DNA of 64,000 nt, taken from positions 310,001 to 374,000 of the forward strand of contig NZ_CP118605.1 in NCBI RefSeq assembly GCF_029869925.1. Direction: 5' to 3'. Within the stretch, counting starts at the first letter, position 1, and every line of letters starts with the position of its first letter. The notes under the pieces are model-generated. The model did no database searches. It was given only the letters and a program-made list of their open reading frames with translations, and was not told where the DNA came from. The position numbers were made by a program, and so were the translations under genes. Shown here piece after piece: positions 1 to 64,000 of the stretch. Origin of the DNA: Microbulbifer bruguierae. GTDB lineage: Bacteria > Pseudomonadota > Gammaproteobacteria > Pseudomonadales > Cellvibrionaceae.

Positions 1-490
1 TACCGGCCGAGGTTACGAACTTGCCTTCATCCACCCAGCGCACCGAGTCCACGACGGTAAGGTCCGGGTGGGCGCACCTGAGATCCTCGATATCTTCCCA
101 GTGCGTCGTTACCTTAAGGTCCGACAGCAATCCGGCTTTGGCTAGAAGAAAAGCCCCTGTGCACACGGATGCTGCTATGCTGGCGTTTTCTGATGTGGCT
201 GCCACCCAACTGATTACATCGGATTTATTCAGTTCACCGTTATGAATGCCGCCGGAAACGATCAATACGTCGATATCGGGGTGATTGTCGAAATCGTAGT
301 GGGGGTTAATGGAGTACCCACCTCTGGCAATAATCGGAGTACTGTGTTCGGCCACAAGGAAAACATTCAAAGCACCCTTGGAATCCGCCAATCTGTTCGC
401 GGTTGAAAACACCTCAAATGGGCCGGAAAAATCGAGCACCTCAGCATTTTCGTAAATGTATATTCCTATATTCAAGATGCTCTTCCTCAT
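1..490 (-). CDS. DJ-1/PfpI (GlxA-like) family protein, C-terminus cut by window edge
   Basis: Translating the minus strand from the ATG at 490 gives an open frame that runs off the left edge (about 163 residues seen). It starts MRKSILNIGIYIYENAEVLD and contains ASVCTGAFLLAKAG, the nucleophile-elbow cysteine of the DJ-1/PfpI class I glutamine-amidotransferase-like fold, preceded by DVLIVSGG. This is the fold of isonitrile hydratases and of the N-terminal half of GlxA-type AraC regulators. The cut end hides whether a helix-turn-helix domain follows, so enzyme and regulator are both possible. It lies divergent from the esterase at 711. Confidence 0.8.
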   Translation of the reverse strand, partial: MRKSILNIGIYIYENAEVLDFSGPFEVFSTANRLADSKGALNVFLVAEHSTPIIARGGYSINPHYDFDNHPDIDVLIVSGGIHNGELNKSDVISWVAATSENASIAASVCTGAFLLAKAGLLSDLKVTTHWEDIEDLRCAHPDLTVVDSVRWVDEGKFVTSAG

Positions 491-710
491 ACTACGTAAT
501 CTTTGAGTTATGTTGCAGATGCAGAATACGGTGTTCCCATAGTCTACGGCCGGTTGGGTTTTACTGCACTCGACTTAGAAGTCTTCGTAAAGGCCCTGGT
601 CATTGAATCCGGTCTGTTTCCTTTATTCTTGGTAAAATTCGCCTCCGCAGATATGCACGACGTATCGCGTCAACTAATGCAGTAACCCCAGAAACGAAGG
701 GCCCAGGTCT

Positions 711-1652
711 ATGACAGTTGTATTCCGCACATCGATACTATCGCTCTTACTACTTGTTGCTCAGCACTGCCTCGGCCTCACCACGATTCCGGTCGACGAT
801 TCTTACACCCCGTCAGAACGCTTTTACCGCTATAAAAAGCAAGACTCGTCACTGAAATGGCCCGCGTTAACCTTTACCGAGGGGCAGCAGGTGTATTTCG
901 ATCGCCGTTACAAGACCATCGGCAAGCGCGAACTGCACCTGGATATTTTCAAGCCTGCCGCGAAAACGAGCAATCGGCAGACCATTGTGATGATTCACGG
1001 TGGTGGCTGGCGATCGGGCGAACGTTCTCATCTGTATGCGATGGCGAACCAGCTAGCTCAGCGGGGTTACATCCTGGTGCTGCCGGAATTCCGCTTGTCG
1101 CTGGAAGCCAAATACCCGGCAGGGATGCAGGATATCAACGATGTACTGCATTGGTTAAGCGAGTTTGCCGGGGACTACGGCATAGACACCGACAAGATCG
1201 CCTTGCTCGGCGGTTCTTCCGGTGGGCATATGGCGTCGTTGCTGGCCTATGCCGGGCCATCACAGCTTTTCGGCAAGAGTGACGTGCAGGTGAATGCCTT
1301 GATTGATCTCGACGGGGTACTCAGTCTGGAGCATGAACGTCCCAATCCTGAGTCCCCTCTGGAGCAGTGGCTCGGCAGTGACATTAGCCAGTCACCGGAA
1401 CTGTGGCGGGAAGCGGCGCCAGTATCACATCTTTCCAAGGTCTCACCGGCCACGCTGGTCATCAGCAGCGGTCAGCCCCGTTTTACTGCGGGCCACAAAG
1501 AGGTAGGGCAGGTACTCAAGGGTTTTGATATTCCCTATCAGTACTACGAATTTCCCCAAGTGATCCACACCTACTGGCTGTTCGACCCTTACCTTACGCA
1601 AACCGTTGAAGTCATTGATGCTTTTATGGGTAAAGCCGTAGCGGGGACCTGA
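711..1652 (+). CDS. secreted alpha/beta-hydrolase (esterase/lipase)
   Basis: A 313-residue protein with an N-terminal signal peptide (hydrophobic residues 7-22). The oxyanion-hole motif HGGGW is near residue 96 and the nucleophile elbow GGSSGGHMA near residue 168, as in the HSL/BD-FAE carboxylesterase group; the likely catalytic His lies in QVIHTYWLF near the C-terminus. It should hydrolyse short-chain or carbohydrate-linked esters outside the cytoplasm. The substrate is not deducible. It stands alone, with about 220 bp of non-coding DNA upstream and only a weak ribosome-binding site. Confidence 0.8.
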   Translation: MTVVFRTSILSLLLLVAQHCLGLTTIPVDDSYTPSERFYRYKKQDSSLKWPALTFTEGQQVYFDRRYKTIGKRELHLDIFKPAAKTSNRQTIVMIHGGGWRSGERSHLYAMANQLAQRGYILVLPEFRLSLEAKYPAGMQDINDVLHWLSEFAGDYGIDTDKIALLGGSSGGHMASLLAYAGPSQLFGKSDVQVNALIDLDGVLSLEHERPNPESPLEQWLGSDISQSPELWREAAPVSHLSKVSPATLVISSGQPRFTAGHKEVGQVLKGFDIPYQYYEFPQVIHTYWLFDPYLTQTVEVIDAFMGKAVAGT

Positions 1653-1758
1653 GTGAAATTTGATCAGTTCGGAAGCGCTTTATAGTCTGGTCCGCGGGGG
1701 AGGGTTCGGTTTCAGCCTCTAAACCCACCCGCAACACTGCCCCATGGCATCCAGTGCG

Positions 1759-2400
1759 TTATGGAACCGCCAGGATCTTGGTTATATCCAGACATATTTG
1801 GCCCTGCCCATCTGGGGTCAAACTGGGTAACGCATTCTGCAACTCCTTGAATTCAAGGACTTGGGCCCGGACATTGATATCCACGGGATAGCCGCCACTA
1901 AAATTGCACACGAAATCGCGCACATTATGATCAATGCGATACAGGTTCAGCGTCGACGGATCCAGTTGCGGGATGAATCGGAGCATGGAAGCGGGAGGTT
2001 CGGGGATGCCGCAATTGGTGATCAAATCGATATCGCCGCCCCAGCCGATGGATACATTATCGTCCGGGCCGATAAACCTTCCGAGTAACCGCCCCTCCCA
2101 GTAAACCCCTTCCGGGAAAAATATTGTGTCGAATTTTGCGGTGTATTCGATAAGACGCCGCGTGGCGTCTTCGGACAGCACGTCGCCGCGTTTAAAGCTC
2201 GCACAATAATCTCTTTGGAAATCCAGCACGTCTGGCCGTAACGGCGGCTGTTCGATGGGGATGACCGGTACTGCAAATTCTGGAGTATTGATAATCAGTG
2301 CATTGACGGGTTTTTTATCTGGTGCGGCATATACCGACGCAAGGCCAGTGAAGAGTCCAAAAGCCGTCAGTATCAAGACCACGTTCTTAGGGGTTGTCAT
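1759..2400 (-). CDS. secreted protein of unknown function
   Basis: A 213-residue protein beginning MTTPKNVVLILTAFGLFTGL, with a signal peptide that appears to be cleaved after VYA-A. GGAGG lies 8 bases upstream of the ATG, supporting the start. The mature part has three cysteines and no motif I recognise. It runs convergent to the esterase at 711 with about 100 bp between them. I can only call it an exported hypothetical protein. Confidence 0.6.
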   Translation of the reverse strand: MTTPKNVVLILTAFGLFTGLASVYAAPDKKPVNALIINTPEFAVPVIPIEQPPLRPDVLDFQRDYCASFKRGDVLSEDATRRLIEYTAKFDTIFFPEGVYWEGRLLGRFIGPDDNVSIGWGGDIDLITNCGIPEPPASMLRFIPQLDPSTLNLYRIDHNVRDFVCNFSGGYPVDINVRAQVLEFKELQNALPSLTPDGQGQICLDITKILAVP

Positions 2401-2681
2401 GGGGCTGCCTCCTCAAACAAGTGTTTCGAGTCGCACAGAAGGATAGTTGCCATCAGATATTGTGCCGGATGTTTTTATACGGCTTTCGTATTTCACTTCG
2501 GGTATTTATGAACGCGTATGATTTCGGTACTGCACCGGAGTTGGCGGATCGACAAAAATGTCGGGTGGTTTGCTGTTTGAACTATTTCGGCATTTTTAGG
2601 CAGATGGGCAGAAAGAGGGGGGGAGGCTGGCAAATGATCAGGAAAGCCAGCGAACGCCGGCCTTCCTTTCTGCAGAATGAA

Positions 2682-2906
2682 TTACAGCGCGCCATCCCGT
2701 TGCAGCTTGTGCACCATGGGGGCTGTCAGCGCCATACCCCCAATACCCCACAGGCCTTCCGGTACTTCTTCAATTTTTACCCAGGTAACTGAGCGCATAT
2801 GCTCGCCTTCAATGGCGACCATGGTATCGGTCAGGCGGGTGATGATTTCGGCTTTCTCTTCCTGGCTGAATACGTTTTCGATCAGGTTTACAGTAATCAA
2901 CGGCAT
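2682..2906 (-). CDS. 4-oxalocrotonate tautomerase family protein
   Basis: A 74-residue protein starting MPLITVNL. After loss of Met1 it exposes the catalytic Pro1 of the tautomerase superfamily, and the length is typical of small 4-OT subunits. GGAG lies just upstream of the start. It would catalyse keto-enol tautomerisation of an aromatic-degradation-type intermediate; the actual substrate is unknown. It is divergent from the HxlR regulator at 3101, and the two palindromes between them suggest that the regulator controls it. Confidence 0.8.
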   Translation of the reverse strand: MPLITVNLIENVFSQEEKAEIITRLTDTMVAIEGEHMRSVTWVKIEEVPEGLWGIGGMALTAPMVHKLQRDGAL

Positions 2907-3017
2907 GATGGTTCTCCTAAGTTCAGATTCAAGTTCGTGTTTGATGAATGATCAGAACACCGCGTTCCGATAGGAGTAGATTAAGGGGAGAGGCTTGTTT
3001 TCATTGCTTTGCGAGAT

Positions 3018-3054
3018 GTAGTATTCCACTACGTTTTCTGTAGTAACCAGCTAC
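3018..3054. promoter_or_regulatory. putative HxlR operator: two palindromes in the divergent intergenic region
   Basis: GTAGT-N5-ACTAC lies at 3018-3032 and GTAGT-N5-GCTAC at 3040-3054. The two half-site pairs start 22 bp apart, about two helical turns, so both would face the same side of the DNA. They sit between the tautomerase gene and the HxlR gene. HxlR/MarR-like winged-helix dimers typically bind such short inverted repeats in their own divergent promoter. Assignment to this regulator is inference. Confidence 0.5.
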
Positions 3055-3100
3055 AAATCACAAACTATGGCCTGCAACGCCCGTTGCAGCGGAGAAAACC

Positions 3101-3784
3101 ATGGAATACGGTCAATTCTGCCCCATAGCCAAAGCGATGGATCTGCTTGGCGAACGCTGGACAATGCTGATTCTGCGCGAACTGCATATGGGTGGCACGC
3201 GATTCAGCGAATTACAGCGCGGCCTGCCTTTAATATCTCCGACCATCCTCACCAAACGCCTCAAAGAGCTCTCTGACGCCGAACTCGTCCTGCGGAAGAA
3301 GATTCCCGGCCAGCGTGGCAATGAATATTTCCTCACCCAGGCCGGCAAGGAGACATTGCCGATGTTGCGGCTGGTGGGTGAATGGGGCATGCGCTGGGCG
3401 CGCGGTGATATCCGCGACAGCGAGCTCGATGTAGAGCTACTGATGCTCTACCTGCAGCGCAGTATCAAAACGGACATGTTGCCGGGGGATCAATCCGTCA
3501 TCCAGTTTCGCTTCACCGATCTACAGAAACTTCACAGCTGGTGGCTGATCGTCAAAGGCCCCAATGTGGATATATGCCTAGAAGATCCTGGACAGGATGT
3601 CGACGTTTACCTGACCACAGACCTGCGCACCATGGTGAATTGCTGGATGGGGGATGAAAGTTATCGGGAAGCGGTAGCGGATAGCCGTATGAAACTCGTA
3701 GGGCCTTCGGCGCTTACACGGAATATTCAGAGTTGGATTTCGGATAGTGTTTTTTCGGGGATTCCTTCTGCTCGACAGATATAA
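3101..3784 (+). CDS. HxlR-family transcriptional regulator with C-terminal SCP2-like domain
   Basis: A 227-residue protein. Residues 1-100 are an HxlR winged helix: CPIAKAMDLLGERWTMLILR followed by RFSELQRGLPLISPTILTKRL. The conserved Cys near residue 7 could sense redox or electrophile signals. Residues about 120-220 resemble an SCP2 sterol-carrier-like domain that might bind a hydrophobic ligand. GGAG lies 8 bases before the ATG. It probably autoregulates and controls the divergent tautomerase. The gene ends about 110 bp before the attC-like edge of the cassette array. Confidence 0.85.
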   Translation: MEYGQFCPIAKAMDLLGERWTMLILRELHMGGTRFSELQRGLPLISPTILTKRLKELSDAELVLRKKIPGQRGNEYFLTQAGKETLPMLRLVGEWGMRWARGDIRDSELDVELLMLYLQRSIKTDMLPGDQSVIQFRFTDLQKLHSWWLIVKGPNVDICLEDPGQDVDVYLTTDLRTMVNCWMGDESYREAVADSRMKLVGPSALTRNIQSWISDSVFSGIPSARQI

Positions 3785-3895
3785 ACGAAATGTGCCGCCA
3801 GTAAAGCTTGCTGGTTAAACCCGGTAGTCGGTGATCTACTTTTGTAGCCGTTAAAACGGGTGAGAATCATGACCTACAGCAGTGCCTTGTTAGTT
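3785..3895 (-). repeat. possible degenerate terminal attC
   Basis: CCTTGTTAGTT, ending at 3895, looks like the end of an attC (compare CCTTGTTAGTG at 8947-8956), and the stop codon of the 3895-4659 ORF starts in it. A convincing partner core and palindrome are not visible to the left; short self-complementary pieces exist around 3796-3812. I treat it as the worn-out distal edge of the array. Confidence 0.35.
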
Positions 3896-4659
3896 TAAAA
3901 ACATAGCAGGTCAAGGTGATGAAGCTTCCCTTTTGCACCTTCACCGTAACCAATGCAGGAAAAATCAAATTTCTCTACTAGTCTGACGCCGTCTTTAGTG
4001 ACTGGTCGTGTAAATACATTTTTTGTACCTTTTTGTTTAAGCATTTCAATCTGATTTAACATTTTATGTAGTACGGCACCTTTGGACTTAAACCCTTTCG
4101 CGGCTATCGCACCGACATATACAGATTTTGGGTTTATCTCTTTGCTTATATGAGCGGCTGTAAGTGACTGCCCAGTAATTTGTTCTTCTTTTAGAAGTTT
4201 AACAGCTTCCGCCTTTAGAGGAATAATGCAGAAGTATCCTCTGATGGGGTCTCGTTTCCCTTCACCTTTTCTCCTAAGCACCCAAAAAATATTAGGGTTT
4301 ACTTTATACCAAGCCTTCATTTGATTAATTGACGATACACCGCCTTCAAATAAATCTTCACCCATATTAAAGATAAGTTTTAATTCCATGCTTGATGCGG
4401 GTCTAGCCATATAAACCGGATCTAGAAATTCTGGAAGACTGTCTCGCAAGCGGCCAAACGAATACAAGAGGGACCATATGGCCCATCTTACAAAGATCAG
4501 CGCAATTCCAGTTGCAAATAATATGACACCTAAATAGCCGCATGCCCGATCGATAGGGAAGCCTAGTATTGACACTTCCATCTCCTTGATCGCTTGTAGC
4601 GAAGACGCACCAAGTAAACAGCCCGATACAGCCAATAGTCCTAAAGCAAAAGCGGTCAT
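3895..4659 (-). CDS. membrane protein of unknown function, last cassette
   Basis: A 254-residue protein with two hydrophobic segments (about residues 4-25 and 38-62) and a hydrophilic C-terminal domain of about 190 residues. The C-terminal part (IRGYFCIIPLKAEAVKLL, then YVGAIAAKGFKSKGAVLHKM) loosely recalls a GNAT acetyltransferase fold, but I cannot see a clear acetyl-CoA loop. The low GC content differs from the flanking genes, as in the other cassettes. It is separated from the rest of the array by the IS at 4706-6488. Confidence 0.6.
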   Translation of the reverse strand: MTAFALGLLAVSGCLLGASSLQAIKEMEVSILGFPIDRACGYLGVILFATGIALIFVRWAIWSLLYSFGRLRDSLPEFLDPVYMARPASSMELKLIFNMGEDLFEGGVSSINQMKAWYKVNPNIFWVLRRKGEGKRDPIRGYFCIIPLKAEAVKLLKEEQITGQSLTAAHISKEINPKSVYVGAIAAKGFKSKGAVLHKMLNQIEMLKQKGTKNVFTRPVTKDGVRLVEKFDFSCIGYGEGAKGKLHHLDLLCF

Positions 4660-4705
4660 AATATTCCTTGATTCGACCTTTCTGTGGGTAACTCAGACCA
4701 TTAAC

Positions 4706-6488
4706 GAGACTGTAGAAAAACATTTCCAAGAAAAATAGTTTCTACAGCACTCCTTCTTTAATATTGATCCGACAAATATCGACCAGGACCATTTGAAATA
4801 TTCAACTATTGTGCGTACAGACCACGATCCCTCTGTGATAAGTCGATATTCTCTCAGTTACCTTCCTATCGATCCGTAATTGGCAATTTTTTCGATGTTA
4901 TGCACCATACAGTACAATTGCCATTGGCCTTGCACCTTATTTTTTCCTCGCAAGGAGAACCGATTCAGTCCTTTTTGCGTACCGATATTGGCAAACACCG
5001 GCTCAACCACTGACATGCGATGGCCATAAACCTGTTTGCCATACCGACTGTCCACCCGCCGTTGCATCCAGCGCATGGGTGAATGATGGGTATTTACCGT
5101 AAACGACACTTGCCGTCCATGGCCTTCCCGCGTATCAGGTGATTCGGGGTTGCGCATGCACTCATGCTTGCGCGGACAGTGACGGCAATCGGTCAGATTG
5201 CCTTCGAAGTAGAGCTTCTGCTTACCGTATTCATCGATGGTCTCATGGTATAACCACAGCAACTTACCTTCCGGGCACCAGCACAGCTTATTTTCACTAT
5301 CCAGCTTAAACTCTGCTGCGGGTATGGTGGGTTTGACGCCCTTTACTGTGTCGCGGTGACGCTTGCCGTGCTTGGCTTTCTGGCCCGTGAACTTAGGGTC
5401 CCGCGAGCGGAACCGGTTGTCCGGTACATAGGCGTTATAGCCTTCTTCTTTCAGCCAGGCGTAATTGGCTTCGTTGGCAAAACCGGTGTCTGCAGTGATA
5501 ACTACGTCCTCGCCAACGAGGTCTACGTCAATGCCGCTTCTTTTATAGTGATTCTGAACACCTTCAATAATAGGCTTCAGAGCATGGTGCTCCTGACCTT
5601 CGCCAAAGGCCTGGGCGTCCACAATAACCTGGTGTTTTTTGTCGACCGCTGCCACACCGTTATACCCCTGAATGGTGCCTTTGCTGGTGGTCATTTTGGC
5701 CGACTCGTTGTCGGTGATATTACTCTTTACTTCTTTTGGCCGCTTTCTCTGCCCCATCCTTGGGGCGGCGGTCTTTAGGAACTGGTCGATCTTGTGGAAG
5801 TGCTTGCCTAGTGTGTTGATGGCTTGCTCCACCTGATCTTTGCGTTCTCTATCCCTGGGTTTTCGCCGGTCAAGCTTCTGATGTTCTCGCATACACTGCT
5901 TGATCTGGCGATATATTTTGTCGCGTTTTTGTGCCAACTCTTCCAGTGTGCCTGAGTGTTCCTTCGAGGCATTGGAGGCGATCTTGCAGCCATCAATGGC
6001 AATCAGTTCATGGCCGATCAGGCCTTCTTGGTCGCACACCAACAGCACCTGCTCAAACACATTGGCGATGGCATCGGGGTAACTGCTGATAAAACTGGCA
6101 ATGGACGTAAAGTGGGGAACGGTATCGCAGGACAGGGCCTTAAACAGGATGTTGTGCTCACATTCCCACTGAATATCGCGGCTGGAGCGCACACCATGGT
6201 AGTAGGCGAAGAGAATAATCTTCAGCAGAATTGCCGGGTCGTAGGCGGTACGACCACCAGCGTCATTATTGTATTTATCGTAGAAAGCTGACAGATCGAT
6301 GTGGTTTTCAATCAGCTGGTGCAAGGTAAACTCGAAGGTACCCGGGCGGATTTGTTGCTCAAAATCCACAACCACCATGGCATTTTGGGCGTAGCTGTAC
6401 CTTTTAAAGTTCGGCATGACAACAATCCTTTGTGCGATGCCAGATTTTATCGAAAAACGTCGGGAATCGGGAGTTTTTCTACAGTTTC
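4706..6488 (-). mobile_element. IS1182-like insertion sequence inside an attC core
   Basis: A 1783-bp element with 16-bp terminal inverted repeats, GAGACTGTAGAAAAAC at 4706-4721 and its complement GTTTTTCTACAGTTTC at 6473-6488 (15 of 16 match). It is flanked by AAC at 4703-4705 and AAC at 6489-6491, compatible with a 3-bp target duplication. Removing the IS and one AAC restores an ordinary attC second core, GGCGTTAATGG on the minus strand. The single transposase appears intact. The 136 bp between the left repeat and the transposase stop hold no gene. Confidence 0.85.
4858..6417 (-). CDS. IS1182-family transposase
   Basis: A 519-residue DDE transposase, full length for the family. The N-terminal DUF772-type region has AYDPAILLKIILFAYYHGVRSSR (residues about 57-80) and LIAIDGCKIASNASKEHSG. 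A first acidic residue lies in VVITADTGFANEANYAWLKE, and the C-terminal DDE domain has CPRKHECMRNP followed by YGHRMSVVEPVFANIGTQKG. The cysteine-containing segment near residues 370-430 is typical of IS1182. No frameshift is seen, so it may still be active. The ATG at 6417 leaves a 56-bp leader to the right inverted repeat. Confidence 0.9.
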   Translation of the reverse strand: MPNFKRYSYAQNAMVVVDFEQQIRPGTFEFTLHQLIENHIDLSAFYDKYNNDAGGRTAYDPAILLKIILFAYYHGVRSSRDIQWECEHNILFKALSCDTVPHFTSIASFISSYPDAIANVFEQVLLVCDQEGLIGHELIAIDGCKIASNASKEHSGTLEELAQKRDKIYRQIKQCMREHQKLDRRKPRDRERKDQVEQAINTLGKHFHKIDQFLKTAAPRMGQRKRPKEVKSNITDNESAKMTTSKGTIQGYNGVAAVDKKHQVIVDAQAFGEGQEHHALKPIIEGVQNHYKRSGIDVDLVGEDVVITADTGFANEANYAWLKEEGYNAYVPDNRFRSRDPKFTGQKAKHGKRHRDTVKGVKPTIPAAEFKLDSENKLCWCPEGKLLWLYHETIDEYGKQKLYFEGNLTDCRHCPRKHECMRNPESPDTREGHGRQVSFTVNTHHSPMRWMQRRVDSRYGKQVYGHRMSVVEPVFANIGTQKGLNRFSLRGKNKVQGQWQLYCMVHNIEKIANYGSIGR

Positions 6489-6544
6489 AACGCCGCCAGC
6501 AGAGGCGCAGCTCTGCTGCGTCCTGCTGGCTGGCCTTGTTGGCA
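6489..6544 (-). repeat. attC J (split by the IS)
   Basis: The R'' end is TGCCAAC on the minus strand (6544-6538), next to the TAA of the 6546-6971 ORF. The arms GCCAGCAG and CTGCTGGC pair across a short attC of about 62 bp. Its second core was GTTAATG; the IS now splits it, with AATGG left at 4697-4701. It is the shortest and simplest attC in the array. Confidence 0.8.
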
Positions 6545-6545
6545 C

Positions 6546-6971
6546 TTATTTGTACTGAGCCAACAGCTGATTTACAACAGGTGTCATTTTGCTCTCTACA
6601 CTTGCCCATTTGTTTAGGGCAAAGCCTCCACCGCCATTCAGGTGATATTCAGCATAGCCAATTCGCTCACGACCTTTGAACAACCTAAGCTCGGCGTGAC
6701 TCAGATAGGGAGAAAAATCCCAGGATCTAAGCGCCGTATATGTAAGTTTAAAATTACAGTGTTCTGGCTTTCGGCCGGAGTACACTTCTGTCGTAATATG
6801 ATGATCATGGAAAACATCCTCTACAGTGCTCACAAAATCTGCAACGATGACTTTTGGGTTGTTTTCAAAGCAAACATGATCAATTTGATGCGAAGAGTCT
6901 ACTTGTTTCACATCTATTGCGGTACAGCCAGCGAAAAAAGTTACTGCCGTTAATAGAGCTATTTTTTTCAT
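6546..6971 (-). CDS. Sbal_3080-type lipoprotein, cassette-encoded
   Basis: A 141-residue protein with signal peptide and lipobox FAGC (Cys at about residue 15), so probably an outer- or inner-membrane lipoprotein. The body, with NPKVIVADFVSTVEDVF, TYTALRSWDFSPYLSHAEL and a GGGGFALNKWAS segment, resembles from memory the small Sbal_3080 lipoprotein family found in Shewanella and other gammaproteobacteria; function unknown. GGAG precedes the ATG. The stop codon lies one base beyond the R'' core of attC J. Confidence 0.7.
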   Translation of the reverse strand: MKKIALLTAVTFFAGCTAIDVKQVDSSHQIDHVCFENNPKVIVADFVSTVEDVFHDHHITTEVYSGRKPEHCNFKLTYTALRSWDFSPYLSHAELRLFKGRERIGYAEYHLNGGGGFALNKWASVESKMTPVVNQLLAQYK

Positions 6972-6993
6972 TTTATCTCCGGTTTGTTTTGAG

Positions 6994-7065
6994 TGCTAAC
7001 GCCCGCATTTGCGGCTGATTTGGAGCGCAGCGGAAAAGCAGTCCGACAACATGCGCTTGTTAAAT
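6994..7065 (-). repeat. attC A
   Basis: A 72-bp site. On the minus strand R'' is ATTTAAC (7065-7059) and R' is GTTAGCA (7000-6994); arms such as AGCGCAT and TGCGGGC frame the imperfect palindrome. The R'' matches the start of its own cassette, GTTAAAT at 8267-8261. The TAA stop of the SEC-C ORF is inside R''. Confidence 0.85.
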
Positions 7066-8262
7066 GTGGGTCACTGACGATATTGACCCAGAGACATCTT
7101 TTGAGACTTCGCCATCTATCTCAAATGGCTTAGTATAATTTTCGGTCATAGCCAAATTATATATTGTCTCTTTTGCTTTTTTATCGAGCAAATCCCACCA
7201 ATCAAGATCAAAATACACGTTTTCTGCGTACGCAAATATAGATTTAAAAAGCCAGTCCTTAATAAACTTTGTATCACGCGAGAAGACATCCAACAGGTAG
7301 CCACCAATAACACTGTGCTCCTCCAAGTAAGATATAATATACGCCGCATTACCGTTAATCGTTACCGTTGATAATGAAAAATGCTGAAACTTGTATGAAG
7401 GATCACCCAAATTCTGAAATTTAGTGCCATCGACTTTGTAATAAGGAGAAATTGACGCGCATACAGCTACAGAGATAGGGGCATCCAGTTCAATAACATA
7501 GGATTTTAAAAAATCAAAATTACTTTTTTTATATAGATCCTCGTACTTTTCTTTTATTGAGTCTATATCGCCAAACCCTTTATATATATCTCTTTTTAAA
7601 AACCACAATTCTTCTTGTAAAATTATCTGGTCGCTTAACCTATAGCCCATATCAATGTTGTTGATTTGCCATTCTACAGCTTCCTTTGCAGCATTCTTTT
7701 GGTAAAGCTCATGGCACACGGCACGATATGAACTTGCCCAACAGTTTTCATAAGATATAGAAAACTCGATATTTTCAATATTCTTGAAAAGCTCGGTGTC
7801 ATGATAGCTGCAAAACCCATAAAATATTGATGCCTGCTTTTTTACTCCCGACTTTATATCTCTTACATTTTCAAAACCGTTAGTATTTCTATAGAACGTT
7901 CCTACATGACCATCTTTACAAAAGCTAGATAGTACCCTCCCTCTCTGAACTGTATGCGCTCCCTTGATGGGAAGGTCACAATTCTTTCTATCGAAAGATG
8001 CACAGCAGAATTTTTTTGAATCAAATATTCTAGACAGGTTTTTCCTCAGCTCACCCTCGCTAACCTTTCTCTTACTTTCTCTATCAAGATGGCAGTCTTT
8101 GAAGGACTTTCCGCTTTTGCACCAACATGGCTCATCGGGTTTAGTTTGTGCTGCGGTCAGGATTGCATGAGCAAATCTCATTTTTGACTCATCATTAAAT
8201 CCTTTAATCATTTCGCTTATCTGTTTAGAAATATCATCCATGCGCTCAATATCTCCGAACAT
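7060..8262 (-). CDS. SEC-C motif protein of unknown function, cassette-encoded
   Basis: A 400-residue protein, the largest cassette product here. Near residues 44-57 is CWCKSGKSFKDCH, the zinc-binding SEC-C motif found at the C-terminus of SecA and in many unrelated proteins. The remaining 340 residues, with further cysteines (KFCCASFDRKNC, FYGFCSYH), match nothing I know. Its ATG overlaps the attC B core (GTTAAATG), leaving no space for a ribosome-binding site within the cassette; translation would use sequence in the preceding attC, or start further in. The base composition is distinctly AT-rich. Confidence 0.7.
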   Translation of the reverse strand: MFGDIERMDDISKQISEMIKGFNDESKMRFAHAILTAAQTKPDEPCWCKSGKSFKDCHLDRESKRKVSEGELRKNLSRIFDSKKFCCASFDRKNCDLPIKGAHTVQRGRVLSSFCKDGHVGTFYRNTNGFENVRDIKSGVKKQASIFYGFCSYHDTELFKNIENIEFSISYENCWASSYRAVCHELYQKNAAKEAVEWQINNIDMGYRLSDQIILQEELWFLKRDIYKGFGDIDSIKEKYEDLYKKSNFDFLKSYVIELDAPISVAVCASISPYYKVDGTKFQNLGDPSYKFQHFSLSTVTINGNAAYIISYLEEHSVIGGYLLDVFSRDTKFIKDWLFKSIFAYAENVYFDLDWWDLLDKKAKETIYNLAMTENYTKPFEIDGEVSKDVSGSISSVTHI

Positions 8263-8380
8263 TTAACGCCCAGCGCAGGCGCAGCCAGCGCGGAGCACCT
8301 TTTGTGTTAATGTTTGAGCGCCAGCGAGTAACACAAAAGGTGCGTAGTGTTGGCTGTCACCCTGCCGCTGCTTGTTATGA
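8261..8380 (-). repeat. attC B
   Basis: A 120-bp site with R'' TCATAAC (8380-8374) and R' GTTAAAT (8267-8261). Long complementary arms (AGCCAACACTACGCACC against the matching left arm, and CTTTTGTGTTA twice in opposite orientation) give an extended cruciform. It is nearly identical to attC F at 10075-10194 although the two cassettes are unrelated. The R'' matches the start of the cassette that owns it. Confidence 0.9.
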
Positions 8381-8803
8381 GCTTTTATCAAAGAGCATGG
8401 ATTCTTTAAAAAAAGCACCGGCAAAAGTATGCTTTTTTAGGAGGTAATTCATTGTTAAATTGTGTTTAAGGTTTCTATCTTTATATGCATCCCAATCCCA
8501 GCCGACGCATATATAGGAAAGAACATTGCTGAATTCATGGCTATGACCATCCTCCATGAACATTTTTTGAATGCCAATTCTTGCATCTTGAATTTTCTTT
8601 TTAATCAATTCAACCTGACTTGGATCTTCCTTTTTCAAGTTTCTGAGCACTATTTCTTTTGCAAACCTTGTACATATCACATCAATGTCGCGCTCAGTAG
8701 GTTGTCCGTGCTTATCCAGTGACCATTTTGCCGTTTCAACTCTCTGCTTGATCATTGCATCAAACTGCAATCCATCCCATTTTCTCAATAATTTTCTAAT
8801 CAT
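8375..8803 (-). CDS. unknown protein, cassette-encoded
   Basis: A 142-residue soluble protein, lysine-rich, with no signal peptide or membrane segment and no motif I recognise. It starts MIRKLLRKWDGLQFDAMIKQ and is predicted mostly helical in the first 90 residues (my reading of the sequence). The TAA stop lies inside the R'' core of attC B. Base composition is AT-rich relative to the host genes. Confidence 0.55.
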   Translation of the reverse strand: MIRKLLRKWDGLQFDAMIKQRVETAKWSLDKHGQPTERDIDVICTRFAKEIVLRNLKKEDPSQVELIKKKIQDARIGIQKMFMEDGHSHEFSNVLSYICVGWDWDAYKDRNLKHNLTMNYLLKKHTFAGAFFKESMLFDKSS

Positions 8804-8812
8804 CTGGATTAC

Positions 8813-8956
8813 TCATAACGCCGCCAGCAGGGGCAGCTTAACTTGTGCGCGATTTGCGCGAAAATGGGAGCGCAGCGACCCGCGCAAAACGTGCATAAGG
8901 TAAGCTGTCCCGCGGAGGGCCGAAGGCCCGTAGCAAACTGCCTGGCCTTGTTAGTG
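8813..8956 (-). repeat. attC C
   Basis: A 144-bp site with R'' CACTAAC (8956-8950) and R' GTTATGA (8819-8813). Inside is a strong palindrome (GGGCAGCTTA ... TAAGCTGTCCC) with an inner GTGCGCG/CGCGCAAAACGTGC arm pair, plus GGGCCGAAGGCCC. It is closely similar to attC D. Confidence 0.9.
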
Positions 8957-8968
8957 CAGATGCGCCCG

Positions 8969-9238
8969 CTATTCATCTGGATACTCTGAAAGATACAGCT
9001 TTATTCCCAGCTTAGACATTATTGACATAGCTCGAACGCTTAAAATTGCACCGCCGCCGCACGCGTTTTCTCTCATGCTAAAACCAATGTCAGCGATATA
9101 ACTTGCCGAGGGTAATTTTTCTTCATTTTCAATGAGCCACTTTTCTAAGCTCTCAACTTGCGCGGGAAGCTCCCACTCATCTCTAGCTATCCAGGCAATT
9201 CTTTCATTATCTGATTCACGTCTTACGTAAATTGACAA
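8969..9238 (-). CDS. small unknown protein, cassette-encoded
   Basis: An 89-residue acidic soluble protein (MSIYVRRESDNERIAWIARD...). It has a glycine-rich ENACGGGAILSVRAM segment and no known domain that I can recognise. It ends TAG 13 bp before the R'' core of attC C. Its upstream core site at 9255-9261 is mutated, so it may be locked to the cassette at 9393. Confidence 0.55.
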   Translation of the reverse strand: MSIYVRRESDNERIAWIARDEWELPAQVESLEKWLIENEEKLPSASYIADIGFSMRENACGGGAILSVRAMSIMSKLGIKLYLSEYPDE

Positions 9239-9254
9239 TCTAGATTTCCTTATG

Positions 9255-9398
9255 CACTATCGCCGCCGGCAGGGGCAGCTTACCTTGTGCACGTTTTGCG
9301 CGAAAATGGGAGCGTAGCGACCAGCGCAAAATGTGCACAAGGTAAGCTGTCCCGCGGAGGGCCGCAGGCCCGGAGCAAATTGCCCGGCCTTGTTATGT
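9255..9398 (-). repeat. attC D with mutated second core
   Basis: A 144-bp site highly similar to attC C. R'' is ACATAAC (9398-9392) and matches its own cassette start. The R' reads GATAGTG (9261-9255) instead of GTTAGTG, the sequence expected from the R'' of the next cassette. The second base of the GTT triplet, next to the exchange point, is thus changed. Confidence 0.85.
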
Positions 9399-9686
9399 GC
9401 CACTACTCGCACCTGACCTCCTTTTGAGTTTCCGCCGAGCAGAAAATGCGAATATTGTTAAAAACACTAACGCAGCAGAAGTTTGAATTGCTCCTTTAAC
9501 AATAACCCCAGTCGAACACTCACCGGATGGATCTGTTGGTGTGCCTACACGATAGAATGGAAACAAACCAAACTCTTTTTTGTGGCCGCAGAGACCATCC
9601 CATTCTTCATATGCAAACCCGAATAGAACAGATAACGCAAAAAGAACGAAAAATATTACAGAAACTGGTGTGACTCTATTCTTCAT
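9393..9686 (-). CDS. small membrane protein, cassette-encoded
   Basis: A 97-residue protein with two membrane segments (about residues 7-25 and 62-82), two cysteines in the loop between them (CGHKKEF, GECSTG) and a basic C-terminal tail (ARRKLKRRSG). By the positive-inside rule the loop is periplasmic and could form a disulfide. No family is recognised. The stop codon lies in the R'' core of attC D. Confidence 0.6.
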   Translation of the reverse strand: MKNRVTPVSVIFFVLFALSVLFGFAYEEWDGLCGHKKEFGLFPFYRVGTPTDPSGECSTGVIVKGAIQTSAALVFLTIFAFSARRKLKRRSGASSGT

Positions 9687-9700
9687 TTTCTATGCCGGAC

Positions 9701-9794
9701 ACATAACGTTGCTAGCAGGGGCGGCCGACGCGCAGCGTTGGACGTCCAGCCCAGCCCCGAAGGGGATGGGCGAGCCTGCCTAGCCTGGTTATGG
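9701..9794 (-). repeat. attC E
   Basis: A 94-bp site with R'' CCATAAC (9794-9788) and R' GTTATGT (9707-9701). The palindrome GCTAGCAGGG / CCTGCCTAGC carries an inner CAGCCCCGAAGGGG hairpin. It is nearly identical to attC H at 11088-11181; both follow the same type of ORF-less cassette. Confidence 0.9.
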
Positions 9795-10074
9795 CTGACG
9801 CGCTCCGGACCAACTACTAGCACTTTGCCAGCCACGGCTTGGCTGGCCACCGCCCGAAAATTACGAGGAAAGAATACCGTACTTTCCCCAATCTATTTTT
9901 ATCTTAGAGCCACGCCAAAATACTGCAGCGGAATTGCCCAATTCTACCGAACCCGAGCGAACACTCTAGGAACGAAACTGCTTGAATGTGCCGTGGCAAA
10001 AACGCCAAATGTTGGACGCCAAAACTGTGAGCCAAACTTGCCACGGCACAAATATTAATTTTTACCGACCGGCA
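9795..10074 (-). other. ORF-less cassette, copy 1
   Basis: About 280 bp with no credible minus-strand ORF. It is clearly homologous, over its whole length, to the cassette at 11182-11463. Conserved inverted repeats: GCCAGCC (9827-9833) with GGCTGGC (9841-9847), and GGAAAG (9867-9872) with CTTTCC (9882-9887). Copy 1 alone has a perfect 12-bp inverted repeat, GTGCCGTGGCAA (9988-9999) with TTGCCACGGCAC (10038-10049). Conserved hairpins without coding potential suggest a structured RNA or a regulatory/promoter cassette; neither is shown. Confidence 0.75.
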
Positions 10075-10194
10075 CCATAACGCCCAGCGCAGGCGCAGCC
10101 AGCGCGGAGCGCTTTTTGTGTTAATGTTTGAGCGCCAGCGAGTAACACAAAAAGCACGTAGCGTTGGCTGTCGCTCTGCCGCTGCTTGTTATGA
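10075..10194 (-). repeat. attC F
   Basis: A 120-bp site with R'' TCATAAC (10194-10188) and R' GTTATGG (10081-10075). It is almost identical to attC B; differences in one arm (for example CACCTTTTG versus CGCTTTTTG) are matched by compensating changes in the opposite arm, so the fold is kept. Confidence 0.9.
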
Positions 10195-10202
10195 GTTCCC
10201 CA

Positions 10203-10547
10203 CTATAGCGAACTACGAAAGCTCGCCCACTTGTTTACGAGATCAGCGAACCTGCCGGCAGCCGCTGTGGATTGACCTGTTTTAGAAACAGCGGAAGCCT
10301 CCGCTTCAATTAGAAAATCTACGATTGAAGTAGCTTCTTCTAGAGTACATGTAACTACGCAAAACTCGCTAATTGAACTTCCTTTATGCTTTGCCGGCTT
10401 TTCCACTGTTCCCTGGCTTATTGCTGTAGCAACAATTGAAGCTTCAGAAGATCTCTTTTGCTGCAGTAGCGATAAGGTATCTTCAAGATCAGAAACCCTG
10501 AATGTACTCACCTTACTACAAATATTTTTATACTCTTCGGAGGTCAT
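10203..10547 (-). CDS. unknown soluble protein, cassette-encoded
   Basis: A 114-residue protein, rich in Ser/Ala/Thr and probably largely helical (SDLEDTLSLLQQKRSSEASI; TLEEATSIVDFLIEAEASAV). No signal peptide, membrane segment or known motif. It ends 9 bp before the R'' core of attC F. No function proposed. Confidence 0.55.
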   Translation of the reverse strand: MTSEEYKNICSKVSTFRVSDLEDTLSLLQQKRSSEASIVATAISQGTVEKPAKHKGSSISEFCVVTCTLEEATSIVDFLIEAEASAVSKTGQSTAAAGRFADLVNKWASFRSSL

Positions 10548-10553
10548 CTCGAC

Positions 10554-10670
10554 TCATAACGCCGCAATCAGACGCGGCTTACTTTTTGTGCTTTTTGCAC
10601 GAAAATGGGAGCGCAGCGACCGTGCAAAAAGTGCACAAAGTAAGACGTCGGCTGCATTGCATTGTTATGG
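10554..10670 (-). repeat. attC G
   Basis: A 117-bp site with R'' CCATAAC (10670-10664) and R' GTTATGA (10560-10554). The inner arm with GCACGAAAATGGGAGCGCAG matches the central part of attC C and D, so the three belong to one attC family, while the outer arms differ. Confidence 0.88.
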
Positions 10671-11069
10671 CGCTGATAGCTCCGCGTCTATGGAAAACTG
10701 AGTAAACAGCTTCTCTTTGGCCTCGGAAATCTTTCCTTCCTTCTTCCAGCGCTCAATATCTTTTGATCTAAATGAAGGCTCTGCGATTTGTATTTGCCGA
10801 ATCGACTCTTTCAGCAGCTCTTGCCCGTGCGCATCAGCCATGGATAGGCGATCCAGCAACTCTGGAACGAGGTTATCTTTATGTTTCTCTAGATAAAGGC
10901 GTTTGGCCAACTGAACAGTTCCGTTAGTATTTTCCATTCTCTGGTAATTGAACCAATTATTCGCTCTCACATACTCGTTGAGCTTTCTCTTTTCATTGGT
11001 TTGATAAACCGCAAATCCGAAACTTGCCACGCCTATTGCTAGGCTCACATAAGAAATGACTTCTTCCAT
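10665..11069 (-). CDS. membrane-anchored unknown protein, cassette-encoded
   Basis: A 134-residue protein with one N-terminal membrane segment (MEEVISYVSLAIGVASFGFAVY) and a soluble helical remainder. I start it at the ATG at 11069, because the longer open frame up to 11237 runs through attC H and into the neighbouring ORF-less cassette. The TAA is inside the R'' core of attC G. The layout, a single anchor plus charged helices, is common among accessory-gene proteins of unknown role. Confidence 0.6.
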   Translation of the reverse strand: MEEVISYVSLAIGVASFGFAVYQTNEKRKLNEYVRANNWFNYQRMENTNGTVQLAKRLYLEKHKDNLVPELLDRLSMADAHGQELLKESIRQIQIAEPSFRSKDIERWKKEGKISEAKEKLFTQFSIDAELSAP

Positions 11070-11087
11070 GCTCTCTCTACTCGATTG

Positions 11088-11181
11088 CCATAACGTTGCT
11101 AGCAGGGGCGGCCGACGCGTAGCGTTGGACGTCCAGCCCAGCCCCGAAGGGGATGGGCGAGCCTGCCTAGCCTGGTTATGG
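11088..11181 (-). repeat. attC H
   Basis: A 94-bp site with R'' CCATAAC (11181-11175) and R' GTTATGG (11094-11088). Apart from a few bases it equals attC E. It belongs to ORF-less cassette copy 2. Confidence 0.9.
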
Positions 11182-11463
11182 CTGACGCGCTCCGGATTAC
11201 CTACTAGCACTTTGCCAGCCACGGCTTGGCTGGCCACTGCCCGAATATTACGAGGAAAGAATACCGCACTTTCCCCACCAAATTATTATCTTACTGGCAC
11301 TCCACGATAATGCTGCGGACTACCCTATTCTGCCGAACCCGAGCAAACACTCTAGGAACGAACAAGCTTGAATAGCAACCGGCCAAAGCGGCTCAACATT
11401 GGATGCTATTTAGTGGCACTGAATTTTCAGCAACCACGAAAAACCCAAAAATACTGACCGGCA
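11182..11463 (-). other. ORF-less cassette, copy 2
   Basis: About 282 bp with no convincing ORF, homologous to 9795-10074. The first 110 bp are nearly the same and the rest drifts, with blocks such as GAACCCGAGC and ACACTCTAGGAACGAA kept. It keeps GCCAGCC/GGCTGGC (11214-11220 and 11228-11234) and GGAAAG/CTTTCC (11254-11259 and 11269-11274). It lacks the 12-bp inverted repeat of copy 1. A plus-strand frame crosses the attC into it but stops early compared with copy 1. Confidence 0.75.
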
Positions 11464-11547
11464 CCATAACGCCAAGCTTTGGGGCAGCCGGAGCAACGCG
11501 TAGGCTGTCCCAGCCGCGATAGCGGCGACAACAGCGCCTTGTTAAGC
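11464..11547 (-). repeat. attC I
   Basis: An 84-bp site with R'' GCTTAAC (11547-11541) and R' GTTATGG (11470-11464). Its R'' is the exact reverse complement of the core GTTAAGC at 11902-11896 that starts its cassette. Inner arms GGGGCAGCC and GGCTGTCCC pair. Confidence 0.85.
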
Positions 11548-11889
11548 ATTTTGCACCACTCTTTGCCAGAGAGACTCAAACTCTTCTTTGGTAGATGGCT
11601 CCAGCTCTCCAACTTCAAATCTCTTGTTACTGTCTGTCCAGAGCCCAAAATTGCGGTTATTTGGAGCGGCAAATAAAGGGGCGTTGTTCTTATCCATTCC
11701 TATTTCTCGTATTGGAATTCCGCTTTCGTCTATTTCGATGAGCCACTTGGCCACAGACGGATATAGCTTTTCCTGATCGGGGTTAGTTCGTGGAACAAAG
11801 AACAGAATGGCTTTGATTAAACGAACGCCGATACCATTCATTTCCTTTTCATTCCAGTTGGTTGCCAGTTTAGTAAATCCGTAGTTCAT
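11542..11889 (-). CDS. unknown protein, first cassette of the array
   Basis: A 115-residue soluble protein (MNYGFTKLATNWNEKEMNGI...) with no recognised domain. The segment VAKWLIEIDESGIPIREIGMDKNN may form a beta-hairpin core. It is the attI-proximal cassette by array polarity, so it would be the most recently gained and the best expressed if an integron promoter lies upstream. The stop codon lies inside the R'' core of attC I. Confidence 0.55.
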   Translation of the reverse strand: MNYGFTKLATNWNEKEMNGIGVRLIKAILFFVPRTNPDQEKLYPSVAKWLIEIDESGIPIREIGMDKNNAPLFAAPNNRNFGLWTDSNKRFEVGELEPSTKEEFESLWQRVVQNA

Positions 11890-11895
11890 TTTGAT

Positions 11896-12221
11896 GCTTA
11901 ACAGTTATATAGTGGGTATCGTGATCGTATTTCTGGTGATCACTATCTTTCCGTCGAATACTTATCCAAATTGCTTGAATCCCATATCAGTCAGGCTATT
12001 TGCGTCTCATTGTGTATGTTTTCCAAGCGGCAAAGTGGTCGCCATGCCCCCTATCCGGCCTGTTTTAGCGAGGATATAAGTATTTGTTTTTTGGGGAAAA
12101 ATATTCTGTGCCCAGATTCCACGCTAGATAGTGGGTGTGGTGATCATTTTTCTGTTGTATTTATAACTTTATTTGATATTTGCTGCCAGTCTGTAAATTG
12201 GCTTAAACCGCTTGTTGGTAA
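11896..12221. other. array-edge core site and non-coding leader with a direct repeat
   Basis: GTTAAGC (minus strand, 11902-11896) is the core that starts the first cassette, so the region to its right is where attI and an intI gene would be expected. No integrase frame is present; short plus-strand frames here have no family resemblance. An imperfect direct repeat of about 30 bp (25 of 30 match) starts at 11908 and again at 12128 (ATAGTGGGT.T.GTGATC). The region may be a decayed attI/leader or another relic. Confidence 0.5.
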
Positions 12222-12247
12222 ATAAAAAGGGCCGGCAATACCGACCC
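12222..12247 (-). terminator. rho-independent terminator for the NagB-like gene
   Basis: On the minus strand GGGTCGG-TATT-GCCGGCCC forms a 7-bp stem (one G-U pair) followed by TTTTTATT. It lies about 73 bp after the stop codon of the 12320-13240 gene and would insulate the cassette array from it. Confidence 0.75.
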
Positions 12248-12319
12248 TTCTGAGTTGAATTGATTAATTCAATTCCTAATTAGCCCTTATGGGCCATATT
12301 TAAAAGTATTGGGTGATTA

Positions 12320-13240
12320 TTACAGCCCCAAATTCGGCAGCACAAAAGATTTGGTATTCGGGTGCAGCCTGATCCACAGTCCAGGATTCGCATTCAATTG
12401 CTGCAACGCTTCATCTTTGTCTGAACTCAGTCGCGTATTAAGCACATTCGCATAAGTCTGCACCTTCGCCGGTGCTGTATCGACATCCACAACAGATTGC
12501 ACAACCTTCTTCGCTTGCAGAATCGCCGCCGGACCCAAGGTAAGAATGTACTCGGCAGACCGACATTCTGCTTCATCCTGTTCATTCACCGCGCTGCCGC
12601 CAGCTTTGAACTTGCTGATATGGTGCTCGAGGATACTGCTGGAAATCGGGATTACACCGGCTACATGGTCGCTTTGGGCGCCGGAGAAGGGTTTGATGTA
12701 GGCGAGGTGGGAGGCCTGGTTTTCTTCCGGGCCGTGGCCGATGAAGAAGATATCCAGGCCGCCCAGGGATTCCAGTTTGTTCAGATACGCGATCAGTCCG
12801 GCTTCCAGATCGTCGGTATCTGTCTGCATCGGGGTGAAGCTTTTGATCTTTTTGAAAAAGTCCGGGCCCAGGATGCGCTCGAAGTCCCGCACGAAGCTGA
12901 AGCAGTTGCCCATGCTCATGGGGGCGAGGGCGTCCTGAGTGAATACGTTGAGGCGGCCGAGCAGTTCGTCCTGTTCTGAGGTTTTGGCCAGTTCACCCAG
13001 CAGGCGGTGCAGGGCCTGGGCGCCGCGGCCGCCGAGGAGCGCGATATTGATATCGCCGTCTTTCTGGGCGGCGGTTTCAAGCAGTTCATTCAGCATCGCC
13101 TGGCCGACGGCTGCTTCGGTGTCGAGTACGGTTGGGGTGATGCCGTGATCGCTCAGCTCGGCGTCTTGCGCTGTATTCTGGGCCAGCCACACGTTGCCGC
13201 TGTCTTCGACTCTTGTGAATGATGGGTTGTCATTGTTCAT
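12320..13240 (-). CDS. NagB/6-phosphogluconolactonase-like sugar-phosphate isomerase/deaminase
   Basis: A 306-residue protein with the NagB/RpiA fold. INIALLGGRGAQALHRLLGE forms the phosphate-binding first strand-loop; GLDIFFIGHGPEENQASHLAYI corresponds to the family D-x-x-x-x-G-x-G-x-x-x-H active-site stretch; EYILTLGPAAILQAKKV matches the RITLT...A.I..A segment. The motifs are degenerate compared with glucosamine-6-phosphate deaminase (the family FPG block is not seen), so the substrate is uncertain. It has its own terminator and stands beside the aro gene without coupling. Confidence 0.65.
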   Translation of the reverse strand: MNNDNPSFTRVEDSGNVWLAQNTAQDAELSDHGITPTVLDTEAAVGQAMLNELLETAAQKDGDINIALLGGRGAQALHRLLGELAKTSEQDELLGRLNVFTQDALAPMSMGNCFSFVRDFERILGPDFFKKIKSFTPMQTDTDDLEAGLIAYLNKLESLGGLDIFFIGHGPEENQASHLAYIKPFSGAQSDHVAGVIPISSSILEHHISKFKAGGSAVNEQDEAECRSAEYILTLGPAAILQAKKVVQSVVDVDTAPAKVQTYANVLNTRLSSDKDEALQQLNANPGLWIRLHPNTKSFVLPNLGL

Positions 13241-13313
13241 GGTTATTACCTCATTGCGTTTGGCTGCGGCAACCGCAGTTCAGGCGCGCATTGTATATAA
13301 AAAGTATGGCTAT

Positions 13314-13341
13314 AAAAAAAGGCCGGATTTTCCGGCCTTTT
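13314..13341 (-). terminator. rho-independent terminator after DAHP synthase
   Basis: On the minus strand AAAAGGCCGG-AAAAT-CCGGCCTTTTTTT: a 6-bp GC stem extended by A-T pairs, with a long T run. It begins 28 bp after the stop codon of the aro gene. Confidence 0.88.
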
Positions 13342-13368
13342 CGAAGAGGGGCAGGAGACCGTTAAGCC

Positions 13369-14442
13369 TCAGCCGTTGCGTGTCTTCAATGTATTGCGCA
13401 GTTGCTCGGTCATGCTCAGCAGCAGCTTCTCGGTGGTTTCCCAGTCGATGCACTTGTCGGTTACGGATACGCCGTATTCCATCTGGCTGTGGTCGGCGAG
13501 AATTTTCTGGTTGCCGGCTTTGATATTGCTCTCGACCATGATGCCGATAATGGACTTGTTGCCATCCAGAATCTGGTGGGTGACGTTGTCGACTACCAGC
13601 GGCTGCAGTTCGTGGTTTTTGTTGGAGTTGGCGTGGCTGCAGTCGACCATGATGTTGGGCACTAGGCCGGCGGCTTCCAGCTCGCGTTCGCACATGGCGA
13701 CGCTGACGGAGTCGTAGTTGGGCTTGTCGTTGCCGCCGCGCAGTACCACATGGCCGTATTTGTTGCCGGCGGTGTGGATGATGGCGACCTGGCCTTCCTT
13801 ATTGATACCGAGGAAGCGGTGCGGGTTGGCGGTGGACTGGAGGGCGTTGATGGCCACTTCCAGGCTGCCGTCGGTGCCGTTCTTGAAGCCCACGGCGGAG
13901 GAGAGTCCGCTGGCCATTTCCCGGTGGGTCTGGGATTCGGTGGTGCGCGCGCCGATGGCGGACCAGGAGATCAGGTCCTGCAGGTACTGGGGAGAAATGG
14001 GGTCCAGTGCCTCGGTGGAGGTGGGCAGACCCAGTTCGGCGATATCCAGCAGCAGCTTGCGGCCGATGTGCAGTCCGTCCTCGATCTTGAAGGAGTCATC
14101 CAGGTACGGGTCGTTGATCAGGCCTTTCCAGCCCACGGTGGTGCGGGGCTTTTCAAAATACACGCGCATGACAATCAGCAGGGTATCGGCGACCAGGTCA
14201 GACAGCGCCTTCAGGCGCCGCGCATAGTCCATGGCTGCGTCTACGTCGTGTACGGAGCATGGGCCGATCACCACCATCAGGCGATGGTCTTTGCGGTCGA
14301 GAATGTCGCGCACTGCGGCGCGGCCGGCGGCTACGGATGCTTCGGCAGCCTCGCTGACGGGCAGTTCCGATTTCAGCGCTTCCGGAGTGATGAGAATGTC
14401 CTGGGAGAGGACATTTAAGTCGTCGAACTGCTGCATGGTCAT
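13369..14442 (-). CDS. 3-deoxy-7-phosphoheptulonate (DAHP) synthase, class I
   Basis: A 357-residue enzyme that condenses phosphoenolpyruvate with erythrose-4-phosphate, the first step of the shikimate pathway. Family motifs are all present: VVIGPCSVHD (residues about 58-67, with the metal-binding Cys), MRVYFEKPRTTVGWKG, GARTTESQTHREMASGLS, FKNGTDG, and MVDCSHANSNKNH. Length and motifs match the AroF/AroG/AroH group; I do not assign which amino acid inhibits it. It is monocistronic, with a strong terminator behind it. Confidence 0.95.
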   Translation of the reverse strand: MTMQQFDDLNVLSQDILITPEALKSELPVSEAAEASVAAGRAAVRDILDRKDHRLMVVIGPCSVHDVDAAMDYARRLKALSDLVADTLLIVMRVYFEKPRTTVGWKGLINDPYLDDSFKIEDGLHIGRKLLLDIAELGLPTSTEALDPISPQYLQDLISWSAIGARTTESQTHREMASGLSSAVGFKNGTDGSLEVAINALQSTANPHRFLGINKEGQVAIIHTAGNKYGHVVLRGGNDKPNYDSVSVAMCERELEAAGLVPNIMVDCSHANSNKNHELQPLVVDNVTHQILDGNKSIIGIMVESNIKAGNQKILADHSQMEYGVSVTDKCIDWETTEKLLLSMTEQLRNTLKTRNG

Positions 14443-14752
14443 GGTGTCACTGTCACTGCTAATTGTAATAAAAGGGTCTTCCTTGCCCGCAAAGTGTGAC
14501 TGCGGGGCAGTTATGCTAACCAGTGGCCGGGGGTAGGGCTAGGGTTTCATTTGAAACAAATTTGCGCGTCACGGATTTTGGGCGGTTGGGGGAGGTTTGT
14601 CTTGGTTGATGTGGGGTTTCTGGGATGAGATTGCGGGATCATTGGTCGTTATCTGGGGGATTAGGATGGGGTGGGCTCTGAGTAGTTCCCGGTTAAATTG
14701 ACGGTTGGGCACGTATTGCGTCGCCCAACCGACATTGAAGCGCCTGGGACGG
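14443..14752. other. intergenic region with a perfect 9-bp hairpin
   Basis: 310 bp between the aro start and the AddA-like stop. CGGTTGGGC (14702-14710) and GCCCAACCG (14723-14731) form a perfect stem about 25 bp past the helicase gene. It has no T run, so it may be a 3'-end stabiliser rather than an intrinsic terminator. The rest should hold the aro promoter; I see no clear -35/-10 pair and no ORF. Confidence 0.4.
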
Positions 14753-17700
14753 CTATTCGGGTGGGAGCTCTGCCAGACGCTGCAGCAACGGGAAATACAG
14801 CGCGCAGCGGATATTCTTTTCTCCGCGCTGGTAGAACAGCCGGCGGTAGTTATCCATCTGTTTGCGGTACTGTTCCAGCTGGGATTCGACAAATGCCTCT
14901 TCGGGTTCGCCCGCCGCGGGCTCCGCGGTTTTGTAGTCGACGATCCAGCGGGTGCCTTCGGCATCCACGAAGGTGCGGTCGACAATATTGCGTCGCAACT
15001 GCTGGCCACCGCTATGCATTTCCAGTTCCGCCGCCGCCTGTTGGTGACCGGCATCCAGCAACCAGCGGCCGGTGCTGCAGTTCAGGGTGCGGAGCAGGGC
15101 CTGTTCGACTTTCTCCAGCGCATATTCCAGATTACTGCCGTTGAGGCCGGCCTGCGAAAGTCGCAGTTGCCACAGGGGGCGCATCTCTTCGATCAGTTGC
15201 GCGGGTGGTGCCGCCAGCCTGTGTGGTGATTCTGCCAGGGTGGCGAGGCTTTCGTGGGCCACGGTTCCTGCGTGGCGAAACCAGCGCTGCTGGACCTGGC
15301 CGAGTTCCGGCAGGTTGGGTTCGTCGTCCTCTTTCTGTTCAAGCACGTCCACCCGGTAACGGGCGAGATAGTCCTGTCGCGGGTGCGCCGGGCGCTGCCA
15401 GTGTTCCGGCAGGCGCAGCAGGTAGCTGTAATCGGCGCGTTCGGAAGTTTCCGCGAGGGCATCGGTTTCTATCCAGTGGCACCAGCCGTTATCCGGATTT
15501 TCCACCAGTGCGGGCCAGATGCTGGCCAGCAGAGATGCGGAGGCGGGTGCTTTGTAGTCTTCGTTTTTCTTGTCGGAAGATTTGACGCTGGCTAGCAGGT
15601 GCAGGGAGTGGATGGCGCGGGTGCAGCCTACGTAGAGCAGGCGGGTGCCTTCCAGGCGTTCGCGCTCGCTGTTGTCGTGTTTCACATAGGCGTAGAGCGG
15701 GTCCTTGCCGCTGCGCGGGCTTTTGGGTGCGAGCAGGAAGCGGGTTTCCACTTCACTGTTCAGCCAGGTGCACCAGCGCAGCAGCTGGTCACTGCCGCCG
15801 GCACCGCCGGTTTTATCCAGTCCGGGAATCAATACGTGGTCGAACTCCAGGCCCTTGGACTTGTGAATGGTCATCACCTGTACTTTGGCTTCCTGGGCCG
15901 GGCGGGCGAAGAGCTTTTCAAGAGCCTGCTCGAACGCGGGCCAGTCGGCAATGCTGCCGCCCTGATCGTATTTCTCCAGCAACTGGAAAAAGTCTGCCGC
16001 GTTGCTGAGCTCTTTTTTGTCTGCCACCGTCGCCGGCCCACCGAGGGCCAGCCACAGGCCTTCCACCCATACGCGCAGGGGTTTGCGCCCCCGTTCCCGC
16101 CAGCTGTTTAGCAGCAGATCGGCACAGAGTTGGAGGCGGTTGCGGCCGCTTTCGCTCAGGCCTGTGATCTGGTCCAGTTCGCCGAGACTGTTGAGGACCG
16201 GCGGTACCCGGGGATCGCGGGCGCCCAGCTCGGCGCCGTTGTGATTTGCTACCGCGTAAAGATCTGGCAACGTCAGCCCACACCAGGGGGCGCGGAGCAC
16301 AGCCAGCCAGCTGATGCGATCACTGGGGTCTTGTAATGCGCGCGTCAGGCTGAGCAAATCGAGCACGACCATTTTGCTCGCCAGTGGCGACAGGTCCTGG
16401 GCCTGGTAGGGGATACCCGCGCGGGTCAGTGCCGGGAGTATCTGTTGCAGGTGCTTTTTATTGCGCACCAGGATCGCGATGCTGTCGTCCGGGGCGGTGG
16501 CCTGCAGGGACTGAATAATGTCTACGGCTTTTTCGGCTTCCTGCAATCGCTCTGCGTCGTCGATACAGCCATAGAAACTGACCGGTGGTGCGCCCCAGAT
16601 TTCCGGTTTGAAGGCGACCGAATCCAGATAGCGCACGGCGCCACGGCTGATATTGTCCTTTCGCGGGAAGGCCTGGCGGAAGGTATGGTTGACCCAGTCC
16701 ACCACCGCGTTACTGGAGCGGAAGTTGACCTGCAGATTCAGCGGCGACAGCGGCAGTTCGCCAATACCTTCGTTACGCGCATCGAGAAAAATGCCCACGT
16801 TGGCGTTGCGGAATCCGTAACAGGACTGCATGCCGTCGCCGACGATAAACAGGCTGCGGCCGTCATCCGGCTCCCAGCCGGCGGTCAGTTTCTGCAGCAG
16901 TTCCAGCTGCAGCTGCGAGGTATCCTGGAATTCGTCGACGAGAATGTGGCGGAGCTGTACGTCCAGCTTCAGTGCTACATCGGTGGGAGAGTCGCTTTCT
17001 CCCAGGGCCACCAGCGCGGCCTGGGCCACTTCGGTAAAGTCGGTGCTGCCCAGTTGCTGGAATACCAGTTTCAGTTCCGCTACCAGTAGCGGCAACACTC
17101 TCGCCAGGGCGCGCAGAATTTGCCACTGGTTGTCGTCCATGCCGCTGGGCAGGGTGCGGACTTCGGTGACGATCTGCAGCAGCTCGGTGTTTTCACTGAT
17201 GTCTGCCAGCAACGCGGTCATGGCATCCTTCGCCGCCTTGGCTCGCTCCGGGTCCGGCGACTTTTTGTCCGCCGGGGGGAAACCAATGGTTTTGGAAATG
17301 GACTTGCGGAAGGTGCCTGTCCCGGTAACCAGCAGCTCTGCCAGTGCCAGCCATTGCGGCAGGCCTTCATCGGAGCAGGGCGGTAACGCCGCAATACCCG
17401 CAAGGGCGCTGACGATATGTTCGGGTTTTTCTTTTTGCAGATTGCTGCCGGCGTAGCCCGCCAGTTGCACCAATTCTCCGGCGAAGCTGCCGAGGGATTT
17501 GCCGAAGGTTTCCAGTTGTTCCCGGATCAGCTCGTGGATTACGAAGGTGAAGTAATCCTCGGCTTCCTCGTTGTGCACCGAGAGCAACGGTTCCAACCAC
17601 TGCTCGCGCTTTTCCAGCAGTGTCTGCAGCAGCCCGGAAACCTCCGGCAGGTTGTTGTCCAGGTGCAACAGCAGGCGGCCGAGATCTTCGTCCAGCTGTT

Positions 17701-18211
17701 CCTGCTCCAGCTTTTTCAGCAGATTGGCGATGGCCATTTCATAGGCGATGGCGGGCTGCTCCAGCGGTTCCCCGGGGGCGCCGAGTCCGCTGTCGATGGG
17801 GAGCTGACTGGCGATATTGCGACACAGGCCGTCGATGGTCTGGATGCGCAACCGCTGCGGGCTCTGCAGCAAATGCCACTGCTGTTTTTCGTCGTGTGCC
17901 AGCAGGTCCCGGGCCAGTTGCCAGGTGACACGACCGTGAGGATTGTCGGGCTCGGGGTTGTCGCGGGCATCCAGCAGTGCGTGCAATAAACGCTCGCGCA
18001 TTTCTCCCGCGGCTTTGCGGGTGAAGGTAATGGCGAGCACTTCTTCGGGCTGCTGGCAGGCGCTGAGCAGTTTCAGCAGGCGCTGGGTCAGCAGGCCGGT
18101 TTTACCGGAACCCGCCGGCGCGGAGACGGCGAAACTCTGGGAAATATCCAGCGCCTGCGCGCGGGCTTCGGCATCGACGGGTTGATTCGCTGGCGGCGGG
18201 GTTTGCGTCAT
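14753..18211 (-). CDS. AddA-like UvrD-family helicase-nuclease
   Basis: About 1152 residues. N-terminal superfamily-1 helicase: Walker A SAPAGSGKTGLLTQRLL, LAITFTRKAAGEMRERL (motif Ia), ILVDEFQDTSQLQLELL (Walker B), GDGMQSCYGFRNANVGIF (III), NFRSSNAVVDWVN (IV), MTIHKSKGLEFDHVLIPG (V) and RLLYVGCTRAIHSLHLL (VI). The C-terminal RWIVDYKTAEP is the D...K pair of a PD-(D/E)XK nuclease. With the AddB-like protein at 19272 it should process double-strand ends for RecA loading. I start at the ATG at 18211, 5 bp past the upstream stop; a TTG at 18220 is an alternative. It ends the murI-addB-hydrolase-addA run. Confidence 0.9.
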   Translation of the reverse strand: MTQTPPPANQPVDAEARAQALDISQSFAVSAPAGSGKTGLLTQRLLKLLSACQQPEEVLAITFTRKAAGEMRERLLHALLDARDNPEPDNPHGRVTWQLARDLLAHDEKQQWHLLQSPQRLRIQTIDGLCRNIASQLPIDSGLGAPGEPLEQPAIAYEMAIANLLKKLEQEQLDEDLGRLLLHLDNNLPEVSGLLQTLLEKREQWLEPLLSVHNEEAEDYFTFVIHELIREQLETFGKSLGSFAGELVQLAGYAGSNLQKEKPEHIVSALAGIAALPPCSDEGLPQWLALAELLVTGTGTFRKSISKTIGFPPADKKSPDPERAKAAKDAMTALLADISENTELLQIVTEVRTLPSGMDDNQWQILRALARVLPLLVAELKLVFQQLGSTDFTEVAQAALVALGESDSPTDVALKLDVQLRHILVDEFQDTSQLQLELLQKLTAGWEPDDGRSLFIVGDGMQSCYGFRNANVGIFLDARNEGIGELPLSPLNLQVNFRSSNAVVDWVNHTFRQAFPRKDNISRGAVRYLDSVAFKPEIWGAPPVSFYGCIDDAERLQEAEKAVDIIQSLQATAPDDSIAILVRNKKHLQQILPALTRAGIPYQAQDLSPLASKMVVLDLLSLTRALQDPSDRISWLAVLRAPWCGLTLPDLYAVANHNGAELGARDPRVPPVLNSLGELDQITGLSESGRNRLQLCADLLLNSWRERGRKPLRVWVEGLWLALGGPATVADKKELSNAADFFQLLEKYDQGGSIADWPAFEQALEKLFARPAQEAKVQVMTIHKSKGLEFDHVLIPGLDKTGGAGGSDQLLRWCTWLNSEVETRFLLAPKSPRSGKDPLYAYVKHDNSERERLEGTRLLYVGCTRAIHSLHLLASVKSSDKKNEDYKAPASASLLASIWPALVENPDNGWCHWIETDALAETSERADYSYLLRLPEHWQRPAHPRQDYLARYRVDVLEQKEDDEPNLPELGQVQQRWFRHAGTVAHESLATLAESPHRLAAPPAQLIEEMRPLWQLRLSQAGLNGSNLEYALEKVEQALLRTLNCSTGRWLLDAGHQQAAAELEMHSGGQQLRRNIVDRTFVDAEGTRWIVDYKTAEPAAGEPEEAFVESQLEQYRKQMDNYRRLFYQRGEKNIRCALYFPLLQRLAELPPE

Positions 18212-18216
18212 GTTAT

Positions 18217-19275
18217 TCAATTCGGCTGCTGTTCTGGGTGTTCACGGGTGGTTTGTAACCAGGCGTGAATGGTTGCGTGTTGTTGTTGGCCGATCAGGGC
18301 CATGCCGAAATGGCTGCGCTCCGGGATCTGGACGACCGAAAGCTGTGGGCCCTGGATATCGGAGAAATAGGAGAGCGGCGACACCGTATCGTCTGGCGAA
18401 GCGAGCAATAAAATGGGCACTGCGGATTTTGTCAGTGCGGGGCGGATATCGGTGTCGGCAATCGTGAGGCCACGATGTTCCAGTGCCGTAATGGCGCCCT
18501 GACGAATGCTGTTGTCGGGAATCAGCGCGGAGCGCAGTGGCGAGAACTGGCGGGCGATCCGCACTGCGGCTTCGTCGAAGGGCAGCATCGGCGCCTGCAG
18601 AATAACGCCGGTAATATCCGTGCGGTGCTTAGTGAGCTCTAGTGCGGCGAGGGCGCCCATGGAATTACCTACCAGAAATATGGGGCGTGACGGACCCGCC
18701 TGCGCATCCAGCAATTCATTGAGGTATTCACCATCGGTGATCCCGAAACCTAGTCTGCCTTCCGACTCGCCGTGACCCAGCAGGTCGGGAGCCAGTACAT
18801 CAAATCCCAGAAAACGGAAATAAATGGCGGTTGCCAGCATGTCTTCTTTGGCGGCGCGGAAGCCGTGCAGCAGTACTACGAGGCCTTGAAACGGCGCGCT
18901 GTCCTTGCGGGACAATTGCAGAGAAATGCGTTCGCCCGCAGCGGCGGCGAGATTCTGCAGCTTGAAGTCGTAGGCAAGTTCTTCGATTTCACTGATCGGC
19001 GCGGCGCCGGCTTTCAGGTAGCGCAGGCACGGGAGGCTTCCTTCCGGGCAATATTCCTCGCTGGAAAATCCGCTGAATCCGCCCTTGCTCATTTCTGCGA
19101 GTACTTCTTTTGATGCGTTTGTGGCGTCTTCCGGACTGATACTGCGCGCTTCAATATATGAGGTGACCATCTGGGCACAGCCGCCCAGTGACACTGACAG
19201 TAGAGAAATCAGCGCACACAGCAGTGATGCAGTCGCGCGCCCTTCGTGGGAGTTTTTCTGCCGCTTGTTAATCAC
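18217..19275 (-). CDS. lipoprotein alpha/beta-hydrolase between the AddB and AddA genes
   Basis: The start is most likely the GTG at 19275, which overlaps the TGA of the upstream gene as GTGA; that gives 352 residues and a signal sequence ending in the lipobox VSLGGC. The hydrolase part has LLHGFRAAKEDM (oxyanion loop), LLGHGESEGRLG, the nucleophile elbow GNSMGALAALEL, ASPDDTVSP (acid) and PERSHFGMAL (His). It looks like a serine-aminopeptidase-S33/monoglyceride-lipase-type hydrolase anchored in the envelope. Its place, translationally coupled inside a DNA-repair gene pair, is odd for an envelope enzyme. Confidence 0.8.
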   Translation of the reverse strand: MINKRQKNSHEGRATASLLCALISLLSVSLGGCAQMVTSYIEARSISPEDATNASKEVLAEMSKGGFSGFSSEEYCPEGSLPCLRYLKAGAAPISEIEELAYDFKLQNLAAAAGERISLQLSRKDSAPFQGLVVLLHGFRAAKEDMLATAIYFRFLGFDVLAPDLLGHGESEGRLGFGITDGEYLNELLDAQAGPSRPIFLVGNSMGALAALELTKHRTDITGVILQAPMLPFDEAAVRIARQFSPLRSALIPDNSIRQGAITALEHRGLTIADTDIRPALTKSAVPILLLASPDDTVSPLSYFSDIQGPQLSVVQIPERSHFGMALIGQQQHATIHAWLQTTREHPEQQPN

Positions 19276-21992
19276 GAGCTTGCCTGCTCCCGCTCCGGCC
19301 AGCGGTTCAATGGCCACAGGGCGCTCTGGCTGTCATTGTCGGCGGGACGATCAAAATCCAGCGCGGCGTAGCCGGTGCGGTACTCGGTGGCGAGGGTTTC
19401 CAGGGCCTGTTGCCAGTGCAGTTTCAGCTGGTCCCATTGAATGATTTCCGGCACTTCATCTTTTGAACTTTTCTGACTGTCTGCTACGGACTTGATGCCA
19501 TTGATGGGCTGGGAAAGCTCCCCGCAACCCTGGTATTTGCAGTCGCCATTTTTGATTGCGCCAAAGGCGATGGCTTTCGCTTGTGGTTGAAACAGGGCGT
19601 AGAGCGGCAGCTGGGGTTCCCGCACGCGGTCCTGAAGCCAGTCATTCACCGAGGTCTGCCCGGTTTTGTAGTCGATCACCAGCTGTTCGCCTTCATGCAG
19701 GGTATCCAGGCGATCCAGTCGCAGGGTGAAGGTTAGCCCGGCGAGGGTGACGGTGAGATCGGATTCCACCCCGGTGACGGCAAAGCCTGGGCGGTCCTGT
19801 TCCAGCGGCAGCCACTGCTCGAAGATATCGCGCAGGCGGGTTTGCTCCAGTTGCCAGAAGGCCGCGGGTAATTCCGGGTGCTTTTTCTGCAGGCGTGATA
19901 TGGCGGTTGTGATGCTGGAAGCGATCTGCAGGCCTCGCTGCTCCGGGGACATTTGCGCAAGGGTTTGCGAGTTTTCGCACTGGGTCCAGAAGGCGGCGAG
20001 CATTTCGTGGATCAGGTTGCCGCGCTCGGCCGCGCTCAGCCCCAGCCCGGGTTCTGCAAAATCCTCCGCGCCGAGGCGATAGCGCAGCTGTGCGTTCATC
20101 GGGCAAAGTGCCTGGGCTTTCAGTACGCCGGCGCCGCCGCGGACCTGCGCGCACTCATCACTGCCCAGTTCCGGCAGCTGTGTATCGCCGATTTTTTCCA
20201 GTGCCGGGCCTTCCTCCAGAATATTGTAGAAATCGGTCAGGGCGTCGCCGGGCATACTGCTCGCCGTTGCCGGCTCGCCGAACAGAGCGCTCAACGCCTG
20301 GCCCACGCCGTCTTCCTCGCTGGCATAGCTGACCACGATATCGTCACTGGCATTCAGCAGGTCGCGGGTGAGTTGTTGTGCGAGTTCCAGTTCCCGCTCC
20401 GCGCTGGCGCGGGGCATTTTCCAGTCCTTTTGCCAGAGTACCGGCAGCATGGGATTGGGAGCGGGAGGTGTTGGCCACTGTTGCTGGCCGAAGCCCACCA
20501 GGCGGATATGGTCGAAGGCGAGACCGCCGGCTTCCAGTACTCCGAGAATCTGCAATGGGCCGTCGCGGGTCTCGGCCTGGAAAGGGGTGCGGCTGGCGAT
20601 CTGGCGCAACAGCTGCAGGGCCTTGGTCAGCGGCAGGCTGCCGCTGAATTCGCTGAGTCCGGCGAAACTTTCCAGCGCCTGTTCCCACAGCATCAGCTGC
20701 TGGTATTCCTGACTGTTGGGGTTCCGCTTGCCCGGCCACTGCAGGCGCAGCAGCAGTTCGGAAAAACGCTGGGCCCAGATTTCGGCCGGTGCCCGTTGCC
20801 AGCGTCGCACCCAATCGCCGAGCTGGTTGAGTTGCGCCGGTAGTGCGCTGTCCGGGGCGATTTCCGCGGCCAGCTTTTCCGCCCAGGTGCGCAGTACGTT
20901 TCCGGGGATTTCTTTCAGTTCCTGCTTTTGCAGGCGGCGGAACAGGGCACTGCGCAGGTGTTGCTCGGCAGCGCTGTCGCCGCCCCAGAAGGGAGAAAAC
21001 AGCAGGTTGCGCAGCTGGCTGTAATCGAAACGATCGCGCAGGCTTTCCAGCAATTGCAGGGTGGCGGCGCCCACCGGCGTTTTTGCCAGGGGGGTGCCGG
21101 CGGAGAAGTTGAACGGCAAGGTGTAGGCGGGCTGGGTGGGATCCAGCCACTGGGGTTCCAGTACCCGCGCAAACACCTGTTCCACCAGCGGCCGGCACTG
21201 GCCGAGGTTGTTCACCACGATACCGATGCTGTTGTCCGGGGCCTGTGAAAGTTTTTCCGCGGCCCAGCGTGCCGCCTGTACCAGTTCGTCTTCGAGGCTG
21301 TGGCAGGGCGCAACCCGCAATGCAGTGTCCGACTTTTCAGGAATCGCAAATCGTTCAATGGAATCTGCGGCGTTGGTCAGCAGCCGATCCACTAGTGGGG
21401 AATTCTGTACAAAGCCGGCAAGGGAGATTTGCGGCAACCTCGGCAGCTGGCCCTCGTCGAAGGCGCGGGCAATCAGCAGGTCGCGCTGGTCTGGCGTGAT
21501 GGCGTTGCGCTGCTGCAGTTCCCGGTGGAACTTGGGCAGGATTTTGAACAGGGGGAAGTCATCCGGCAGCAGGCCGGTTTTCTCCCAGTGGGGCTGCATG
21601 GCCTGGTCAGTGTCGGCGAGGTCCGTAACAAGATTCCACTGGATCAGCTGGGCAAGGGCGGTATCGCAGTTGCCTGCCAGCTGCTGGGTGTTGATCAGGC
21701 CCTTGTCCAGGCTTTCTTCCACACACTGCTGCCACAGCAATTGCCGCTGCTCCCGGTTCAGTACCCGACACATAGCCGGTTGCCACTGTTTTTGCTGCAG
21801 CTGGAACCAGAGTTTGTCGAGCCAGCCCTGCAGGGATTCAACGGGGGGCGGTGCCCAGTTTTTGCTCGCCTGCTGGCTGGTGCCGTAAACCTGCTGGCAG
21901 CGGTTGCGCAGGCGGTTGGTGGGCGTCAGCAGCAGACCACCCTCCGGCAATTGCTGAAGGATATGAAAAAACGGAAATGCGGGTTGTAGCAT
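19272..21992 (-). CDS. AddB-like PD-(D/E)XK nuclease family protein
   Basis: A 906-residue protein of the AddB-related family of about 900 residues found beside AddA-like helicases in gammaproteobacteria. It starts with a degenerate helicase-like region (LLLTPTNRLRNRCQQVYG) lacking a true Walker A lysine, and ends with a RecB-type nuclease: NLIHEMLAAFW (around residue 665) and LVIDYKTGQTSVNDWLQ (around 775). FGAIKNGDCKYQGCGEL follows, but an iron-sulfur cluster with four cysteines is not obvious. It begins 109 bp after murI and overlaps the next gene by four bases. Confidence 0.88.
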   Translation of the reverse strand: MLQPAFPFFHILQQLPEGGLLLTPTNRLRNRCQQVYGTSQQASKNWAPPPVESLQGWLDKLWFQLQQKQWQPAMCRVLNREQRQLLWQQCVEESLDKGLINTQQLAGNCDTALAQLIQWNLVTDLADTDQAMQPHWEKTGLLPDDFPLFKILPKFHRELQQRNAITPDQRDLLIARAFDEGQLPRLPQISLAGFVQNSPLVDRLLTNAADSIERFAIPEKSDTALRVAPCHSLEDELVQAARWAAEKLSQAPDNSIGIVVNNLGQCRPLVEQVFARVLEPQWLDPTQPAYTLPFNFSAGTPLAKTPVGAATLQLLESLRDRFDYSQLRNLLFSPFWGGDSAAEQHLRSALFRRLQKQELKEIPGNVLRTWAEKLAAEIAPDSALPAQLNQLGDWVRRWQRAPAEIWAQRFSELLLRLQWPGKRNPNSQEYQQLMLWEQALESFAGLSEFSGSLPLTKALQLLRQIASRTPFQAETRDGPLQILGVLEAGGLAFDHIRLVGFGQQQWPTPPAPNPMLPVLWQKDWKMPRASAERELELAQQLTRDLLNASDDIVVSYASEEDGVGQALSALFGEPATASSMPGDALTDFYNILEEGPALEKIGDTQLPELGSDECAQVRGGAGVLKAQALCPMNAQLRYRLGAEDFAEPGLGLSAAERGNLIHEMLAAFWTQCENSQTLAQMSPEQRGLQIASSITTAISRLQKKHPELPAAFWQLEQTRLRDIFEQWLPLEQDRPGFAVTGVESDLTVTLAGLTFTLRLDRLDTLHEGEQLVIDYKTGQTSVNDWLQDRVREPQLPLYALFQPQAKAIAFGAIKNGDCKYQGCGELSQPINGIKSVADSQKSSKDEVPEIIQWDQLKLHWQQALETLATEYRTGYAALDFDRPADNDSQSALWPLNRWPEREQASS

Positions 21993-22078
21993 GGTCAGTG
22001 GCTGTGAATTCTTGTTGTCGTTGCGTTTTTCGCTGCGCCGGAAGGACTTGGTTGTCTGGCACTGTGCGTTTACGGCAC

Positions 22079-22146
22079 CAGAGTTTAACCGGGGTCAGAG
22101 TTTAACCGGGGTCAGAGTTTAACTGGGGCCGAAGTTTAACTGGAGT
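22079..22146. repeat. four tandem 17-bp repeats across the murI stop codon
   Basis: Units CAGAGTTTAACCGGGGT at 22079-22095 and 22096-22112 are identical; CAGAGTTTAACTGGGGC (22113-22129) has two changes and CGAAGTTTAACTGGAGT (22130-22146) four or five. Two and a half units lie in murI and encode its last residues; murI's TAA is in unit 2. Sequences of the GGGGTCAGAGTTTAA type are widespread as dispersed repeats in environmental proteobacteria. Confidence 0.85.
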
Positions 22147-22965
22147 AGAAGTATGCCGGTATTCGGGCGCGAACTCGGCAAAGGCCCGCAGGATCGTCCC
22201 TCTGTGCTCGTCGCTGCTGGTTAGCAACTGGGTGCTGTCCGGGGTTGGCGGCAGTGCCAGGTTCAGCTCGCCCAGCCACCAGGATACACGGCGGGCGATT
22301 GCATCACCGGAGTCCAGCCAGGTAACCGGGCGCGGGGATGCCGCGGCCAGCTCGTCGCGCAGCAGGGGGAAGTGGGTGCAGGCCAGCACGGCAGTGTCTA
22401 CGGATTCGCCACCGGGAACCTCAAAAATGTGCTCGATAACGGGTGCCAGATCGGATGCAGTAATGGTTTCACCCTGCAACTTGGCTTCCGCGAGGGTGAC
22501 CAGCTCCGGGGCGGGTACGTTGATGACCCGCGCACTGTTGGCAAATTCTTCGATCAGCTCGCGGGTGTAGCGGCGGTTTACCGTGCCTTCGGTGGCGATC
22601 AGGGCGATGGTGTGGGTTCGGCTGCTGGCCGCAGCGGGCTTGATGGCCGGCACCACACCCACCACGGGCTGGCTCAGTACTTCGCGCAGTTGTGGCAGTG
22701 CCAGGGTGCTGGCGGTGTTGCAGCCCACTACCAAAATATCGGCCCCGCAGGCGGCCATCATATTGCTGGCCACTTCAACAATGCGCGGGCGCAGCAGCGC
22801 TTCGGGTTTGTTGCCGTAGGGGTAGAAGCCGTTGTCGATGCCGAAATGCAGGGTGAGGCCGGGGATCTGGCGGCGGATTTCCCGCGCGATACTGATGGCT
22901 CCGACGCCGGAATCGAATATCAATGCGCTGGGGCCCTTGGTAGAATGGCCGTTTCCTGTTGGCAT
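22102..22965 (-). CDS. murI: glutamate racemase
   Basis: A 287-residue enzyme making D-glutamate for peptidoglycan. Family motifs: ALIFDSGVGAISI near the N-terminus (Asp-Ser pair), FYPYGNK, the first catalytic cysteine in VGCNTASTLALPQLR, and the second in LACTHFPLLRDEL. The start is the ATG at 22965, with GGAG about 13 bases upstream; longer frames upstream lack a site and overlap the rmuC promoter. The C-terminal tail VKLRPQLNSDPG is encoded by the tandem repeats at 22079-22146 and looks like a late extension. Confidence 0.92.
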   Translation of the reverse strand: MPTGNGHSTKGPSALIFDSGVGAISIAREIRRQIPGLTLHFGIDNGFYPYGNKPEALLRPRIVEVASNMMAACGADILVVGCNTASTLALPQLREVLSQPVVGVVPAIKPAAASSRTHTIALIATEGTVNRRYTRELIEEFANSARVINVPAPELVTLAEAKLQGETITASDLAPVIEHIFEVPGGESVDTAVLACTHFPLLRDELAAASPRPVTWLDSGDAIARRVSWWLGELNLALPPTPDSTQLLTSSDEHRGTILRAFAEFAPEYRHTSTPVKLRPQLNSDPG

Positions 22966-23058
22966 GTAAAACTTTTCTCCCGTTCCTGCACTGGGTGTTG
23001 CCGAGGAAGTGACAAGCATACCCCAGCCGCCGCCATGCAATAAGTTTAAGTGAGTTTT

Positions 23059-24468
23059 ATGACCTGGTTTCCCCTGCAAATTTCCCTCGAGCACGCGATC
23101 CTCGCCGGTGTGGGCGTACTGGCCCTGCTGTTACTGGTGTTGTGGATGGGCAGGGCGCGTCTGGTGAGTCAGCTGCAGGCGGTGCGATCGGAGCAGCAGG
23201 TGCTGGCGTCTCAGCTGCAAAGCCTCCGTGAGCGTGAGACCCAGCTGGGTGTGGAGCTGCAGCAAACCCGGGAGGCGCTCACCGCCAGATCACAACAACT
23301 GGCCCGCAGCCAGGTATTGGTGGAAAAAAGTGAGGCTGCGCTGGCGGAACAGAAGCAGCAGCTGGAGCAGACCCGTGCGGCCATGACACAGCAGTTTGAA
23401 AACCTCGCCAACCGGATTTTTGAAGAAAAGCAGCAGATGTTTGTGCGCCGCAGCGAAGACAGCCTGCGTAAGAGCCTGGACCCGCTGGAACGCCAGCTGG
23501 GGGATTTCCGCAAGCGGGTAGAGCATGTCTACGACCGCGAGGCCGCCGAGCGCAACAGCCTGGTGGGCCAGATCAAGGCGCTGCGCGAGCAGACCCAGCG
23601 CATCAGCGACGAGGCCCTGAATCTCACTTCCGCGCTCAAGGGCGATCGCAAGATCCAGGGCAACTGGGGCGAGGTGGTACTGGAGCGACTGTTGGAGGAA
23701 TCCGGCCTGCAGAAAGGGCGCGAGTACGAGACCCAGGTGAGCTTTACCGCAGATGGTCGCCGTCGTCAGCCGGACGTGATCGTGCGCCTGCCGGAAAGCA
23801 AGGACCTGATCATCGACTCCAAGGTGTCGCTGGTGGATTACGAGCGCTATGCCTCTGCGGAGACCGATGAAGAGCGGACCCAGGCGCTCAAGCAGCATGT
23901 GAATTCCCTGCGCGCGCATATCACCGGTCTGAACAAAAAGGCCTACGAACAACTGGAAGGCGTGCGCACCCTCGATTTCGTATTCATTTTCGTGCCCATC
24001 GAAGCGGCTTACATGCTCGCCATGCAGGCGGACCCGGAGCTGTTCCGCTTTGCCTATGAGCGTCAGATCGTGCTGGTAAGCCCCACCAGCCTGATGGCGA
24101 CCCTGCGCACAGTGGAAAATATCTGGCGCTACGAAAAGCAGAACAAGAACGCGGAAAAGATCGCGGCGGAGGCGGGCAAGCTGCACGATCAGTTTGCGTT
24201 GGTACTGGAGTCACTCGACAATCTGGGCAGCCGCATCCGGCAGGCGGACGAAGCGTTCCAGGAAACCTACAAGCGCCTGGCTACCGGCCGCGGCAACGCG
24301 GTGAAGCGGATCGACAGCTTGCGCAAACTGGGGGCGAAAACCCGCAAGCAGATCGCGGCAGATTTGCGCGAGAAGGCAGAAGACAGCCACAAATTGCCGG
24401 CTCCGGAAATGGCGTCAGACGCGGAAGAAATGGAAGCAGAACTCGCCTTCGAAAGCGAAACGGAATAA
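23059..24468 (+). CDS. rmuC: DNA recombination protein RmuC
   Basis: 469 residues: one N-terminal membrane segment (about 10-30), a long coiled coil (about 35-125), then the RmuC nuclease-like domain (GNWGEVVLERLLEESGLQKG, RRRQPDVIVRLPESKDLIIDSKVSL, DFVFIFVPIEAAY). The DSK motif fits a PD-(D/E)XK-type core. RmuC limits inverted-repeat rearrangements. The ATG at 23059 is 93 bp from the divergent murI start. It leads a three-gene operon with the AEC transporter and the DUF2489 gene. Confidence 0.93.
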   Translation: MTWFPLQISLEHAILAGVGVLALLLLVLWMGRARLVSQLQAVRSEQQVLASQLQSLRERETQLGVELQQTREALTARSQQLARSQVLVEKSEAALAEQKQQLEQTRAAMTQQFENLANRIFEEKQQMFVRRSEDSLRKSLDPLERQLGDFRKRVEHVYDREAAERNSLVGQIKALREQTQRISDEALNLTSALKGDRKIQGNWGEVVLERLLEESGLQKGREYETQVSFTADGRRRQPDVIVRLPESKDLIIDSKVSLVDYERYASAETDEERTQALKQHVNSLRAHITGLNKKAYEQLEGVRTLDFVFIFVPIEAAYMLAMQADPELFRFAYERQIVLVSPTSLMATLRTVENIWRYEKQNKNAEKIAAEAGKLHDQFALVLESLDNLGSRIRQADEAFQETYKRLATGRGNAVKRIDSLRKLGAKTRKQIAADLREKAEDSHKLPAPEMASDAEEMEAELAFESETE

Positions 24469-24471
24469 GTC

Positions 24472-25416
24472 TTGGAAAATTTCCTCGCCACATTTTCATT
24501 TGCCCTGTCGGTAACCGGACCGATCTTCCTGACCCTGCTGATTGGCTACGTGCTGGCCAGGGCAGGATTGCTTAGCGAGTCATTTGTTGATGATGCCTCC
24601 AAGCTGGTGTTTCTGGTCACACTGCCGGCGCTGTTGTTTTTCAATATCTTCAGCTCCGATGCACACCTCGGGGACGAATGGCCGCTGCTGCTGGCGGGCT
24701 TGATTGGTACCATACTGACGGTGCCGCTCGCCTGGCTCACCGCGCGCCCGCTGGAACATGGCGATCGTAGTGCCTTTATCCAGGGCGCGTTTCGCGGCAA
24801 CCTCGGTATTATTGGCCTCGCCTGGGCGGCCAACGCCTATGGCAGTGCCGGCCTCGCGCAGGCGGCGCTGTTGATGGCGGTGATTACCATTTTCTACAAC
24901 GTGGCGGCGGTGGCGCTGTTTGCGGTGTACAGCCAGAAGGCGAAATTCTCCTGGGGTAAATTACTGAAGGACATCGCCCGCAATCCGTTGATTGTGGCCA
25001 TCGTGCTGGCGCTGGTGGCCAAGGGTGTTGGCCTGAAGTTGCCGCAGATGGTGGTGCAGACCGGTGATTACTTGGCCTCTGTGACCCTGCCGCTGGCACT
25101 ACTGTGTATCGGTGCCAGCCTGGATCTGAGCATGTTGCGGCGCAGTTCCTTCGGCGCATTTCTGGCCAGTGGTTTCAAGCTGTTAGTCGTACCGCTGGTA
25201 TTGCTGGTGATTGGCTGGCTGTTCCGCCTGGATAGCCAGTCGATGGCTATCCTGTTTCTGCTGGCTGCAGCGCCCACCGCATCGGCATCGTTTATCATGG
25301 CCCGCGCGCTTGGCGGCAACAGCCAGCTTGCGGCCAATATCATTGCGATCAGCACCCTGTTATCTATTGTTACCGCCAGTGCCGGACTGGCGTTGTTGAA
25401 GGTATATCTCCCATGA
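24472..25416 (+). CDS. AEC-family transporter
   Basis: 314 residues, about ten membrane segments arranged as two inverted five-helix halves, typical of the auxin-efflux-carrier/bile-acid superfamily (TLLIGYVLARAGLL at the N-terminus, GNLGIIGLAWAANAYG in the middle, AAAPTASASFIMARALGG in the second half). It is probably an organic-acid or amino-acid exporter. It starts with TTG three bases after the rmuC stop; no better start exists without losing the first helix. The stop overlaps the next ATG by four bases. Confidence 0.85.
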   Translation: MENFLATFSFALSVTGPIFLTLLIGYVLARAGLLSESFVDDASKLVFLVTLPALLFFNIFSSDAHLGDEWPLLLAGLIGTILTVPLAWLTARPLEHGDRSAFIQGAFRGNLGIIGLAWAANAYGSAGLAQAALLMAVITIFYNVAAVALFAVYSQKAKFSWGKLLKDIARNPLIVAIVLALVAKGVGLKLPQMVVQTGDYLASVTLPLALLCIGASLDLSMLRRSSFGAFLASGFKLLVVPLVLLVIGWLFRLDSQSMAILFLLAAAPTASASFIMARALGGNSQLAANIIAISTLLSIVTASAGLALLKVYLP

Positions 25417-25877
25417 CCGAAGTTCCCGTCTGGATCCTGATTATTGCCGCTGCGATTATTATTGTGCTTTCGGCGATTGCCACCTATTACGTGCTGGAAT
25501 TGCGCAAGGTGCGCAGGAATCAGAAGCAGCGGCTGGCGGAATTGGAAGCGGCGGCACATGCGCAGCGGGATCGGGTGAATACCAGTATCCAGATCATTGC
25601 CAAAACCCTGCTGGATGAAGGTGTGGGCCTGACGGAGGCTTCATTGCGTATTCGGGTGCTGCTGGATTCGTTGCAGGTGGAAGATCCGGTCAAGCAAGAG
25701 TTCGTGGCCTTCTATCAGATTGCAGACAAGACCAGCCATATTCCGATTCTGCAGGACTGGAAACAGTTATCGCGCAAGGAAAAGTTTGCGTTTGAAAAGG
25801 AAATGGCGCGGGTAGAGGATGAGTACCGCGATTTCGCACTGGATGCGGCAAAGCGGATTCTAGGTCGCACGTTCTGA
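25413..25877 (+). CDS. DUF2489 domain protein
   Basis: 154 residues with one N-terminal membrane helix (about 7-27) followed by a short coiled coil and a helical domain (ASLRIRVLLDSLQ; FVAFYQIADKTSHIPILQDWKQLSRKEK). It matches DUF2489 in length and layout as I remember it; function unknown. Translation is coupled to the AEC gene through an ATGA overlap. Confidence 0.8.
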   Translation: MTEVPVWILIIAAAIIIVLSAIATYYVLELRKVRRNQKQRLAELEAAAHAQRDRVNTSIQIIAKTLLDEGVGLTEASLRIRVLLDSLQVEDPVKQEFVAFYQIADKTSHIPILQDWKQLSRKEKFAFEKEMARVEDEYRDFALDAAKRILGRTF

Positions 25878-25922
25878 GTTTTAGCGATGATTCGTGGTTG
25901 TCCGGAACCGGTGGACTGCTGA

Positions 25923-26819
25923 TTAAAACCAGAAGCGGAATCCTGCAACCGCGAAAGTGAACTCGGTTTCTCCGCCGTCGGCTTCGATCAGGTCGGCGGT
26001 GCCACCGAATTTGCGCTCCCAGGATACGCCGATATAGGGCGCGAATTTGGGAGTGATCATGTAGCGCAGGCGCAGCCCCAGTTCGACGCCGGTGAAGCCG
26101 TCGCCGATGTTGTAGGCGGGAATATCCGAAAAGGAAAAGCCAGTTTCCAGTCGCGGCTCCAGCTCCAGGCGCTGGGTAAAGTGAAAGCTGCGTTCGATTT
26201 CCAGCCGCCAGGACCCATCGCCGTCCTCGCTGATATAGCCGGTCAGGTCTGTTTCAAACCCATAGGGCGTCATGCCCTGGTATCCAGCGGCGAAGTATGA
26301 GCGACTCTGCCCGGGATTGAAGTCGTGCCGAACGCCGAGCTGCAGGTCCCAGTAGGAGCGTACGGCGTGATTCCAGAAAACCTCCAGCCAGGCTGATTCG
26401 GTCTTGCCTCCCACCTCCCGTTCGCCTTCCGACTCCAGGTAGAGCTTGTTGCGGTCGGCTCCGTACCAGGCGTCGATTTCCCACAATTCTTTGTCGTCGT
26501 CACCGTCGCGGCGGTACTCAAGCCGCTTGCCCATCACCTGAAAAAATTTCTGATTGTCGTGAATGGGGATGACCCCGAAATTCTGCTGGGGTTTGCCCGG
26601 CGTATCTTCAGCATATTTCCGGATCTGTTGGCCGGGCGGCGGAGGCAGCGGTGGGCTGCGGTAACCCTCCGGTTTGGGTTCGGTGCCGTCGTCACTGGCC
26701 TGGATCGGTACCGTCTGCGGTGACGGTTCCTGAGCCAGCAGCAGTGGCGAGAGCAGGAGCATGGTGAGACTGGTGGCGACGTTTTTTATGGTCAGACGTT
26801 TCATAGCCAGACGTTTCAT
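25923..26819 (-). CDS. copB: copper resistance outer-membrane protein CopB
   Basis: 298 residues with a signal peptide, a proline-rich linker (PPLPPPPGQQ) and a beta-barrel domain from about residue 70 (FGVIPIHDNQKFFQVMGKRLEYR; EIDAWYGADRNKLYLESEGE; terminal FAVAGFRFWF with the C-terminal aromatic of barrel proteins). The start is the ATG at 26819, 11 bp after the copA stop; a second ATG follows five codons later. CopB binds or exports periplasmic copper in partnership with CopA. The Met/His-rich N-terminal repeats of some homologues are missing. Confidence 0.92.
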   Translation of the reverse strand: MKRLAMKRLTIKNVATSLTMLLLSPLLLAQEPSPQTVPIQASDDGTEPKPEGYRSPPLPPPPGQQIRKYAEDTPGKPQQNFGVIPIHDNQKFFQVMGKRLEYRRDGDDDKELWEIDAWYGADRNKLYLESEGEREVGGKTESAWLEVFWNHAVRSYWDLQLGVRHDFNPGQSRSYFAAGYQGMTPYGFETDLTGYISEDGDGSWRLEIERSFHFTQRLELEPRLETGFSFSDIPAYNIGDGFTGVELGLRLRYMITPKFAPYIGVSWERKFGGTADLIEADGGETEFTFAVAGFRFWF

Positions 26820-26830
26820 TGAGGGGGTGT

Positions 26831-28630
26831 TCACGCGACCCGCACTACCTGGAACATGCCGGCTTCCATGTGGTAGAGCAGGTGGCAGTGGAAGGCCCAA
26901 TCGCCTTTTTCGATCGGCGTAATCAGCACCGACAGCGCCTCTCCGGGCTTGATCAGAATGGTATGCTTGTAGGGAATTTCTTCATGGTCGGCGCCGTTTT
27001 CCAGCTGCATCCACATGCCGTGCAGGTGCATGGGATGTTCCATCATGGTGTGGTTGACGAGGAATAACCGCAGTCGCTCGTGGTACTTGAACAGGTAGGG
27101 GCCCGGCTGTTCGGTGAATTTTTTTCCGTCCAGGGAAAAAATAAACCGCTCCATATTGGCGGTGATATTGATGCACATTTCCCGGTCGACGGTCGCTTTA
27201 TACGGCTGCGGCTCGGCGGAGACCAGATCCTTGTAGGTGAGTACCTTCCATCCGTCGTTGCCGAGTCCCACGCCGGGTTCCGCCAGGCGGTTTTGCGGGT
27301 TCATTACCACCATGGCCACGTTAGGATTGTCTTTCTCCGGCAGGAAAGGCATGGGGCCGTTGGGGCCGGGGATGGCGTCGTCCTGCATTTGCATACGCTT
27401 GTGGTGCAACTTTTCCTTCATCGCGTCGCTCATGCCACCGAAGTATTTCCCCTTCATCATCCCCATGCCGATATCTTCCAGCTTGCGGTCGGGGACCGGC
27501 CGCAGTGCAGGCACAGGTGCCTGCATTCCCGGTTCCGGTGCCAGGGTGCCGCGCGCATAGCCGCTGCGGTCGAGGGACTCCGCGTACAGGGTATAGGCGT
27601 TTGCCTCGCGGGGGCGGATCAGGACATCGTAGGTCTCGGCAACGCCGATGCGGAATTCATGGCAGCGCACGGGTTTTACCGCTTTGCCATCCACCATCAC
27701 CACGTCCATATCCAGCCCCGGAATGCGCACGTCAAAATTACTCATGGACGACGAGTTGATAATTCGTAAGCGCACCGTCTCACCGGGCAGGAACTTGCCG
27801 CTCCAGTTCATATCCGGTGAGTGGCCGTTCATCAGGTAGGTGTAGATATAGCCGGTGACATTGGACAGGTCCCTCGGGCTCATATTCATCCGGCGAAACG
27901 GCAGCAGTTCCGCATTGGCTTCGGCAAAGCCCATCTTGCGGACATCGCGCAGGTAATCGAACACCGTGCGTTTGTAGTAGATGTAGTACTCGGGTGAGAG
28001 GTTGATATTGCGGAACAGGGTTTCCGGATCTGTGAAGGCCCAGTCCGACAGTACTACCACATGGTCGCGATCGTAGTGGAAGGGCTCGCCACCCTTGGGG
28101 TCGATGACCAGCGGCCCGTAGGAACCGCTCTGCTCCTGGAGAAAGGAGTGACTGTGGTACCAGTAGGTGCCAGCCTGCTTGACCCTGAACTGGTAGCGGT
28201 AGGTTTCGCCTGGCTGTATTCCGCTGAAATTGACTCCGGGCACGCCATCCATGCGAAATGGCACCAGAATGCCGTGCCAGTGAATCGAGGTGTGCCTGGT
28301 GTCGTGCATGTGGTTGGTGACATCCATGGTCACCGTGTCGCCTTCGCGCCAGCGGATCAGCGGCCCGGGTACGGTACCGTTGATGGCGGTTGAAGTGCCG
28401 GTGCGGCCGTCGATTTCCAGCGGGGTGTAACGGAAGGCCAGGTCGAAATAGGTTTCCGGGTGGTAGTCGCCGATGCCGTTATGCAGGTATTTGGGCGAGG
28501 AGAGGGCCCAGGATGCCAGGGGAAAGGCGGCGTTGATGCCGGCGGAAAACATCCCGGCACCCAGAGTCTGCAGGAACCGTCGCCGCGTGCCGAACAGCGG
28601 TTTCAGGCCATCTTCCTCCTGCTGTGCCAT
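26831..28630 (-). CDS. copA: Tat-exported multicopper oxidase CopA (copper resistance)
   Basis: 599 residues. Twin-arginine signal TRRRFLQTLGAGMFSAG at 15-31. All copper sites are present: HWHGILVPFRMDGVPG and TYWYHSHSFLQEQSG (N-terminal cupredoxin), HPMHLHGMWMQ and HCHLLYHMEAGMFQVV (C-terminal, T1 and trinuclear sites). A Met-rich stretch (MGMMKGKYFGGMSD, MQMQ) around residues 385-420 is typical of Cu(I)-oxidising CopA. It acts in the periplasm, folded before export. It forms a copAB operon; no cop regulator is adjacent. Confidence 0.95.
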   Translation of the reverse strand: MAQQEEDGLKPLFGTRRRFLQTLGAGMFSAGINAAFPLASWALSSPKYLHNGIGDYHPETYFDLAFRYTPLEIDGRTGTSTAINGTVPGPLIRWREGDTVTMDVTNHMHDTRHTSIHWHGILVPFRMDGVPGVNFSGIQPGETYRYQFRVKQAGTYWYHSHSFLQEQSGSYGPLVIDPKGGEPFHYDRDHVVVLSDWAFTDPETLFRNINLSPEYYIYYKRTVFDYLRDVRKMGFAEANAELLPFRRMNMSPRDLSNVTGYIYTYLMNGHSPDMNWSGKFLPGETVRLRIINSSSMSNFDVRIPGLDMDVVMVDGKAVKPVRCHEFRIGVAETYDVLIRPREANAYTLYAESLDRSGYARGTLAPEPGMQAPVPALRPVPDRKLEDIGMGMMKGKYFGGMSDAMKEKLHHKRMQMQDDAIPGPNGPMPFLPEKDNPNVAMVVMNPQNRLAEPGVGLGNDGWKVLTYKDLVSAEPQPYKATVDREMCINITANMERFIFSLDGKKFTEQPGPYLFKYHERLRLFLVNHTMMEHPMHLHGMWMQLENGADHEEIPYKHTILIKPGEALSVLITPIEKGDWAFHCHLLYHMEAGMFQVVRVA

Positions 28631-28733
28631 GGTAAACGATCCCTGTGTACCGGATGTGTACCAACCAAGCTAGCGCAGCTAACGCGCTTGGCAGGGCGAA
28701 GTGCGCCAGATTTCCCGAATGAAGACGTGTGAG

Positions 28734-29825
28734 TTATTTCTTAACCAGCAATATCCCGGACTCGGTATGGTCGGTGTACGGGAACTGGTCGAAGATCGCA
28801 AAACGCTCGATGTCGTGGGTCTTGGTCAGCTCGGCGAGATTTTCCAGCTGGGTCTCCGGGTTACAGGAGATGTAGAGGATACGCGGGAAGCGCGCGATCA
28901 TCGCGCAGGTGTCTGCGTCCAGGCCGGCGCGGGGCGGGTCTACCAGTATGGTGGAGAAGTGGTAACTGTCGAGATCGAAATCTTTCAGGCGGCGGAAGGG
29001 GCGGACCTTGTCGATGGCTTGGGTGAACTCCTCGGCGGACAGGCGCAGGATGTGCAGGTTCTCCACCCCATTCGCGGCGATATTTTCCTGCGCGGCATTC
29101 ACCGAAACCTTGGAAATTTCTGTTGCCAGTACGTTGCGGAATTTCTCTGCCAGCGGAATGGTGAAGTTGCCATTGCCGCAGTACAGTTCCAGCAGATCAC
29201 CGTCGGCGCTTTCTTCGCAACAGCTTCTTGCCCACTGGATCATCGACCGGCAGATTTCACCGTTGGGCTGGGTAAAGCTGCCTTCCACCTGTTTGTACTG
29301 GTAAGTACGGCCGTCGATTTCCAGCTTTTCAATCACGTAATCCCGCTCGAGCACCAGTTTCTGCTTGCGTGAGCGGCCGAGCACGGGAACGCCCAGCTGA
29401 GCCTGCAGTGCGCGGGCTTCCGCTTCCCAGGCCGCATCCAGCGGCTTGTGGTAGATCAGCGTGATCAGTGCGTCACCGCTGAGGGTGGTGAGGAATTCGG
29501 TGCAGAACAGGCGTTTGCGCAGGATTTCGCTGTTGTTGATCGCTTCCAGCAATACCGGCATCAGTTCGTTGATCCGCGCGGAACCGACGGTAAACTCCTC
29601 GATCACAAACGGCTTTTTGTACTCACCCTGTTTGTACATGGCGTAGTCCACCCGTCCGCCTTCCTGCCACATCTTGAATTCAGCCCGCAGGCGATAGTGG
29701 CTGGGTGGGGAGGGGAAGACTTCCGGGGCCAGCTCGGTATAGGGCGCGAATGCCTGTCGCAGACGGGCCACCTTCTGGTCCAGTTGCTGCGGATAATCGT
29801 CAGAGTTTACGCGGTGAAGTGCCAT
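28734..29825 (-). CDS. trmA: tRNA (uracil-5-)-methyltransferase TrmA
   Basis: 363 residues, the usual TrmA length from the ATG at 29825. SAM-binding LLELYCGNGNFTIPLA; LVDPPRAGLD with the base-flipping loop; the catalytic cysteine in ILYISCNPETQLENL; C-terminal FDQFPYTDHTESGILL with the general-base Glu. It makes m5U54 in the T loop. It lacks the four-cysteine iron-sulfur cluster of RlmD-type relatives, which supports TrmA. It is divergent from yjbQ with about 80 bp between the starts. Confidence 0.95.
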   Translation of the reverse strand: MALHRVNSDDYPQQLDQKVARLRQAFAPYTELAPEVFPSPPSHYRLRAEFKMWQEGGRVDYAMYKQGEYKKPFVIEEFTVGSARINELMPVLLEAINNSEILRKRLFCTEFLTTLSGDALITLIYHKPLDAAWEAEARALQAQLGVPVLGRSRKQKLVLERDYVIEKLEIDGRTYQYKQVEGSFTQPNGEICRSMIQWARSCCEESADGDLLELYCGNGNFTIPLAEKFRNVLATEISKVSVNAAQENIAANGVENLHILRLSAEEFTQAIDKVRPFRRLKDFDLDSYHFSTILVDPPRAGLDADTCAMIARFPRILYISCNPETQLENLAELTKTHDIERFAIFDQFPYTDHTESGILLVKK

Positions 29826-29908
29826 GAGCAGAGCCGTACAATATGCCAAATGAAATCGGGCGCGGATTATAGCGGAAGCGCCCAGACAATTAACCCGGGA
29901 GAGAGGCA

Positions 29909-30322
29909 ATGGCGGTTGGACAGCTGGAAATTCTAGTGCGAGGGCAGGGACTGCACGAGTTTACCGGCGAAGTTGAGGGGTGGCTGAACAGTCAGGGTTA
30001 TTCCAGAGACGGGCTGTGCACCCTGTTTATCCAGCACACCTCGGCGAGCTTGCTGATTCAGGAAAACGCGGACCCCAGTGCACGAGTAGACCTGGAAAAC
30101 TGGTTGAATCGATTGGTTCCGGAAAATGATCCCCTGTACACGCACACCATGGAAGGGGCCGACGATATGCCTGCGCATATCAAGGCCGCGCTTACGTCCA
30201 GCAGCCTCTCGATACCGGTAAAAAGCGGGCGGCTAATGCTCGGGACGTGGCAGGGGATTTACCTTTGGGAGCATCGGCATCACCGCGGCAAGCGCCGGGT
30301 GATTGTGCATGTGAGCAGTTGA
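29909..30322 (+). CDS. yjbQ: YjbQ family protein (UPF0047)
   Basis: 137 residues, full length. Conserved features: CTLFIQHTSASLLIQENADP, HTMEGADDMPAHIK and LGTWQGIYLWEHRHH, with the histidines expected to form the metal/active site. Homologues show weak thiamine-phosphate-synthase activity; the physiological role is unclear. GGGAGAGAGG precedes the ATG. Confidence 0.93.
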   Translation: MAVGQLEILVRGQGLHEFTGEVEGWLNSQGYSRDGLCTLFIQHTSASLLIQENADPSARVDLENWLNRLVPENDPLYTHTMEGADDMPAHIKAALTSSSLSIPVKSGRLMLGTWQGIYLWEHRHHRGKRRVIVHVSS

Positions 30323-30339
30323 GTTTTTGGGCAGGCAAC

Positions 30340-30675
30340 TCAGAGGCAGTTGGTCGGCTTGGGTAAGCCCGCGATCTTGCTGCCGATTTTCGCGGGGCTT
30401 GGCGGAAACAGCTGCATAAGAAAAATACTGCGACCTTTCTCTGCGCCCAGATGCTGGCCAACATATTTCACCAGGGGGCGCATCGCCGGAGAGAGTTCAA
30501 ACTCCCGGTAAAAATCCTGCAGCAGACGTATTACGTCCCAGTGGTCCTCGGTCAGTGCAATGTTTTCCTGCGCGGCAAGCGCCTCCGCTACCTGTGGGCT
30601 CCAGTCTTCCAGGTGGCGCAGGAAGCCTTCTTTGTCCAGCGGGATCTCTTTCCCTTCAATGAGCAGATTCTTCAC
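30340..30675 (-). CDS. tusE: sulfur relay protein TusE (DsrC family)
   Basis: 111 residues. LTEDHWDVIRLLQDFYREFELSP is the DsrC/TusE signature, and the terminal PKPTNCL carries the penultimate cysteine that accepts persulfide. An upstream second cysteine, as in true DsrC, is missing, which supports the tRNA-thiolation role (passing sulfur from TusBCD to MnmA for s2U34). Last gene of tusDCBE. Confidence 0.92.
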   Translation of the reverse strand: MKNLLIEGKEIPLDKEGFLRHLEDWSPQVAEALAAQENIALTEDHWDVIRLLQDFYREFELSPAMRPLVKYVGQHLGAEKGRSIFLMQLFPPSPAKIGSKIAGLPKPTNCL

Positions 30676-30681
30676 AAACGT

Positions 30682-30960
30682 TTACCTGAACCAGCTGACG
30701 ATGGGGTTGTGCCCGGTGCACAGCGCGACCCAGCCCTCGTCATCAATTGCGGTGATGCCGGAAGCAATTTCAACACCGCGGGCCAGTGCATCGGTACTCA
30801 GGCAGTAGACACTGCTCGTTGGAAGTCTGTCCTGGTTTCCAGATGCGCCGTACACGCCATCTTCGATCAGCAGTAGTGCATCGCCGTCGCTGAATGCATC
30901 CAGGCAGTCGCTGAGGGCGCTGCCGGCGAAGGGGGATTGATTGACGATATGCAGGGTCAT
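30682..30960 (-). CDS. tusB: sulfur relay protein TusB
   Basis: 92 residues from the ATG at 30960 (MTLHIVNQSPF, the typical TusB opening). Small DsrH-fold subunit of the TusBCD heterohexamer. The gene sits between tusC (36 bp upstream) and tusE (6 bp downstream). Confidence 0.9.
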   Translation of the reverse strand: MTLHIVNQSPFAGSALSDCLDAFSDGDALLLIEDGVYGASGNQDRLPTSSVYCLSTDALARGVEIASGITAIDDEGWVALCTGHNPIVSWFR

Positions 30961-30995
30961 TTCAGTAACTCGGCGTCTCAAATTAGGTGCGGTAA

Positions 30996-31361
30996 CTAAA
31001 AGCTCAGAACCTGATCGAATCCGGCGATAAATGCGCCGGTATCCTTTACCAGTTTCACTTCCGCACCGGGGATTTCCAGCTGTTCGGGTTTCAGGCCGCG
31101 GGTGCGCAGGCTGTTTTCACATACAAAGAGCGTCTCAACACCGAATATCGGTAGCGCCTGCAGGTTTCTGCGCAGGTTTTTTTCGCCGATAGCCACCGGG
31201 TTTTGCTCCATTAACTGGAATACGCCGTCATTGATGAACAGCACTTCAGGTGTCTGATCCATAGCGGCACAGGCCAGTACGGCCTCTAGCCCTTCGCGGG
31301 CCATGGAATTGCCGTAAGGCGCATGGCGGCAGAGGGCAAGCAGGGATTTGCTGTCAACCAT
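30996..31361 (-). CDS. tusC: sulfur relay protein TusC
   Basis: 121 residues of DsrF fold: RHAPYGNSMAREGLEAVLACAAMDQ, then VLFINDGVFQLM, then VCENSLRTRGL. Partner of TusD and TusB in 2-thiouridine synthesis. It starts 4 bp after the tusD stop. Confidence 0.92.
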   Translation of the reverse strand: MVDSKSLLALCRHAPYGNSMAREGLEAVLACAAMDQTPEVLFINDGVFQLMEQNPVAIGEKNLRRNLQALPIFGVETLFVCENSLRTRGLKPEQLEIPGAEVKLVKDTGAFIAGFDQVLSF

Positions 31362-31365
31362 CGGG

Positions 31366-31758
31366 TCAGCCTCCGAACGTCACAAGGCGGTCGCTGAGAG
31401 CAGCGGCTTCAGCCAGTTGACCGAGCCCCGACAATTCGAAGCCGGGAGCCAGGTTGGCCGCAGGCTTTTCCAGCCGGTTGGCTTCACTTTCGCTCAGTAC
31501 TCCGCGTCGCTGGGCCGCGGCAATACAAATGGTTAGATCCAGTTGGTGATCCTGTTGTAGCTGTTGCCACTGGCCAAGCAGGTCCCGCTCGTCCTGAGGG
31601 GGGGCGGCCAGTGCGCTGCCGTTATGTATGCCGTCGCCGTAAAAAAATACCCGGTAGATACTGTGTCCTGATGCCAGGAGCGCACGGGCGAAGCGCAAGG
31701 CTGTGGCGGCGCCTTGCGAGGCGTGGGGAGCGCCGTAAACGACCAGGGTGAATTGCAT
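31366..31758 (-). CDS. tusD: sulfur relay protein TusD
   Basis: 130 residues of DsrE fold. YGAPHASQGAATALRFARALL is the family opening, and the cysteine in LTICIAAAQRRGV is the persulfide-carrying residue. It starts only 24 bp past the base of the hairpin that ends the Bax-inhibitor gene, so a private promoter is unlikely and read-through is the probable source of tus mRNA. Confidence 0.92.
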   Translation of the reverse strand: MQFTLVVYGAPHASQGAATALRFARALLASGHSIYRVFFYGDGIHNGSALAAPPQDERDLLGQWQQLQQDHQLDLTICIAAAQRRGVLSESEANRLEKPAANLAPGFELSGLGQLAEAAALSDRLVTFGG

Positions 31759-31781
31759 GTGGAGACGGATTCCCGGCGGAT

Positions 31782-31807
31782 AAAAAAATGCCCCGCAGAG
31801 CGGGGCA
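31782..31807 (-). terminator. hairpin-T7 terminator between the BI-1 gene and tusD
   Basis: On the minus strand TGCCCCGCTCTGCGGGGCA followed by seven T. The 8-bp GC stem and T run make a strong intrinsic terminator. Its position directly before tusD suggests that it sets the ratio of the upstream gene to tusDCBE expression. Confidence 0.9.
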
Positions 31808-31833
31808 CTGTTAGAACTTGCTCTATAGGCTGA

Positions 31834-32514
31834 TCAATCGTCGGAAGCGAACCCGAAAATGTGCAGCAGGCTGGTGAACAGGTTCAGGATGTTCAGGTAC
31901 AGAGAGGTGGTCGCCATGATGTAGTTGGTTTCACCACCGTTCACGATGCGGCTGGTGTCGTACAGGATGAAACCGGAGAACAGCAGCGCGATCACACCGC
32001 TCAGGGCAACGCTGGCCAGCGGCATGTACACGCCGAAGAAGCTCGCAATCATCATACCGAGGGCGCACACCAGAACCGCGATCAGGCCGACAAACAGGAA
32101 GCCGCCCATAAAGCTGAAGTCCTTGCGGGTAGTCAGCACGTAGGCAGACAGCGCGAAGAAGATCAGTGCAGTGGTACCCAGGGCTTGCATAACAACCTGG
32201 CCACCGCCGGGCAGACCGACGTAGTGGTTCAGCATTGGGCCGAGGGAGGCGCCCAGCAGGCCGGTGAAGGCGAATACAACACCCACACCGGAAGCGGAGT
32301 TGGCAGTGCGCGGCAGTACAAACCACACTAGCGCGATGGCGGCGATGGAGCAGATCAGGCTCAGGCCGCGTGGCATTCCTACGGCCATGGATACACCAGC
32401 GGTGACTGCGCTGAAGAGAACAGTCATTGCCAGCAGTGCGTAGGTGTTACGCAGTACCTTGGCGGCTTCCGAGCGTTCCAGTGCTCTGGACTGTGAATAA
32501 ACTTGCGGCTGCAT
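31834..32514 (-). CDS. Bax inhibitor-1 / YccA family membrane protein
   Basis: 226 residues with seven membrane segments and the family C-terminal half (GVIALLFSGFILYDTSRIVNGGETNYIMATTSLYLNILNLF). The conserved Asp of LYDTSRI and the terminal SDD acidic cluster are the proposed pH-sensing pair of BI-1 channels. YccA modulates FtsH proteolysis in E. coli. Neighbouring the tus genes fits the known gammaproteobacterial order. Confidence 0.93.
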   Translation of the reverse strand: MQPQVYSQSRALERSEAAKVLRNTYALLAMTVLFSAVTAGVSMAVGMPRGLSLICSIAAIALVWFVLPRTANSASGVGVVFAFTGLLGASLGPMLNHYVGLPGGGQVVMQALGTTALIFFALSAYVLTTRKDFSFMGGFLFVGLIAVLVCALGMMIASFFGVYMPLASVALSGVIALLFSGFILYDTSRIVNGGETNYIMATTSLYLNILNLFTSLLHIFGFASDD

Positions 32515-32646
32515 TAGCGTCTCCTGCTAGTGAACATAAAATCTTTCGCGATCATATAACCAGCGCATTGGACCTTCAAGTGGACGGCTGGTTCGACGAT
32601 CCTATAAAACTTGGGGCAAAATAGCGCGAAATATCGAGGGTTAGAA

Positions 32647-33189
32647 ATGAAATTTTCAAAACAATTGTCAGTATGGCTTCTCTGTGCTTTCACTTTGCTT
32701 ACAGCCAGCGCTGTGGCCGCAGAGTCTTCGGCTGAGGCAGCGGAAGTGCCCTTCGGAGACAAGATGGGGGCGGAGGTAGCGAATTACAACCGTCTGCGCC
32801 CACAACTGGCTACCGGAGGCAGTATAGATCTCGCGCAGGTGGCATCGCTCAAGGAAAAGGGCTTTCGCACCATTATTGATTTGCGCACAGCGGAAGAGGG
32901 CACCGCGGAAGAAAAGGCGGCGGTGGAGGCGGCGGGAATTCGCTATGTGAACCTGCCGGTTTCCGGCGGCGCGCCATCGGATGAACTTATCGCCGAGTTG
33001 GGCGCGATCCTGGAAGATGCCTCTGCTGGACCTGTTTTGCTCCATTGTGCGTCCGGTAACCGGGTGGGCACAGTCTGGGCCATCTATCGCGCGAAACGCG
33101 GCATTCCTCTGGACATCGCGATTGAAGAGGGGCGCACGGCCGGGATGCGGCCTTCCCGTGAAGCACAAGTGCGGAAAATGTTCGAATAA
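32647..33189 (+). CDS. periplasmic dual-specificity/tyrosine phosphatase-like protein
   Basis: 180 residues from the ATG at 32647 (GAGGG upstream), with a signal peptide cleaved near VAA-ES. The domain has TGGSIDLAQVASLKEKGFRTIIDLR and the P-loop HCASGNRVG (HCX5R) around residue 133, so the catalytic Cys and Arg are present. This is the DUF442/beta-lactamase-hydrolase-like phosphatase group. A general-acid Asp is not obvious. Export makes cytoplasmic phosphotyrosine an unlikely substrate. Confidence 0.82.
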   Translation: MKFSKQLSVWLLCAFTLLTASAVAAESSAEAAEVPFGDKMGAEVANYNRLRPQLATGGSIDLAQVASLKEKGFRTIIDLRTAEEGTAEEKAAVEAAGIRYVNLPVSGGAPSDELIAELGAILEDASAGPVLLHCASGNRVGTVWAIYRAKRGIPLDIAIEEGRTAGMRPSREAQVRKMFE

Positions 33190-33221
33190 ATTCGGACTGG
33201 AGGCGTTCACTGGCTGGCAGC

Positions 33222-35897
33222 TCACTCAGATGAGCTGTCCTCGGTGGTCGGAATGGGAACCTTCAGGTCCACGATGAGTGGCAGGTGGTCCGATGCCAGT
33301 CGGGTCAGTTCGCTGCGGGGCACATGGACATCCCGCACTTCCAGCTCCGGATCCACAAATACATAGTCGATACGCGCCTTGGGCAGGCGACTGAAAAAGG
33401 TACCTTTGGGTGAGTGTCCGGGCAGTTTCAGCTGCGTATCGCCCAGCACCTGGGAGAGGCGCCTGATCTCCGTTGAGCCGGGCAGGGCGTTGAAGTCGCC
33501 CACCAGAATACGCGGGCGCGAACACGCGGGGCTGCCCATCCACTCCTCTCCAAGCAGTGCGTCCACCTGCCGCATGCGTTCTGATTTGATCAGCCCCAGG
33601 TGGGTGTTGAAGATCTGCAGTTTGGTGCCGTGGAAATCCACCTCAACCCAGAGTGCACCACGGGGCTCGGCACGGTCGCGCAATCTGGCGCTCTTGGGTG
33701 GCCCCGGCAAGATGCCCTTTTTGATCAGTCGCACCGGGTGCAGGGACATGATGGCGTCGCCGTAACGCTCGTCCTCGAGGTGCATGGCGGGCTGGAAGTG
33801 GCAGTCCATGGTCAGCAGGCGGGAAATTTCATGTGCCTGGTCAATGCCGCCGGTGCGCTGGCGCCGTACATCTACTTCCTGCAGCGCCACCACATCCGGT
33901 GAATAGCGGGCGATCACGCGAGCGATACGCTCCGGAGACAGCTTGCCGTCCACGCCCTGGCAGATGTGCACGTTGTAGGTCATCACGCGCAGGTTCTGAG
34001 TGAGACCGGTTTCGGGAATGGGGCGCGCTTCGGACTGTTGCCGATGTATTGGCGCAGGGGAAGGCTTCTCCGCGGCGTAGATTCCACTGTCGCTACCTGT
34101 TGGCCCGGCTGCAGAAATAGTTGCTGCGGGGCCTGGTGAGGGGCGGGTGTTAGAGCCGGACGTTTCGGGGCTGGGCGGCGAGCCGACAATGGCAACCGCT
34201 GGCGGTGACTTCAACTTTTTCGCCGGTTGAGCCTTCAGAAACGACAGGGCTGCTTCGCGAATGTCCTTCGGCCGCCAGTGTTGGCGACCTCCGGGTGGGA
34301 AGTGAATATCTCCGGGCATCAGCGCAAAGGCGTGGGTCTCATTGGGGCCGGCTCCGCCGTGGCTGCCATTTTCGATGGCGAAAGAAATACTCTCGCTGCC
34401 TGCGCACCAGCCACTGATGACAAAGTCGCCGGCATCCGGATGTCGGCACAGGTTTGCCAGGTCTTCCGCTGCCTCATCCGCAAAGGGATGTTGTTCCCCC
34501 ATGATCTTGCGGCCATCTTGCGGAAGGGAGATCGGGCCGTGTTTCCACCAGCCGCGGATTTTACTCGCCTTAGGCGGTTCACTCTCAGCGATGTTCGCGG
34601 TGCTTTTATCTTCGTAGAGCACCATCGGTACACCGGTTTTCTCGACGATCAGGCGCGCAATTTCAGCCTGGTTGAGACTGGTCAGGTTCAGGTTGTACAG
34701 CAGTGCCAGCGGCCCCATCGCGGAGAGTGCAATAGGGGCAGTTTCGGCACAGGCCGGGCCTTCCCGTTCCGTGCGAGGGTAGTTGATGGGAAACAGCTTC
34801 TGAATCCATTGACCGCCGAACAGTCGTACCCGTTGCAGCTGGACGCCGTGATTGAGGGTGGCGCGATAGCTGTCGGGCGCTTCTGACAGTTCGGAAAAGA
34901 CGTCACTCAGGGCGTCCGCCAGCGGACGCCCGTGAAGTGTCTCGTAGGCGATACTGTCTTCCTGCCCGTGATCGGAATAAATCCATACGTCGTAGTGGCG
35001 GCGAGAAGAACGGTGGGCGGCTCGCCAGATACGGGCGATGGCGTCATCAATACCCTTGAGTGTCCAGTGGGCAAACGCGGAACTCGGGCCCCGGCGGTGC
35101 GCCTGTTCGTCGTAGCCGAGAAAGTTGATGTAAATCACCGGCAAGCCGCGGGCAATATCGATTTTTACCCCGACGGTTGAGAGTTCCCGCAATAAGATGG
35201 TGATGGCGATGCGGGTGGGGATAAACATCAGTTCGCGGATAAAATCCTGACCGCTGGTAAGGCCGCGGATGAAGTCGACCAGGGACAGAATCAATTCCAG
35301 AAACAACAGTGCCCCGGTGCGTACCAGGCTCCACAGGTTGGCCAGTACCAGCGCCACCAGGGCCAGCGGTCCGGCCTGCTTTAGGGATTCGCCCCAGCCT
35401 TTTGACGCGGGGCAGAAATGGGCTTCGTCGTCCAGTGCCCCGGCGCGAAATACGCTGACATAACAACTTCCCTGTTTCAGCAGCGGCTCGTGTCCCGCGT
35501 CCTCGAGACGCTTTTCTACCTGATTGGCGGCGTTGGATTCGTACATCCGCAGCATTTCCTGGGATTCGGTGGACATGAATCCGAATGCCGGGACTGCGGC
35601 TTTTACCCCATAAAAAATCTCCGCCTGTACCGCGGGCGTCGTCGCGGGTACGCCGGAGTACATGTGGTCCAAATGGTAATGTTCGCGTTCGATCAGTTTT
35701 TTCAGGAAGGGCATTTTGCCCTCTGCCAGGGCCTGGTCCAGTTGCGGGCGGGCCAGGCCGTCGACCTGAATCAGAACCAGTGCAGGCGCATCCGGGTCGC
35801 GCTCGTTGATCTGTAACTTGAGCATTCGCGCCAGCCATTCACTGCGGCTCATTCGGCGGCGCCAACGGCGCAGGGTGCTCTCGATACGGGTCAGCAT
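33222..35897 (-). CDS. fusion: alkaline-phosphatase-superfamily domain, membrane segments, EEP domain
   Basis: 891 residues. N-terminal part (about 35-560): metal-dependent phosphodiesterase/phosphatase of the alkaline-phosphatase superfamily, with LVLIQVDGLARPQLD, SGVPATTPAVQAEI (candidate Thr nucleophile), IYSDHGQED and GSHGGAGPNETHAF; two hydrophobic segments lie at about 175-225. A Pro/Ser/Gly-rich linker (about 565-640) leads to a complete endonuclease/exonuclease/phosphatase domain: MTYNVHICQG, VVALQEVD, FNTHLGL, VGDFNALPG, SDHLPLIVDL. Two different phosphodiester hydrolases on one chain suggest a lipid- or polyol-phosphate substrate. Last of a four-gene operon, 65 bp after the GT4 gene. 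Confidence 0.82.
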   Translation of the reverse strand: MLTRIESTLRRWRRRMSRSEWLARMLKLQINERDPDAPALVLIQVDGLARPQLDQALAEGKMPFLKKLIEREHYHLDHMYSGVPATTPAVQAEIFYGVKAAVPAFGFMSTESQEMLRMYESNAANQVEKRLEDAGHEPLLKQGSCYVSVFRAGALDDEAHFCPASKGWGESLKQAGPLALVALVLANLWSLVRTGALLFLELILSLVDFIRGLTSGQDFIRELMFIPTRIAITILLRELSTVGVKIDIARGLPVIYINFLGYDEQAHRRGPSSAFAHWTLKGIDDAIARIWRAAHRSSRRHYDVWIYSDHGQEDSIAYETLHGRPLADALSDVFSELSEAPDSYRATLNHGVQLQRVRLFGGQWIQKLFPINYPRTEREGPACAETAPIALSAMGPLALLYNLNLTSLNQAEIARLIVEKTGVPMVLYEDKSTANIAESEPPKASKIRGWWKHGPISLPQDGRKIMGEQHPFADEAAEDLANLCRHPDAGDFVISGWCAGSESISFAIENGSHGGAGPNETHAFALMPGDIHFPPGGRQHWRPKDIREAALSFLKAQPAKKLKSPPAVAIVGSPPSPETSGSNTRPSPGPAATISAAGPTGSDSGIYAAEKPSPAPIHRQQSEARPIPETGLTQNLRVMTYNVHICQGVDGKLSPERIARVIARYSPDVVALQEVDVRRQRTGGIDQAHEISRLLTMDCHFQPAMHLEDERYGDAIMSLHPVRLIKKGILPGPPKSARLRDRAEPRGALWVEVDFHGTKLQIFNTHLGLIKSERMRQVDALLGEEWMGSPACSRPRILVGDFNALPGSTEIRRLSQVLGDTQLKLPGHSPKGTFFSRLPKARIDYVFVDPELEVRDVHVPRSELTRLASDHLPLIVDLKVPIPTTEDSSSE

Positions 35898-35962
35898 GAA
35901 GGGGGCAATCCGATTCTTAGTAACGGTCTGTATTTACTGGGGTGATGGTTATACGCTCACTT

Positions 35963-37243
35963 TCAGGATTTGCTTTTGCCGGAGTGTTCCAGCGCAGCAC
36001 TGGCGGCACTGGTGACACCTTCAAGAATTTCCCATTGCGCGCCAATGGTATTGCGTAATCGCATCCACTGGGCGTAAAGGGAGTCATCCAGTGGCCAGTG
36101 CTGGTGCGCCAGTGACTGGTAATGGGTGAGCGCAGAGTCCGCGCAGTTTTCCATGGAAAAGTGCTCTGCAGTCTGCCGCGCTGCTTTGCACAGCTCTGCA
36201 TAGTCCGCCTCGGGCAGATCATGTACCCACTGCAGGGCTGCAATCATCTCCCGTTCACCGTGTTTGAGTACCAGGCGACCATTGATTCTATCTTCCACCA
36301 CCTCGCGACAGCCACTGGCATCCAGCGCTACCACCGGTACACTCGCAGCCATGGCTTCAGTGAGCACCATACCCTGGGTTTCGCTGGTGGAAGAAAACGC
36401 GAATACATTCATCGCACTGTACGCGTCACGCTGGGCTTCGCCCTGCAATGTTCCGGTCAGATGAAGTCGCGGGCTGAGCCCTCTGGCGTCGAACAGTGAT
36501 TTTATCTGGCTCTGTATTGGGCCCGTGCCCACCAGCAGGAAATGGATGTCTTGGTTACGTTGCATCAGCTCGAGCACTGCGGAGGCGAGAAAGGTAAGGT
36601 TTTTCTCTTCTGCCAGTCGCCCCAGGTGGCCTACAACAAAGGCGGATTCCGGGATGCCATATTGCAGGCGCGCCGCTGCGCCATTGCCGTCGCAATAATT
36701 GTCCAGCTGTACGCCGGTAGGGACCACGGCAACCGGGGTCTTCACCCCACGTTCGCGCAGCAGGCTTGCCACACTTTCGCTGGGCGCGAACACCATGCTG
36801 GCGAGGTTCGAGTAGCGGGTAGCCAATTCGATCACAAAGCGCTTAAGGGTTTCGGAGTCTGCGGGCACGTAGTGGGTATAGCGCTCGTACAATGTGTGAT
36901 GGGTGAAGATCAGCGGCAACTCGCGGCTGCGCGCGATCCTGAGGGCGGTCATACCCAGCAGAAAAGGATGGTGGGAGTGCACAATATCGGGCTCGAAAAT
37001 ATCCAGCCGGTCGTCCAGCTCCAGTGACAGCGGCAGTGCTACCGAAAAGTCGCTGCCGTTAAAATTCTGGATCGCAGGCACCCGCACCACATCCATTTCA
37101 TTGGCAATCTTTTCCGAGAACTCCGGAGCGACCACCAATACATTGTGCCCCCGCTGGCGGTAGGCCCTGCAAAACGCATCCACCGATCGTGCCACGCCAC
37201 CAACATGGGGCAGGTAGGTGTTGGTGAGCATGACGATATTCAC
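35963..37243 (-). CDS. family 4 glycosyltransferase
   Basis: 426 residues, GT-B fold. N-terminal MLTNTYLPHVGGVARSVDAF and HSHHPFLLGMTALRIA; C-terminal GHLGRLAEEKNLTFLASA, LTGTLQGEAQRDAYSAMNVFAFSSTSETQGMVLTEAMAA, with the E-x7-E nucleotide-sugar motif. It resembles the group making alpha-glucosyl-diacylglycerol or adding sugars to lipids; the acceptor is inference. It starts with an ATGA overlap to the glycosidase gene, so the two are made together. Confidence 0.9.
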   Translation of the reverse strand: MNIVMLTNTYLPHVGGVARSVDAFCRAYRQRGHNVLVVAPEFSEKIANEMDVVRVPAIQNFNGSDFSVALPLSLELDDRLDIFEPDIVHSHHPFLLGMTALRIARSRELPLIFTHHTLYERYTHYVPADSETLKRFVIELATRYSNLASMVFAPSESVASLLRERGVKTPVAVVPTGVQLDNYCDGNGAAARLQYGIPESAFVVGHLGRLAEEKNLTFLASAVLELMQRNQDIHFLLVGTGPIQSQIKSLFDARGLSPRLHLTGTLQGEAQRDAYSAMNVFAFSSTSETQGMVLTEAMAASVPVVALDASGCREVVEDRINGRLVLKHGEREMIAALQWVHDLPEADYAELCKAARQTAEHFSMENCADSALTHYQSLAHQHWPLDDSLYAQWMRLRNTIGAQWEILEGVTSAASAALEHSGKSKS

Positions 37244-39483
37244 AGAGGTTGCAGCTCCAGGTGTTTTATATAGTTACCTGCAATGGCGGGCTTATAGCCA
37301 AAGGCGCGCACTTCGATTGCCGGCGCCTCTTGGTGCCATTTTCCAGACCAGGATACGCGCGGTCTCTCTCCGGGGGTTATTTCCAGAGAGATACTGCCGA
37401 AATGCGTAGGCGCGGGACCAAAACGAATCGCCTTTTGCGAACTGGTGCCCTGAAGCCACTCTGGAGGCAGGCCGGACGCGAGAATCAATTTTTCCCCTTC
37501 TTCGCGCACAAAGCAATTGCGCTGCATGGTGACCCACTCCGCGGCGGCCCACGCGTGCTGCCCATCACCCATACAGCCGCCGAACGAGTGCGGGTGAATG
37601 GCTTCCGGCCACTGGCCGGTGGGCGAGGCGAGGTTGGCGACGTTGCGCATCAGTTCGATGCAGCGCGGATCACCCGCACGCAGCAACACCTGGGCTACAT
37701 GAATGGTGAGATAGGCATTGATGCCCGAGTGAATCATGTCCTGAAAAAATCCGCCGGAAACGAAGCAGTTTTCCAGCAGGAACTCTACCAGATCCAACAG
37801 GCGCGGGTCGTCTTCGGCATAAAGCTTCAACGGGTAACCTGCGGCGATTGAGCCAATGGCGCCAGCATCCAGCCTGCGCTTGGGGGATGCGGGCATCGCC
37901 GGACGATTCAGCCTGGCCTCACACTGCGCCAGAGCATTGTCTACGGTGAGCATGAAGTCGTCGGCGTGACCCTGAAAGATTTCCGCATCCCGGGTTTTCC
38001 CCTCCCGAGTGCAGATGGCCACTGCAGACTGTTGTCCGGCAATTCCCCAGAAATCATCCCAGAAGTAACAGTCATTGGGGCCCAGGTGTTCGGCACTGAA
38101 TCCCGCAGGCAACAGTCCGCCGGTGAGACTGCCGTCTTTGGGCATGCGTTTATTGTGAATCCAGTGGGTGCCTCGAAGCACCGGGTCGAGCCATTCCTGC
38201 TTGAGTTGGCTGCCGGTGATTCTGCAGTACTGGTCAATGATCCAGAGTGCTTCGCCGTTGGAGTCCCATTCGCCATCCTGGGAATGAAAATAGCCATTGT
38301 GTTTCTGGCGGGATGGAAACCGCTCCAGTGCACGCTCAGCGCGATCGAGTAGTCCTGCGTGAAGCAGTGACTGGATCATGAACGCGGCATCCCGGAACCA
38401 GAAGCGCTTGTAGGTATAGGGTCCCGGGTACACGTCATGGGGTGAGTGCAGTATCAGTGTGCGCACTGCGGCGTCGTAAATAAACTGCATTTCGGGATCG
38501 GGAACCGTCATCGCGCAGTGGTGATCGAGATTCTGCTTCCACCCGGGCGGGGCATTACCGCTATTCAATTTGCAATGCTGGGGAATGGTAACGAGCGTGT
38601 CGACGGTTGCTCCGGGCTCAATACGAAACAGGGCAGCGGCAGTGGCCATCCCCACCTCACATTCGGTGTGTGTTTCATTGCCTTCGTCTAGCAGGTGCAG
38701 GGCGATATCGCCCTTGCGGTAGTCGGAGGCGTGATGGCGGTCCACTGGCCTGTCGAACAGGATTTTGTCCTTGCCATCGACAAGCCAGCGATTGCGATTA
38801 CTGTCCAGCGCCACCTTGTTAATAAACGCAACGCCTTCCGGGTTGCAGGGTCTCAACGCCACCACCAGCCAGCCGCCGGCATTGTGACTGACCCTCAACT
38901 GCAGGTGGCAGTTGTTGTTGTGTGGGTCGAGTTCAGCCCACACCCTGGTTGAGAGTTGGCAGTAATCGGATGTCGACTCGGTGACAACCGCAACACCATC
39001 TTTCAGGTCCAGATATTGATCGACGTCCTGATGCTGCGACGGGTAAAGGTTTTGTTCGTCGTCACCGATAATCCAGCTGTCGATTGACCACCCATCGTAG
39101 TGAGGGGTGAGCAGGCCTCTGGGATCGACGATAGGCATTTCTTCACTGCCGGGCACACCTACCGCGGTCCAGTTGCGATGGCTCAGATTGCAATGCGTGA
39201 TGGAAAATGCCCGGGGAATAAACGAAACATCAGCAGGATCAAATTGCCGCTCGATCCAGTAGGGCCAGACCCAGTCGAGGTTGTGCTGGATGACTTTGCT
39301 GTTCATCAAGGCCCGCGCGTGAAAAATTACACCGGCGCGCAGCAGTTCGATGGGTTCACTGACTTCCGAAGGTTCGGCAAAACGCTGCAGTCGGGCCATT
39401 ACCGCCAGTGGATCGAGAAACCCGTGGGCGGTCGCAAACTTGCGTACGAAGAATCGCCAGGGAAGCCATTTCATCCAGGGCAT
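37240..39483 (-). CDS. six-hairpin glycosidase (GH15/debranching-enzyme type), cytoplasmic
   Basis: 747 residues from the ATG at 39483, which shares one base with the upstream TAA (TAATG). The N-terminal beta domain is followed by an (alpha/alpha)6 barrel: YKRFWFRDAAFMIQSLLHAG, the acid candidate in SQDGEWDSNGEALWIIDQYC, CYFWDDFWGIAGQQSA and TGQWPEAIHPHSFGGCMGDG (second acid candidate). This is the layout of glucoamylase/amylo-1,6-glucosidase relatives. No signal peptide, so it acts in the cytoplasm. Substrate unknown; its GT4 partner suggests a glucose-containing glycolipid or oligosaccharide. Confidence 0.78.
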   Translation of the reverse strand: MPWMKWLPWRFFVRKFATAHGFLDPLAVMARLQRFAEPSEVSEPIELLRAGVIFHARALMNSKVIQHNLDWVWPYWIERQFDPADVSFIPRAFSITHCNLSHRNWTAVGVPGSEEMPIVDPRGLLTPHYDGWSIDSWIIGDDEQNLYPSQHQDVDQYLDLKDGVAVVTESTSDYCQLSTRVWAELDPHNNNCHLQLRVSHNAGGWLVVALRPCNPEGVAFINKVALDSNRNRWLVDGKDKILFDRPVDRHHASDYRKGDIALHLLDEGNETHTECEVGMATAAALFRIEPGATVDTLVTIPQHCKLNSGNAPPGWKQNLDHHCAMTVPDPEMQFIYDAAVRTLILHSPHDVYPGPYTYKRFWFRDAAFMIQSLLHAGLLDRAERALERFPSRQKHNGYFHSQDGEWDSNGEALWIIDQYCRITGSQLKQEWLDPVLRGTHWIHNKRMPKDGSLTGGLLPAGFSAEHLGPNDCYFWDDFWGIAGQQSAVAICTREGKTRDAEIFQGHADDFMLTVDNALAQCEARLNRPAMPASPKRRLDAGAIGSIAAGYPLKLYAEDDPRLLDLVEFLLENCFVSGGFFQDMIHSGINAYLTIHVAQVLLRAGDPRCIELMRNVANLASPTGQWPEAIHPHSFGGCMGDGQHAWAAAEWVTMQRNCFVREEGEKLILASGLPPEWLQGTSSQKAIRFGPAPTHFGSISLEITPGERPRVSWSGKWHQEAPAIEVRAFGYKPAIAGNYIKHLELQPL

Positions 39484-40187
39484 TAAAGGTTTCCTCCATC
39501 GATTTTCTGTTTCAATGCACGACGCGCCATACGGGTAAGGCCGATGATGGCGATAACCGCAAACAATAACCCCAGGCCATACAGTGTCCACTCTGTCGCC
39601 GTGCGCTCGACCCGTTCACTCCCGATACTCGCGAGGTCCGCTGCGATGGAGCCTACATACACATTGTTCACGGTAATCGGAATGACACCAAGAAAGGTGC
39701 CGATAACGAAATCGCGAAATTTAAGCGGTGTCAGCCCGAAGAAATAATTCGTCAGCTTAAACGGGAAGAGTGGCACCATGCGTGTGAGCATGATCATGCG
39801 CCACCCCTCATTCCGTACGATTTCGCCGAGGTTGTCCGGTTTGATTTTCGACATCACCCACGCCGAAGTGCGTTTGCCGAACAGGTAGCGGGCAATCAGG
39901 AATGCTATTCCCGCACCGATTGTGGTGCCGAGCACCACGTAAATTGTTCCCTTCACCACGCCGAATACAAAACCGGCGCCCATAGTGAAAATCACTCCGG
40001 GGAAGAGGAACACAATCGCCACGGCGATCACTAGCATAAACCAGATGCCCGCCTCCCAGCCGAGGGTATCCATCCATTGCATCAGCTCAATCAGGCGGTC
40101 GTCCAGATCGAAGTAGTGCAGGATGGACAGTACCACCGCGACCGTCGCGACACTGATGATGGCCAGCCAGATAGGGGAAAATTTCAC
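39483..40187 (-). CDS. TVP38/TMEM64 (VTT/DedA-like) membrane protein
   Basis: 234 residues with about six hydrophobic segments. The VTT signature is PGVIFTMGAGFVFGVVKGTIYVVLGTTIGAGIAFLIARYLFGKR (about residues 67-110), with MIMLTRMVPLFPFKLTNYFFGLTPLKFRDF following. The family moves lipids across membranes (scramblases, undecaprenyl-phosphate and phosphatidylethanolamine translocases of DedA type). It is the first gene of the four-gene operon; the promoter should lie in 40188-40378, which also separates it from the porin gene. Confidence 0.88.
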   Translation of the reverse strand: MKFSPIWLAIISVATVAVVLSILHYFDLDDRLIELMQWMDTLGWEAGIWFMLVIAVAIVFLFPGVIFTMGAGFVFGVVKGTIYVVLGTTIGAGIAFLIARYLFGKRTSAWVMSKIKPDNLGEIVRNEGWRMIMLTRMVPLFPFKLTNYFFGLTPLKFRDFVIGTFLGVIPITVNNVYVGSIAADLASIGSERVERTATEWTLYGLGLLFAVIAIIGLTRMARRALKQKIDGGNL

Positions 40188-40378
40188 GCCACTCCTGCCT
40201 GCAGTTTTATGAGCATACCAATTCGTGTTGGCGCCTCACTATAGCCTAGCCAATCGGAAGGCGTCGGGTGATGGGGACCTGCTTTCAAAGGCAGAATGAA
40301 TACGTTGATATTTCCAATCGCTATATAGCCGATGGAAATTCGTGGAATGACCCGTCAGCAATAGGAAGATCTCGATCG

Positions 40379-41806
40379 TCAAAACCGGTACTGCATCGTT
40401 AGCTCGGTAAAGTTGAGAAATTCGTGAGTCCCGGTCTCTTCGAGAAAGGCCTCGGGCTTGCCGAAGGTGTGTGTGGCGGTAAACACCAACCCACGCACCG
40501 GACTGTACTCCGCAGTAAGAGATAGGGTTGTCACCGCAAAGTGTGCTGTGCTGCCGTTCGGGTAACGGACGATCTGGCCGCTCGGGCTGTAGAGTCCGTC
40601 GGCTGTTTCCAGGCGCCAGAACAGATTCAGGTCGGCGGTGAGAGACCAGTCGGCGTTGGGTAGAAGATTCAGGAATGTGTGGACGTTGTAAAAATTGCGA
40701 GGGCCAAATACAGCGGCTTCGGAAAAGTAATTACCGCGTGGGAACAGCGGATTGAACGTACCGAGGTCCGTATCGTCGAGATCATCATCGCCGCTGGCAA
40801 TATTGATACTGAACCGCAATTCCGGTTTCCAGGCAAAGTGTTCAAAGCGGTAGCCGGTCTCTGTGGCCAGCGTCCAGGCAGCGATATCGCCACTGGCGAA
40901 TATTCCTGTTTGAATCAGTGATTCCCAGTTCCAGTTCCAGCTTCCGTGTTCTCCCCAATAGCGCGCTCCGAACGATTGGCGCCTCTCACGGCCGCTTCCC
41001 TGCACGTAAAGCGCATCGGTGTCTCTATAGCCGAGATAGTAGAGGTCCAGATCGCCGACAGTTTCAAATGGCTGCCTGATCGTCCCGTAGGCACCCCAAA
41101 GGGAATAGCGGTCGCTGGTGGAGTCGTCGAAAATTCCCGCGTGATCTTCTCGCGGACGCACTGCGAACAGTTCCAGCCGCCAGCGATTATCTGCGAATAA
41201 TATGCGGCCTCCATCAAAGGTGCGGCGAACATTCGGACCTTCGCGCACATCCACAAGGCGACCTGAACCCAGCACAATTTCCTGGCGGCCCGGTCGCAGG
41301 GTCAGTGTTCCATTGTTCGATGTTGCGATGTCGAAATCCACAAACAGGTTTTGCCATTCGAGCTTGTTTTCGTCCACGGGACTCGGGCCTCCGCGACGCC
41401 CGGACTCGAGAGCACTGTTAAGTTGTGCAAACAGGCGAAGGTGTGAGCTCCAGCGCAAGTCGGCAAGTATCGCATAGCGTTGGAACCATACCCCGTGGCG
41501 ATCCTGTGGGTCCTGCCCGAAAACTGGGCTATCGGTGTATTCGTAGCGCTGCAGGATTTCCCCGCCGATATTCAGGTAGCCGCCGGCACCATTTTGCAGG
41601 GGGATGGCTTTCCAGTACTCCGGCCAGCAGGTAGAGCGCGACTGGGTGAGAAGTGCCGAATAGTCCTCGTTGAAGCGCAGTTTCTGGATAGGCGGAAGCT
41701 CAGCAGCCGCGACATTCACCGTCAATGTAAATAGGGGGGCTGCGAGTAGCTGATAGGCTGTTCGGTGCACACAGGAACCGGGGTTGTACCGGTGTTGCGG
41801 CGTCAT
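40379..41806 (-). CDS. alginate-export-family outer-membrane porin
   Basis: 475 residues with a signal peptide ending NVAAA-E. It has the alginate_exp/AlgE-like barrel pattern: RLFAQLNSALESGRRGG, LRPGRQEIVLGSGRLVDVREGPNVRRTFDG, and terminal TELTMQYRF with the C-terminal Phe. It is an outer-membrane beta-barrel. It follows the MFS gene with an ATGA overlap, so inner- and outer-membrane passage are co-produced; a role in import or export of a small organic anion is inference. Confidence 0.85.
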   Translation of the reverse strand: MTPQHRYNPGSCVHRTAYQLLAAPLFTLTVNVAAAELPPIQKLRFNEDYSALLTQSRSTCWPEYWKAIPLQNGAGGYLNIGGEILQRYEYTDSPVFGQDPQDRHGVWFQRYAILADLRWSSHLRLFAQLNSALESGRRGGPSPVDENKLEWQNLFVDFDIATSNNGTLTLRPGRQEIVLGSGRLVDVREGPNVRRTFDGGRILFADNRWRLELFAVRPREDHAGIFDDSTSDRYSLWGAYGTIRQPFETVGDLDLYYLGYRDTDALYVQGSGRERRQSFGARYWGEHGSWNWNWESLIQTGIFASGDIAAWTLATETGYRFEHFAWKPELRFSINIASGDDDLDDTDLGTFNPLFPRGNYFSEAAVFGPRNFYNVHTFLNLLPNADWSLTADLNLFWRLETADGLYSPSGQIVRYPNGSTAHFAVTTLSLTAEYSPVRGLVFTATHTFGKPEAFLEETGTHEFLNFTELTMQYRF

Positions 41807-43449
41807 TTTAACGTGCCGTCCCCACAGGTTTTGTCTGCAGGGAGTTGTCTTGCCGGGTCCGGTGCCAGCATATGGGTGACGATTGGCGCGGTATCCGGGC
41901 TTTGGTATTGGAGAGCGCGCTGCTGAATTTCATTGTCGAGCACGGAGGTTCTCTGATGGTGGCGCAGGTGTGCCACCCAGGATTCCTCAATGAAGTATTC
42001 CAGCATTCTTCCCGGAATGGCGACGTCTTCAAAAAGTCCCCAGGCGTAGGCGCCGTGGCGTTCTCGCGACGCTTTCAAACCGCGCATGGCCTGCATAAAT
42101 GCTGCGGTGTCCCTGGGCGAAATCTGATACTCGACCGTTACCATCACCGGTCCGCGATCCAGTGCTATGTCATCCGCCACCAGCGGTTGCGGCCAATATC
42201 CGCTCGGGGCGTGGTTTAGCGCGTCTCCGCTCAGCAATTTGAAGCGCCAGCTGAGTACTGCGGCGATTAACGCGCCGGCGGCGGCAATCAACTGGGCGAC
42301 GGGGATTCCCAGGTGGGAGGCGACTTGACCCCACACAATACTGCCGAGCGTCATTGCTCCGAAAAAAATGGTAATGAATATGGATAGCCCGCGCGCGCGG
42401 ACCCAGTCGGGTAGCGCGAGTTGGGCGGAGACATTCAGGCGCGACAGCACGGTGATCCAGCAGGCACCGGCGAGCAGGCTTGCCACCAGTGCCGCATCTG
42501 TACGTTTGACCAGAGCCAATATCACAAGCACCACAGCAGTTCCCAGTGTGCCGATCGCCACCAGATGATCAGGGGGAAATTTCTTCGACAGCTTTGGAAG
42601 CAGAAAGGCGCCGGCTACGGCGCCCACGCCTACAGCACCAAGTATGAAGCCATAGAGCTGTGGGCCGCCTTTCAGTTCCTGGCGGGCTACCAGGGGAAGA
42701 AGGGCCCAGAAAGCACTGACAAACAGGAAGAAAGCGATTGCACGGATCAGCGTCGATCGCATGACTCGGCTCGCGCGCGTGTAGCGCAGTCCCGCGCGCA
42801 TGGCGCTCCAAAAGCGCTCGGCGGGGAGGTCACTGGCGGCCGTTGCCGGCGGTTTCCACCACAGCAGCGCAGCAGTAACGACCAGATAGCTCACGGCATT
42901 GATGCCGTAAGGCCACGCGATTCCGATGGCCGCGATTATGGCACCAGCCAGAGCGGGGCCAATGGCGCGACTGATATTGATGCCTACCCCATTCAGGGCA
43001 ACGGCGGATTGCAAATGTTCACGGGGCACCAGTTGCGGGACGATAGCTTGCCAAGCCGGAGCGACAAAGGCGGCACCGGTGCCATTCACAAAGGTGAATA
43101 CGAGCAAGATCCCGGGTGTGACTTCGCCGGCGAATACCAGGCCCGCCAGCAATAACGTATTGCAAAACAGTAATACGGTTACGACGATAAGTAGTTTGCG
43201 TCGGCTGATGAGGTCCGCGAGGGCGCCCGCGGCCAGCGCGAACAAAAAAATCGGCGCACTGGTGGCGGCCTGGACCAGGGCCACCATCAGTGGTGAGGGC
43301 GCGAGCGATGTCATCAGCCATCCCGACGCGACATCGTGCATCCAGGTGCCGATATTGGAAATGACCGTTGCGGTCCACAGTACCGCAAAAGCGATGTGGT
43401 GAAACGGTGCCCAGCCCGAGGTGGGTTTACGCTTTTGGTCAGCGGCCAC
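41803..43449 (-). CDS. MFS exporter (enterobactin-exporter type) with C-terminal extra domain
   Basis: 548 residues. Residues 1-410 give twelve membrane segments with the MFS_3 pattern (GTWMHDVASGWLMTSLAPSP, AGALADLISRRKLLI, GVGINISRAIGPALAGAII). Residues about 435-530 form a soluble domain (VMVTVEYQISPRDTAAFMQAMRGLKASRERHGAYAWGLFEDV, then WVAHLRHHQRTS) that looks like an antibiotic-biosynthesis-monooxygenase-type ferredoxin-like fold. It follows the amidohydrolase by 16 bp and overlaps the porin. Substrate unknown. Confidence 0.85.
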   Translation of the reverse strand: MAADQKRKPTSGWAPFHHIAFAVLWTATVISNIGTWMHDVASGWLMTSLAPSPLMVALVQAATSAPIFLFALAAGALADLISRRKLLIVVTVLLFCNTLLLAGLVFAGEVTPGILLVFTFVNGTGAAFVAPAWQAIVPQLVPREHLQSAVALNGVGINISRAIGPALAGAIIAAIGIAWPYGINAVSYLVVTAALLWWKPPATAASDLPAERFWSAMRAGLRYTRASRVMRSTLIRAIAFFLFVSAFWALLPLVARQELKGGPQLYGFILGAVGVGAVAGAFLLPKLSKKFPPDHLVAIGTLGTAVVLVILALVKRTDAALVASLLAGACWITVLSRLNVSAQLALPDWVRARGLSIFITIFFGAMTLGSIVWGQVASHLGIPVAQLIAAAGALIAAVLSWRFKLLSGDALNHAPSGYWPQPLVADDIALDRGPVMVTVEYQISPRDTAAFMQAMRGLKASRERHGAYAWGLFEDVAIPGRMLEYFIEESWVAHLRHHQRTSVLDNEIQQRALQYQSPDTAPIVTHMLAPDPARQLPADKTCGDGTLK

Positions 43450-43465
43450 AGCGCGTCTTCACCGG

Positions 43466-45484
43466 TCAAACGGCAAAACAGGAACAGCCAAGCACACCCC
43501 AGAAATCCCGCTGGTTGCCCGCGGGGATTGGGGAGTTCCAGGCAATCTGGTGATTGTGTCCGTGGAGGGCGCAACCGCTGGTACATCCATCACTACAGGC
43601 GCGACTGAATGCTCGCGCTTGTATTGGCGCACTGGTCTGGCGCATTGCCGGTGAAGCTTCCCGATTGACCGGGCTCCAGTCGGGGCTGGCCGGTGGTAGT
43701 GGCGGATCGAACCTGGAGAATGGACCAGCGGCATACACAATATTTCCGCCAACCACGGTCAGCTCGGCCACAGTCTGCCGGATGGCCGTATCGGAAACCT
43801 TGAAGTAATCCTGAGATAGCACCGCAAGGTCAGCGAATTGACCCGGCCTCAGCGAGCCTTTCACTGCGTGTTCCCCTGAAAACCAGGCGGAACCTTCGGT
43901 CCATAGGCGCAGTGCCGTCGCACGATCCAGAATGTTTTCGCGGTCATAAAGTGACAGGCCGCCGACGGTTTTGCCGGTGGTCATCCAGTACAGCGCGGTC
44001 CAGGGATCATAGGACGCAACGCGGGTGGCATCGGTGCCCGCGCCGACGGGTAGATCCATCGCCAGCATTTTTGCAATTGGCGGGGTGGTTTTCGCAGCGT
44101 CTGCACCGTAGCGATCGACAAAATATTCGCCCTGGAATGCCATTCGGTGCTGTGTGGCGATTCCACCCCCCAGAGCCTTGATGCGTTCCATATTGCGCTC
44201 ACTGACGGTCTCCGCATGGTCAATGATGAAACGCGTCTTGAATGGGGTCTTGCCATTTACCCGCTCAAACAGGGTGAGAAAACGGTCGATCGATTCGTCG
44301 TAGGTGGCGTGAATGCGGAACGGCCACGCGTTTTCTGCCAGCAGGGCGACGATAGGCTCCAGTTCCTTTTCCATGGTCGGCGCCAGTTCCGGTCGCGGCT
44401 CGAGAAAATTCTCGAAGTCCGCCGCTGACCAGGTCAGGTTTTCGCCGCCGCCATTCATGCGCAGCATGGCCGAACCGGCACCGGGTTCTGTCATTCTCAC
44501 CCAGCGCTCGTAATCGCCGAGTTCCGCGCCCGCATTCTGGGCAAACAGGTTGTAGGCGATGCGCACCGTCAGTTGTTTTTCGTCGTGCAGTTTCTGCACC
44601 ACCTGATAGTCATCGGGATAGTTTTGACCGCCACCACCGGCGTCGATCACCGAAGTGATCCCCAACCGGTTCATCTCCCGCATGAAATGCCGGGTGGAAT
44701 TGATCTGATCCTGTATTGGCAATTTAGGCCCCGTGGCCAGAGTCGTGTAGAGGATCATTGCCGATGGTTTGGCGATCAGCATTCCCGTAGGCTCGCCATT
44801 GGCATCCTTTTCGATCACTCCGCCGGGAGGGTTGGGTGTGTCGCGCTGGATACCCGCGGCCCTGAGTGCGGCGCGATTTAATAGAGCATGGGAATACAAA
44901 TGGAGAATGAACACCGGGGTGTCGGGCGCCGCGCGATTGATTTCTGCAAGGGTCGGCATGCGCCGCTCGGCAAACTGGAATTCCGACCAGCCGCCAACCA
45001 CGCGCACCCATTGTGGCGCCGGTGTGTGGTCCGCCTGCTCTTTGAGCATTCGCAGAGCATCCGCCAGTGAGGGGACATTTTCCCAGCGCAGCTCCATGTT
45101 GTAATTCAGTCCACCCCGGATCAGGTGCATATGGCTGTCATTCAGACCTGGTATAACCCGTTTGCCGTCGAGGTTGATGACCTGAGTTTTATCACCGGCG
45201 AGGGCCATGATTTCGCTGTCGCTGCCGATCTCCTGAACCAGTCCGTCTTTTATGGCGATTGCGCTCACTTCCGGATTTTTAGGATCGAATGTGGTGATAT
45301 TTCCGTTGCGTAGAATCAGGTCTGCCAAAACGTTATTGCCTCCGTGGCTGCGAGTGGTGGCGAGCGGACCAAGTAGGGCAAATGCCCCCAGGGCCGCGGT
45401 TCCTTTTGCGGCTTTTTTCACCACCTCCCTGCGTGAGACGTTGTCGGGTGACGTTTGCGGATTATCAGAGGAGGGCGCATCCAT
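43466..45484 (-). CDS. Tat-exported amidohydrolase (YtcJ-like, amidohydrolase family 3)
   Basis: 672 residues. A twin-arginine signal SRREVVKKAAKGTAALGAFAL lies at about 17-37. Metal ligands: HMHLIRGG (HxH), later RIHATYDES, FIIDHAETVSERN, and GAGTDATRVASYDPW (Asp). This gives a TIM-barrel amide/ester hydrolase acting in the periplasm. The last 60 residues form an unusual cysteine-rich tail (CSDGCTSGCALHGHNHQ, GCSCFAV) that may bind metal. It shares an operon with the MFS and porin genes. Confidence 0.85.
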   Translation of the reverse strand: MDAPSSDNPQTSPDNVSRREVVKKAAKGTAALGAFALLGPLATTRSHGGNNVLADLILRNGNITTFDPKNPEVSAIAIKDGLVQEIGSDSEIMALAGDKTQVINLDGKRVIPGLNDSHMHLIRGGLNYNMELRWENVPSLADALRMLKEQADHTPAPQWVRVVGGWSEFQFAERRMPTLAEINRAAPDTPVFILHLYSHALLNRAALRAAGIQRDTPNPPGGVIEKDANGEPTGMLIAKPSAMILYTTLATGPKLPIQDQINSTRHFMREMNRLGITSVIDAGGGGQNYPDDYQVVQKLHDEKQLTVRIAYNLFAQNAGAELGDYERWVRMTEPGAGSAMLRMNGGGENLTWSAADFENFLEPRPELAPTMEKELEPIVALLAENAWPFRIHATYDESIDRFLTLFERVNGKTPFKTRFIIDHAETVSERNMERIKALGGGIATQHRMAFQGEYFVDRYGADAAKTTPPIAKMLAMDLPVGAGTDATRVASYDPWTALYWMTTGKTVGGLSLYDRENILDRATALRLWTEGSAWFSGEHAVKGSLRPGQFADLAVLSQDYFKVSDTAIRQTVAELTVVGGNIVYAAGPFSRFDPPLPPASPDWSPVNREASPAMRQTSAPIQARAFSRACSDGCTSGCALHGHNHQIAWNSPIPAGNQRDFWGVLGCSCFAV

Positions 45485-45527
45485 CGGTCAACTCACCATT
45501 GTTGTTGTCACTGTTTGCCGGTGTTGC

Positions 45528-46211
45528 CTATTTTTTCGCAGCGACCGGGGCTTCTACCACGCCGTGTTTCACCCGCTCTTCGGCCTTGTGCACCATGGTG
45601 TAGGCGTAATCTACCCCCATTCCGTAAGCACCTGAGTGCTCCCTGACGATATCCATTACATCGTTGTAGGTGTCCCTGCGCGCCCAGTCCCGCTGCCATT
45701 CCAGCATTACCTGTTGCCAGGTAACCGGGATTACTCCGGCCTGAATCATGCGCTGCATCGCGTAGTCATGGGCCTCCTTCGAGGTACCACCGGAGGCGTC
45801 GGCCACCATGTGGATTTCGTAGCCGCCTTCGCGCATGGCGTCGAATGCGAAGGTGTTGTTGCAGACTTCGGTCCAAAGTCCCGAAACCACAATTTTTTTC
45901 TGGCCATTTTTGGCGAGTGCGTCGCGCACTTTCTGGTCATCCCAAGAATTCATCGAGGTGCGTTCCAATAGCGGCAGTTCAGGGAAAACCGCGAGAAGCT
46001 CGGGGTAGGTGTGCCCGGAGAAACTTTCGGTTTCTACGGTGGTGATGGTGGTCGGGATTTGGAATACCTTGGCGGCCTTGGCCAGTGCCACTACGTTGTT
46101 TTTCAATACCTGACGGTCGATCGATTGAACGCCAAATGCCATTTGGGGTTGCTGGTCGATAAAAATCAGCTGGCAATTTCCCGGTATCAAAAGTTCAGGT
46201 TTAGCGGACAT
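45528..46211 (-). CDS. isochorismatase-like (YcaC-type) cysteine hydrolase
   Basis: 227 residues. Catalytic Asp in LIFIDQQPQMAFGV, Lys in KKIVVSGLWTEVCNN together with the nucleophile Cys, and a cis-peptide-type segment before it. YcaC-like hydrolases act on amides of unknown identity. GAGCTC lies upstream of the ATG. It is probably the first gene of the 40.4-46.2 kb operon, 43 bp before the amidohydrolase. Confidence 0.88.
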   Translation of the reverse strand: MSAKPELLIPGNCQLIFIDQQPQMAFGVQSIDRQVLKNNVVALAKAAKVFQIPTTITTVETESFSGHTYPELLAVFPELPLLERTSMNSWDDQKVRDALAKNGQKKIVVSGLWTEVCNNTFAFDAMREGGYEIHMVADASGGTSKEAHDYAMQRMIQAGVIPVTWQQVMLEWQRDWARRDTYNDVMDIVREHSGAYGMGVDYAYTMVHKAEERVKHGVVEAPVAAKK

Positions 46212-46534
46212 GAAACGAGAGCTCCTGTTTGATTATTGGGTTGTGAATCATTTAAGTGACGTGGAAGTGCCGACGGCAATGCCTGTGGTTACGACGATTT
46301 TCAGTCAGGGATACGAAGGCAGTGAACCTGTTTCGGAGGCAAAAGCACGCACGGAAATTAGCCTAGCAGGTGCGGAAGAATATGCGCCGGTATTATTTCA
46401 ACAGCTCTCTACTTTCGTGATTGATCGCGATTGCCGGCTTAAAATTACGCTAGGTAAATTTGCGGGTATTTTGATCTTTGTGGGTGAGAACAGATCTATC
46501 GTTAGAGAAAGTTTTTCCACGGGAAGTCGGGTTG
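46212..46534. other. divergent intergenic region
   Basis: 323 bp between the isochorismatase-like gene (leftward) and the haloperoxidase-type gene (rightward). A plus-strand frame covers much of it but has no recognisable protein content. It should hold both promoters; I cannot point to a reliable -35/-10 pair or operator. Confidence 0.4.
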
Positions 46535-47383
46535 ATGGAAACGTGCGCAATCGGCAATCGAGTTATCACCAGTGACGGGACACGGGTTTTCTACAAGGAC
46601 TGGGGGCCTCGTGACGTTCAGCCGGTCGTGTTCCACCACGGCTGGCCCCTTTCTGCGGATGATTGGGACAACCAGATGATGTTTTTCCTCGGCCATGGAT
46701 ACCGGGTGATTGCCCACGACCGCCGCGGTCACGGTCGCTCTACCCAGACATTCAGTGGAAATGACATGGACACCTATGCCGCAGATGTTACGGCACTGGT
46801 CGATCATCTCGATCTTAAAGACGCGATCCACGTCGGGCATTCGACCGGCGGTGGTGAAGTCGCCCGCTATGTCGCGCGTGCCGAGGCCGGTCGTGTTGCC
46901 AAAGCTGTACTGATCGGCGCGGTTCCGCCGATCATGGTGAAGTCGGATAAAAACCCCGGCGGACTGCCGATAGAGGTTTTCGATGGGTTTCGTGCGGCGC
47001 TAGTGGAAAATCGCGCCCAGTTTTTCCTTGATATACCGAGCGGTCCGTTTTATGGCTACAACCGCCCGCAAGCAAAAGTCGATCAGGGTGTCATCTGGAA
47101 CTGGTGGCGTCAGGGCATGATGGGCGGCGCCAAGGCTCACTACGACTGCATCAAGGCATTTAGTGAAACTGACTTCAGAGACGACCTTAAGGCGATCACG
47201 GTTCCAACCCTGGTGATGCATGGAGATGATGACCAGATTGTCCCCTTTGATGACTCGGCACCGTTATCCGCGAAGTTACTGGAAAATGGCATCCTGAAAA
47301 CTTACAAGGGATTGCCTCACGGGATGTGTACGACGCACCCGGATATCATCAATCCCGATCTTCTGGCTTTTTTCAGAAATTGA
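46535..47383 (+). CDS. non-heme haloperoxidase/arylesterase-type alpha/beta-hydrolase
   Basis: 282 residues from the ATG at 46535, the usual family length. Oxyanion segment [26 protein letters not shown], nucleophile elbow [16 protein letters not shown], Asp in [14 protein letters not shown] and His in [12 protein letters not shown]: a full Ser-Asp-His triad. Family members hydrolyse aryl esters and form peracids with acetate and peroxide. It is divergent from the isochorismatase-type gene and may serve the same pathway. Confidence 0.9.
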
Positions 47384-47425
47384 GTACTTTAGATACTTGC
47401 GCCGCAATCATATCGTAGCGCCGCA

Positions 47426-47790
47426 TCAGCCGCCGGCGCCGAGCATATTTTTGACGAACGATGCGATGACTACCGCGCAGAATTCTGGTTCCTGGTGTTG
47501 GGGGCGTGCCCGGCTTGAGGGACGGTTACGATGTAAAGGGATGGCCGGGTTCGATTCAGTCGATACCAGTTCTCCACTGGGAATGCCAAATGGTGATCGC
47601 CGCACAGTGACTTTAGCGGAATAGCAGTGTTGGCCAACAATTCTGTATAGCTGCCCTCTGGAACGGGAAATGCCGCTGTTGGATCGTAAGATTCCTGAAG
47701 AATGCGTATTAAGGTATCCAGGGGGATTGGTGGCGATTGGCCATCTTTGATCCGCTCGGCGATACGGGCATGGCTGGCATCCGCGGCCAA
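47426..47790 (-). pseudogene. C-terminal remnant of an alpha/beta-hydrolase, frameshifted
   Basis: Two overlapping frames join into one protein. The first (47790 down to about 47503) reads PLDTLIRILQESYDPTAAFP ... LKSLCGDHHLAFPVENW ... TVPQAGHAP; the second continues QHQEPEFCAVVIASFVKNML to a TGA at 47428-47426. One missing base in the run of G at 47500-47504 (plus strand) breaks the frame directly after the catalytic-His segment AGHAP. Only the C-terminal third exists; no upstream part with a nucleophile elbow is found. It is a dead gene. Confidence 0.65.
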
Positions 47791-47958
47791 CGGCTGCGTT
47801 GCACTTCAAACTTGATACTAGATAGCAATATCAATTGCACTTATGGAATCTGTTTGTACCTTGGCATTCATTGATGAGTTCCTTCTCTAACGAGAAACAC
47901 GTTGCTGGGTGTACAAGGGGTACTTGAAAATTCAACCGGATTTTAAATCACTGTGAAC

Positions 47959-49239
47959 TTATTTGGGCCATAGCCACAACAACGAGAGACCTGCGGTAAA
48001 GGGAATGGCAAACAGTAGCAGGACCCAGCGAAATAGGATCACGCCACCGAGAACGCCAGAGGCGACGGCTTTGAAGGTCAGGTTCGCGAGGTTTGCGATG
48101 ACCATTGAGCGCCAGGCTGTACCCACATCCATGTTGCCGTTGGCAGCGAGATTGGCGGTGGAAAGGGTGATGGCATCGACATCGGTAAACCCGGAAATCA
48201 GCGCCACGACATAAATGCCGTGTATACCGAAATACTCTCTGGCGGCCGCGATGGCGACTGTAATGAGTGCGTACAGGGCACCAAAAATCAGTGCAGGCTT
48301 CAATTCTGCGGGGTTTCCGGGCTCGGGCATTGCGTCTTCCTGCTGCCGGATGCAGAGAAAGGTGAGAGCGCAGATTAGCAGGCTGATTACAAATAGAAGG
48401 CCTAGTGGTGGCAGAAACTCCATCAATTGTCGCGGTGCTACGACGGCTATTTCTACGAACATACGGATAAACATTGTGGTGGATGCGATCAATATCACAA
48501 GTGCGGCCAGTACCGCGGCTTTTTTCTGGTTCCGGGCCTGTTGGGCATAAATGACAGTCGTGGCGGTCGAGGAAATCAATCCTCCGATCAGGCCTGAAAG
48601 CAGAGTGCCGGCACGTGCGCCCACGACCTTGTATGCCGCGTAACCACCGAGACCGATGCCGACAATCAGCACCACCAGTAACCAGATGGAAAAGGGGTTA
48701 AGTACGTCATAGGGACCGAAAGTACGATTGGGCAGTATCGGTAGAATGATTAGCGACAGCACCGCGAACTGCATGATTGAGCGCAAATCTTTTTCCGAGA
48801 GCTTTTCTGCAAAGGCATGCATGCCGGGCTTGAAATGCAGCAGCACAGCTATGGTTCCACCCACCACCACCGCCACGGTTTTGTCGCCGAGTACAATGAA
48901 TGCGCCCAGCAGATAGACAAGGAGCGCACTCACTTCCGTCGTGATCCCGGTGTAATCATCCTTCCCGCGCAGGCGCTCTATATTCCCTAACAGTATAAGT
49001 ACTGTCATAACGCTTAAGCCTGTGAGCATAAGCCAGTTGAGTCCTGGCGCCTGACTCAGGTACCCGGTCAGGGCGCCAAACAGGGCAATCAGTGGGAAGG
49101 TGCGGATGCCGCCAAGTCGGTCGGAAGTGCGTTCCCGTTGCAGGCCGATCAGTAGGCCAAGGCCCAGAGCGATGGCGAAGGCGAGGATGCTTTCGGAGTC
49201 GAGTAATTGATGGGGGGTTAAAGGGCTGTCTGGGGCCAT
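47959..49239 (-). CDS. MgtC/SapB-type membrane protein with DUF4010
   Basis: 426 residues, about twelve to thirteen membrane segments. Residues 20-150: MgtC/SapB domain (LGLGLLIGLQRERTSDRLGGIRTFPLIALFGALTG). Residues 180-400: DUF4010 (GLIGGLISSTATTVIYAQQAR; YVVALISGFTDVDAITLSTANLA). It is an inner-membrane protein of unknown transport role, possibly Mg2+- or pH-related. It is transcribed alone towards the hydrolase remnant. Confidence 0.88.
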   Translation of the reverse strand: MAPDSPLTPHQLLDSESILAFAIALGLGLLIGLQRERTSDRLGGIRTFPLIALFGALTGYLSQAPGLNWLMLTGLSVMTVLILLGNIERLRGKDDYTGITTEVSALLVYLLGAFIVLGDKTVAVVVGGTIAVLLHFKPGMHAFAEKLSEKDLRSIMQFAVLSLIILPILPNRTFGPYDVLNPFSIWLLVVLIVGIGLGGYAAYKVVGARAGTLLSGLIGGLISSTATTVIYAQQARNQKKAAVLAALVILIASTTMFIRMFVEIAVVAPRQLMEFLPPLGLLFVISLLICALTFLCIRQQEDAMPEPGNPAELKPALIFGALYALITVAIAAAREYFGIHGIYVVALISGFTDVDAITLSTANLAANGNMDVGTAWRSMVIANLANLTFKAVASGVLGGVILFRWVLLLFAIPFTAGLSLLWLWPK

Positions 49240-49443
49240 TGTGATGTGAGGTTCTGGTTGTCACATCATTGTAGTGGAGGACAGAGTTGGGTTTTTATGG
49301 CGTGACCAGTTGGGAGAGGATTGCCCGGTACCGGATCATATCTGGCGGGTTGGAATTTGCTTCGCTTCGCTCGCTGGTCTCTGCTGGCTTTGCCGGCTTC
49401 GGCTCGAACGGGGGTTCTCTTCCAAATCTCCCCCAGCGCATAT

Positions 49444-49470
49444 AAAAAAAGCCCGGCATATAGCCGGGCT
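49444..49470 (-). terminator. terminator of tRNA-Ser
   Basis: On the minus strand GCCCGGC-TATAT-GCCGGGC followed by seven T; the base of the stem is 10 bp after the encoded CCA of the tRNA. Confidence 0.92.
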
Positions 49471-49478
49471 CATTTATA

Positions 49479-49566
49479 TGGCGGTGGGGCAGGGATTCGA
49501 ACCCTGGGACCTGTTACAGTCAACGGTTTTCAAGACCGCCGCTTTCGACCACTCAGCCACCCCACC
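49479..49566 (-). tRNA. tRNA-Ser (anticodon UGA)
   Basis: 88 nt including an encoded CCA. The acceptor GGTGGGG pairs with CCCCACC, the discriminator is G, the D arm holds TGGCTGAGTGG, the anticodon loop CTTGAAA gives UGA, then a long serine-type variable arm and the T loop GGTTCGAATCC. It reads UCA, and other UCN codons by wobble. Confidence 0.96.
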
Positions 49567-49688
49567 AAATTGTGCTGCGCATTATACCGAGCTGTTGTTC
49601 CGGTACAAGTGCATCTGAGATTTTTTTAATAACTTCAATGGGTTAGCTGCATTTTTGAGCAGCTAACCCATTTTCCTGCCTGCAAGAA

Positions 49689-52600
49689 TCAGCTGGCTTC
49701 GGCGGAGTCGCTGTCGGCTTCCACTGTAGCACTGCGCTTAACCCGAGGGTCGTTCACCGGGCGTTGCAGTGGGCGGGGCTGGTGCTGGATGGCTGCTGGT
49801 TGTGCAGTATCCAGAGGGCGCAGCTCGCCGATTGCCGGGCGCGCGGTAACGATCTCGAACTCTCCAAGCGGGTTGGGGTTTACACGAGGGTCGTTACTGG
49901 CGCGGGTGGTTTTTGCCGCGGCGTGCGGCGCTGCCACTTTTTCTGCCGATGGGGCTTCAGCTGTCTCAGTTACCGGTACAGGGACTTCCTCGGCAGGCAC
50001 TTCAGTAATTTCCGCGGTTGACTCTTGAGTAGCGTCTTCAAGCACTGCTGGAGTTTCTTCCACCTCTGCTGGCTCGCTCGGCGCGATAGCAGCGGTGTTC
50101 CACGGTGATTCAGCCTGTGATTTTTCCTCTTCGACAGCGGGTTTTGTTTCCTTAACCGGTGCTGCTTCTACCGGGGCTTCCGCTTTGGGCGCTTCAGCAA
50201 CTTCTGCTTTGGGCGCTTCTGCAGCGTCTACGGCTTCGGGATGCGCGCTGGAGGCTTGCACAGATGTTGCGCTGGCCGGCTCAGCTGCTGGTTGCGCTTC
50301 TACAGGCGGCTTTTCGGCTTTCTGCGCTACTTCTTGGCGGGCTGGCTGTGGCCGGTCGCCTGAGGGTTTGCGTGCTGCTTGTGCGGGCTCGGCGATCTGT
50401 TTCTCTGCCTGTTGCTCCGGTTGCTTTTGCACCGGCTTTTCAGCCGGTTTTTCCTGAGGCTTGCGCTCCGGGCGCGGTTTGGCCGTCGCTTCACGCTCGG
50501 CGCTATCGATGGCTTCGTTTACCTCACGGTTCAGTTCCTGCTGTTCGGCGCTTTCGCTTTCATCGGCGCCACCGGTTTCACCGCGACGACCGCGACGGCG
50601 AGGCTGCGGACGGGCGCGCACGTTGCTGGGACGGCGCGATGGACGCTGCTGATCGTCGCCGGTTTCTGCAACTTCGATAGCCGCGCTGTCGAGGTTGGTG
50701 GTTTCCACCTCGGCGGCTGGGCTCTGCTGCTCACTGCGGCGATCACCGCCACGGCGACGTCGGCTGCGACGCTGGCCTTCACGGTTGCCATCTCTGCTCT
50801 GCTCGCGCCCGGATTCACTGCGTGCGTTATCGCGGTTATCACTGCGACGCTCTGTGGCTTCAGTGTCTTCGCGGCGCTTGTCGTTACGCTTGGAGCGAGT
50901 GTCCTCTTTGCGCTCGTCTTTGCGCTCGTCTTTGCGCTCGTCGCTACGCTGATCGTCGCGGCGGCCACCGCGAGTATTGCGTCCGCGTCCGCGACCGCCA
51001 CGCTGGCTGCGATTGCGCTGCTGATAGTTCTTGCCGCGTCCTTTGCCTTTCTGGTGCTTTTTGTTAGAGGACTCTTCTTCGCCACTGAACAGCGCGGTGA
51101 TAGCGCTGATCAGGCGACTGAACAGTCCCGGTTTGGATTCCTTGCTAGCTTTTGCCTTCGGCTTTTCTGCAGGAGAGGGTGCCGGTGCAGTGTGGGCAAT
51201 CTGCTGAACTGCGGGCTGTGCTGGTGCGCGCAGAGGTTCCTCTTCCTGATTTTTATCAGCCACTTCTTCGATCGAGCTGGCGATTTTGTAGGACGTTTCC
51301 AGAGTAGCGGAATCGTCATCACGCAGGCGTTGGACTTCGAAATGCGGGGTTTCCAGATCGGCGTTGGGAACAACCACCACGCGGGTATTGTTGCGCGCTT
51401 CAATATTGGAGATCGCCTTGCGCTTTTCGTTGAGCAGGTACGTTGCGACGTTCACCGGAGTGATTGCTCGAATCTCGGCGCTGCGCTCTTTTTTGGCTTC
51501 CTCTTCTACCAGGCGCAGAATAGACAGTGCCAGGGATTTGGTGCCGCGAATGGTGCCTTGGCCGCTGCAGCGGGGGCACACACGGAAAGTGGTTTCACCC
51601 AGGGAGGGGCGCAGGCGCTGGCGGGACATTTCCAGCAGACCGAAGCGGGAAATGCGACCTACCTGAACGCGGGCACGATCCATGCCGAGGGCCTTCTCCA
51701 TACGCTTTTCAACTTCGCGCTGGTTGGACTTGCTCTGCATGTCAATAAAGTCGATGACTACCAGGCCACCCATATCGCGCAGGCGCAACTGGCGAGCGAT
51801 CTCGTCGGCCGCTTCCAGGTTGATGGTGCGCGCGGTTTCCTCAATATCGCCGCCTTTGGTGGCGCGAGAGGAGTTGATGTCGATAGACACCAGGGCTTCG
51901 GTGACGTCGATGACGATGGAGCCACCGGAAGGCAGTTTCACTTCGCGCTCGAACGCGGTCTCGATCTGGCTTTCGATCTGGTAGCGATTGAATAGCGGGA
52001 TGTTGTCGTCGTAGAACTTAACCTTATGGGCGTAGTTCGGCATGACCTGACGGGCGAACTCTGCCGCCAGTTGGTAAGCCCCATTCTCATCGACGATGAC
52101 TTCGCCGATATCGTCTCGCATATAGTCGCGGATCGCGCGGATGATGACGTTGCTTTCCTGGAACAGGAAATGGGGGGCCTTGGAGTCATCCGCCTCTTTC
52201 TTGATCGCCGTCCACAGCTGCAGGAGGTAGTTGAGGTCCCACTGAAGTTCTTCGCCACTGCGGCCGACACCGGCGGTGCGTACGATGATGCCCATACCGG
52301 AGGGGACGTCGACGCTGGAGAGGGCATCGCGCAGTTCGCTGCGATCGTCGCCTTCAATGCGGCGTGAAATACCGCCAGCACGGGGGTTATTGGGCATCAA
52401 TACCAGATAGCGGCCAGCGAGGCTGATAAAGGTGGTCAGCGCTGCGCCCTTATTCCCGCGCTCTTCTTTGTCCACCTGGACGATAACTTCCATGCCCTCT
52501 TTGACCACATCCTTGATTTTGATGCGGCCTTCGATCTCTTTGGGCTGTTTTATGAAGTATTCGCGGGATATTTCTTTCAGCGGCAGGAAGCCGTGGCGCT

Positions 52601-52787
52601 CAGCGCCGTAGTCGACAAAAGCGGCTTCAAGGGAGGGTTCTACGCGGGTTATTTTACCTTTGTAGATGTTGGCTTTTTTTTGTTCGCGGGTGCGGTTTTC
52701 GATATCGAGGTCGTACAGCCATTGGCCATCGACCAGTGCAACGCGCAGCTCTTCCGGCTGGGTTGCGTTGATCAGCATTCTCTTCAT
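49689..52787 (-). CDS. rne: ribonuclease E
   Basis: 1032 residues. Starts [22 protein letters not shown]1 domain about 38-120, 5'-sensor and DNase-I-like subdomain with the catalytic aspartates in VSIDINSSR and VVIDFIDMQ, Zn-link VCPRCSGQG near residue 404, small domain to about 510. The C-terminal half is disordered: Arg/Asp/Glu-rich RNA-binding segments (KDER repeats, [11 protein letters not shown]), then Pro/Ala/Glu-rich stretches and two copies of a NDPRV motif. It organises the degradosome and cuts mRNA and rRNA precursors. The very long plus-strand frame opposite it is a codon-bias shadow. Confidence 0.97.
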
Positions 52788-53592
52788 GCGTCAGTTTTTT
52801 CCTTGCGTTGTGCAAAGGCAAAAACACCGCTGAAGCTCGCAGGCTTGAGTGGATACGGCTGTGACCGGGGATGTCCCTGTAATCACTGCTGTTTTATATG
52901 TGGCCCGGTCTATGGGCAGCGCAAATGGGCGATGCCTGCCGGGTTCATATTTTTAACTCTGAATACCCAGTTCATACGGTATTCGCTTCCTGCCAGGGCG
53001 GCCGCGTGTATATCTCGGGCGGCTCCTGGCTGCTTCCCGGGTAGGGGCAGCATGGGTTACATCGCAGTTCTGGCTCTGGGGCCGGTTCGTAACTGGGCCC
53101 TTGTGGTCTTACCTGTTTGTTACCTGCGCCGCAGGGATGCCATGGTGCATCGGCTGCAAACGCCGGGGGCCAGTTCGGTCGCTGGCGACAAAATCTCAGA
53201 GCGAGATGTAACGAATCGAGTCTTTTCCAAGCGCTGCGGGCGTCAGCCCGTCTTACCTTCGCAAAAATCCCGCAATAGCGGGGTCAAGTCGGTGAGAGCT
53301 TCGGGGGGGTGCAATTTTGCTGCGTTCCCTGGGCACTCTCTTTGGGCGCGATCTTTGAGCTCAGCCTTTCGACGCGCTCACAAGGAGTCTCACCGACAAA
53401 GTTTTGTTGATCACGCGGCGTTCCGCGCACCGGCCTGACTGGCGGTATTTTCTCAAGAACGGCACCTGAGTTTTTATAGCAGAAAAACCGTGCACCGCCG
53501 AAAACCAGCCCCAATTCAGACCGGCCGAATATATCATGGTGGGTCTTCGGCAGCAATCGGGCTGCTTTCAATGCACAGTGCTTGCGGCTATC
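52788..53592. other. divergent rne/rluC intergenic region with long leader
   Basis: About 800 bp without a credible gene. It should contain the rne promoter and a long 5' leader, since rne mRNA in gammaproteobacteria is typically autoregulated through its 5' untranslated hairpins. Short inverted repeats are visible, for example CGGGCGTCAGCCCG near 53237-53251 and CCCGCAATAGCGGG near 53268-53282. No promoter can be fixed by eye. Confidence 0.45.
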
Positions 53593-54615
53593 ATGCGCCG
53601 CATGCGAAGTATCCCCCCTAAAAATAGCCCTCGATCCAGTAAACCGGAAGCCGGTGACGCCGACCAGTCGTCCGCGGCAAAGGGTTCTGGCGTGCAGTTT
53701 CTCACCGTGCCAGAAGAACTTGCTGGTCAGCGAATCGACAATTTCCTGCAGGCGCGACTCAAAGGCGTGCCCCGTTCGCGGATCTACCGGATTCTGCGAA
53801 AGGGGGAGGTGCGCGTTAATAAAGGAAGAGTGAAGGCGGAGTATAGGATTAAAGGGGGCGACCAGGTTCGCGTGCCGCCGATCAGGGTGTCTGAAGAGTC
53901 TGCGCCAGCGGTAGCTGGCGATCAGCTGCGGCGGACACTGGAGGCAGCCATACTTTATGACAAGGGCGGCTTGCTGGTGGTGAACAAACCTGCGGGTTTG
54001 GCTGTGCATGGTGGCAGTGGTGTGCGCCTGGGCCTGATCGAGGCGCTGCGGCAGATGTATCCGGACAGCCCGTTTATGGAGTTGGTACACCGCCTGGATC
54101 GCGATACCAGTGGCGCCATTCTGGTGGCGCGAAAGCGTTCGGTGCTGCTGCATGTACAGGCCGAGCTGCGGGCGGGCAAGCTGGGTAAGTCCTACCTGGC
54201 CCTGGCGGCAGGAAAATGGCCGCGGGGGTGCAAGCTGGTGGAGGCTCCACTGAAGAAGAACACCCTGAAAAGCGGCGAGCGCATGGTGGTTGTGGATGGC
54301 GAAGGCAAGCCGTCGACGACGCGTTTTCAGGTGGCGGAGCGCTTCAATGGCGCTACCCTGGTGGCGGCTGAGCCGGTAACCGGACGAACGCACCAGATAC
54401 GGGTGCATGCGCAGTTTGTTGGCTGCCCTCTGGCGGGGGACGCCAAATACACCCCTGATGAGGTGAACGGTGAGTTTCGTGGGCTCGGGTTGAAGCGTCT
54501 GTTTTTGCATTCCGCGGAAGTCGGTTGCACGCTCCCCAGTGGTGAAAGGGTGCAGGTAAAGGCGCCTTTGCCTTCGGAGCTCGAGTTGGTGTTGGACAAT
54601 CTGCGCAAGAGCTGA
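53593..54615 (+). CDS. rluC: 23S rRNA pseudouridine synthase RluC
   Basis: 340 residues from the ATG at 53593; a second ATG three codons later is equally likely. N-terminal S4 domain (AGQRIDNFLQARLKGVPRSRIYRILRKGEVRVN), catalytic Asp in ELVHRLDRDTSGAILVARK, then GRTHQIRVHAQFVGCPLAGD. RluC modifies U955, U2504 and U2580 (E. coli numbering). The long N-terminal frame upstream of 53593 is left out. It is divergent from rne, the usual gammaproteobacterial order. Confidence 0.95.
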   Translation: MRRMRSIPPKNSPRSSKPEAGDADQSSAAKGSGVQFLTVPEELAGQRIDNFLQARLKGVPRSRIYRILRKGEVRVNKGRVKAEYRIKGGDQVRVPPIRVSEESAPAVAGDQLRRTLEAAILYDKGGLLVVNKPAGLAVHGGSGVRLGLIEALRQMYPDSPFMELVHRLDRDTSGAILVARKRSVLLHVQAELRAGKLGKSYLALAAGKWPRGCKLVEAPLKKNTLKSGERMVVVDGEGKPSTTRFQVAERFNGATLVAAEPVTGRTHQIRVHAQFVGCPLAGDAKYTPDEVNGEFRGLGLKRLFLHSAEVGCTLPSGERVQVKAPLPSELELVLDNLRKS

Positions 54616-54666
54616 GGTGGGTTGTTCTGTGTCGGTGTCAGTCTCAGCTGCTGGAGGTGCCGGTAA

Positions 54667-55311
54667 GTGCTGGTGATTCTCGATTGGGATGGAACTGTTT
54701 GTAACTCAGAGCAGCGCATTACCCGTTGTATGCAGCGCGCATCTGACAGGGTTGGGCTGCCAGTGCTGGAGCCTGCTGCCATTGGTCAGATTATTGGTCT
54801 TGGATTGCCTGAGGCGATAGCAGCCCTGTTTCCTGAAGCGCACAGTGAGCAGCGTGCTCTGCTTCGGGATTACTATGCAGAGGAGTGGCTCGCGGCGCGG
54901 GCGGAACCTCTGTCACTGTTCGATGGTGTTCTGGCTACCCTGGATCGCCTATTGACGGCGGGTCATCAGTTGGCGGTGGCCACCGGGAAGAGCCGGCGCG
55001 GACTCAATAGTGAATTTGAAGTGCACGGTGTTGGGCATTTGTTTTTGTCCAGTCGCTGTGCAGATGAGACGGCGTCCAAGCCTGATCCGCGCATGCTCAA
55101 TGAGATTTTGCGAGAGACCGGCTACCCGGTAGCGCAGGCGGTGATGGTGGGGGATACGGAATACGACCTGAAGATGGCGGCCGCTATTGGTATGGACGCT
55201 ATCGGTGTCAGTTATGGTGTGCACGATCGCGCACGTCTACATGGCTGCGGTCCGCGTCAGATTATCGACCATTTCAGTGAGTTACTGGAGTGGCCGCCGC
55301 TGGTGGCTTGA
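54667..55311 (+). CDS. HAD-superfamily hydrolase (phosphoglycolate-phosphatase-like)
   Basis: 214 residues from a GTG with GGAGG 10 bases upstream. Motif I ILDWDGTVCNSE, motif II VATGKSRRGL, motif III KPDPRML, motif IV MVGDTEYDLKMAAAIGMDAIGV. The helical cap between I and II is of class C1. Known neighbours make it the HAD protein that follows rluC in Pseudomonadales; the physiological substrate is not settled. Confidence 0.92.
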   Translation: MLVILDWDGTVCNSEQRITRCMQRASDRVGLPVLEPAAIGQIIGLGLPEAIAALFPEAHSEQRALLRDYYAEEWLAARAEPLSLFDGVLATLDRLLTAGHQLAVATGKSRRGLNSEFEVHGVGHLFLSSRCADETASKPDPRMLNEILRETGYPVAQAVMVGDTEYDLKMAAAIGMDAIGVSYGVHDRARLHGCGPRQIIDHFSELLEWPPLVA

Positions 55312-55353
55312 TAGTTTGGATCCTGAGTTAGGCTTCTGGAAGGGTGGAGAGGT

Positions 55354-55935
55354 TCAGGCGAGCGGGTCCACTTCGTATTGTCTGAGTAGCTCCATCAATC
55401 GAATTAATGGGAGGCCAATCAGGGTATTGGGATCGTTTCCTTCCATTTTTTCGAAAAGTGCGATCCCTAAACCTTCCGCTTTGAATGATCCTGCACAGTC
55501 CAGTGGGGAATCCAGCTCGATATAGCGCTCTATCTCTCGCGAGTTGAGCGCTCTGAATTGAACGGCGTATTGTTCGCACAGGGTGGAATGGGCTCCACTT
55601 CTGGAGTCAAAAAGGCAGAGTCCGGTGTGAAAAATTACTGTTTTGCCGGAGCAGAGCTGCAGTTGCTGTGCAGCCTTATCAGGGGTTCCCGGTTTTCCCA
55701 GTCGTTGACCGTCACATTCTGCCACCTGGTCGGAGCCAATAATCAGGGCGTCGGGAAATTCGTGGCGCAGGGCCTGTGCCTTTTCCCTGGCTAGTCGCGT
55801 GGCGAGTACCGTCGCGCTTTCATTGGGTGCTGCTTCTTCATTTATATGGGGAGATGCGGTTTGAAAGGGGAGCCCCAGCTTCTGTAATAGTGCGCGGCGA
55901 TAGGGTGAGCTGGACGCCAGTATCAGTTGTCGCAT
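55354..55935 (-). CDS. Maf/YceF nucleotide pyrophosphatase
   Basis: 193 residues. LASSSPYRRALLQKLGLPF opening, ESATVLATRLAREKAQAL, catalytic ALIIGSDQVAECDGQRLGKP, and CAGSFKAEGLGIALFEKMEGND. The YceF subgroup removes m7GTP from the nucleotide pool. It is convergent with the HAD gene and divergent from yceD, the classical place of yceF. Confidence 0.93.
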   Translation of the reverse strand: MRQLILASSSPYRRALLQKLGLPFQTASPHINEEAAPNESATVLATRLAREKAQALRHEFPDALIIGSDQVAECDGQRLGKPGTPDKAAQQLQLCSGKTVIFHTGLCLFDSRSGAHSTLCEQYAVQFRALNSREIERYIELDSPLDCAGSFKAEGLGIALFEKMEGNDPNTLIGLPLIRLMELLRQYEVDPLA

Positions 55936-56057
55936 GAGGTCGGGGTTCCGGATTCGTGGCTTGGCGTGTGCTGCTGTTGGTGGTGTTGGGAACGGCGATC
56001 ATGCGGTCGCTGAATTGTTTTGACAAGGCTCAGATGAGTCCATAGAATTGCGCGCTT

Positions 56058-56600
56058 ATGTCGATACCCCCCCAGAAATCTGCGCTCCCGCGCCGCATTG
56101 ATGCACGAAAATTGGTGCAGCGCGAGCAGCAATTGGACGGCACCGTGCCATCGGATGCATTGCCTCGACTGGTCTCGTCTACCGAGTCAATAGATGGTGA
56201 TGTGCAGGTGCAGCTGGCGTTTGGTCGGGATCTGCAGCGCAACCAGATTGCCAGTGGCCATCTGGAAGTGCAGGTGCATCTCCTGTGTCAGCGTTGTCTG
56301 CAGCCGGTGACCGAGCGTATTGAAGCAGAGGTCAATTGGGGGTTCGTCTGGACGGAAGAGCAGGGCAACGCATTGCCCAAGTCTCTTGATCCGGTGATAC
56401 AGGAAGGTGATGAGCTGGATCTGTATCAAGTGTTGGAAGATGAGATTTTGCTCAATCTGCCGATGGTGGCTTACCACGAAGTGGAGTGTGTCTCTCGAGA
56501 CGATCTTCAAAGTAGTGGCAAGGCAGCAGAAGCGGAGGAGCAACGAGAAAACCCCTTTAAAGTACTGGAACAGTTGAAGGGTTCGTCAAACAAGTCTTGA
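56058..56600 (+). CDS. yceD: YceD / DUF177 protein (23S rRNA accumulation)
   Basis: 180 residues. C-x2-C in HLLCQRCLQPVTERIEAEV and the conserved acidic block DELDLYQVLEDEILLNLPMVAYHE mark DUF177. It always precedes rpmF and is needed for normal 23S rRNA levels. It starts an operon running to tmk. Confidence 0.93.
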   Translation: MSIPPQKSALPRRIDARKLVQREQQLDGTVPSDALPRLVSSTESIDGDVQVQLAFGRDLQRNQIASGHLEVQVHLLCQRCLQPVTERIEAEVNWGFVWTEEQGNALPKSLDPVIQEGDELDLYQVLEDEILLNLPMVAYHEVECVSRDDLQSSGKAAEAEEQRENPFKVLEQLKGSSNKS

Positions 56601-56679
56601 GAATTGTTTGAAGGGTTTGGGCTCGCCGGTAGGCGCCCCGGTTCCGGTGTTAACTGTTAGTTATGTTTAGGAGCACCAA

Positions 56680-56871
56680 ATGGCTGTTCAGCAGAACAAA
56701 AAAACCCGTTCCCGTCGCGGTATGCGTCGTTCTCACGATGCACTGAGCGGACCTACTCTGTCCGTAGATCCGACTACTGGTGAAAAGCATCACCGTCACC
56801 ATGTGACCAAAGATGGTTTCTACCGCGGTCGCAAAGTGATCGACGTCGGCGGCTCTTCCGAAGAAGAGTAA
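56680..56871 (+). CDS. rpmF: 50S ribosomal protein L32
   Basis: 63 residues. [20 protein letters not shown] followed by [22 protein letters not shown] is well placed. The cysteine zinc ribbon is absent, as in other gammaproteobacterial L32 proteins. Confidence 0.97.
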
Positions 56872-56874
56872 GCT

Positions 56875-57909
56875 TTGTCCAGCCAATTACGATTGGCCGT
56901 GGATGCGATGGGCGGGGACTTAGGTCCCCGCTCTGTCGTTCCGGCCTGCGCAAGATTCCTTATCCGCTTTCCGCAGGCAGAACTCAGCCTGTTCGGCCCG
57001 CGCTCTCAACTACAATCCCTCCTTATCAAGCAGCCCCCTTCCGTGCGCGAGCGCCTGGAAGTGATCGACTGTGCCCAGGTCATTACTCAGGGTTGCAATC
57101 CGATTCAGGCGCTTCGCCGCAAGCGTGAATCCTCAATGGCAAAGGCCCTGGAGGCTGTTGCCAGTGGCGCATGTGGTGCCATGGTGACCTCCGGTAATAC
57201 TGGGGCTTTGCTGGCGCTTGGTCGCAGTATATTGGGCACGGTAGAGGGGGTGCGGCGCCCAGCGCTGGGGAAGTCGCTGCCTACGGCAGATGCATCCTGC
57301 TTCCTGCTCGATCTCGGTGCCAATATCGACTGTAGCGCGGAGGACCTGGTCCAGTTTGCGCGTATGGGCATGGAAGCGCAGAAAATCTTTTCCGGGAAAA
57401 GTAATCTGACGGTGGCGCTGTTGAATATCGGTGCCGAAGAACACAAGGGAACGGAAGAGATTCGCCGCGCCGGCAAGTTGCTGCAGTCAGATCCCGGAAT
57501 CAATTACGTGGGCTTTGTCGAAGGGCACGATATTTTTACCGGTATTGTTGATGTGGTGGTTTGCAATGGCCTTATGGGCAATGTTGCGATGAAATCCGCC
57601 GAAGGCATCATTCGACTGATAGGTCAAAAAACGTTTACGATCGACAAAAAAGCGCCGATAAAGCGTTTTTTTGGCCAATTAGCCATAAATCTGTTGCGAA
57701 AATGGCGCGCACAGCTAGAGCCCGGTCGCTATAATGGCGCCAGCTTTCTGGGGCTGGAGGGCAACGTCATTAAAAGTCATGGCGGTGCCAGTAGTGAGGC
57801 GTTTTACCGCGCTTTACTAACGGCGAAAGAGTGTGCTGAGTCCGACCTGGCGCACAAAGTAGGCAGTGCCATGTCTATGCAGGTTCAGCGCCAAGCTGGA
57901 TCTGAGTAG
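56875..57909 (+). CDS. plsX: phosphate acyltransferase PlsX
   Basis: 344 residues, starting with TTG three bases after rpmF, supported by AAGAAGAG at -8 to -15 and by the conserved opening RLAVDAMGGDLGPRSVVPA. Further motifs: GAMVTSGNTGALLALGR, LLDLGANIDCSAEDLVQFA, VGFVEGHDIF, DVVVCNGLMGNVAMKSAEG. It makes acyl-phosphate from acyl-ACP for phospholipid synthesis at the inner-membrane surface. The rare TTG start, coupled to rpmF, may keep its level low. Confidence 0.96.
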   Translation: MSSQLRLAVDAMGGDLGPRSVVPACARFLIRFPQAELSLFGPRSQLQSLLIKQPPSVRERLEVIDCAQVITQGCNPIQALRRKRESSMAKALEAVASGACGAMVTSGNTGALLALGRSILGTVEGVRRPALGKSLPTADASCFLLDLGANIDCSAEDLVQFARMGMEAQKIFSGKSNLTVALLNIGAEEHKGTEEIRRAGKLLQSDPGINYVGFVEGHDIFTGIVDVVVCNGLMGNVAMKSAEGIIRLIGQKTFTIDKKAPIKRFFGQLAINLLRKWRAQLEPGRYNGASFLGLEGNVIKSHGGASSEAFYRALLTAKECAESDLAHKVGSAMSMQVQRQAGSE

Positions 57910-57992
57910 CTCGCCGTTATTGGTCGGCGGCCGGCCTGTCCTGCCACCTCAGTCCCAGGCAAGGCTCTTTTTTTTTGGTTTAAGGATGTTCC

Positions 57993-58937
57993 ATGACCAA
58001 CCCAGTTTTGGCGTTCGTATTTCCGGGCCAGGGCTCCCAACAAATTGGGATGCTGAGTGACACTGCTAAGGCATTTCCTGAAATCGGCGCGACCTTTTCC
58101 GAGGCTTCCTCCACTCTTGGTTATGATCTGTGGGATCTGTGCCAGAATGGCGCCCAGGAAGATATCAACCTTACCGAACGCACTCAGCCCCTGTTGTTGA
58201 CTTCAAGTGTTGCCCTCTACCGTGCCTGGCTTGCTAACGGCGGTGTAAAACCTGCGTGTATGGCGGGCCATAGTTTGGGTGAGTGGTCGGCATTGGTGTG
58301 TGCTGGTGTGCTGGCCTTCGACGACGCTGTGCGCCTGGTGCGTGAGCGGGGGCGCTTGATGCAGGAAGCCGTTCCCGCTGGTGAGGGTGCCATGGCTGCC
58401 ATTATCGGTCTGGATGATCAGGCTGTTGAAGCCGCTTGTGCCGAAGCGGCCCAGGGTGGCGTGGTTGCTGCGGTCAACTATAACTCTCCGGGGCAGGTGG
58501 TTATTGCCGGTTCAGCGGCCGCAGTGGAAAGGGCGATCGAGTCCTGTAAGGCTGCCGGTGCGAAGCGCGCTATGCCGCTGCCCGTGAGCGCCCCGTTTCA
58601 TACCGAGCTGATGCGCCCGGCGGCGGAAAAACTGGCGTCGCAAATTGAGGCTGCGGTGTTTAACGCACCGGAAATGCCGGTGATTCATAATGTTCACGCT
58701 AAAAGCGAAGCGAATCCAGCGGCGATCAAGGCGCTGATGGTAGAGCAGATTTATAGTCCGGTACGCTGGACTTCCTGTGTGCAGGCTATGGCAGTGGATG
58801 GCGTTTCGCAGCTGGTTGAATGCGGTCCGGGCAAAGTGCTTGCTGGCCTCACCAAGCGCATTGATCGGAGCCTCGCGGCATTCAGTATCGAATCACCAGC
58901 TCAGATGTCGGAAGCGATAGCGTCTACAGCAGTATAA
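57993..58937 (+). CDS. fabD: malonyl-CoA:ACP transacylase FabD
   Basis: 314 residues. FVFPGQGSQQIGML opening, nucleophile Ser in MAGHSLGEWSALVCAG, the malonyl-binding Arg in VRERGRLMQEAVPAGEGAMAAIIG, and the catalytic His in PVSAPFHTELM. It loads malonyl groups on AcpP. AAGGA lies 8 bases before the ATG. Confidence 0.97.
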   Translation: MTNPVLAFVFPGQGSQQIGMLSDTAKAFPEIGATFSEASSTLGYDLWDLCQNGAQEDINLTERTQPLLLTSSVALYRAWLANGGVKPACMAGHSLGEWSALVCAGVLAFDDAVRLVRERGRLMQEAVPAGEGAMAAIIGLDDQAVEAACAEAAQGGVVAAVNYNSPGQVVIAGSAAAVERAIESCKAAGAKRAMPLPVSAPFHTELMRPAAEKLASQIEAAVFNAPEMPVIHNVHAKSEANPAAIKALMVEQIYSPVRWTSCVQAMAVDGVSQLVECGPGKVLAGLTKRIDRSLAAFSIESPAQMSEAIASTAV

Positions 58938-59003
58938 TTTTAACGAAACACAGTGTCGTCGCTGTTTGTGTTAGGCGATGCGCACTGGTCTCTGGGGGAA
59001 ATA

Positions 59004-59759
59004 ATGTCTTTTACAACTTCACTTGAAGGCAAGGTGGCACTGGTTACTGGTGCCAGCCGCGGTATAGGGGCGGCCATTGCTGATCTCCTGGGCGCGCAGG
59101 GTGCGATCGTTATCGGTACTGCCACCAGTGACGCTGGCGCTGAAAAAATTTCTGCGCGTTTTACGGAGAAAGGACTAAATGGGGCCGGTAAAAAGCTGGA
59201 TGTGACCAGCGCTGAAAGTATCGCTACTGTACTGGAGTCCATTAAAGCCGAGTTCGGTGCGCCAACCATACTGGTGAACAACGCCGGTATCACGCAGGAC
59301 AACCTGCTCATGCGTATGAAAGACGATGAGTGGGATTCTGTGCTCAATACCAACCTGACCGCAGTTTATCGCGTGACCAAAAGTTGTTTGCGTGATATGA
59401 CCAAAGCCCGTTGGGGGCGTATTGTCAATATCAGTTCCGTTGTCGGAAGCATGGGTAACGCTGGTCAAAGCAACTACGCTGCGACCAAGGCCGGCGTCGG
59501 TGGTTTTGCTCGTGCCCTCGCCGCTGAAGTTGGTTCCCGTGGCATCACTGTAAATACTGTAGCGCCCGGTTTTATCGACACAGATATGACCAAGGTTCTG
59601 CCGGAGGCGCAGCGGGAAACATTGCTGGGCAAGATTCCTCTGGGCCGTTTGGGTGCCCCCGAAGAGATTGCGTCCGTTGTCGCGTTTTTGGCCAGCGACG
59701 CTGGCGGTTATGTGACCGGAGAGACCATTCACGTGAATGGCGGCATGTATATGGGGTGA
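59004..59759 (+). CDS. fabG: 3-oxoacyl-ACP reductase FabG
   Basis: 251 residues from the ATG at 59004 (GGGGGAA upstream); the longer frame lacks a site. NADPH motif VTGASRGIGAAIAD, NNAGITQDNLLMRMKDDEW, catalytic SSVVGSMG and YAATKAG (Tyr-x3-Lys), ending in GGMYMG. First reductive step of fatty-acid elongation. Confidence 0.97.
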   Translation: MSFTTSLEGKVALVTGASRGIGAAIADLLGAQGAIVIGTATSDAGAEKISARFTEKGLNGAGKKLDVTSAESIATVLESIKAEFGAPTILVNNAGITQDNLLMRMKDDEWDSVLNTNLTAVYRVTKSCLRDMTKARWGRIVNISSVVGSMGNAGQSNYAATKAGVGGFARALAAEVGSRGITVNTVAPGFIDTDMTKVLPEAQRETLLGKIPLGRLGAPEEIASVVAFLASDAGGYVTGETIHVNGGMYMG

Positions 59760-59839
59760 TTTTCTTTCGGGAAAATTTCCGTAAGTAATTGATTGGTAAA
59801 AGTTTTTTTATCATTCAATGGTTGCTGGGAGACGGTGCA

Positions 59840-59867
59840 TTACATCCCGAAAAAATCAGGGTACAAT
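59840..59867 (+). promoter_or_regulatory. candidate sigma-70 promoter for acpP
   Basis: TTACAT (59840-59845), a 16-bp spacer and TACAAT (59862-59867). It lies about 115 bp upstream of acpP, in a 224-bp gap that is long for this operon, and fits the need for extra acpP mRNA. The leader also holds an ACCCAG/CTGGGT hairpin (59909-59928). Confidence 0.5.
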
Positions 59868-59983
59868 GCCGCCTCGCATTAACCATAAGCTGTGTTAGCC
59901 GGTTACTGACCCAGTATTGTTTCTGGGTGAATATTAAACAGTGACCAAAACAGATTTTTATCCACTAGGAGTTAAATTGAATC

Positions 59984-60220
59984 ATGAGCAGCATTGAAGA
60001 GCGCGTAAAAAAGATCGTTGCTGAACAACTGGGCGTGAAGGAAGAAGATGTAAAGCCTGAAGCATCCTTTGTTGAAGATCTCGGCGCTGACTCCCTCGAC
60101 ACAGTTGAGCTGGTAATGGCTTTGGAAGAGGAATTCGAAACCGAAATCCCTGACGAAGAAGCAGAAAAAATCACTACCGTTCAGCTGGCGATCGACTACA
60201 TCAATCAAAACCTTGGTTGA
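59984..60220 (+). CDS. acpP: acyl carrier protein
   Basis: 78 residues, strongly acidic. The phosphopantetheine serine is in [21 protein letters not shown], followed by [24 protein letters not shown] is 15 bases upstream of the ATG. Carrier of all intermediates made by FabD, FabG and FabF. Confidence 0.98.
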
Positions 60221-60244
60221 TTCCTGCTGGATAGTTTAGGTAAA

Positions 60245-60309
60245 GGGTAATTAGCGTTACCCATTACTGGCATTGCGAGAGCCGTTCTATGTTGCATAGC
60301 GCGGCTCTC
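60245..60309 (+). promoter_or_regulatory. two tandem hairpins between acpP and fabF
   Basis: GGGTAA-TTAGCG-TTACCC at 60245-60262, then a longer stem: GAGAGCCG (60277-60284) with CGGCTCTC (60302-60309), extended inside by CTATG/CATAG. No T run follows, so these look like 3'-end stabilisers or partial attenuators rather than full terminators. They would let acpP mRNA outnumber fabF mRNA. Confidence 0.55.
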
Positions 60310-60391
60310 CGTCTATTTGAACCTTGTAAAAATGCGACCGGTTGTAGAAGTACAGTTTCCGGCGTGATTATTGATTTCGGGGGAGGCGCTA

Positions 60392-61633
60392 GTGTCGCGT
60401 AGAAGAGTAGTAGTTACCGGGATGGGTATGGTGAGCCCGCTGGGAAATACCCTTGCAGATACCTGGTCCGCGTTGCTGGCAGGCAAAAGCGGCGTTGTGC
60501 CCATTGATAGTTTTGATGTTTCCGCATTTACCACACGTTTTGCCGCCACCGTCAAAGATTTCAACCCCGAACCGCATGTGCCGCTGAAAGAAGCGCGCAA
60601 GATGGACATCTTTTTACAGTTTGGGCTCAGCGCTGCCATTCAGGCAATGGAGGACAGCGGGCTGGAGATAACGGACGCAACAGGCCCGCGTGTGGGTGCC
60701 TGTATTGGTTCCGGAATGGGAGGCATCCAGGCGATTGAAAACAATGCAATGTTGATTGCAGAGAAGGGTCCTCGCCGGGTTTCTCCATTTTTTGTGCCTG
60801 GTGCCATTATCAATATGGTGTCCGGCAACCTTTCAATTAAATACGGTATGAAAGGCCCGAATCTTTCAACCACCACCGCGTGCACGACTGGCACTCACGC
60901 CATAGGTCTGGGTTTACGCACTATTCAGTACGGCGATGCGGACGTGATGGTCTGTGGTGGTGCAGAAATGGTGACAACGCCGGTGGGTCTCGGCGGATTC
61001 TGTGCGGCGCGCGCGCTGTCTACGCGGAACGATGACCCGCAGGCTGCCAGCCGTCCCTGGGACAGAGACCGCGATGGATTCGTGCTGGGAGAGGGCGCCG
61101 GTGTTCTGGTACTTGAAGAGTACGAACATGCAAAAGCGCGCGGTGCAAAAATTTACGCCGAGTTGAGCGGCTTCGGTATGAGTGGTGATGCACACCATAT
61201 GACGTCACCGCCGGAAGATGGCGCAGGCGCTGCTTTGTCTATGGCCAATGCGTTGCAGGACGCCGGCATGGGTGCTGGCGATATTCATTACGTCAACGCA
61301 CATGGTACATCGACGCCTCTGGGTGATAAGGCGGAAATTGCTGCGGTACGCTCGGTATTCGCCGGCGCGCTGGACCAGCTGGCCGTGAGTTCTACCAAAT
61401 CGATGACCGGGCACCTGTTAGGTGCTGCCGGTGCCATCGAGGCGATCTTCTCTGTACTGGCTCTGCGGGACCAGGTAGCACCGCCCACAATCAATCTTGA
61501 TAACGTCGACGAAAATTGCGCAGGGGTAAATCTCGTACCGCACACTGCGCAGGAAATGAAAATCGATGCGGTGCTGTCCAATTCCTTCGGCTTTGGAGGC
61601 ACCAACGGCTCGCTGATTTTCAAGCGCGTCTGA
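60392..61633 (+). CDS. fabF: 3-oxoacyl-ACP synthase II (FabF)
   Basis: 413 residues from the GTG at 60392, preceded by GGGGGAGG; this is the standard family length. The Cys-His-His triad: [23 protein letters not shown] and [29 protein letters not shown] closes the protein. Main elongating condensing enzyme, also involved in temperature control of unsaturation. Confidence 0.97.
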
Positions 61634-61689
61634 CGGTATCCGGCGCTGATGGTTTGCACAATTGTCAGTGCCGGCTACAACTTCCCGCG

Positions 61690-62607
61690 ATGACACCTTC
61701 AATGCTCTATCGTGACGACGCTGCGGGATTTGCCGGTGGGCTGCCCGAAGATCGTGATTTCTCATCCGGCCTCCTCGAGACCATGCGCGCCCATCGTGGG
61801 CAGATTCCACTTTTGTCGCTACATCTAGCGCGGCTGTATCGCTGTGGTGTACTGCAAGCCACAGTGCTTGATGATATTGCGCGTGCCGCGCAAGACCTTG
61901 CTGGTCGTACGGAAGGCTGGCCCGGTGGCGCGCGCATACGTTTGCGTTACGGCTGGTTTCATGGTGGCCAAATGGGGGATGTCAGCCCGCGTTTGCGCTG
62001 GGACCTGACGGCGGTTGCGCTTGAGGTAGCGACAGCTTGGGATAATGGGGTTGCCTTGTATGTCTGCGAGACCCCGTTAGAGCCGTTGGCTACAGTGTCG
62101 CCGTTCCTTTTAAGTAAAACGAGAAACGGCGCTGCGCAGGAGCCTGTACGAGGTTGTAAATTATTGTGCAGAGACAACTACAGAGCAGCGGCAGCAGAGC
62201 TTTCGCAATTTGGTGCGAGCACCTCGCCGGCGGATATTCAGGCTGAGGGCGCAGTTGCCGAGCGGGAAGGGTTAATTCGGGACCCCCAGGGTAGAGTGAT
62301 TGAAGGCCTGCGTACCAACCTGCTGATTCGTCGTGGCGGTGCCTGGTGGACGCCGGATCTGACCTACTTTGGTGTCCGCGGTGTAATGCGTGAGTGGTTG
62401 GCAGGTCGCGTGGAAATCATTGAAGATGATATTGTGTTGGCGAATCTTGAACAGGCTGATGCACTTGCGGTCTGTAATAGTGTCAGGGGCGTGGTGCCGG
62501 TCATAAAATTGTTTGCCGGAGATCGGGTTCTTTTCGATTCCCGGCGCCATGTGGATCCGGCACTTGTCGAATTGCAAGAGCTGGTACATCGAGTTCTCTG
62601 GCAGTAG
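61690..62607 (+). CDS. pabC: aminodeoxychorismate lyase (class IV aminotransferase fold)
   Basis: 305 residues from the ATG at 61690. PLP lysine candidate in GCKLLCRDNYRAAAAEL; VIEGLRTNLLIRRGGAWWTPDL is the phosphate-cup region; GVRGVMREWL follows. It splits aminodeoxychorismate to 4-aminobenzoate for folate. The sequence is more diverged than typical PabC and about 30 residues longer; position between fabF and mltG fixes the call. Confidence 0.85.
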   Translation: MTPSMLYRDDAAGFAGGLPEDRDFSSGLLETMRAHRGQIPLLSLHLARLYRCGVLQATVLDDIARAAQDLAGRTEGWPGGARIRLRYGWFHGGQMGDVSPRLRWDLTAVALEVATAWDNGVALYVCETPLEPLATVSPFLLSKTRNGAAQEPVRGCKLLCRDNYRAAAAELSQFGASTSPADIQAEGAVAEREGLIRDPQGRVIEGLRTNLLIRRGGAWWTPDLTYFGVRGVMREWLAGRVEIIEDDIVLANLEQADALAVCNSVRGVVPVIKLFAGDRVLFDSRRHVDPALVELQELVHRVLWQ

Positions 62608-62668
62608 CGTTTCCCCGGTAATAGCGCCCCTCGCTAATTGCGATAGGCACAGGCAGTAAATACAAATC

Positions 62669-64000
<1,332 letters not shown>

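Follow-up and report, generated by a model that had tools for sequence, protein, structure and literature searches.

How does a run of gene cassettes come to lie on a chromosome with no integrase gene beside it, and can such a run still exchange cassettes? The window analyzed here, 64 kb of the chromosome of the marine bacterium Microbulbifer bruguierae, holds about 11 captured gene cassettes behind an attI-type docking site without an adjacent integrase gene (intI). The initial annotation described the locus as an array of integron cassettes with no integrase next to it, either stranded or served in trans. Our analysis supports this reading, and of its two options service in trans fits better than stranding, given two intact intI genes elsewhere, related attC families, an attI-type site that heads the array and escaped the initial annotation, different cassettes at the orthologous loci, and near-identical cassettes common to intI-linked and orphan loci within single relatives. 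The names attI, attC, R'', Pc, and attG and the LexA box pattern are used here in their customary sense.

All of the cassettes lie on the minus strand, with 10 attC-ended cassettes before an insertion sequence (IS) and an 11th beyond it. Cassette 1 (11471..11902; attC 11464-11547) has an open reading frame (ORF) of 115 amino acids (aa) at 11542-11889 for which no family was found. Cassettes 2 (11095..11470; attC 11088-11181) and 5 (9708..10081; attC 9701-9794) represent the second and first subtypes, respectively, of a non-coding family, for which we do not claim an RNA because both sides have changed in just 5 of its 44 predicted pairs. The ORF of cassette 3 (10561..11094; attC 10554-10670) ends at 10665, and the listed 190-aa frame starts upstream of the cassette. 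Cassettes 4 (10082..10560; attC 10075-10194), 8 (8268..8819; attC 8261-8380), and 9 (7001..8267; attC 6994-7065) encode 114 aa (10203-10547), 142 aa (8375-8803), and 400 aa with a SEC-C motif (7060-8262), respectively. Between them lie cassette 6 (9262..9707; attC 9255-9398), whose R' is mutated (GATAGTG), and cassette 7 (8820..9261; attC 8813-8956), absent from the list in the initial annotation. Cassette 10 (6492..7000; attC 6485-6544) encodes an Sbal_3080-family lipoprotein (6546-6971), and its R' box is cut by an IS1182-family element (4706..6488, minus strand) with ends GARACTGTAGAAAAAC and AAC on both sides. The transposase of this element (4858-6417) matches NF033551 at 287.6 bits (cut-off 270). 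Beyond the IS, cassette 11 (3889..4705; ORF 3895-4659, 254 aa) has a far attC end of low definition, and its start, GTTAATG, is a poor match to the end heptamer (reverse complement GTTAGTT). The array is flanked by an HxlR-type regulator gene (3101..3784, plus strand) and, before the attI, by a 306-aa gene (12320..13240, minus strand) with sub-threshold similarity to glucosamine-6-phosphate deaminases, which occupies the same place in orthologous loci.

The argument for cassettes began with the first seven bases of each, which in eight cassettes in a row were said to be reverse complementary, without mismatch, to the R'' of the attC at the cassette's own far end. At the eight starts listed (11902, 11470, 11094, 10560, 10081, 9707, 8819, and 8267), the heptamer is present and the pairing is exact. 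The cassettes are not strictly consecutive, however, as the start at 9261 falls between 9707 and 8819. There, GATAGTG stands against GTTAGTG (6 of 7 bases; a single substitution, in the GTT of R'), and the start at 7000 also agrees at 6 of 7 bases (GTTAGCA versus GTTGGCA). Eight exact pairs out of 10 are hard to obtain by chance, as had been asserted: permuting the 10 R'' sequences gave 1.6 on average, and at least 8 in 2 of 200,000 permutations.

Further evidence comes from an attC covariance model trained on 27 sites from the other two arrays of the genome, none of them from the window. In its training set, 96.3% of cells are paired, and 55 cells changed on both sides versus 17.9 in shuffles. 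It is a two-arm model, since the L boxes fell out of register in a full-length alignment, and this design loses sites of about 144 b. The model matched 8 of the 10 window attCs (22.4 to 38.9 bits; E 3e-3 to 2e-7), and no further match appeared in the whole 64 kb at E <= 5. The two missed sites, those of cassettes 6 and 7, are about 145 b long, and since 144-b sites of the training set are missed as well, these misses reflect the length limit. The initial annotation would have yielded to a model scoring below threshold at most sites, or to the same repeats occurring throughout the genome unrelated to cassettes. The first was not seen. As for the second, a genome-wide run that scored 150 of 2841 candidates, and so is not a census, gave 13 matches, most of them in arrays. 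Two lie outside: C1:1214725 (25.1 bits, E 0.046), around which an attC finder detected nothing within 12 kb, and C1:3408517 (partial; 20.7 bits, E 0.59). Taken together, the model matches and the permutation rule out chance or unrelated repeats as the source of the pattern. The locus thus has the consecutive attCs, at least two, that define a CALIN (8 of 10 by covariance model, 10 of 10 by anatomy).

An orphan attI module heads the array. It occupies up to about 270 b (11903..12170, minus strand), an upper limit taken from the genus-wide boundary of such modules rather than from the window alone, and its crossover, AACT|GTT, falls between 11903 and 11902. A hidden Markov model (HMM) of attI-B, the attI of the integrase IntI-B, matches the leader end to end at 12135-11898 (E 4.1e-6 in 1.16 Mb); once attI-B itself is left out of the HMM, the match of the window core weakens to E 0.013. 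By blastn, leader and attI-B share 139 of 225 positions, and their homology stops exactly at the crossover. Judged by this homology, the leader of cassette 1 is an attI similar to attI-B, heading the array as in a complete integron, although the leader lacks both intI and LexA box. A second attI model, R2, scores the leader at 85 bits, which is not independent evidence because R2 was built with this leader and four other orphan leaders. A model from 25 intI-locus attIs alone finds the window at 2e-4, along with 85 of 101 orphans at E <= 0.01. These results bear on a proposal in which an integrase inserted a cassette into ordinary, attG-like sequence and attC x attC recombination then enlarged the array. 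The genome's own integrases could do so, and PMC12444791 refers to insertion at attG sites in E. coli. The first cassette here does not adjoin ordinary sequence, however: its leader is attI-like over about 240 b, and an attI-like leader lies at the same place in five relatives, which makes such an off-target origin highly improbable.

If the array is to be served, an integrase must come from elsewhere. The assertion that the window holds no intI is borne out, as the three TIGR02249 matches of the genome all lie outside it, and tblastn with the two integrases below gave no match across the 3 kb preceding the array; neither search shows a hidden intI there. As in a CALIN, and not as in a complete integron, no intI adjoins the attI, the nearest being several hundred kb away. 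Two intact intI above the curated cut-off, open, full length, and with the expected domains, encode IntI-B (C1:1270848-1271783) and IntI-A (C1:4434783-4435715), which are 62% identical. LexA-type boxes are present at both, so their expression is probably SOS controlled. Each heads an array of related attC families, a combination that the initial annotation had suggested looking for; attCs from all three arrays are related at 97% over 95 b and at up to 95.8% over 119 b. The kinship of attC families would also be expected had a piece of an intI-linked array moved here together with its attI. Against such a rearrangement, the two intI-linked arrays (A1 and A2) each retain their own attI, an attI-like leader stands beside the same gene in five other species, and the position is conserved in six; we give this route almost no credence. 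A1 and A2 have one cassette in common (334 b, 100%), and none of the window cassettes is near-identical to any in A1, A2, or the fourth array. By eye, the second intI-less array of the genome has no attI and seems to follow IS remains.

Comparison with relatives addresses whether the locus still changes. In six species, it has an attI-like leader, other cassettes, and no intI. Cassette genes are unshared between these loci, apart from 1.57 kb common to G031 and G032, some 3 to 4.5 kb from the attI, and a weak 31% tblastx match between G015 and G021. Two loci deviate: that of G005 has another attI type and no attC by model or finder, and that of G021 has no attC by models, only an 81 to 82% blastn match to window attCs, with a crossover that reads TTT. 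Comparison by eye of the positions of 74 intI places none of them on one contig with, and less than 20 kb from, either the flanking gene (11 genomes) or the DAHP synthase gene on its far side (48 genomes). The locus may instead be a degraded integron, once complete, that lost its intI either ahead of the split of the six species or several times over. Its attI and array would then be a stranded relic in which only deletion, homologous recombination, or insertion of an IS still brings change. Decay at the far end is seen in the IS, in the R' mutation at 9261, and in the ill-defined 11th cassette. The different cassettes at the orthologous loci argue against this, as does an attI module still recognizable where intI and LexA box are gone.

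A survey of the genus bears on both readings. R2 found 145 attI-like sites in 48 genomes, 24 beside intI and 121 orphan. One of the 121, G000:C1:1260086 (19.7 bits), has no crossover and is doubtful, and at two, G038:C90:189 and G023:C16:131604, the contig ends too soon on the intI side for a judgment. With its stricter genus scan filters, R2 matched beside just 24 of 74 intI and thus detects only some attI types. Beyond the genus, R2 also has hits in 11 of 96 genomes of the family. Neighboring attCs lie downstream of the orphans in 138 cases, upstream in 1, and on the opposite strand in 1. The pairing of cassette start and R'' holds at 49 of 72 orphan sites, where permutation gave 9.0 on average and 15 at most (pairs with equal heptamers left out). 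These 72 are what remains of 104 orphans analyzed, from the 121, after removal of 30 without the strict crossover pattern, many of which read ACAAAT|GTT while some look decayed, and 2 with <400 b downstream; 20 of the 72 pass neither this test nor the attC finder. Orphan modules share common sequence only from about -280 to the crossover. LexA-type boxes accompany 22 of 25 intI-adjacent attIs (those obtained from 32 intI loci) versus 5 of 93 orphans. As to a Pc promoter for the first cassettes, as in a complete integron, 39 promoter-like matches occur among 93 orphan modules, none farther than about 120 b from the crossover, and the window module has no such match.

Loss of intI does occur: intI-like sequence lies upstream of 8 of 104 orphans (tblastn with the two IntI of this genome, mostly over just 600 to 900 b of upstream sequence per locus), and G038, G040, and G042 have 19 orphan sites and no intact intI, that of G042 being truncated. 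Both findings also count against service in trans, as do the absence of near-identical window cassettes from the other arrays and that of promoter-like sequence from the window module. Two further observations speak against relics, beyond the bounding of shared sequence near -280. In G015, one cassette (605 b, 97.2%) ends exactly at the crossover of both an intI-linked and an orphan attI, and in G016, a cassette (453 b, 99.1%) is first in an intI-linked array and internal in an orphan array. On balance, we regard degradation as an unlikely account of the window, and loss of intI at its origin would be compatible with present-day service in trans.

We therefore propose, as the probable explanation on sequence grounds, that the window array is a satellite integron on its own orphan attI, served by IntI-B and/or IntI-A from elsewhere on the chromosome. 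The array would begin with a docking module, at most about 270 b long, that has no integrase gene of its own; cassettes would enter at the 11903/11902 crossover and leave at attC sites. The integrase would be supplied in trans by IntI-B, whose own attI is the more similar, and/or IntI-A; that either recombines the window attI is something we infer, as are SOS as a trigger and expression of the first cassettes from the attI side. Because lone docking sites are many in related species, a few distant integrases may serve a network of capture sites. We lean, by a modest margin of confidence, toward a distributed integron in Microbulbifer: as a rule between one and three IntI, most of them preceded by LexA-type boxes, would serve chromosome-wide attI modules of about 270 b in trans, many with promoter-like sequence, and these modules would spread or be kept independently of intI. 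Pairing by attI type would not be strict, since R2-type orphans are about equally numerous whether the genome lacks an R2-type site next to intI (60 orphans, 26 genomes) or has one (61 orphans, 22 genomes; sums made by hand).

Under service in trans, the integron of a cell would be a multi-site system with several positions at which to place cassettes, and most capture sites would escape a count of intI; if the distributed integron is real, what are currently classed as CALINs would be functioning sites of capture and not debris. CALINs, like the window array, are attC arrays without a neighboring intI, and their positions are reported to be conserved across species in Xanthomonas (PMC12444791). 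They are defined by attC alone, however, while the window array starts at a recognizable attI. Outside class 1, attI is poorly described and hence seldom looked for, and IntegronFinder 2.0 has no attI detection beyond that class (PMC9024848). Off-target insertion, intI loss, and rearrangement have been proposed as origins of CALINs (PMC8618304). By our attI model, a simple one, many of the genus's arrays without intI seem to start at a dedicated attI.

Among openly licensed PMC papers, none combined Microbulbifer, integron, and attC, and the single precedent found for an attI-headed intI-less array is the CALIN of Shewanella prophage M16-3 (PMC9892861). That array sits beside a complete integron with the same attI and is a single case in a cryptic prophage, whereas the window attI is chromosomal, diverged, and one of 121 orphans listed across the genus. 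Sedentary chromosomal integrons also have their attI on the chromosome and related attCs in the array that follows; the window differs in having no intI beside its attI, in a genome with three or more arrays and two intI. Finally, delta-attI-type cassettes of mobile integrons carry attI sequences away from intI that are recombined by IntI1 (PMC12901181). Those attI pieces are the recombination site of single in-array cassettes, whereas the attI-like module of the window is long and stands at the head of an entire array.

The array in the window comprises ten attC-ended cassettes on the minus strand, running from 11902 down to about 6491. According to the initial annotation, eight of them begin with a heptamer that is the reverse complement of the R'' box of the attC at their own far end, and all eight of these pairs (8/8) proved exact; two further starts that it did not name, 9261 and 7000, match their own R'' at 6 of 7 bases. 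Permuting the ten R'' boxes gave a mean of 1.6 exact pairs, and eight were reached in 2 of 200,000 permutations. The sites also held up as attCs under a covariance model, trained on 27 sites from this genome's other two arrays, in which the L boxes covary strongly: 8 of the 10 were recovered, with no other match in 64 kb. The two that were missed are of a kind of about 145 b that was missed within the training set too. An IS1182-family element (4706-6488) is inserted exactly into an integron recombination site, interrupting the tenth attC in its R' box, with AAC flanking it on both sides; beyond it, an eleventh minus-strand cassette continues to 3889.

Between 11902 and the neighboring gene lie 418 b of noncoding sequence. 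This leader resembles attI-B, the attI site of one of the genome's two intact integrases (139/225 identities; E 3e-8 in a 1.4-kb search). Built on eight intI-adjacent attI-B sites, an HMM aligns with it end to end (12135-11898; E 4.1e-6 in 1.16 Mb), and an HMM lacking this genome's own attI-B matches its core at E 0.013. The match stops at AACT|GTT, the crossover. The distance between crossover and intI match is 348 to 372 b in those intI-linked integrons that were examined. No intI-like sequence was found in the 3 kb preceding the window array, in line with the initial annotation, which saw no intI in the window. By definition, the array is a CALIN (a cluster of attC sites lacking integron-integrase), for which off-target insertion, rearrangement, and loss of intI have been proposed as origins (PMC8618304).

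The integrase search of this genome (4.48 Mb; the window is C1:310001-374000 of its chromosome) returned two matches above the curated cutoff, IntI-A (C1:4434783-4435715) and IntI-B (C1:1270848-1271783), and a third far below it. The two proteins are 62% identical, both frames are open with the expected domains present, and a LexA-type box, CTGTN8ACAG, lies upstream of both genes. Each heads an array that obeys the same own-start rule and contains relatives of the window's attCs (97% over 95 b; up to 95.8% over 119 b). A fourth array (5054-8556 of its locus, L171; G000:C1:4273053-4276555) has five attCs by the attC finder, no intI match, and no attI by eye; the sequence preceding it resembles IS remains.

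A genus attI model, R2, was built from eight attIs beside IntI-B and five orphan leaders, that is, attI-like sites without an adjoining intI. At E <= 0.01, it found 145 sites in 40 of 48 Microbulbifer genomes. Twenty-four adjoin a divergent intI, at 196 to 220 b from the intI match in 21 cases and at 307, 388, and 667 b in three, all with an intI match missing its own N terminus. The other 121 are orphans, spread over 38 genomes with two or more in 24 of these; the single case of an intI within 20 kb is a doubtful orphan match in this genome. The genus abounds in integrases (74 in total at E <= 1e-60, with at least one in 43/48 genomes), and some contain an internal stop codon. Outside the genus, 11 of 96 family genomes have R2 matches and 85 have none; sites occur in other genera in G069, G100, G101, G110, G130, G141, and G142, with up to five in G130. 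Searches of the openly licensed literature gave no report of orphan attI modules throughout a genus; the nearest precedent found was a Shewanella prophage CALIN, described as headed by the same attI as the prophage's complete integron (PMC9892861).

When 93 orphans lacking intI traces are aligned on their crossovers, 7-mers are shared in 2 to 3% of pairs beyond -310, 6% at -280, 12% at -250, and 26% at -160, while conservation continues throughout in 25 intI-adjacent sites. A LexA-type box (one mismatch allowed) lies at -345 to -240 in 22/25 intI-adjacent sites versus 5/93 orphans (control stretch, 1/25 and 2/93). A TTGAC-N15-19-CATTCT-like promoter pattern has 39 matches in the 93 orphan modules, each no farther than about 120 b from the crossover, and none in the window module. 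An intI-like sequence occurs upstream of 8 of 104 orphan loci. A module bounded in this single way agrees better with spread of attI, or with its selective maintenance, than with random decay of whole integrons; it does not separate spread from maintenance.

Cassettes follow many orphan sites. Of 104 examined loci, 72 show a strict crossover followed by 400 b or more of sequence, and in 49 of these the first heptamer recurs as an exact reverse complement 60 to 3,000 b downstream; swapping heptamers between loci gave a mean of 9.0 and a maximum of 15 (200 trials). The attC finder, whose background was 1 site in a 165-kb control at the threshold used, reported 138 same-strand sites in 338 kb of downstream sequence, 1 in 131 kb upstream, and 1 on the other strand, with at least one at 37/72 loci. 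One test or the other was passed by 52/72, and an attC-like end was visible by eye at several loci lacking a finder match.

Cassettes are also common to different loci. Within genomes, 19 matches (>=93%, >=180 b) connect examined loci, some being IS-like or duplicated blocks, and ends were inspected for six. G015 has a 605-b cassette (97.2%) that begins right at the crossover both behind an IntI-linked attI and behind an orphan one; in G016, a 453-b cassette (99.1%) is the first after an IntI-linked attI and recurs, with a shortened attC, within an orphan array. Two orphan arrays of G029 share 535 b (99.6%), the two intI arrays of G031 have a 96% match, and in this genome 334 b (100%) occur in A1, one of its two intI-linked arrays, and first behind attI-B. 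The matching block in G034 does not end at cassette borders, and the window array has no partner among these matches.

The gene preceding the window attI (12320-13240) was likely acquired horizontally, since its protein is 72 to 83% identical to Flavobacterium, other Bacteroidota, and gammaproteobacterial proteins and just 11 of 48 genus genomes carry the gene. In six of these (this one, G005, G015, G021, G031, and G032), it is followed by an attI-like leader. The model or finder detects attCs at four of these loci; those of G021 appear only by blastn to window attCs, and G005 yields none by model or finder. Compared by eye, none of the 74 genus intI shares a contig with the gene's homologs at a distance of 20 kb or less (11 genomes) or lies near the DAHP synthase gene (48 genomes). 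Across the 15 locus pairs, blastn finds attC stretches of 51 to 140 b and short 30-b pieces, except that G031 and G032 share 1.57 kb about 3 to 4.5 kb from attI. G015 and G021 are linked by a tblastx match at 31%, and the G005 locus has a different attI type, which shares about 60% identity with that of G016 and G018.

The anatomy of these loci, their homology, their differing content at orthologous positions, and their shared cassettes are direct observations. We infer that IntI-A and/or IntI-B pairs with the orphan attI, where it would insert cassettes by recombination, and that the same integrase would shuffle them at attC sites; recombination in the window array would presumably be under SOS control. 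The distribution of orphans counts against strict pairing by attI type: 61 lie in the 22 genomes that have an R2-type site next to intI and 60 in the 26 that have none. No intact intI is present in G038, G040, or G042, which leaves their 19 orphan sites stranded today.

Finally, two minus-strand cassettes of the window (9708-10081 and 11095-11470) belong to a recurring family of about 280 b that has no conserved ORF. Nineteen aligned copies, from this genome and G003, G005, G029, G031, G034, G035, and G044, form two subtypes that differ in the first 95 b or so and contain near-invariant blocks. Covariation is weak (5/44 pairs changed on both sides), and the family is a candidate noncoding RNA or promoter cassette.
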